From a virus: a stretch of DNA of 20,691 nucleotides. The notes under the pieces are model-generated. The model saw nothing but the letters and a program-made list of their open reading frames with translations. It made no database searches and was not told where the DNA came from. The stretch covers positions 1 to 20,691 of IMG/VR virus record IMGVR_UViG_3300032267_001754. One strand, 5' to 3'. Made by a program: the position numbers and the translations under genes. Below, piece by piece: positions 1 to 20,691 of the stretch (its first letter is position 1; every line of letters starts with the position of its first letter).

Positions 1-85
1 CTTCTTCAGAAGCATTCACATTTTTTCGCATATTTTCACGCATTTGTTTTCGTTGAAAATTCCAGTTTATCATTCTATGAGTCAT
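1..85 (-). CDS. Partial ORF, unknown, 3' end outside the window
   Basis: An open frame begins with ATG at 85 and runs off the left edge, giving the first 28 residues. These are basic and Met/Asn/Arg-rich: MTHRMINW, then a K/R-rich stretch, then NVNASEE. A purine-rich stretch (AAAGAAAG) lies about 10 nt before the ATG and could be a ribosome binding site. It follows the 62-aa coiled-coil gene on the same strand after a 74-nt AT-rich gap. No family is recognised, and with so few residues the call rests mainly on the open frame, the start and the strand agreement with its neighbours. Confidence 0.4.
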   Translation of the reverse strand, partial: MTHRMINWNFQRKQMRENMRKNVNASEE

Positions 86-159
86 TTTATTTTTTTCTTT
101 CTTTGTTATTTGTTATCTTTTATTGTTATGTATATAGTTTACCAGAAAATCCTCAAAAG

Positions 160-348
160 TCAAATTATATTTTCAATTTGTTTTTCGTTGATTGTCATAG
201 AGTTATGATGAGCAACTTCGACTTTATGTTCATATTTTGAGAAACTTTCATCGAGTCTCTTTTGTGATTCTTCCACAGCTTTTTTAAGTTCAGCAGAAGC
301 CTTGTCGATATTTCCTAGGAGGATTTCTAGTTTTGTTTTTCTTTTCAT
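160..348 (-). CDS. Small coiled-coil protein (62 aa), paralogue of the 49-aa protein at 1390-1539
   Basis: The predicted protein is 62 aa, highly charged and helical, with heptad-like spacing (LEILLGNIDKASAELKKAVEE) over about residues 6-50, and no membrane segment or signal peptide. It aligns with the 49-aa protein encoded at 1390-1539: both share K-x-E-x-L-(I/L)-x-N-(I/L)-(D/N)-KAS-x-ELK and then H-x-KVE-x-(A/I)-H. The two genes also share 79 nt of upstream sequence without gaps, so gene and control region were duplicated together. This copy is AT-rich while its sister is GC-rich. Function is unknown; its place beside the lysis genes suggests a small accessory or chaperone-like oligomer, which is inference. 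A GTGATAA motif lies 9 nt before the start and there is no good Shine-Dalgarno sequence. Confidence 0.75.
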   Translation of the reverse strand: MKRKTKLEILLGNIDKASAELKKAVEESQKRLDESFSKYEHKVEVAHHNSMTINEKQIENII

Positions 349-424
349 ACTCTTAATTTATCACATTTTAGAAATTTTGCAAGATATTTCTTCATTTAAA
401 TCTCGTTGATTGACAACGATTTAC
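349..424 (-). promoter_or_regulatory. Duplicated upstream control region, copy 1
   Basis: The 76 nt before the 62-aa gene match, without gaps, the region before the 49-aa gene (1540-1615). Counting the start codon, about 60 of 79 positions agree. The longest invariant block is TGAAGAAATATCTTG (15 nt); GTGATA(A/G)ATT and GTAA(A/G)TCGTTG are also kept. Here CGTTG-TCAAT-CAACG forms a 5-bp hairpin. No clear sigma70 -10/-35 pair with 17-nt spacing was found, so whether this is promoter, operator or leader is open. Confidence 0.55.
358..364 (-). promoter_or_regulatory. GTGATAA start-proximal motif (variant of GTGTAA)
   Basis: GTGATAA ends 9 nt before the ATG of the 62-aa gene, the spacing seen for the GTGTAA sites of the structural genes. 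It is conserved as GTGATAG in the sister gene. Treating it as the same element with one inserted base is inference. Confidence 0.35.
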
Positions 425-456
425 ACACGCAGGGAAGCTGCCTCCGTAAGTCGTTG
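414..456. repeat. Inverted repeat with nested hairpin between hydrolase and 62-aa gene
   Basis: CAACGATTTAC (414-424) is the reverse complement of GTAAGTCGTTG (446-456) at 10 of 11 positions. Between the arms GGAAG-CTG-CCTCC (433-445) can form a smaller hairpin. The structure lies 13 nt after the hydrolase stop and upstream of the 62-aa gene. There is no U-tract, so it is not a textbook intrinsic terminator; attenuator, processing site or protein-binding site are possible. Confidence 0.5.
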
Positions 457-468
457 ATACTCAGCTAC

Positions 469-846
469 TTACAACTTGTAAAACTTGTGGTTGCGTATTG
501 TAGCCACTAGCCTTGCGTCCCTAGCCCACCTAGGAGCGACGCTGATGGCGTGGTAATGGTTCGCACCCTTCACAATGCTTATCATCTGTTTATGGATGAC
601 TAGGTCAGCAAGGTATAGAGCATTCTTGCCTTGTGGAGTTGCGAGAAGTTTCTTTTTAGTAGATTCACTCACTCCGCCATTCCAGAAGCTGAATTGCTTC
701 GGCGACAAGCATACTTGTTTAGCTGATTGGCTACGCTCTATCATTCTTGTTTGAATGACGCTAGCAACTCCAGCCATACCTTCCATACCTTCGCCCCTAG
801 CTTCGCCTAGTATTGTTAATGCTACGATGAATAGTTCTGCTGTCAT
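469..846 (-). CDS. SleB-type cell wall hydrolase (probable endolysin, 125 aa)
   Basis: Starting at ATG 846 the protein is 125 aa. The open frame continues upstream, but this start has GGAAGGGAC about 8 nt before it and lies 4 nt after the preceding stop. The N-terminus carries the signature of the SleB/CwlJ hydrolase family (Hydrolase_2): LTILGEARGEGMEGMAGVA, followed by VIQTRM, a QFSFWNGG motif near residue 55 and a C-terminal HYHA...P.WA...ATIRNHKFYK segment. The Glu of GEARGE (residue 15) is the expected catalytic acid. Family members cut the glycan strand of peptidoglycan; some are cortex-lytic enzymes and many phages use the bare catalytic domain as endolysin. No export signal or binding domain is present, so access to the wall would need a holin-like partner. 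It is the last gene of a GC-rich four-gene cassette. Confidence 0.85.
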   Translation of the reverse strand: MTAELFIVALTILGEARGEGMEGMAGVASVIQTRMIERSQSAKQVCLSPKQFSFWNGGVSESTKKKLLATPQGKNALYLADLVIHKQMISIVKGANHYHAISVAPRWARDARLVATIRNHKFYKL

Positions 847-850
847 AGTA

Positions 851-1270
851 TTAGTCCCTTCCGTTGCTAACTGCACCGCAGTAATCAGAGGGTTTCTCTG
901 CACTGATAGTACCGAGGCTATATCCTTCGGAGCTAGTCGCACCCCAAAGGAAGCAAGTCTGTGCCATCTCATCGATGACGCTCTGTGCTTTAGCCTTGGC
1001 AAGGTCAAGTAGTCCACCCTTGCGTCCCTTGGCGTTGATCTTATTGATCAAGCTATGTAACGCAACCTTGGTGAGAGCGTGCATCACATCATCTGGATGA
1101 GCGTAGAAGTAGAATGCTTTGCCGTTGCCCATATCGTGCAATTTGCCGTTAGTCCCTTCCCAATTATAGACGCTATTGAAGAAGTGATTGATTTGTTTGA
1201 TGTTTCCTTCGAGGAGGTAAGCATTGTTTTCGCCGAAGGTTTGGTAACTGATTTTGAGGTTTTGTTTCAT
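851..1270 (-). CDS. Hypothetical protein (139 aa) upstream of the hydrolase
   Basis: The most likely start is ATG 1270, with AGAAAGG about 12 nt upstream; an in-frame TTG at 1306 would add 12 residues but is less plausible. The product is soluble, with a mixed N-terminal half (SYQTFGENNAYLLEGNIKQ, then HDMGNGKAFYFYAHPDD) and an alanine/lysine-rich helical part (ALTKVALHSLINK to DLAKAKAQSVIDE). No membrane helix, signal peptide or recognised motif was seen. The hydrolase gene starts 4 nt after its stop and the 27-aa membrane gene ends 39 nt before its start, so the three are probably co-transcribed. A role in lysis is suggested by position only. Its GC content is far above that of the structural genes. 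Confidence 0.75.
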   Translation of the reverse strand: MKQNLKISYQTFGENNAYLLEGNIKQINHFFNSVYNWEGTNGKLHDMGNGKAFYFYAHPDDVMHALTKVALHSLINKINAKGRKGGLLDLAKAKAQSVIDEMAQTCFLWGATSSEGYSLGTISAEKPSDYCGAVSNGRD

Positions 1271-1309
1271 AGGTTGTATATTGCCTTTCTGTTTATGTTT
1301 CGTCAAGGG

Positions 1310-1393
1310 TTATTTTTTAGCTGTTACCATAGCGTAGATTCCGATAAGAATGGTTACGATGGTAAGGGTGAGGATGATTTCTATTTGATTCAT
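1310..1393 (-). CDS. 27-aa single-helix membrane protein in the lysis cassette
   Basis: This short gene starts at ATG 1393, overlapping the TGA stop of the 49-aa gene in an ATGA arrangement typical of translational coupling. The peptide begins MNQIE, runs through one uninterrupted hydrophobic helix (IILTLTIVTILIGIYAMV) and ends TAKK, so the basic C-terminus should stay in the cytoplasm. It sits in the same GC-rich operon as the hydrolase. Small membrane peptides in such places are often lysis helpers (pinholin-like or regulatory), but 27 aa is shorter than typical holins and no family is recognised. Support comes from the start/stop overlap, the strand and a clear membrane helix. Confidence 0.6.
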   Translation of the reverse strand: MNQIEIILTLTIVTILIGIYAMVTAKK

Positions 1394-1539
1394 TTGGTCA
1401 TCGCTTCCTGATGGATAGCTTCCACCTTGTTGGCGTGAGCGTCAAGAATAGCGATGGCCTTGGTAGAGGCATCCTTAAGCTCTTGGCTAGCCTTGTTGAG
1501 GTTTGCGATCAGTTGTTCATATTTACTTAATTTCTTCAT
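1390..1539 (-). CDS. Small coiled-coil protein (49 aa), paralogue of the 62-aa protein
   Basis: ATG 1539 opens a 49-codon gene ending in TGA at 1390-1392. The product is helical and charged (KLSKYEQLIANLNKASQ, then ELKDASTKAIAILDAHANKVEAIHQEAMTK) and aligns along its length with the 62-aa protein at 160-348, lacking an insertion and the last dozen residues. It is the first gene of the GC-rich cassette; its stop overlaps the start of the 27-aa membrane gene. Codon choice differs from the AT-rich paralogue, with many C/G third positions, so the two copies probably spent time in different genomes. Function unknown. Confidence 0.7.
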   Translation of the reverse strand: MKKLSKYEQLIANLNKASQELKDASTKAIAILDAHANKVEAIHQEAMTK

Positions 1540-1615
1540 ATAGGTAATCTATCACAGAATAGGATTATCACAAGATATTTCTTCAGTTAAATTTCATTGA
1601 TAGTCAACGACTTAC
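1540..1615 (-). promoter_or_regulatory. Duplicated upstream control region, copy 2
   Basis: This is the gap-free counterpart of 349-424, placed before the first gene of the cassette. It has the same TGAAGAAATATCTTG block, a GTGATAGATT element and GTAAGTCGTTGACT at its far end. TTGACT could serve as a -35 element, but no matching -10 stands at 16-18 nt. Confidence 0.55.
1549..1555 (-). promoter_or_regulatory. GTGATAG start-proximal motif (variant)
   Basis: GTGATAG ends 9 nt before the ATG of the 49-aa gene, matching the spacing of GTGATAA at the paralogue and of GTGTAA at the structural genes. Confidence 0.35.
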
Positions 1616-2000
1616 AGAAAGCCTTAAACCCTACCCCATTTTTTCTATGTTTTTTATTTTTTATAGAGATCCTCATCGAGTGTTTGGGGTTCTGATTTTA
1701 CTTAGGGGTACCCCATTTTTGAAAAAATTACTTCGCTCTAAAACTCAAAAGAGACAGGAGGGGCCTATCTTCAATTTCCACACTATTTTAATATGTTACT
1801 TATTTATACCTAATTTAAATACAATAAATAGCTTATACTCTATCTTATCTTTATTTATACTCTATATATACCCCCTACCCCTTTTTCTAAATCTATAAGA
1901 GATCAATACAAATGAATATACTTAGAAGTAAAAAAATCCGCGGGGCTATTTTTGTTATAAAGTGTTTTTATATATAGCTATTATGGAGACCAACAGCACT
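1616..2000. other. Intergenic region without a convincing gene; short C4-T5 repeats and palindromes
   Basis: About 385 nt lie between the lysis cassette promoter and the stop of the 300-aa gene. Three copies of a TACCCC(A)TTTTT element occur at 1632-1644, 1709-1720 and 1877-1887. The second is part of a perfect palindrome, GGGGTACCCC (1705-1714), followed by ATTTTT. CCGCGG at 1938-1943 has a run of T on the minus strand beyond it and may contribute to ending the gene that stops at 2001, but the palindrome has no loop. The one long plus-strand frame here reads as low-complexity hydrophobic sequence and is not called. Confidence 0.5.
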
Positions 2001-2903
2001 TTAAGTATAATATAAAAATGGATAATAGAATATAACTGAACCACTATCAACCCTAGGAAGAACATCAAGATAACTCAAATTTTCACAAAAACCAAATTTA
2101 AAATTAACTTGCGTAGCTCTACCATTAGTAGAATCATCTCCATCTGGCGCAGTTGTTGAAAATGTTGGTATCTCTACTTTAAAATTTAAAAATTGCCAAT
2201 CGTCTGTATTTGATCCTTGCGTTATTCGTCCAAGATTTTTTAATTTTATAATTCTACTACCATTCCATTGGCTTAAAGGATTATAAATTCTTGGAGGAGA
2301 ATTTTCATAACCATTAATATAATAATAACTATTTGTTCCACCAACTAAAACAGGCATATCTTCTCCACCTATTGTATAATAATTCATATAACTAGGAGCA
2401 ACAAAACCCGCCTGAAAATCTATCCGAACAAATCCAAAATTAAGTGGCCGTAATCGATCATTAGCTGGAACTTTATAAAAACAACCAAAATTAACATAAT
2501 TTCTATTAATTGGGATATCAAATATATTATAATCTAACTGATAAATAGACCAATTATTTTGAAGAGTAAAATTGTCATATTGATCTATGCTAACGTTGCC
2601 TACAGATGGTTGACCCAATGTTGATCCAACACCAAAAGTTTTTATTGAGTGTACATTTCCACCACCATTTGGAATAGTTTCTAAAGATCCATCTCTTCTT
2701 AAATAAACTTTATTGAATACACCGAGATAAGGACCATATTCACCCCAACCAATAGGTGGGTTTTCTGACCATTGCACTTGTCCTTGAGCGCCAGTAGGCA
2801 AGGATGTAAATTGATAAGGAACTATTAGATTTTCTGGTATTCTATATATTGAGCTTCCATCTATAGTTTTGCCATTAAAAGTATGAGATTTTCCAAGCGC
2901 CAT
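2001..2903 (-). CDS. Hypothetical beta-rich, probably virion-associated protein (300 aa)
   Basis: The protein is rich in Tyr, Asn, Gly and Phe with very few Lys/Glu, the composition of extracellular or virion beta proteins. There is no signal peptide, membrane helix or coiled coil. It begins MALGKSHTFNGKTIDG, has a TGAQGQVQW segment near residue 40, and contains aromatic patches such as TNSYYYINGYEN and GSVIFYYPFLYYT at the C-terminus. The GxxGQVxW segment loosely recalls the GxSGxIAW segment of the type A fibre proteins, but the rest does not match, so kinship is only possible. It is transcribed away from the fibre block, from a spacer with a GTGTAA motif 9 nt before its ATG, the arrangement used by the structural genes. 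A fibre tip, adhesin or decoration protein is the best guess; no family is recognised. Confidence 0.75.
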   Translation of the reverse strand: MALGKSHTFNGKTIDGSSIYRIPENLIVPYQFTSLPTGAQGQVQWSENPPIGWGEYGPYLGVFNKVYLRRDGSLETIPNGGGNVHSIKTFGVGSTLGQPSVGNVSIDQYDNFTLQNNWSIYQLDYNIFDIPINRNYVNFGCFYKVPANDRLRPLNFGFVRIDFQAGFVAPSYMNYYTIGGEDMPVLVGGTNSYYYINGYENSPPRIYNPLSQWNGSRIIKLKNLGRITQGSNTDDWQFLNFKVEIPTFSTTAPDGDDSTNGRATQVNFKFGFCENLSYLDVLPRVDSGSVIFYYPFLYYT

Positions 2904-2912
2904 ATATAAAAA

Positions 2913-2918
2913 TTACAC
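2913..2918 (-). promoter_or_regulatory. GTGTAA start-proximal motif before the 300-aa gene
   Basis: GTGTAATTTTTATAT directly precedes the ATG on the minus strand (9 nt between GTGTAA and ATG). It lies in non-coding DNA, only 11 bp from its plus-strand partner at 2930-2935. No Shine-Dalgarno sequence is present. Confidence 0.5.
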
Positions 2919-2929
2919 AACATTAAGTA

Positions 2930-2935
2930 GTGTAA
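2930..2935 (+). promoter_or_regulatory. GTGTAA start-proximal motif before the plus-strand block
   Basis: AGTGTAATAATACATTAT directly precedes ATG 2947, with 11 nt between the motif and the start. It is the outward-facing partner of the minus-strand site at 2913-2918 within a 43-bp divergent spacer. Confidence 0.5.
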
Positions 2936-2946
2936 TAATACATTAT

Positions 2947-3171
2947 ATGAAATATGATATTAAACTATTAGCTTTAACCATATTATTAGTATCTTTATAT
3001 TACTTTATTAGTCATAGCAATGTTATAAAATTAACTAAAAACGAGCCCATCCAAGATAATGTCAAATATATTGATAATAATTTACCAAAAATTACCACGG
3101 CCAAACCTTTATATTCTGTGCGCGAGCCCAATTTTTTAGGACTAGGTGGCAATTATAAATCAAAAAATTAA
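2947..3171 (+). CDS. Small membrane-anchored protein (74 aa)
   Basis: An N-terminal hydrophobic helix (LLALTILLVSLYYFIS, about residues 7-22) after MKYDIK is followed by a polar tail of about 50 residues, so the protein is probably a single-pass inner-membrane protein with the tail outside the cytoplasm, or an uncleaved signal anchor. It has no lipobox and no recognised domain. The next gene starts 4 nt after its stop (or overlaps it by 26 nt if the upstream GTG is used), so the two membrane proteins are probably made together. Confidence 0.7.
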   Translation: MKYDIKLLALTILLVSLYYFISHSNVIKLTKNEPIQDNVKYIDNNLPKITTAKPLYSVREPNFLGLGGNYKSKN

Positions 3172-3175
3172 AAAT

Positions 3176-4159
3176 ATGTTTAAATACTTATTAGGCTTAT
3201 CAGCTTTATTGTTAGCAGGGTGTGGAGCTTTCTTTTCTGTGAAAGGTATAGGATTACTATTCTCTGGTAGCTTTATAGCATCAATAATCATGGCAAGTAG
3301 TTTAGAGTTTGGAAAAATAATGGCAACTAGCTTTTTATATCGTTATTGGAAAAAAATTAACAATATTATTAGATCATATCTATTAGCGGCAATTATTGTA
3401 TTGATGGCAATTACTAGTTTAGGTATATTTGGGTTTCTAAGTCAAGCCTTTTACTCAACTAAAAGCAATATAGATGGTATAGAATCCCAAGTAGTTTTAT
3501 TAGAGAATAAAAAACAATCATTAAATAGTCAAATAGCTTCAAATAACGAAAGAATTAAAACGCTAACAGAAACTAGAAAAAATCAAGAATCTAATATGAC
3601 TAAAGCTCTAGATCAATCCACAATAACTACAGTTACAAAATCTGGAGGTTTATTTAGTAAAGATACTCAAGAAAAAGTAATAGATAAAAAATCAGTAGAA
3701 TTAAAATCTAAAACTTTAGATACTATGCAAACTAGCATATCATCATTAGAATCTAATATAGAAAAAATTAATAATATTAACAATACTTTATTAGCTGAAA
3801 TTAATACTGTTGATAGCTCCATCATCTCTTTAAGACAGCAAATTACAAAATCAGATATAGGAACTTATAAATTTATAGCAGAAGCTTTTAATGCTAAAAT
3901 AGAAACAGTAGTTAAGTGGTTTATACTTATAATTGTTTGCGTTTTTGATCCGCTAGCAGTTTCACTTTTATTAGCTTATAATATAACATCTAATAAAAAA
4001 GAAGATATAGAAATAAAACCAAAAATACTAGAAAAAGAAAAGCTAGACATAGAAACTTCTAGTGGACAAGAGATAAAAGTAGAGCAAAAAGATGAACCCA
4101 AAGAACATATATTAGAAAAAGTTTATAATAATTTTAATTACTGTAATAGAAAGGGCTAA
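3176..4159 (+). CDS. Multi-pass membrane protein with large central coiled coil
   Basis: From ATG 3176 the product is 327 aa; an in-frame GTG at 3146 with AGGA upstream would give 337 aa. Helices span roughly residues 3-22, 28-48, 66-86 and 243-265. The hydrophilic stretch between the third and fourth is a long coiled coil (ESQVVLLENKKQSLNSQI; SISSLESNIEKINNINN) interrupted by a Gly/Ser/Lys-rich linker. The C-terminal 60 residues are charged and Lys/Glu-rich. Similar layouts (three N-terminal helices, coiled coil, VKWFILIIVCVFDPLAV helix) occur in uncharacterised proteins of large aquatic phages, from memory. The first helix contains LLAGC, which looks like a lipobox, but the residues after it continue into membrane sequence, so lipidation is doubtful. 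A role in the host envelope is inference. Confidence 0.8.
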   Translation: MFKYLLGLSALLLAGCGAFFSVKGIGLLFSGSFIASIIMASSLEFGKIMATSFLYRYWKKINNIIRSYLLAAIIVLMAITSLGIFGFLSQAFYSTKSNIDGIESQVVLLENKKQSLNSQIASNNERIKTLTETRKNQESNMTKALDQSTITTVTKSGGLFSKDTQEKVIDKKSVELKSKTLDTMQTSISSLESNIEKINNINNTLLAEINTVDSSIISLRQQITKSDIGTYKFIAEAFNAKIETVVKWFILIIVCVFDPLAVSLLLAYNITSNKKEDIEIKPKILEKEKLDIETSSGQEIKVEQKDEPKEHILEKVYNNFNYCNRKG

Positions 4160-4160
4160 T

Positions 4161-4166
4161 GTGTAA
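4161..4166 (+). promoter_or_regulatory. GTGTAA start-proximal motif, fibre unit 1
   Basis: GTGTAATTTACTTT directly precedes ATG 4175 (8 nt after GTGTAA). The preceding gene stops at 4159, so the motif is wholly non-coding here; its conservation cannot come from the protein end that overlaps it in other units. Confidence 0.55.
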
Positions 4167-4174
4167 TTTACTTT

Positions 4175-4456
4175 ATGAGAACGTTTAATGGACTTCAAAT
4201 TTTTACGGATCAGTTAACAAACACTGGACAACTTGATCTTAGATACATTCAATTAACTGGAAATCAAGAAGTAGTTGGAGAAAAATATTTTTCTTCTGGA
4301 GTTAGAATACAAAATAATTACTCTCCTACTGGAGAATACAGTCCAGGAATTAGCGGACAAATAAAATGGGATAATCAATACATTTATATTTGTGTTAGTG
4401 GAGATGGAACTAATGGAAGATGGTTAGTTTCTCCTTTAGTAGGAAATTGGAGTTAA
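4175..4456 (+). CDS. Type A fibre module protein (93 aa)
   Basis: First of the type A set. The N-terminal cap is MRTFNGLQIFT followed by DQLTNTGQLDLRY, a segment of the kind found between modules of long phage fibres (TGQLDLRY-x-LTGN). A variable middle (residues 30-55) follows, and the C-terminal segment SGQIKWDNQYIYICVSGDG ends in W. The same ends occur in genes at 5477, 8158, 8451 and 10178, and the cap alone at 11525. The protein is small, beta-rich and Cys-poor, with no signal peptide. The next gene begins 4 nt after the stop in another frame, with GGAG 9 nt before its ATG. It is probably a fibre or adhesin segment; whether it is a connector, an adaptor or a tip is not known. Confidence 0.8.
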   Translation: MRTFNGLQIFTDQLTNTGQLDLRYIQLTGNQEVVGEKYFSSGVRIQNNYSPTGEYSPGISGQIKWDNQYIYICVSGDGTNGRWLVSPLVGNWS

Positions 4457-4460
4457 TTTT

Positions 4461-5468
4461 ATGGCAAGTGGATATAGAGATTTATATTTTATAGAAAAAC
4501 AAGCGAACCAAAGTTTTATTAATATTAAAACAGATGACTTTGGATTACAAATTAGCACAGGAAATTTAAATTCTTTTATAATGGGATCTTCTGGTAATTT
4601 TATAAGTTCTGGATTAGCAAATTCTTTAATTTTTGGTCAAGGCCCAAATCGAATAGCTGCGGGTTCAGCTCTTATTTTAGATTCAAGTAGATCAATTATT
4701 ACTGGAGGAGGAGCGGGTTCAATAATTGGTGGAGCAGCAAATGGAATAGGAAGCTCTGGAAGCGTTGGAATAAATGATTGTTATAATTTAATAGCTGGTG
4801 GTTGCAGAAATACAATAAATACACCAGGCTCAAAAAATATTATTCTTGGCGGTGGATTAAATAGAATTGGGAATGGTGGCGAATTATATCTAAATCCAGA
4901 TGGTAGTAGAGGTGCAGGTACTGCAACAAATTTATCTTCTTCAGTACTAACTGATAATGCAATTATGGGAGGCAATCATAATGAAGTTAATGGCGCTCAA
5001 AGATCTATTATTCTTGGAGGTTATTATAATTCTATGGGGCGATTTATTTCATCTACTTCTGCTCGCGATGTTCTCTCTTCTAATATTTTTAATGGTTTTT
5101 GTAATAGCATGTGTACTACTAGCTATTCCACAATAGTTAATGGAGTATATAATAAAATTCTTGGTCCTTCAGCTCCATTTAATACGACTGTTGACATAGA
5201 TATTGCTGCTCCATTTAACAACGCAATATTAAATGGCAGCTATGCTTCTATAAGAGGAAGTGGTATAACTGTAATTAACGATGGAAGATATAGAGGTGGT
5301 GGACTTGGTTTTACTAATAGAGCGGACTATAATAATAGTAGTACAATATATTTAGATGCAACTAGTGGTGTTAATATAGTTACTGGAAATTTAATATTAA
5401 ATTCTACTGCACGAATTAACCCTACAGATCAAGACTTAAGTTTAAATATAACTGGAACAATAGTGTAA
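4461..5468 (+). CDS. Type B fibre protein with YadA-head-like beta-roll repeats (335 aa)
   Basis: A short cap (residues 1-45, MASGYRDLYFIEKQ onwards) is followed by irregular repeats of about 13-20 residues around S-x-I-x-GG-x-x-N-x-I-x-G (for example IITGGGAGSIIGGAANGIG, IILGGGLNRIG, IMGGNHNEVNG) over about residues 45-270. This is the pattern of left-handed trimeric beta-rolls in YadA-like adhesin heads. The C-terminus, ATSGVNIVTGNLILN then INPTDQDLSLNITGTIV, is shared with other type B proteins. Its repeats are less regular than those of the following genes and include long insertions (residues 195-250). It is translated with the preceding type A gene and closes fibre unit 1. Likely a trimeric fibre shaft or adhesin. 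Confidence 0.8.
   Translation: MASGYRDLYFIEKQANQSFINIKTDDFGLQISTGNLNSFIMGSSGNFISSGLANSLIFGQGPNRIAAGSALILDSSRSIITGGGAGSIIGGAANGIGSSGSVGINDCYNLIAGGCRNTINTPGSKNIILGGGLNRIGNGGELYLNPDGSRGAGTATNLSSSVLTDNAIMGGNHNEVNGAQRSIILGGYYNSMGRFISSTSARDVLSSNIFNGFCNSMCTTSYSTIVNGVYNKILGPSAPFNTTVDIDIAAPFNNAILNGSYASIRGSGITVINDGRYRGGGLGFTNRADYNNSSTIYLDATSGVNIVTGNLILNSTARINPTDQDLSLNITGTIV
5463..5468 (+). promoter_or_regulatory. GTGTAA start-proximal motif, fibre unit 2
   Basis: AGTGTAATTCATTTT precedes ATG 5477 with 8 nt between. GTG TAA also encodes the last Val and the stop of the preceding gene, so this sequence does two jobs. Confidence 0.5.
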
Positions 5469-5476
5469 TTCATTTT

Positions 5477-5746
5477 ATGCGTACATTTAATAATCTTCAA
5501 ATTTTCACCAATCAATTGACCAATAGTGGACAATTAGATTTAAGATACCCTAAAATAACAGGAAACAATTCAGTAGTAAATTTGGATGGGGGAATACGCA
5601 TAGGCGGAATGAATGTTCCACCTTACCAAGATTATCCAGGAAACTCTGGAGATATTGCATGGAATCAAACGCATTTTTATATTTGTTTAAGTGGAGATGG
5701 TGCAACTGGTTTTTGGGCAAGATTAAGTTTAGAAAATTGGACATAA
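5477..5746 (+). CDS. Type A fibre module protein (89 aa)
   Basis: It carries the same cap (MRTFNNLQIFT, NQLTNSGQLDLRY) and tail (GDIAWNQTHFYICLSGDG, ending FWARLSLENWT) as its paralogues. The middle, GGIRIGGMNVPPYQDYPGNS, is nearly identical to that of the gene at 8158, including 44 of 48 nucleotides at 5615-5662 versus 8296-8343, which points to recent duplication or conversion. The gene is 9 nt from the next start and in the same frame, so stop-codon read-through would fuse the two; this is not generally true of the array. No strong ribosome binding site precedes the start. Confidence 0.8.
   Translation: MRTFNNLQIFTNQLTNSGQLDLRYPKITGNNSVVNLDGGIRIGGMNVPPYQDYPGNSGDIAWNQTHFYICLSGDGATGFWARLSLENWT
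5615..5662 (+). repeat. 48-nt direct repeat, copy 1 (type A module)
   Basis: GTTCCACC to GATATTGCATGG here matches 8296-8343 at 44 of 48 positions. It encodes VPPYQDYPGNSGDIAW in both genes; all four differences are silent. Confidence 0.8.
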
Positions 5747-5755
5747 GCTATTTTT

Positions 5756-6970
5756 ATGTCAAAAAATCTATATCTTTACTATAGTGGTACAAGATTAAGC
5801 GTAGTACCCACAAAGGATATAGTTTTTACAATATCTCCCACAGGAAACATGTCTTTTGGTGGATCTCAAAATCAAGTTTCTGGAATATATAATAGTATAC
5901 TAGGTGGAAATTTTAATAAAATTTTTACTGGTACTATAAATTCTTTTATTGCTGCTGGATCAGGAAATTTATTATCAGGCAGAACAGAAAATTCAGCTAT
6001 ATTAGGTGGTTATAATAATTTAATATTAAATGCTAGTGGCTCAATAATAAACGCAGGAAATAATAATTATATTTCTGGAGGCGGATATAGTTACATAGGA
6101 GCAGGCACTGGTAATATGATTTTTGGGAGTGGTACAACTGGCGCTATATTATTTGGTATGCCACCAGCAGTAGTTTTTGGAGGTTCTTCTATTGGAGGCG
6201 GAAATGCAAATAGAATATCTGGATTTAATGCAATAATTGGAGGAGGTTGTAATAATTTTATACCAAGATATCCAGTAGGATACTTAACTTTAAATTTAGG
6301 AATTACAAATGTTAACTCAGTAATTTTAGGGGGTTCTGGAAATAGAGCGCTTTCTTTACAATCAAATGTTTTTGGAGGTGGAAATAATTCGGCAGGACAT
6401 CTTTATGCATCAGTCATGGGCGGATCAGGAAATTTCGCTCAAGGTTGTCAATCAACAATACAAGGTGGAGTTAATAATCAAACAGATGGAGCTACTAGCG
6501 CAATTGCAGCTGGACAAAATAATATGATAAGTGGAATAACCACTACTCAAAATAGTTTTATTGGCGCAGGAAAAAATAACATCATAAGAGGTTCCACGAA
6601 TACTACTATATTCGGTGGAAGTAATAATTCTGCAGCTGGGCTTGCATCTAATATTATGGGCGGAACAAACAATACAATAGATTCTTTTTATAGTTCTATT
6701 TTAGGAGGTTCGTTTAATTTTATAGATGGAAATAATTCATTTATAGCTGGTGGAGCAAGAAATACAGTTCTTGGAAATGTATCTGGTGTTTTTGCTATAG
6801 GATCTTTTATTACTGGAAAAAATAATGGTTCTACAATTTTAGCAGACGGAACAAACAGACCAAAAACATCTAACGCAGATCACTCTCTTAATATAAATTT
6901 TTGTAATGGTATATATTTAAAAGGTTCTGAAGCTTCATTTATTACAAATATAACTGGAACAATAGTGTAA
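5756..6970 (+). CDS. Type B fibre protein with beta-roll repeats (404 aa)
   Basis: The cap (MSKNLYLYYSGTRLSVV, then ISPTGNMSFGG) leads into a long, fairly regular run of S-x-(I/V)-x-GG-x-x-N repeats over about residues 35-355, such as SILGGNFNKIF, SAILGGYNNLIL and SNIMGGTNNTIDS. A segment FITGKNNGSTILADGTNR then leads to HSLNINFCNGIYLKGSE and the shared end NITGTIV. The DG-R-x-LT(V/L)DF-NGIY element recurs in four other type B proteins and probably caps the beta-roll. Longest protein of the array, with three Cys. It is coupled to the preceding type A gene and closes unit 2. Trimeric fibre shaft or adhesin by repeat pattern; no intramolecular chaperone domain (such as peptidase S74) is present. 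Confidence 0.82.
   Translation: MSKNLYLYYSGTRLSVVPTKDIVFTISPTGNMSFGGSQNQVSGIYNSILGGNFNKIFTGTINSFIAAGSGNLLSGRTENSAILGGYNNLILNASGSIINAGNNNYISGGGYSYIGAGTGNMIFGSGTTGAILFGMPPAVVFGGSSIGGGNANRISGFNAIIGGGCNNFIPRYPVGYLTLNLGITNVNSVILGGSGNRALSLQSNVFGGGNNSAGHLYASVMGGSGNFAQGCQSTIQGGVNNQTDGATSAIAAGQNNMISGITTTQNSFIGAGKNNIIRGSTNTTIFGGSNNSAAGLASNIMGGTNNTIDSFYSSILGGSFNFIDGNNSFIAGGARNTVLGNVSGVFAIGSFITGKNNGSTILADGTNRPKTSNADHSLNINFCNGIYLKGSEASFITNITGTIV
6965..6970 (+). promoter_or_regulatory. GTGTAA start-proximal motif, fibre unit 3
   Basis: AGTGTAATATTTTTT precedes ATG 6979 with 8 nt between; it also encodes the Val-stop of the preceding gene. Here it leads a type B rather than a type A gene. Confidence 0.5.
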
Positions 6971-6978
6971 TATTTTTT

Positions 6979-8154
6979 ATGCCATCAAATATTTTTTTAC
7001 TATCTAGCGGAGCAAATGGAAGATTAGATCCAGTTTCTGCAGACGGATTACTATTTTTAATTAATCCTACAGGAAATACAGCTTTGGGAGGTGCCACTAA
7101 TATAATTTCTGGATGTAACAACAGTATATTAGGTGGTGAAAAGAATTTAATAATAAATAAATCTAAATCTAGTTTTATTGGTGGAGGAAGTGGAAATATA
7201 ATATATACTGGATTAAATTCTTATATTTTAGCAGGAACAAGTAATAATATAATTTCTGGTTGTAACTCTGCAGTCAGCGCAGGTTTTTGCAACTCTATAT
7301 CTGGAAATAATTCTTTAATAGGAGGTGGTACAGGAAATCTTATAAGATCAAATGGTTCTTCTATTGGAGGTGGAAATGCAAATATAACATCTGGATGTAA
7401 TAGTTTTATTGGCGGAGGTTGTGGAAATATGATTGGCACAGGAGCATTGAATAGTATAATTGGAGGAGGATTTGTTAATAGTGCCCTTGGATGTCAAGCA
7501 ACGGTTGGTGGTGGACGTAATAATAGAGCTTGTAGTTGTTTTTCTACAGTAGGAGGAGGTATAGGAAATGCTGCAGTTAGTTGTCAATCTGTTATAGGTG
7601 GAGGTGGTTTTAACTTGGCTGTAGGAGCTGCAGCTGCAATAGTAGGAGGCTGTACAAATTCAATAAGTTATGGTAATTATTCAAATACAGGTAATCTAAC
7701 CGTTCAACAACTTGACGATTTATTTGCAAATAATTTTCTTGGGGCAGGGATGTTTAACTCTATAAACGTAGCTGCTAATTCAATTTTAGGAGCAGGATGT
7801 TCGAATAGAATTACTTGTTCAAGTAATTCAAGTTTATTAGGAGGGACTTGTAATTGTGTAGTAAGTGGAGATTATTCATCTATTCTTGTAGGACATTTTA
7901 ATAAAAATTCTGGGTCATATAGTACAATATTAGGCGGAATTAATAACATGGTTAATCTTAATGTATCTGGAGCATTTGTTGTAGGATCGAATACAAGAGC
8001 ATACCACAGAGGTTCTTTAATTTTAGCAGATGGTGGATCTAGAACAAAATCAACTGAAAAAGAGCATGCTTTAACTGTAGATTTTGAAAATGGAATATAT
8101 TTTGACGGAATAGAATCAAATTTATCAATTAATTTAACTGGCACATTAATATAA
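6979..8154 (+). CDS. Type B fibre protein, Cys-rich beta-roll (391 aa)
   Basis: The cap MPSNIFLLSSGANGRLDPV is nearly the same as that of the gene at 10451. Beta-roll repeats fill about residues 35-320, interrupted near residues 232-260 by an insertion (NYSNTGNLTVQQLDDLFANN). Fourteen cysteines lie in the repeats, mostly in two places: after the turn (SGCNS, LGCQA) and in the GGG-C-x-N position (GGGCGN, GGTCNC). The closing element is ILADGGSRTKS...HALTVDFENGIYF and the end is LSINLTGTLI, with Ile instead of the usual Val; correspondingly the GTGTAA motif is lost at its stop. It is followed after 3 nt, in the same frame, by a type A gene, reversing the usual A-B order. Confidence 0.82.
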   Translation: MPSNIFLLSSGANGRLDPVSADGLLFLINPTGNTALGGATNIISGCNNSILGGEKNLIINKSKSSFIGGGSGNIIYTGLNSYILAGTSNNIISGCNSAVSAGFCNSISGNNSLIGGGTGNLIRSNGSSIGGGNANITSGCNSFIGGGCGNMIGTGALNSIIGGGFVNSALGCQATVGGGRNNRACSCFSTVGGGIGNAAVSCQSVIGGGGFNLAVGAAAAIVGGCTNSISYGNYSNTGNLTVQQLDDLFANNFLGAGMFNSINVAANSILGAGCSNRITCSSNSSLLGGTCNCVVSGDYSSILVGHFNKNSGSYSTILGGINNMVNLNVSGAFVVGSNTRAYHRGSLILADGGSRTKSTEKEHALTVDFENGIYFDGIESNLSINLTGTLI

Positions 8155-8157
8155 TAT

Positions 8158-8424
8158 ATGAAAACTTTTGGTGGATTAAAAATTTTCACTCCTCAAAATA
8201 TTAATACTGGTGAATTAGATATACAATATATAAAATTATCTGGAAATAATAGTACAGCAAATTTTAATGCAGGGATAAGAATTGCTGGTAGAGAAGTTCC
8301 ACCATATCAAGATTATCCAGGAAATTCTGGAGATATTGCGTGGGACCTTTCACATCTATATATTTGCTTGAGTGGCGATGGAACAACTGGGCTTTGGAGC
8401 AGGTTAAGTTTAGAAGATTTTTAA
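8158..8424 (+). CDS. Type A fibre module protein, divergent cap (88 aa)
   Basis: The cap has drifted (MKTFGGLKIFTPQ, INTGELDIQY) while the middle and tail stay close to the 5477 protein (REVPPYQDYPGNSGDIAW, LYICLSGDGTTGLWSRLSLEDF). The start lies 3 nt after the previous stop with neither a GTGTAA motif nor a Shine-Dalgarno sequence, so translation probably depends on ribosomes finishing the upstream gene. It is the only type A gene placed after, rather than before, its type B partner. Confidence 0.78.
   Translation: MKTFGGLKIFTPQNINTGELDIQYIKLSGNNSTANFNAGIRIAGREVPPYQDYPGNSGDIAWDLSHLYICLSGDGTTGLWSRLSLEDF
8296..8343 (+). repeat. 48-nt direct repeat, copy 2 (type A module)
   Basis: Partner of 5615-5662, with 44 of 48 positions identical and only silent differences. 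Confidence 0.8.
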
Positions 8425-8450
8425 TATATTAATAGTGTAAATATATTAAT
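8423..8450 (+). repeat. 11-nt direct repeats around a GTGTAA motif
   Basis: AATATATTAAT occurs at 8423-8433 and 8440-8450, with AGTGTA between. This is the longest gap inside the fibre block (26 nt), and the second copy ends right before ATG 8451. Confidence 0.6.
8435..8440 (+). promoter_or_regulatory. GTGTAA start-proximal motif, fibre unit 4
   Basis: AGTGTAAATATATTAAT precedes ATG 8451 (10 nt between). It is non-coding: the upstream gene stopped at 8424, and the gap appears to have supplied the motif that the upstream coding end lacks. Confidence 0.55.
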
Positions 8451-8729
8451 ATGCGTACTTTTAATGGTTTAGAAATATTTACCGAACAATTGACTAATAC
8501 TGGTCAATTAGATTTAAGATACGCAAGAGTAACAGGTAATACATCAGAAATTAATCTAAATGCAGGGGTTCGTCTTGGTGCAGGTAATCCACCAACTGGA
8601 ATTTATTCTCCTGGGTATAGTGGCCAAATAGCCTGGGATAATCAATTCATGTATATCTGTTCTAGTGGGAATGGTATAGAAGGAAATTGGTTTGCTATAC
8701 CAGTATATATAAATTGGACTAAGGTATAA
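8451..8729 (+). CDS. Type A fibre module protein (92 aa)
   Basis: It has the standard cap (MRTFNGLEIFT, EQLTNTGQLDLRY) and a tail SGQIAWDNQFMYICSSGNG ending in NWTKV. The middle (GAGNPPTGIYSPGYSGQ) resembles that of the 4175 protein (SPTGEYSPGISGQ) more than those at 5477/8158, so two subtypes of middle exist. The next gene starts 4 nt after the stop, with AAGG 9 nt before its ATG. Confidence 0.8.
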   Translation: MRTFNGLEIFTEQLTNTGQLDLRYARVTGNTSEINLNAGVRLGAGNPPTGIYSPGYSGQIAWDNQFMYICSSGNGIEGNWFAIPVYINWTKV

Positions 8730-8733
8730 ATTT

Positions 8734-9555
8734 ATGGCAACAGACTTAACTAAAATATATCTTATTAAAATTGATGATAGTGGACGAAAAAGCGAAGTCA
8801 AGGCGAGTGAAATTAATTTATTAATTGGCAGTTCTGGTTCAGTTAATTTTGGAATTAATTCTTATGTATCTGGTCGTTCAGCTGCAGTAGTAGGAGGGCT
8901 ATGTAATACGGCATCTGGAGATTGGTCTTCAGTTTTTGGAGGAGCGCTTAATTCAACTTTATCTAGTTATTCTTCTATCGTGGGTGGTTCATACAACTGT
9001 ACTATTGGTGCATATTCTACAATTATTGGCGGTGCATTTAATTGCACTTCAGGAATATATTCTTTAATTGGCGCAGGATATGAAAATTTTGTAGATGGAA
9101 ATGGCGCTGTAATTGGTGGTGGCAATTGTAACTATGTAACTTGTCAAGGAGGTTTTGTTGGAGGCGGCAGACTAAATTGCGTTCAGAATCGTTATGCAGT
9201 TATTGGTGGTGGACAATATAACTGCGCAATTGGTATGTATTCTGAAGCTTTAGGAGGATGCAATAATATAGCAAGTGGTCTATATTCTTTTATTGGTGGT
9301 GGAGAAAAAAATACTGCATTTTCAAACTATTCTTCTATTTTAGCGGGCAGATGTAATTATATAAGTATTTCAGATAGCGGTGCGACAATTCTGAGCGATG
9401 GTCAAGCTCGTCGGCATAATTCTTCTGGTCCTCATACTCTAACATTAGATTTTGCCAGTGGAGTTTATATAAGTGGAGGACTTTATTTAAATGGCAATCA
9501 ATTGCTAATATCAGTAGCTGGATCCGTTTATTCTCCAACAGTAACAGCAGGATAA
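8734..9555 (+). CDS. Type B fibre protein, Cys-rich beta-roll (273 aa)
   Basis: The cap (MATDLTKIYLIKIDDSGRK, IGSSGSVNFG) precedes the most regular repeats of the array, about 14-16 residues long, over residues 45-205 (SVFGGALNSTLSSYS, SIVGGSYNCTIGAYS, TIIGGAFNCTSGIYS). Nine Cys lie here, several at the same N-C position of successive repeats (YNC, FNC, LNC, YNC), which would stack them along the roll. The closing element ILSDGQARRHNSS...LTLDFASGVYI is encoded by a 41-nt stretch identical to one in the 10451 gene. Unlike other type B proteins it ends differently (QLLISVAGSVYSPTVTAG) and is followed by a third gene in the unit, suggesting the C-terminal part has been replaced or split. Confidence 0.82.
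   Translation: MATDLTKIYLIKIDDSGRKSEVKASEINLLIGSSGSVNFGINSYVSGRSAAVVGGLCNTASGDWSSVFGGALNSTLSSYSSIVGGSYNCTIGAYSTIIGGAFNCTSGIYSLIGAGYENFVDGNGAVIGGGNCNYVTCQGGFVGGGRLNCVQNRYAVIGGGQYNCAIGMYSEALGGCNNIASGLYSFIGGGEKNTAFSNYSSILAGRCNYISISDSGATILSDGQARRHNSSGPHTLTLDFASGVYISGGLYLNGNQLLISVAGSVYSPTVTAG
9415..9455 (+). repeat. 41-nt exact direct repeat, copy 1
   Basis: CATAATTCTTCTGGTCC... to ...TTAGATTTTGC is identical to 11408-11448. It encodes HNSSGPHTLTLDFA in both type B proteins. Identity at synonymous positions indicates recent duplication or gene conversion. Confidence 0.85.
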
Positions 9556-9559
9556 TTTT

Positions 9560-10168
9560 ATGCCAGATATCTCATTAATAACAGGAAATTTAACAGTACT
9601 TGGAACCACAACTCTAAGTGGAACAGCGTTTTTACCTTCTGGATATACAAATAATGCTTTTGTACCATCCACGCCAATACAAAGATATTTATTATCTAAT
9701 GGAACAGAATCTACAGTTCCATTTGGTGCGGGTGGAGTTTACGCTACTGGGTTTAAATTTAGTTTTAATTTTTCAAGCCAAGCAGATTTAAATCGTCATA
9801 TAAATACACAAAATTGGTATATAGTAACAGGAACAACTCTGAATGGAAGAGTTCAAGGGAATAACACCACTCAAATAAATAAAACTGGAGTAATAATACC
9901 ATTTCCAAATCCAGCGCCTGCTAGTTTTTTTAGTCAGGCACGGTTAACAAATTATACAATTGACGAAAGATTTAATCATATAGAGCAAAGTGGAGTTTTC
10001 GCTTTACAATCTGAACAAAAAATAGGTTTTGGTACATTTGATCCACAAGAAAAAGTTCACATAGCTGGTGGGAATTTAAAAGTGGATAATACAGGATTTT
10101 TCAATAATATTATAATCAATCCAACTGATTCTAATTTCTTGTTAAATACAACTGGTATATTGGTGTAA
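9560..10168 (+). CDS. Fibre protein without GGG repeats (202 aa)
   Basis: The N-terminus (SLITGNLTVLGTTTLSGTAFLPSG) is of the kind that joins fibre domains. A middle of unknown fold (residues 50-145) follows. Near residue 155 comes IGFGTFDPQEKVHIAGGNLKVDNTG, the GIGT-P-EKLHV-G motif common in phage tail spikes and trimeric adhesins, often just before a chaperone domain, though no chaperone follows here. The end, INPTDSNFLLNTTGILV, is the shared type B end. It follows the 8734 gene after 4 nt with AGGA 7 nt before the ATG. Read together, the 8734 and 9560 products look like one longer type B fibre divided in two genes. Confidence 0.78.
   Translation: MPDISLITGNLTVLGTTTLSGTAFLPSGYTNNAFVPSTPIQRYLLSNGTESTVPFGAGGVYATGFKFSFNFSSQADLNRHINTQNWYIVTGTTLNGRVQGNNTTQINKTGVIIPFPNPAPASFFSQARLTNYTIDERFNHIEQSGVFALQSEQKIGFGTFDPQEKVHIAGGNLKVDNTGFFNNIIINPTDSNFLLNTTGILV
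10163..10168 (+). promoter_or_regulatory. GTGTAA start-proximal motif, fibre unit 5
   Basis: GGTGTAAATATATGGT precedes ATG 10178 (9 nt between), overlapping the Val-stop of the upstream gene. An out-of-frame ATG at 10173 lies between motif and start. Confidence 0.5.
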
Positions 10169-10177
10169 ATATATGGT

Positions 10178-10447
10178 ATGCGTACATTTAATGGGCTTGA
10201 AATATTTACTGAACAGCTAACTAATACTGGTCAATTAGACCTTAGATACCCTAGAATTACTGGAAATGTATCATTAGTAAATCTTAATGCAGGAGTTAGA
10301 ATTGGGTCTAGCTCTGTTCCAGCCTCTCAAAATTCTATAGGATATTCTGGACAATTAGCTTGGAACCAAAGTCATTTATATATTTGCTTAAGTGGAAATG
10401 GGGTATCTAATGGTCTTTGGGCAAGAATTTCTTTGGAGAATTTTTAA
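10178..10447 (+). CDS. Type A fibre module protein (89 aa)
   Basis: It has the standard cap (MRTFNGLEIFT, EQLTNTGQLDLRY, PRITGN) and a tail SGQLAWNQSHLYICLSGNG ending in LWARISLENF. Its tail is closest to those of the 5477 and 8158 proteins and its middle (VRIGSSSVPASQNSIGYSGQ) is its own. The next gene starts 3 nt after the stop; GGAG lies about 13 nt before that ATG. Confidence 0.8.
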   Translation: MRTFNGLEIFTEQLTNTGQLDLRYPRITGNVSLVNLNAGVRIGSSSVPASQNSIGYSGQLAWNQSHLYICLSGNGVSNGLWARISLENF

Positions 10448-10450
10448 TTT

Positions 10451-11515
10451 ATGCCTAGTTTATATAATATATTTCTTCTTTCCAGTGGAGCTAACGGAAG
10501 ATTAGATCCAGTTCCAGCTAGTCAATTTAATTTAGTCTCAAATGATGCTGGAAGTGTTATTCTTGGTAGCACTACAAATAAAATATGTGGAGATAATAGC
10601 AGTATTTTAGCTGGACAAAATAATCTTATTACTGGTATAACCACTCCTGGAGCAGAAATACTTGGTTCAAATTTAATTGGTGGTGGATCTAATAATTGTC
10701 TTTTTTTAAATGGATCAGCAGTTCTAGGTTCTACTTGGACTTGTTTGAGTGGAATAAATTCAACAATAATAGCTTCGACTTTTACTATAGTAAAAGGAAA
10801 TAATTCATTATCTGTTGGAAATGGTAATACTATATGTGGAGATGCAGATTCAATTTTAGGTGGTACAAGTAATTTTATAAAAGGTAGAGTATCATCTATA
10901 ATGGGTGGAAATGCAAATTGCATAGTTAGCTGCTGTAATTCAATAATAGGTGGTGGATATTTTAACAAAATAGCTTCAGCATGTTTTGGATTTCTTGGTG
11001 GAGGAGGTGGAAATTATGTGGGAGGAATAGGTGGAGTTTTAGGTGGCGGAGACGGAAATTGCTCTTTATGTATTTTAAGTTTTGTAGGAGGCGGAAAACA
11101 AAATCTAGAATCTGCTTGTTATTCAGTAATTGGTGGTGGACAAAATAATCAAACTGGACCTGGAACAGGGACTCATACCTTTGAGAGCTATCAAGTCGTA
11201 GCTGGTGGAAACTATAATAGAGCTATTTGGGCAGGTTCTTTTGTAGGAGGAGGATTTGGTAATCATGCTTCAGGATGTTATTCTTCTGTGCTTGGTGGAA
11301 GAAATAACTGCATTTCTGCAAATGCTAATGATAGCTTTATTATTGGTAAAAATGGCAATTTAACTCATAATGGAGCAGGTTTAATAACTGATGGTCAAGA
11401 TAGAGTTCATAATTCTTCTGGTCCTCATACTCTAACATTAGATTTTGCTAGTGGTGTTTTTATTAATCCAGTTGATTCTAATTTTTCATTAAATATAACA
11501 GGATCATTAGTGTAA
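10451..11515 (+). CDS. Type B fibre protein, Cys-rich beta-roll (354 aa)
   Basis: The cap (MPSLYNIFLLSSGANGRLDPV) is shared with the 6979 protein, down to similar DNA. Repeats over about residues 30-300 have the S-x-(I/V)-x-GGG-x-x-N pattern, with a break near residues 235-250 (GPGTGTHTFESYQ). Thirteen Cys are present, including a CC pair (IVSCCNS). The closing element LITDGQDRVHNSS...LTLDFASGVFI contains the 41-nt exact repeat shared with 8734, and the end is NPVDSNFSLNITGSLV. The mosaic of one gene's head and another's closing element shows reassortment of parts within the array. Confidence 0.82.
   Translation: MPSLYNIFLLSSGANGRLDPVPASQFNLVSNDAGSVILGSTTNKICGDNSSILAGQNNLITGITTPGAEILGSNLIGGGSNNCLFLNGSAVLGSTWTCLSGINSTIIASTFTIVKGNNSLSVGNGNTICGDADSILGGTSNFIKGRVSSIMGGNANCIVSCCNSIIGGGYFNKIASACFGFLGGGGGNYVGGIGGVLGGGDGNCSLCILSFVGGGKQNLESACYSVIGGGQNNQTGPGTGTHTFESYQVVAGGNYNRAIWAGSFVGGGFGNHASGCYSSVLGGRNNCISANANDSFIIGKNGNLTHNGAGLITDGQDRVHNSSGPHTLTLDFASGVFINPVDSNFSLNITGSLV
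11408..11448 (+). repeat. 41-nt exact direct repeat, copy 2
   Basis: Identical to 9415-9455; it lies in the closing element of the type B gene of unit 5, about 2 kb from the first copy in the same orientation, so recombination between copies would delete the genes between them. Confidence 0.85.
11510..11515 (+). promoter_or_regulatory. GTGTAA start-proximal motif, fibre unit 6
   Basis: AGTGTAATTATTTTAA precedes ATG 11525 (9 nt between), overlapping the Val-stop of the upstream gene. Confidence 0.5.
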
Positions 11516-11524
11516 TTATTTTAA

Positions 11525-11962
11525 ATGCGTACATTTAACGGATTTCAAATTTTTACAGACCAACTAACTAATTCTGGTCAATTAGACTTAAGGTATCCTC
11601 GTATAACTGGAAATGATCAAGGCGCCAATTTAATATTCGGTGATAATATTCAATCTAATTACAATTTCTATTCAGACACAAATTTCAACGTAACTAATTA
11701 TATAAATATATTTTATTGCACTGGAACAAATGGTTCTTATATAGCTTCTTTACCTAATATCACTGATAAAAAAATGATTATTATAAAAAATTTAAAATCC
11801 ACAAATCCATTAATTATAACTGGATACAATACTAATCAAATTTTTGACAGCTCAGACTCTACCCTAGCGCTTCCTGCTCCAGCTTCAATTGCTTTGGTAG
11901 GTGTAATCAATAACAATTATACTGGATGGGTATGTTTAAAATCTACAGCAGGGATTTCATAA
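11525..11962 (+). CDS. Hybrid fibre protein: type A cap plus a different C-terminal beta domain (145 aa)
   Basis: The cap (MRTFNGFQIFT, DQLTNSGQLDLRY, PRITGN) is type A, but from about residue 35 the protein changes to a beta domain with FYCTGTNGSYIASLPNITDKK, MIIIKNLKSTNPLIITGY, NQIFDSSDSTLALPAPASI and a W near the end. This resembles the small C-terminal domain of many phage fibres in which a Leu-Pro segment, an I-I-K-N strand and a Q/N-I-D/F-D strand follow each other. The next start is 1 nt after the stop (AGGG 11 nt before it). The shared cap with a different end indicates that the caps are a common attachment part and the ends are exchangeable. Confidence 0.78.
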   Translation: MRTFNGFQIFTDQLTNSGQLDLRYPRITGNDQGANLIFGDNIQSNYNFYSDTNFNVTNYINIFYCTGTNGSYIASLPNITDKKMIIIKNLKSTNPLIITGYNTNQIFDSSDSTLALPAPASIALVGVINNNYTGWVCLKSTAGIS

Positions 11963-11963
11963 T

Positions 11964-12998
11964 ATGGCAACATTAAATACAATATATTATCTAAATTCTG
12001 GAAAACAATTATATGTAAATAATGATACAAATCAATTTGTTATTTCTGGTTATCAACTCAGTCTAGATCCTAATTTAAATGCAAATATTTCATTAGTAAA
12101 TCCTCCAAATTTACCAGATTCATTAGGACAAAAAGGAACAATTACATTTGATAAAAATCATGTTTATTATTGTTACGCAGATAATAATTGGTCAAGAGCA
12201 AGATTAGCTGGATGGACAGTAGATTCTACAGTATCTCCAATTGGTATTACAAATCCAAATAATTGGTGGTATTTTACATTAAATTCAGATCCAGTATTTG
12301 GAAATGATTATTTTTTTAGTAATGGAAATGTTACATTTAACTCAAGTGGAGTAAATACAAGTGGAACAAATAATAATGGACTATTTTGCTATAAAACGCT
12401 AGCTATTCCTGGTTGGTCAAAAGCCATGATGTACTATGGACAACCAGAAGGTCTTTATCCTAATAGATTTTCTACAAGTTTCGAAACAAAAAGAGTTAAT
12501 TCTAGTGGATTTTTATTAGGTTCAAAATATGGTCAACTTAATTTTCATTTTGAATTTAGTGGAAATTATTTAGTCTTTAATATGCCAAAGAGTGCTGGTG
12601 GTGGTAATCCAGTCACTGGACAATGGCATAAAATTCCATCTATTTCACAATTTAATAATAGTAGCTATTATCAAGTTGTAGCTACGTTTGATCCAAGAAA
12701 TGATTCTCTTGCTAAATTTTACGTTAATGGAGTTTTACAAGGAAGTGCAAATTATCATTATACTACAGTATCTTTATATAATGGTGGATTTTCATTTAAT
12801 ACAATTCCTCAAGCACAAGGTTTTGGAATTGGAGGAACTCCTCTTGGAAATATAAACGGTGCTCAACCTAATACTTTAACAGAAAATAATAAAGTAATTG
12901 TTAGAAATTTAGGATTTTGGTATGAATACGCTTTAAATCAAACAGAAATTACAGCTCTATATAATGGAGGCACTTTTAGAAAATATCCATTTGCATAA
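11964..12998 (+). CDS. Fibre protein with LamG/concanavalin-like domain (344 aa)
   Basis: Three parts can be read. Residues 1-45 are a type B cap (IYYLNSGKQLYVNNDTNQFVI). Residues 55-83 repeat the type A tail (GTITFDKNHVYYCYADNNWSRARLAGW). From about residue 95 to the end is a laminin-G/concanavalin A-like jelly roll, recognised by YYQVVATFDPRNDSLAKFYVNG, a later VRNLGFWYEYALNQTEI strand and a final LYNGGTFRKYP. Such domains bind carbohydrates in many adhesins, so this is the best candidate in the window for direct contact with host surface glycans. It has no GTGTAA motif of its own and is translated from the upstream gene's message, 1 nt after its stop. Confidence 0.85.
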   Translation: MATLNTIYYLNSGKQLYVNNDTNQFVISGYQLSLDPNLNANISLVNPPNLPDSLGQKGTITFDKNHVYYCYADNNWSRARLAGWTVDSTVSPIGITNPNNWWYFTLNSDPVFGNDYFFSNGNVTFNSSGVNTSGTNNNGLFCYKTLAIPGWSKAMMYYGQPEGLYPNRFSTSFETKRVNSSGFLLGSKYGQLNFHFEFSGNYLVFNMPKSAGGGNPVTGQWHKIPSISQFNNSSYYQVVATFDPRNDSLAKFYVNGVLQGSANYHYTTVSLYNGGFSFNTIPQAQGFGIGGTPLGNINGAQPNTLTENNKVIVRNLGFWYEYALNQTEITALYNGGTFRKYPFA

Positions 12999-13001
12999 TA
13001 T

Positions 13002-13862
13002 ATGATAACAAATAACGAAAATTTATATGGAGTTTATAATGCAGATGGAACTTTAAGTAGTTTCGTAGAGAATAATTCAAATACAGCTTCAAGAGCAGGA
13101 GGAGGCCAAACAATTGGTGGAGGAGAAAATAATACAGTATCTGGAAGTTATTCTACTGTAGTTGGAGGATACAATAATCAAATCATAAATAGTATTTCAT
13201 CCACAATAATTGCAGGACAAAATGGTGTTATTAAAAATCAAAATGGTGCATCATTAATCGCTGATGGAGATAATAGAAATCATTATGCGGATCAGTCTAA
13301 TGCATTAACTATAGATTTTGCAAACGGAATATATTTAAAAAATAAATTTAGCCCACCAACTCCAACTGGATACTATGGAGTTTATAATAAAATTGATACT
13401 TATCCTAATTTAGTTATAGGATCATACCTAGCTAGTCCTCAATACGATAATATTTCTTCAGCAAAAAATTATTATCCATATACAGGGACATCAATAAAGA
13501 TACAAACTAATAATTGGGTTAAAACTCCAGGATATCCACTCGAAAGAATAGATTCTATTTCTTCTATAGAATTAGGACCAAATGGAGTAAAATTAATAGG
13601 AACTAACGCAAATCAACAAGTAGAGGGAAATCCAGCAGTAGCATATATTGATATTAACCGTGATATCACTATTGAAAGTGCAAAAGATGGAAATAGTATC
13701 ACTTTGATTGCAGACGACACAATGGACTTAAATAGTTCAACCACCAATTTAAACAGTTATGATATTAATTTAAATGCCGACCAATATATTAAATTAAATA
13801 GTTTATCTATAATAGATAGAGTGCAAAATTTTTCATTAAATACAACAGGACGATTAGTGTAA
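13002..13862 (+). CDS. Type B-like fibre protein with short beta-roll and long C-terminal domain (286 aa)
   Basis: The cap (NLYGVYNADGTLSSFVENNS) leads to only three or four GGG-N repeats (QTIGGGENNTVSG, STVVGGYNNQIIN, STIIAGQNG; residues 30-75), then the closing element LIADGDNRNHYAD...LTIDFANGIYL. A domain without repeats follows (residues 120-235, with YYPYTGTSIKIQTNNWVK), and a segment with DTMDLNSSTTNLNSYDINLNADQYIKLNS, regular beta sequence seen in fibre stalks. The end, FSLNTTGRLV, is the shared one. It starts 3 nt after the LamG gene with no visible ribosome binding site. As the last fibre gene before unrelated structural genes it may be the terminal or base segment, but order of assembly cannot be read from the sequence. 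Confidence 0.8.
   Translation: MITNNENLYGVYNADGTLSSFVENNSNTASRAGGGQTIGGGENNTVSGSYSTVVGGYNNQIINSISSTIIAGQNGVIKNQNGASLIADGDNRNHYADQSNALTIDFANGIYLKNKFSPPTPTGYYGVYNKIDTYPNLVIGSYLASPQYDNISSAKNYYPYTGTSIKIQTNNWVKTPGYPLERIDSISSIELGPNGVKLIGTNANQQVEGNPAVAYIDINRDITIESAKDGNSITLIADDTMDLNSSTTNLNSYDINLNADQYIKLNSLSIIDRVQNFSLNTTGRLV
13857..13862 (+). promoter_or_regulatory. GTGTAA start-proximal motif before the 214-aa gene
   Basis: AGTGTAATAATATTAA precedes ATG 13872 (9 nt between) and overlaps the Val-stop of the last fibre gene. The gene it leads is not a fibre gene, so the motif is not limited to the array. Confidence 0.5.
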
Positions 13863-13871
13863 TAATATTAA

Positions 13872-14516
13872 ATGTCTTTTTTGAACGCAAATATTCCTCC
13901 GATAGAATGTTATGTTCGTGGGAATTACATGAGGAATCAAGAAGATAGTTTTGATAAAAAATATAAATGCTTAATTTTTGGTGTTACAAGTCTTCCTAGC
14001 CAAGCTCCACTTTTTAATTTTCTTATGGAAGATGGTGGAATTTGGTGGCATGCTCCTATTAGTGCATTTTGTCATAAAGAAGATGCTCCAACTATGGAAT
14101 TAACAGAGTTAGAGCTTTGGGATAGTTTTAGTTACCATATAGCCGTAACAACTTTTTATTTACTAGAAAATAAAGTACTTAAATATACAGGAAGAACTGG
14201 CAACGAATATATGGGAACTTATTTATTTACTCTTGATTGGGCTCATAGCGATTACAACGAATTAAATTTTGGATTTAGTCAAAAACCAGATCAACACAAA
14301 GCTGGGCATGTTATTAAACTTGATAATGGTAATTTTGCTATTCAACCAAATAATAGAATTAAAGTTTTTGATCCAAGTTTCGCTACAAAACCAAATGAAT
14401 CGGTTTTGGAAAGAAAAATAAATAGTCATATTTATACTGCTGAAAATAGTCCAAAATGGATTACTGAAGACAGTAATAACTATAACTACAACATAAAGGA
14501 AATAAAAAGTGAATAA
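13872..14516 (+). CDS. Conserved phage protein of unknown function (214 aa)
   Basis: The start is MSFLNANIPPIECYVRGNYM, followed by CLIFGVTSLPSQAPLFNFLMEDGGIWWHAPISAF, a distinctive aromatic stretch, and DWAHSDYNELNFGFSQKPDQHKAGHVIKLDNGNFAIQPNNRI. Proteins with this look occur in large aquatic phages and appear as uncharacterised conserved proteins, from memory. There is no membrane helix, signal peptide or nucleotide-binding motif. Its 3' end overlaps the start of the next gene by 8 nt. Likely a structural or assembly protein by position. Confidence 0.75.
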   Translation: MSFLNANIPPIECYVRGNYMRNQEDSFDKKYKCLIFGVTSLPSQAPLFNFLMEDGGIWWHAPISAFCHKEDAPTMELTELELWDSFSYHIAVTTFYLLENKVLKYTGRTGNEYMGTYLFTLDWAHSDYNELNFGFSQKPDQHKAGHVIKLDNGNFAIQPNNRIKVFDPSFATKPNESVLERKINSHIYTAENSPKWITEDSNNYNYNIKEIKSE

Positions 14517-14793
14517 AACAATAAACATAACAGAAAGAAACATTTTTGAAGGAGAAAAATCTAATCCTCAAAACTGTGCAATCGCCAGAGCAATCAAAAA
14601 GAATATGAAAGGTAAAGTTACTAGTATTTCAGTATTACCTTCTCATGTTAATATGAAAATTAAAAACAAAGAATATACTGCAGTTATGCCAAAAGTTGGA
14701 GCAAACTTTATTAAAAGATTTGACGAAGGTCAAGCTGTTAATTCATTTTCTTTAGATTTAAAATTTAAAGAAGGTTATTCTTTAATTAATTAA
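14509..14793 (+). CDS. Small conserved phage protein of unknown function (94 aa)
   Basis: The GTG start at 14509 is supported by AAAGGA 8 nt upstream, the clearest Shine-Dalgarno in the plus-strand block, and no ATG lies nearby. The protein begins MNKTINITERNIFEGEKSNPQNCAIARAIKKN, followed by SVLPSHVNMKIKNKEYTAVMP and a basic FIKRFDEG segment. It is small, basic and probably mixed alpha/beta; Cys and Ala-Arg-Ala around residue 24-28 may be functional. The family is not named here. It ends just before a gap with AT-only palindromes. Confidence 0.75.
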   Translation: MNKTINITERNIFEGEKSNPQNCAIARAIKKNMKGKVTSISVLPSHVNMKIKNKEYTAVMPKVGANFIKRFDEGQAVNSFSLDLKFKEGYSLIN

Positions 14794-14828
14794 GTTTAAA
14801 CTTTATTAAAATTAATTTAAAAATTAAT
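14792..14828. repeat. AT-only palindromes between the 94-aa gene and phoH
   Basis: AAGTTTAAACTT (14792-14803) is a perfect 12-bp palindrome that begins inside the stop codon. ATTAATTT-AA-AAATTAAT (14811-14828) is a hairpin of 8 A/T pairs. Without GC pairs these are poor terminators; protein binding or simple AT richness are alternatives. Confidence 0.45.
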
Positions 14829-14837
14829 ACAATTGGG

Positions 14838-14843
14838 GTGTAA
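14838..14843 (+). promoter_or_regulatory. GTGTAA motif before phoH, longer spacing
   Basis: GGTGTAATTATTTATAG stands before the PhoH gene, but with 18 nt to the ATG instead of 8-12. It is non-coding. The longer distance would leave room for a short leader if the motif is a promoter. Confidence 0.45.
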
Positions 14844-14861
14844 TTATTTATAGTAAGTACG

Positions 14862-15581
14862 ATGTCTAAAAAACATAAACAAAAAGAAGATAAGTCAGTC
14901 CCTGTTCCTCAAAGAGACAAAATTGAAGGATTCTTAACTATTCGAGAATTACAATGGACAGATAATCAAAAGAAATTTATTCAATTACTTCAAGATAAGA
15001 ATACTAAAATGGTATTTTGCAAAGGCCCAGCAGGAACAGCGAAAAGCCTTCTTAGCGTATATGCAGCTTTAAATGCTATAAATCAGAAAAAAATTGGCGA
15101 AATATTTTATATCCGTAATCCAGTAGAAAGCTCTTCCCATAACTTAGGATTCCTCAAAGGCGATCTTCACAGTAAATTAGATCCTTATCTTCAACCTCTA
15201 ATGGATAAACTGCATGAATTATTACCAAAGAATCAGGTAGAAACGCTTCTAAAACAAGAACGGGTAAAAGGATTACCAGTAGGTTTTTTAAGAGGACTTA
15301 GTATTAATGCTAGTTATATTATATGCGACGAAGCTCAAAATTTAAGCATACATGATCTATTATTAATAACTACAAGAATGGGCAAGTTTAGTAAATTAAT
15401 TCTAATTGGAGATATTCGTCAATCAGATATCAAAAATAGCGGATTCGATAGGATCTACAATCTTTTTGATGATAAGAAAAGCAAAGACAAGGGTATATGC
15501 ACGTTCAAATTTGGCCGCGAAGATATTATGAGAAATGATATATTAGCTTATATCATAGAAAAATTTGAAGAGCTTGACTAG
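14862..15581 (+). CDS. phoH: PhoH-like ATPase (239 aa)
   Basis: PhoH proteins are P-loop ATPases, related to the helicase core of superfamily 1, common in phages of aquatic bacteria; their role in infection is not settled (RNA metabolism and phosphate stress have been proposed). Seen here: Walker A GPAGTAKS at residues 55-62, IRNPVE with a conserved Arg near 85, Walker B YIICDEAQN at 152-160, and motif III-like LILIGDIRQSDI at 179-190 after TTRMG. The N-terminus (residues 1-25) is basic and polar. The length matches the core-only phage form, without KH or PIN domains. It is the last gene of the plus block and the only one ending in TAG; its stop lies 19 nt from that of the opposing portal gene. 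Confidence 0.92.
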   Translation: MSKKHKQKEDKSVPVPQRDKIEGFLTIRELQWTDNQKKFIQLLQDKNTKMVFCKGPAGTAKSLLSVYAALNAINQKKIGEIFYIRNPVESSSHNLGFLKGDLHSKLDPYLQPLMDKLHELLPKNQVETLLKQERVKGLPVGFLRGLSINASYIICDEAQNLSIHDLLLITTRMGKFSKLILIGDIRQSDIKNSGFDRIYNLFDDKKSKDKGICTFKFGREDIMRNDILAYIIEKFEELD

Positions 15582-15600
15582 TTCAGCCAGTTAAATTATA

Positions 15601-17499
15601 TTATTCAGATTTTTTGCTGTGATACAATAAACTAGCTAAATAACTATCGACTTGATGCTCAGAAGCAATTGATTGAATTTCGTTTACTTGATTTAAATTT
15701 TGATCAAATGGTTTTTCAATATAATCCTGTATCTTCACCTTCCATTGATCAGAATTTTCATTTGCTATAATTAATTCTGTAATTTTTTCTGCCATGTCTT
15801 TTTGTGCATTACTTAATTTTTTGATTTCAAATTTTTTCCTCAAAGAACCCTTAACTTCTTCTTCAAGATCTTGAACAGCTAAAATATTTTCTCTTATTTT
15901 AAGAACAGAAAAGGCTTTTGAACTACCAATTGGTTTTACATTTTTTGTAGACTGAGGAGTACCCGTTGAACCCATAGGTCTTCCAGCTTGAGCACCACCA
16001 CCAATAAGTGGTTGATAAAATCCTTGATCTTTTAATTCTCTAAATTTTTGTTGAGATTGTACAGATTCTTCTGGAGTAGGCAATCTTCCAGTTTCTATAG
16101 CTTGAATTCCTTCGTCAGCAGTTAATACTCCAAGCTCAACCAATCTGTTGTATATTCTAGAATATTGTACATCATCTTTAAGACTAATATCTTCAAATAC
16201 TGGAACTGGAAAATTCTTAAATCCTAAATCTTTACTAATTCTTCTTATTTCTGGTATTAAAAATTCATTTAAGAAAACTTCTCTTGCTTGCTTTAGTCTT
16301 TCCATGAAAACTTGGACTTTAATACTTGTATTAGCAAATTTTTCACTGCCAATAAGAATATTATTTAATCCAATTTGAATATCTCTATCAACTACTTCAT
16401 ATTTCTCTGGTCCGATTAAACTTCCGATATCAGGAATTACGAATTGAGCTTTGGTTGTATAATCTGCGATTAATACTCTACCAACACTTTGATTTTCAAA
16501 TAATTGCTGCATGGATTGTAAATTTTTCTGATTGATTCCACCTTTATCAGGCTCGTTACCCATAGTAACTAAAAGAATAGCCTGTTGAGTTGTTCTTGTA
16601 ACTGCCATGTCCATTTTTTTCATTTCTAATTTCCAGTTAATATCATCTAATACTGGAAAACCCATTGGAATTGAGAGTGGTTCGTAATCTTGTTTTTTAT
16701 AAAAAACTGCAGCCATCTTTTTAGGATCTAATGGAACTAAAATATAAGAGTTACCTTTATTTTTTATCTTTTCTTTTATATCGGCTGGTAGTCCTTCGTA
16801 AACTTCTATATCTTCGTCAGTTTTTGGATCTCTAAGTTTTTCTAATTCGTAACTACTTAATAATTTATAATACATATTATTAGAATAATTTACCCCACCA
16901 CCAACATAAACATCTGCTGGATTAATTATTGTATATCTTACAGGAATTTTAATTGATCCGTCTTTAGCTAAAACTTTTGAACCAAATACCTGAGTGATTT
17001 TTAATACTTGTTCAGAATCTAAGGAAGTATCAAATCTGTAAGTAAATACATTGCCACTTCTATAGTATTCTCTAAAAAATTGATCTTGAAAACTTGTTAA
17101 ATTAATCTTTTTAAAATATGCATCAAAAAATTCTCTTGATTTTTGACTTCCACCAGTTAAATAGATAGAACTAGCAGAGAACTCTGTCATTAAATCTATT
17201 GTGTTTCTAAAAATTGCAACATTATAATAAGCTTTTTGACAAAGTATAACGGCATCTCTTACATCTAGGGTAGATAAATTTTTAACATAATTAGAATATC
17301 TAAATGGAATAATTCCATTATCAATATTTGTAAACCTATTAGTTCTTTCGATTGTACTAGCAGCGTTTCTTCTAACTGGAGAACTTCCTCTTGCTTCTGA
17401 AGCGGTTAGTTTTCTTTCTGAACCATAAACCATTAATGGTGATATTTGCTCTTCTGTAGACGCTTTGATTTCTTGTATTTTTTTGGTATTTTTCTTCAT
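15601..17499 (-). CDS. Portal protein (632 aa)
   Basis: The portal is the dodecameric ring at the capsid vertex through which DNA enters and leaves, and to which terminase docks. The assignment rests on the immediate downstream position of terL, the length, and recognisable regions: VRDAVILCQKAYYNVAIFRNTIDLMTEF (residues 80-107), the FFREYYRSGNVFTYRF strand pair (141-156), the wing region with IINPADVYVGG, and a stem/crown-like part GLNNILIGSEKFANTSIKVQVFMERLKQAREVF. A Gly-rich linker (GGGAQAGRPMGSTGTPQ) near residue 500 precedes a charged C-terminal tail of about 110 aa. Start ATG 17499 has a GTGTAA motif 12 nt upstream and no Shine-Dalgarno. The gap from the terL stop is 18 nt. Confidence 0.85.
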   Translation of the reverse strand: MKKNTKKIQEIKASTEEQISPLMVYGSERKLTASEARGSSPVRRNAASTIERTNRFTNIDNGIIPFRYSNYVKNLSTLDVRDAVILCQKAYYNVAIFRNTIDLMTEFSASSIYLTGGSQKSREFFDAYFKKINLTSFQDQFFREYYRSGNVFTYRFDTSLDSEQVLKITQVFGSKVLAKDGSIKIPVRYTIINPADVYVGGGVNYSNNMYYKLLSSYELEKLRDPKTDEDIEVYEGLPADIKEKIKNKGNSYILVPLDPKKMAAVFYKKQDYEPLSIPMGFPVLDDINWKLEMKKMDMAVTRTTQQAILLVTMGNEPDKGGINQKNLQSMQQLFENQSVGRVLIADYTTKAQFVIPDIGSLIGPEKYEVVDRDIQIGLNNILIGSEKFANTSIKVQVFMERLKQAREVFLNEFLIPEIRRISKDLGFKNFPVPVFEDISLKDDVQYSRIYNRLVELGVLTADEGIQAIETGRLPTPEESVQSQQKFRELKDQGFYQPLIGGGAQAGRPMGSTGTPQSTKNVKPIGSSKAFSVLKIRENILAVQDLEEEVKGSLRKKFEIKKLSNAQKDMAEKITELIIANENSDQWKVKIQDYIEKPFDQNLNQVNEIQSIASEHQVDSYLASLLYHSKKSE

Positions 17500-17511
17500 T
17501 TTATTTAAATA

Positions 17512-17517
17512 TTACAC
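17512..17517 (-). promoter_or_regulatory. GTGTAA start-proximal motif before the portal gene
   Basis: On the minus strand AAGTGTAATATTTAAATAAA directly precedes the portal ATG (12 nt after GTGTAA). It begins directly after the terL stop codon and is non-coding. It is the second minus-strand occurrence, so the element is not a by-product of the fibre duplications. Confidence 0.55.
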
Positions 17518-19362
17518 TTAATTAATCATTATAGGCATAAAAGTGCTTGATATATCCTCGATTGGAGCGTTCATTATATCATAATAGCACTTTAAGCCCC
17601 AATTTACTAATAAAAGTGCAGAATAATTATCTTTTCTTGCTTTATTCGCAGAAGAGCTTCTTTTTAAATGTTGAGGTAAATCAAATGATTGGGTTCCTCT
17701 AGCTGTAGACGAATGCTCTACAAGAGTACATTGTTTTTTAGTTTGATATATAAAATCATCTTGATTTTCAATAAAATCAAGAGTAGACCAATCCTTTTTT
17801 TCTTCTGTTTTCATTAGATCTATTGGTATATTCTGGCTAAATTGAGATTCAAAGAAGCTATCATTAGCACAAGTTTTACTAGCAAACCATATTTTCTTAT
17901 AATCAATCGAAGCCTGTAAGTGCTCATTAGCTTTACGAATAAAGTTACTTGTAAAGACTTGATTAAAAGCTATTTTCTTTGATTCTAGATTATAACTATT
18001 TCTAATCTTACGGACTTCTTGATCATAATCTTGTCCTTCTAAATCAGAATTAAATTCAAAACTATTTATCGTTAAATTATTACTCTTGAATAACTCAGAT
18101 TGATTGCAAGCAGAAAGAAATACATCTGCTCCAGCATTATCCAAAATCATAAATACAATATTAAAATTCGTCATGATATAATATAAGTAGTTAACATGAT
18201 TTTTTAAATTTCCTAATCCAGCGTATGTATGAACTAATGTACCAGTTTTAGTTTCTTCATCAATCTCCATTAGAGCCATAGCAAAATAATCTGCATTAGG
18301 ACTATCGCTCATATTAGGATCAATACCAAGAATATATTTCTTTCCAGAAACACCTTTCATTAAAGTATGAGGAGACTGACCGTTTGGAATAGTGCATTCT
18401 TCCATCTTTTTTGCGCTAAAATAACTATCACTACCATCAATAAATCTTGCGCAGTATTCTCTTAAAAAACTACTATGACTTGAGCCTCCATTCTGAGCTT
18501 CTTCAATAATTGTTTTATCTATCATCTCTAATGGTAAAGCTTCATAACTTAATTGAGATACAAAATAAGATGCTTCTGTGTTTTCTTTTGAATAAATTTT
18601 CTCTATCCATTCATTGTACGTTTTATAAAGATTCTCAAATGTATAACTTGCAGAAGAAAGAGCTATCATTTTACTATTATTTTCAAAAACCATTCTGTCT
18701 TCCTCTTTCATTGCTCCCTCTCGGATTAAAGTATCTTCCATTTCTCTAATCTCCATTCGTTCTTTTATGTTTTGTGGAGCAACCAAGAATGGCATTAATA
18801 CAGTTTTAACAATATCCTCCGACAATAGAAGAAACTCATCAAGAACTAGTACATTAGCACGAAATCCTCGAATCTTTTCTCCGCTTAAAGGAATAGCTAC
18901 GATACTTCCACCATTAATTGACCATTCGTATTGATCATTTCTTTTACTTTTTGAACCAAAAGCTTGTTGAAGAAGTTCTGCGCCTTTGCTATTTACAATT
19001 TTTTCTAGATTATTAAATATGAATCTAGCTGTTCTGAAAGTTGGTCCTGCGATTAGAATTTTAGTATTAGGTTCAAAAACGCATTGAAGAAAACAAAACA
19101 CGCTCGCGATAAAACTCTTGCCACAACCTCGACCAAATACGCACATACTAAAGTTTCTATTTAATAAACCTTTAAGATGAATTTCTTGATACGGAGCTAA
19201 TTTGATACCACTTATAAGCTCAGTAGTAAAGCCTAAATTAGCTCTTAAAAATTTAGCAAGAGATATTTTTGCATCTTTATCGTTAAGAATGCCTTTAAGA
19301 TTCATTAATTCTGTATTAATATCTGGATAATCTTTTTTATATTTATCTGGAGAGTATATCAT
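17518..19362 (-). CDS. terL: Terminase large subunit (614 aa)
   Basis: This is the ATP-driven DNA packaging motor and headful/cos-cleaving nuclease. In the ATPase part: Walker A GRGCGKS (residues 77-83) after VF, the ILIAGPTFRTAR motif (102-113), Walker B VLVLDE (171-176) and coupling motif LSSASY (235-240). In the RNase H-like nuclease part: ILGIDPN (344-350) and MILDNAGADVF (405-415) supply acidic residues, with a third acid expected toward DWSTLDFIENQDD. Length and motif order fit T4 gp17-type enzymes. ATG 19362 overlaps the stop of the nuclease gene (ATGA), so the two are translationally coupled. About 30 residues between Walker B and the coupling motif (EIREMEDTLIREGAMKEEDR) form a charged helical insertion. 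Confidence 0.95.
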   Translation of the reverse strand: MIYSPDKYKKDYPDINTELMNLKGILNDKDAKISLAKFLRANLGFTTELISGIKLAPYQEIHLKGLLNRNFSMCVFGRGCGKSFIASVFCFLQCVFEPNTKILIAGPTFRTARFIFNNLEKIVNSKGAELLQQAFGSKSKRNDQYEWSINGGSIVAIPLSGEKIRGFRANVLVLDEFLLLSEDIVKTVLMPFLVAPQNIKERMEIREMEDTLIREGAMKEEDRMVFENNSKMIALSSASYTFENLYKTYNEWIEKIYSKENTEASYFVSQLSYEALPLEMIDKTIIEEAQNGGSSHSSFLREYCARFIDGSDSYFSAKKMEECTIPNGQSPHTLMKGVSGKKYILGIDPNMSDSPNADYFAMALMEIDEETKTGTLVHTYAGLGNLKNHVNYLYYIMTNFNIVFMILDNAGADVFLSACNQSELFKSNNLTINSFEFNSDLEGQDYDQEVRKIRNSYNLESKKIAFNQVFTSNFIRKANEHLQASIDYKKIWFASKTCANDSFFESQFSQNIPIDLMKTEEKKDWSTLDFIENQDDFIYQTKKQCTLVEHSSTARGTQSFDLPQHLKRSSSANKARKDNYSALLLVNWGLKCYYDIMNAPIEDISSTFMPIMIN

Positions 19363-20294
19363 AATAGTTTTAGGTCATAAGCTAATTGAAGATCTACTTG
19401 TTTATAAAAACAATTTGATGTAAAAATAGACTCAATTACCCTTGTCATCTCTCCTCTTCCATCTACAAAAAGAAATTGTAGATTATCATAATTCTGAAGT
19501 AACTCTCGAACATTATGAAATATATATTCTGGAGTAGCTTTAATTTTTTTACTAATATGCGGAAGGTACTGAAAGCTTAATGCGTTAGCCAACTTTTCTT
19601 CTACTACAACAATTAAATATGCTCCACTTTTCTTTGCTCGATCTATTTCGTTTTTAAATCTATCAAAGTTTTTAACGCTTAATGTACTGATAAAATCACT
19701 TAAACTTTTTCTTTCTATAAAACATCTACAATTATCATTACTGCAAGAGTAATCCCCGAAAGGTAATGTTTTAATTTCAAACTTTGTATCAAATTTTAAC
19801 CAACTCTGTTCTCTTGTATCAACATAGATAATTGATTTTTTATTTAATTTATTTTTAAATTGATCAGTTATATTATTCGTGTGAATAAATCTATTTTCTA
19901 AACCTAGACTTGAGCAAACATCATAATAATCATTAAATATTTTATTATAGAAAACAATAGAAGGAGCCATAATAGTTCTTAGTTCTACTTGAGAAGGACT
20001 ATAGGTTAAATTTTTCTCATCTTTTCTTTTGGATAATAATTGCTTGCAATATTCTTGAGCTTTTTCAACTGATTGTTGTTTAAGCCATTTTTTCATATTA
20101 TTCTTATCATTAAAATCACTATTCAAATATTGCTCTTTAGTCTTAAAGTTAATAAGTTCATTAGTTAAAAGATCTCTTCGTTCAAAGTATGTTTGATAGT
20201 ATTTAACTTTATTCAAACCATAACCTTTAAGCGACATATGTAAGGCTTTTTCAGTTGCAAACTCTTTTCCATCTACTTTACATATAACTGACAT
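19359..20294 (-). CDS. XPF/ERCC4-type nuclease next to terL (311 aa)
   Basis: The C-terminal half has the ERCC4 nuclease signature: IIYVDTREQ (residues 155-163), LPFGDYSC (177-184), FIERKSLSDF (192-201) and a RF-EI-RAKKSGAYLIVVVE segment (212-232). In XPF/MUS81 enzymes the Asp residues and the GD-x(n)-ERK-x3-D motif bind the metal and cut branched or flap DNA. The N-terminal 160 residues are helical and charged; CKVDGKEFATEKALH looks like a zinc finger that has lost a Cys and a His. Three Cys (184, 189, 191) lie unusually between GDY and ERK. The stop overlaps the terL start. A role in clearing branched DNA before or during packaging, as endonuclease VII does in T4, is inference from position. 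No helix-hairpin-helix or helicase domain is seen. Confidence 0.85.
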   Translation of the reverse strand: MSVICKVDGKEFATEKALHMSLKGYGLNKVKYYQTYFERRDLLTNELINFKTKEQYLNSDFNDKNNMKKWLKQQSVEKAQEYCKQLLSKRKDEKNLTYSPSQVELRTIMAPSIVFYNKIFNDYYDVCSSLGLENRFIHTNNITDQFKNKLNKKSIIYVDTREQSWLKFDTKFEIKTLPFGDYSCSNDNCRCFIERKSLSDFISTLSVKNFDRFKNEIDRAKKSGAYLIVVVEEKLANALSFQYLPHISKKIKATPEYIFHNVRELLQNYDNLQFLFVDGRGEMTRVIESIFTSNCFYKQVDLQLAYDLKLL

Positions 20295-20298
20295 AAAT

Positions 20299-20691
20299 TT
20301 ATCCGTTTAAAATATCATCCTCTGATATTCCAAGTATTCTAGCTTTTAATTCATCCATTGTGCCAAGACGCTCAATCTCTTTTTTTATACTATTTTTCCT
20401 AAGCTCTGCAATTTTTAATAGTTTTTGCCTAGACTCTTCCTGCTTCCACATTTCTACGAGATTTAAAATACTCGCATTCTCTTTAACTTGTTTACTAAGT
20501 CTTTCGCTTCTTTTTACTTTAAGATCTTGTAATAATTTTTGTTGACGATTAACGCAGTCGTTATACTCTTTTCTTGCTGTACTACTAGCTTCTACTACGG
20601 CCATTGGAATTTTACCATCTTCTTGAGTTGCTATATCTATTTGATCTTGTAATGCCGTAATTGTTTGTTGAATACTAGATGATATTACTAC
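20299..20691 (-). CDS. Partial coiled-coil protein, 5' end outside the window
   Basis: The frame is open from the right edge through to the TAA at 20299, giving at least 130 residues. An internal ATG at 20604 has no ribosome binding site, and the codons upstream (ending SIQQTITALQDQIDIATQEDGKIP) read as protein, so the gene very probably starts beyond the window. The visible part is strongly helical and charged (KVKRSERLSKQVKENASIL, WKQEESRQKLLKIAEL) and ends GTMDELKARILGISEDDILNG. The nuclease gene starts 4 nt after its stop. Position upstream of terL makes a small terminase subunit possible, but no DNA-binding fold is recognised. Confidence 0.7.
   Translation of the reverse strand, partial: VVISSSIQQTITALQDQIDIATQEDGKIPMAVVEASSTARKEYNDCVNRQQKLLQDLKVKRSERLSKQVKENASILNLVEMWKQEESRQKLLKIAELRKNSIKKEIERLGTMDELKARILGISEDDILNG

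Follow-up and report, generated by a model that had tools for sequence, protein, structure and literature searches.

Cysteine-rich beta-roll proteins in a tailed-phage fibre gene cluster and a possible coat of surface thiols

Many tailed phages with A+T-rich genomes carry beta-roll fibre proteins, probably trimeric, in which about one-tenth of the outward-facing positions are occupied by cysteine. Three genes of this kind lie in the window, i.e., the whole 20,691-nucleotide stretch analyzed here (IMG/VR record IMGVR_UViG_3300032267_001754, positions 1 to 20,691), and, going by sequence, their products most likely form the fibre shafts of a tailed phage, built as trimeric left-handed beta-rolls. 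Our preferred reading, which we place at a probability of roughly 0.4, is that selection has given such shafts a coat of surface thiols that are dispersed and probably free, with a function that we infer. Exposed cysteine is normally among the rarest of surface residues, and a surface with cysteine at one position in ten, kept up over tens of turns, needs explaining; it occurs in 81 of the 119 viral ORFs sampled (5 of the 81 being near-copies of others) and in none of 51 bacterial and archaeal genome relatives. Free thiols that are put to use would represent a new mode of phage attachment; thiols that become disulfides at random would represent a new way of toughening virions.

Cysteine content of the fibre gene cluster

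The window contains tailed-phage genes (a terminase large subunit, PhoH, and an endolysin-like gene) together with the fibre gene cluster of Table 1. The three cysteine-rich proteins (g6979, g8734, and g10451) have 36 cysteines in 1,018 residues, compared with 9 in 1,571 residues for five further members of the cluster (g4461, g5756, g9560, g11964, and g13002), an enrichment with an odds ratio of 6.4 (p = 2.7e-8). The unusual cysteine richness reported in a preliminary description of this DNA is thus borne out, and its counts for the three proteins were exact on recount. The low cysteine content it gave for the proteins at 4461, 5756, and 13002 was also recovered (4, 3, and 0), but g4461 and g13002 have only five and two full turns of the repeat, and the true cysteine-poor contrast inside the window is the 18-turn g5756.

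Table 1. Fibre-type proteins and short ORFs of the gene cluster, with the basis of each assignment.
Feature	Predicted product	Coordinates	Strand	Length	Cysteines	Basis or remark
g6979	Cysteine-rich GGG-type left-handed beta-roll fibre protein	6979..8154	+	391 aa	14	phmmer to UspA1 3pr7, E 2e-13
g8734	Cysteine-rich beta-roll fibre protein	8734..9555	+	273 aa	9	UspA1 3pr7, E 6.6e-17
g10451	Cysteine-rich beta-roll fibre protein	10451..11515	+	354 aa	13	UspA1 3pr7, E 7.5e-9
g5756	Cysteine-poor paralogue, 18 turns	5756..6970	+	404 aa	3	47% identical to g6979
g4461	Cysteine-poor relative, 5 full turns	4461..5468	+	335 aa	4	Cysteine count, repeat register
g13002	Relative with only 2 full turns	13002..13862	+	286 aa	0	Cysteine count, repeat register
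Short ORF	MxTFxGLxIFT type, between fibre genes	8158..8424	+	88 aa	1	Cysteine at residue 70
Short ORF	MxTFxGLxIFT type	8451..8729	+	92 aa	1	Cysteine at residue 70
Short ORF	MxTFxGLxIFT type	10178..10447	+	89 aa		Weak match to PHROG tail family phrog_17312, E 0.00049

The assignment as tail fibres draws on the tailed-phage gene cluster and on fibre-type domains in relatives, with presence in the virion being a prediction. Among six long cysteine-rich ORFs, collagen-like stretches were found in three and matches to PHROG tail fibre families in two. Pfam matches of the window proteins at E <= 0.1 included no membrane-anchor family, and the genes sit among phage genes.

Repeat register and predicted fold

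We assigned a 15-position repeat register with cysteine masked. The repeat motif, S-x-[IV]-G-G-G-x-x-N-x-A-x-G-x-x, is common to the head of UspA1 from Moraxella catarrhalis (PDB 3pr7), a left-handed parallel beta-roll with 15-residue turns, and the turns of the window proteins show the same length, the conserved G-G-G-x-x-N-x-A-x-G, and a hydrophobic inward residue. With phmmer, UspA1 was the best solved relative of all three cysteine-rich proteins. The beta-roll repeats named in the preliminary description are supported by both the register and the phmmer match, as GGG-type, probably left-handed rolls, and a trimer is probable by relation to UspA1, itself trimeric. The two differ in that UspA1 is a bacterial adhesin whereas the window proteins belong to a phage gene cluster, and in that the variable positions in the aligned stretches of UspA1 are filled by charged and polar residues and lack cysteine. 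The heads of the trimeric autotransporter adhesins YadA and BpaC likewise have two strands per turn, with the inner strand toward the axis and the variable positions outward (passages of PMC9543794 and PMC2483945), but they have a 14-residue turn, and the BpaC paper does not use the word “cysteine” in its main text.

AlphaFold monomer models had a mean pLDDT of 72 and 74 and many short strands, and Foldseek returned no PDB match with E <= 0.001 for either. VIA-align on the first model, restricted to Foldseek's own matches, gave tailspikes, lyases, an antifreeze protein, and further proteins of repeat fold; a beta-roll head from a trimeric autotransporter was not among the matches listed. The Pfam family LbR_Ice_bind (PF21300) matched g5756, g6979, g8734, and g10451 weakly, below the cut-off, and the cysteine-rich L040 above it. 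A PDB search also matched the beta-roll of a grass ice-recrystallisation inhibitor (3ult), a protein with a different biological role.

Position and orientation of the cysteines

In the window, 34 of the 36 cysteines fall on the variable positions 7, 8, 10, 12, 13, and 14 of the repeat and none on positions 1-6, 9, 11, or 15. All 14 cysteines of g6979 lie on the six variable positions, the 9 of g8734 lie on positions 7, 8, 10, and 13, and 11 of the 13 in g10451 lie on positions 10, 12, 13, and 14, its other two being in an inter-turn insert and outside the repeats, respectively. Cysteines do, then, often recur at the same repeat position, as had been noticed earlier, because they are confined to a few variable positions. 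In viral set A, cysteine makes up 9.4, 9.8, 8.0, 7.6, 6.3, and 11.0% of residues at positions 7, 8, 10, 12, 14, and 15, and at most 0.9% at positions 1-6, 9, and 11; this profile was repeated in set B. The 51 genome relatives have charged residues where the viral proteins have cysteine (23.8, 19.3, 16.5, 9.2, 26.3, and 9.9% at positions 7, 8, 10, 12, 14, and 15, and at most 2% at positions 1-6, 9, and 11), so the cysteine side chains most likely face the solvent, outward rather than toward the fibre axis.

Solved left-handed beta-rolls have repeat positions 5 and 7 in the core (a passage of PMC9543794); by motif alignment these become positions 2 and 4 of the present register. No window cysteine is found at these inferred axis positions, and viral set A has 0.06% and 0.79% there. 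The preliminary description had the cysteines stack and point at one another about the trimer axis, an arrangement for which the repeated motif alone speaks. Given a UspA1-like register, the position profile in the viral sets and the genome relatives leaves it next to no chance of being correct.

Stacking, spacing, and conservation

Cysteine pairs at the same position of adjacent turns numbered 5 in the window, where position-preserving shuffles predict 5.0 (603 of 1,000 reached 5). In 76 other cysteine-rich phage ORFs there were 219 such pairs vs. 209.2 expected (z 0.9) and 30 triples vs. 30.2. The shuffles of the window and of the viral sets thus reject a cysteine ladder beyond chance. Among other residues, S, T, Y, and N stack with z values of 3.0 to 8.2, Q (z -0.4) and F (z 1.0) resemble cysteine, and K and R are avoided. 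Altogether, 408 of 1,794 cysteines have a same-position neighbour and about three quarters have none. Stacked pairs are not avoided, though strict protection of free thiols predicts avoidance, which counts against a thiol coat. An apparent pairing of position 12 with position 13 one turn on (17 vs. 5.1, z 6.0, 14 ORFs in the first set) fell to 1 vs. 5.6 in the replicate. A general avoidance of cysteines within the same layer was likewise dropped, its z of -3.6 in the first set having shrunk to -0.4 on replication. Cysteine density is nearly even along the repeat array (9.2 to 11.0% by fifths).

Neither an excess of cysteine at fixed partner positions nor clusters of CxC/CxxC ligands were found. 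In the pool of 76 cysteine-rich ORFs, which contains the first set and is the only set for which we claim a deficit, CxC occurs 67 times vs. 102.5 expected (z -4.0) and CxxC 44 times vs. 79.9 (z -4.9). The three window proteins contain a single CxxC, and the repeat regions of the 76 ORFs contain only two HxH. With stacking at chance and CxC/CxxC depleted, a disulfide ladder or a cysteine metal site is not indicated, although either is chemically conceivable, and the disulfide locking and metal binding raised as possibilities in the preliminary description both seem unlikely.

Conservation of the individual cysteines gave a mixed picture. The orthologs of g8734 are in L013/L009 (97%) and L014 (96%), and its cysteines are kept 9/9 in one ortholog and 8/9 in another; g6979 keeps 11/14 at 91% identity. 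Counted in both directions, cysteines of g6979 were kept in 20/25 cases vs. 130/157 for neighbouring residues, and those of g5756 in 4/7 vs. 150/197. Individual cysteines in the window's own proteins are therefore no better conserved than their neighbours, a further point against a thiol coat, and one 60% identical pair shared 0/9.

Phage fibres compared with genome relatives

Surface cysteine accounts for 1,786 of 21,246 surface residues in the viral repeats vs. 5 of 5,712 in the genome relatives, and at locus GC < 0.45 for 1,754 of 19,454 vs. 0 of 1,624. We took the expected cysteine level from the base composition of four-fold sites. The cysteine-rich ORFs have 10.1% surface cysteine vs. 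1.7% expected (6.0-fold), which rejects base composition as the cause; cysteine-poor viral ORFs reach 0.1-fold of the expectation, and genome relatives less than 0.05-fold. A proteome rich in cysteine overall is likewise rejected, the other ORFs on the same contigs having 1.03% cysteine.

Low GC is confounded with the surface-cysteine trait, and this weighs against a thiol coat: at loci of GC 0.30-0.35, cysteine-rich ORFs make up 47 of the 50 viral ones, and the genome controls extend to GC 0.35 with two ORFs only. It also counts against such a coat that many viral relatives do with few or no cysteines (38 of the 119 viral ORFs are below 2%). Descent within a single virus clade seems an improbable cause of the trait, as argued by the different C-terminal caps, by cysteine-rich and cysteine-poor fibres with the same cap, and by the few pairs (19) of at least 60% identity.

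Cultured phages and literature

Searches by tblastn with g6979 and with cysteine-rich ORFs of L127 and L017 gave no hit in cultured phages, a weak negative because BLAST masks low-complexity sequence. The search with L019 returned 30 records, of which 28 belong to Synechococcus phages; two Synechococcus phage regions among these matches showed no such repeats by reading, nor did a motif count find any in the uncultured-phage region L264. The search with L293 returned one E. coli phage, judged by annotation only. Among the matches listed from openly licensed PMC papers, where absence is not proof, we found no description of cysteine-rich beta-roll phage fibres.

Proposed explanation and alternatives

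We propose that selection has raised the share of cysteine among the solvent-facing side chains of these beta-roll shafts. The fibres would fold in the reducing host cytoplasm with their thiols free, and after lysis the dispersed thiol coat would react with partners outside the chain. Candidate reactions are thiol-disulfide exchange with the host envelope or slime, fibre-fibre links, and loose metal capture, and such reactions may give stronger reversible attachment. A bolder version, which we hold to be rather doubtful, is that A+T-rich tailed phages include a widespread class whose free-thiol shafts, with tens of dispersed thiols per chain and so probably hundreds per virion, evolved more than once as a reversible covalent adhesive, switched on when leaving the reducing cytoplasm and acting by thiol-disulfide exchange with the host envelope, slime, or other fibres.

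Disulfide stapling would lock the shaft through oxidation, upon release, of outward cysteines on adjacent turns or across a subunit boundary; we consider it distinctly unlikely. The layer rise of 4.8 A in a solved beta-roll (a passage of PMC9543794) would put same-position neighbours near disulfide range, and g6979 has three such cysteines in a row (C172, C187, and C202), all present in L009, besides the 408 neighboured cysteines counted above. However, pairs and triples stay at chance, the one specific pairing failed replication, and most cysteines lack a same-position neighbour. We see only a slim chance for metal binding by cysteine on the pattern of the HxH iron sites in T4 gp37 and in fibres of marine phages. 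It counts in its favour that a dense array of surface thiols might take up soft metals without specificity. In T4 gp37 the iron-binding histidines lie on the fibre axis. Also in its favour, HxH motifs can let phage fibres bind iron; as in the window proteins, side chains of one chemistry recur along the length of these trimeric fibres (T4 gp37, Alteromonas phage R22Y; passages of PMC11705849). They differ in that paired histidines bind the iron, whereas the window fibres have dispersed, probably outward, cysteines. The depletion of CxC and CxxC and the scarcity of HxH argue against metal sites.

Cysteine, being small, uncharged, and mildly hydrophobic, might also serve on the surface to pack against polysaccharide or other fibres without thiol chemistry, a reading to which we give little credence. 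In the first sets, charged surface residues make up 10.9% in cysteine-rich viral ORFs vs. 15.5% in cysteine-poor viral ORFs and 18.8% in genome relatives, and isoleucine 3.7% vs. 2.2% and 2.3%, as packing would have it. Alanine, valine, and methionine are equally suited, yet show no comparable rise (cysteine-rich viral vs. genome, first sets: A 4.3 vs. 6.4%, V 3.6 vs. 3.4%, and M 0.4 vs. 0.6%). An unlikely explanation, though one with more to recommend it, is release from constraint, i.e., that exported bacterial adhesins avoid cysteine owing to periplasmic oxidation, export of the genome relatives being presumed, and that phage fibres folded in the cytoplasm tolerate it. An engineered disulfide in an autotransporter passenger stalls secretion (a passage of PMC8419823), surface cysteine in the genome relatives is far under mutational expectation, and the cysteines of g6979 turn over like other surface residues. 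Tolerance, however, predicts at most about the mutational level rather than the 6.0-fold excess observed, and cysteine-poor fibres, likewise phage-encoded, stay far below that level; the low cysteine content of the rest of the cysteine-rich contigs also speaks against it. The cysteine avoidance of the genome relatives suggests that secretion may strongly shape the same fold.

Cysteine-rich fibre proteins of the window

The window is the 20,691-base record of a tailed phage, with genes for a large terminase, PhoH, an endolysin-like protein and an ERCC4-type nuclease. The Cys counts of the preliminary description for its three Cys-rich beta-roll proteins, named by start coordinate (14, 9 and 13 in g6979, g8734 and g10451), were exact on recount, and these proteins hold 36 Cys in 1,018 residues versus 9 in 1,571 in five neighbours (p = 2.7e-8). 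The protein with the Laminin_G_3 domain is perhaps a sugar-binding fibre tip. The long ORF beside the terminase gene, perhaps the portal gene judging by its position, had no PHROG match at E <= 1e-5 and no tblastn match in the phage collection. In the close viral relative L009, the g10451 slot is occupied by another protein that is Cys-rich as well (15 Cys over a stop-to-stop frame of 498 residues), and the fusion in this slot of an MxTFxGxxIFT-type N-terminus to a different beta-roll protein suggests cassette exchange.

Features in and beside the fibre gene cluster of the window
Feature	Position	Details
Fibre gene run	4175-13862	Short ORFs of ~90 aa alternating with repeat proteins
Short ORFs, 88-145 aa, start MxTFxGxxIFT	4175-11962	Interleaved with larger fibre genes; one Cys around residue 70 in most
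Laminin_G_3 / concanavalin-like domain	11964-12998	Pfam E 1.6e-6
Ferredoxin-annotated gene	13872-14516	PHROG 3704, E 4.6e-57 (strong match); adjoins fibre cluster; annotated function putative
Long ORF adjoining terminase	15601-17499	Candidate portal

Fold, repeat numbering and samples

The beta-roll fold is already known. As single queries, all three proteins placed the UspA1 head (3pr7) first among solved relatives, with the grass ice-binding beta-roll as a weak match (Pfam; 3ult as PDB match for two queries). Foldseek searches with monomer models from AlphaFold (two, mean pLDDT 72 and 74) returned no match with E <= 0.001. According to PMC9543794, most UspA1 turns are 15 residues long and have an additional Gly at position 9, positions 5 and 7 make up the trimer core with D/E at position 2 outside, and each turn of BpaC rises 4.8 A; PMC2483945 assigns an SVAIG motif to the inner strands of YadA-type heads. 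Positions within a turn are numbered here as 1 S, 2 x, 3 I/V, 4 G, 5 G, 6 G, 7 x, 8 x, 9 N, 10 x, 11 A, 12 x, 13 G, 14 x, 15 x, with the register assigned by a cyclic HMM in which Cys was scored neutral. Comparison of the motifs suggests that our positions 2 and 4 equal the published 5 and 7; the remaining positions were matched in the same manner.

The viral_contigs collection was scanned with two DNA patterns specifying Gly and Asn (the second also Ile/Val) and leaving Cys unspecified; these scans and the single genome_contigs scan are samples from among the matches listed, not censuses, and genome relatives were also sought in 395 + 74 genomes. ORFs passed with at least 6 turns and a score > 60. 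In the first round 91 of 188 candidates did so: 45 viral ORFs (set A), 25 genome ORFs, 4 window ORFs and a further 17 on loci that window proteins had retrieved as queries; these 17 were not counted as an unbiased sample. The second round passed 74 of 90 (viral set B), and the genome searches 26 non-redundant ORFs, for a genome total of 51, classed by source alone (bacterial or archaeal assemblies). At 2% Cys in the repeats, a cut-off set after inspection of the ORF list, Cys-rich ORFs were 36/45 in A, 45/74 in B and 0/51 among genome ORFs, and Cys content across viral ORFs was bimodal.

On ten Cys-rich contigs, ten neighbour proteins were compared with PHROGs and seven matched at E <= 1e-5, with families for the portal, terminase, head-tail adaptor and virion structure among them; of a further four proteins, one matched (tail sheath, L272). 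Three of six long Cys-rich ORFs have collagen-like stretches, and two of these three match tail fibre PHROGs; in L298, L284 and L034 such a stretch and a Cys-rich beta-roll array share a single phage protein. Nine of ten neighbours on Cys-poor contigs match PHROGs, and by this gene content those contigs are also phages.

Repeat positions that carry Cys

In the three window proteins, 34 of the 36 Cys lie at positions 7, 8, 10, 12, 13 and 14, and none at 1-6, 9, 11 or 15. Set A repeats contain 971 Cys in 25,418 residues (3.8%), the same ORFs outside their repeats 173 in 19,486 (0.89%), and the repeats of the first genome set 19 in 7,052. Cys occupies 6-11% of each of positions 7, 8, 10, 12, 14 and 15 in A and 8-16% in the Cys-rich ORFs of B; it is lower at position 13 (2.8% in A, 4.5% in B) and does not exceed about 1% at 1-6, 9 and 11 in either set. 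Independent evidence that side chains at the Cys positions meet solvent comes from the genome relatives, where charged residues hold the same positions and nearly no others. At the surface (positions 7, 8, 10, 12, 14 and 15) Cys numbered 1,786/21,246 in viral versus 5/5,712 in genome ORFs, and 1,754/19,454 versus 0/1,624 at loci below 45% GC, totals that include six near-identical viral loci dropped from the stacking, composition and CxC/CxxC tests.

The sparse Cys of Cys-poor beta-rolls (51 genome and 38 viral ORFs) are found chiefly at positions 1 and 4 (1.0 and 1.0% genome; 1.0 and 3.4% viral, the latter also with 1.0% at position 15), which, unlike the Cys sites of Cys-rich phage fibres, would be buried.

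Stacking and conservation

The Cys had been pictured as ladders facing each other around the trimer axis, with disulfide locking or metal binding possible. Against position-preserving shuffles within each protein, however, same-position pairs in adjacent turns were at chance, both in the window (5 versus 5.0 expected) and in 76 Cys-rich ORFs (219 versus 209.2, z 0.9), so that the ladder is not borne out. Among eight control residues, Ser (z 8.2), Thr (5.5), Tyr (5.5) and Asn (3.0) stack, Phe (1.0) and Gln (-0.4) resemble Cys, and avoidance is seen for Lys (-2.5) and Arg (-2.1). By set, Cys gave z -0.7 in the first (36 ORFs of set A together with 9 on loci fetched by query) and 1.8 in the replicate, which leaves room for a faint tendency. 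A pairing of Cys at position 12 with position 13 of the next turn, striking in the first set, was gone in the replicate. Across the 76 ORFs CxC (z -4.0) and CxxC (z -4.9) were depleted and CC was not (z -0.2); the three window proteins hold one CxxC (g10451) and no HxH was found in them.

Conservation of the Cys, proposed as a check on the same picture, held only in part. All 9 Cys of g8734 are kept in L009 (97% identity) and 8 of 9 in L014, another close relative, and g6979 keeps 11 of 14 in L009 (91%), including the run C172, C187 and C202, with 3 lost and 2 gained. Two pairs favour Cys over other surface residues (12/14 versus 80/164; 24/24 versus 108/148), but Cys was no better kept in g6979 (20/25 versus 130/157) or in the Cys-poor paralogue g5756 (4/7 versus 150/197), and a single pair had none in common (0/9 versus 52/139). 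We give little weight to the pool of pairs at >= 60% and < 99.5% identity (142/161 versus 1,386/2,005), since it mixes very unlike divergences and includes pairs without Cys.

Base composition and the case for selection

Cys richness mostly goes with the virus: in sets A and B, the sampled ORFs agreed in Cys class on each of the nine contigs that supplied two or more. The window, L009 and L014 are exceptions, with Cys-poor beside Cys-rich proteins. Elsewhere on Cys-rich contigs, ORFs average 1.03% Cys (756/73,076), and Cys density is nearly even by fifths of the array (9.2 to 11.0%, p = 0.055). Cys-rich contigs are A+T-rich, with 47/50 ORFs Cys-rich at GC 0.30-0.35 and 1/10 above 0.50, and low GC stays the main confounder because only two genome control ORFs, both without Cys in the repeats, lie at ~0.35 GC. 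With expectations from four-fold-degenerate sites, surface Cys was 10.1% versus 1.7% expected in Cys-rich ORFs, 0.3% versus 2.8% in Cys-poor viral ORFs and 0.1% versus 3.1% in genome relatives. The sixfold excess alone is no proof of selection, since the excess is larger still for Gly (11.4-fold) and Ala (9.0-fold), of which the base composition of the Cys-rich set predicts few; the contrast with the Cys-poor viral and genome sets is the stronger argument.

Avoidance of Cys by the genome relatives is understandable if they are exported like known adhesins of the fold, through an oxidising periplasm; in another autotransporter, according to PMC8419823, an engineered disulfide stalled secretion. 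Phage fibres would fold in the cytoplasm and be free to use Cys, but such freedom predicts roughly what mutation alone would give, and among phage fibres of this fold there are others that avoid Cys. Selection for exposed thiols is therefore the best reading, and with no partner preference and CxC/CxxC lacking, the thiols would react with partners beyond their own chain instead of forming fixed disulfides or metal sites; taken as a whole, we hold this tentatively, at a probability near 0.4. The literature searched yielded no description of an outward Cys coat on phage fibres. One Cys-rich contig, L266, carries four Cys-rich beta-roll frames within a 6-kb piece, each with 3-12 Cys outside the repeats too.
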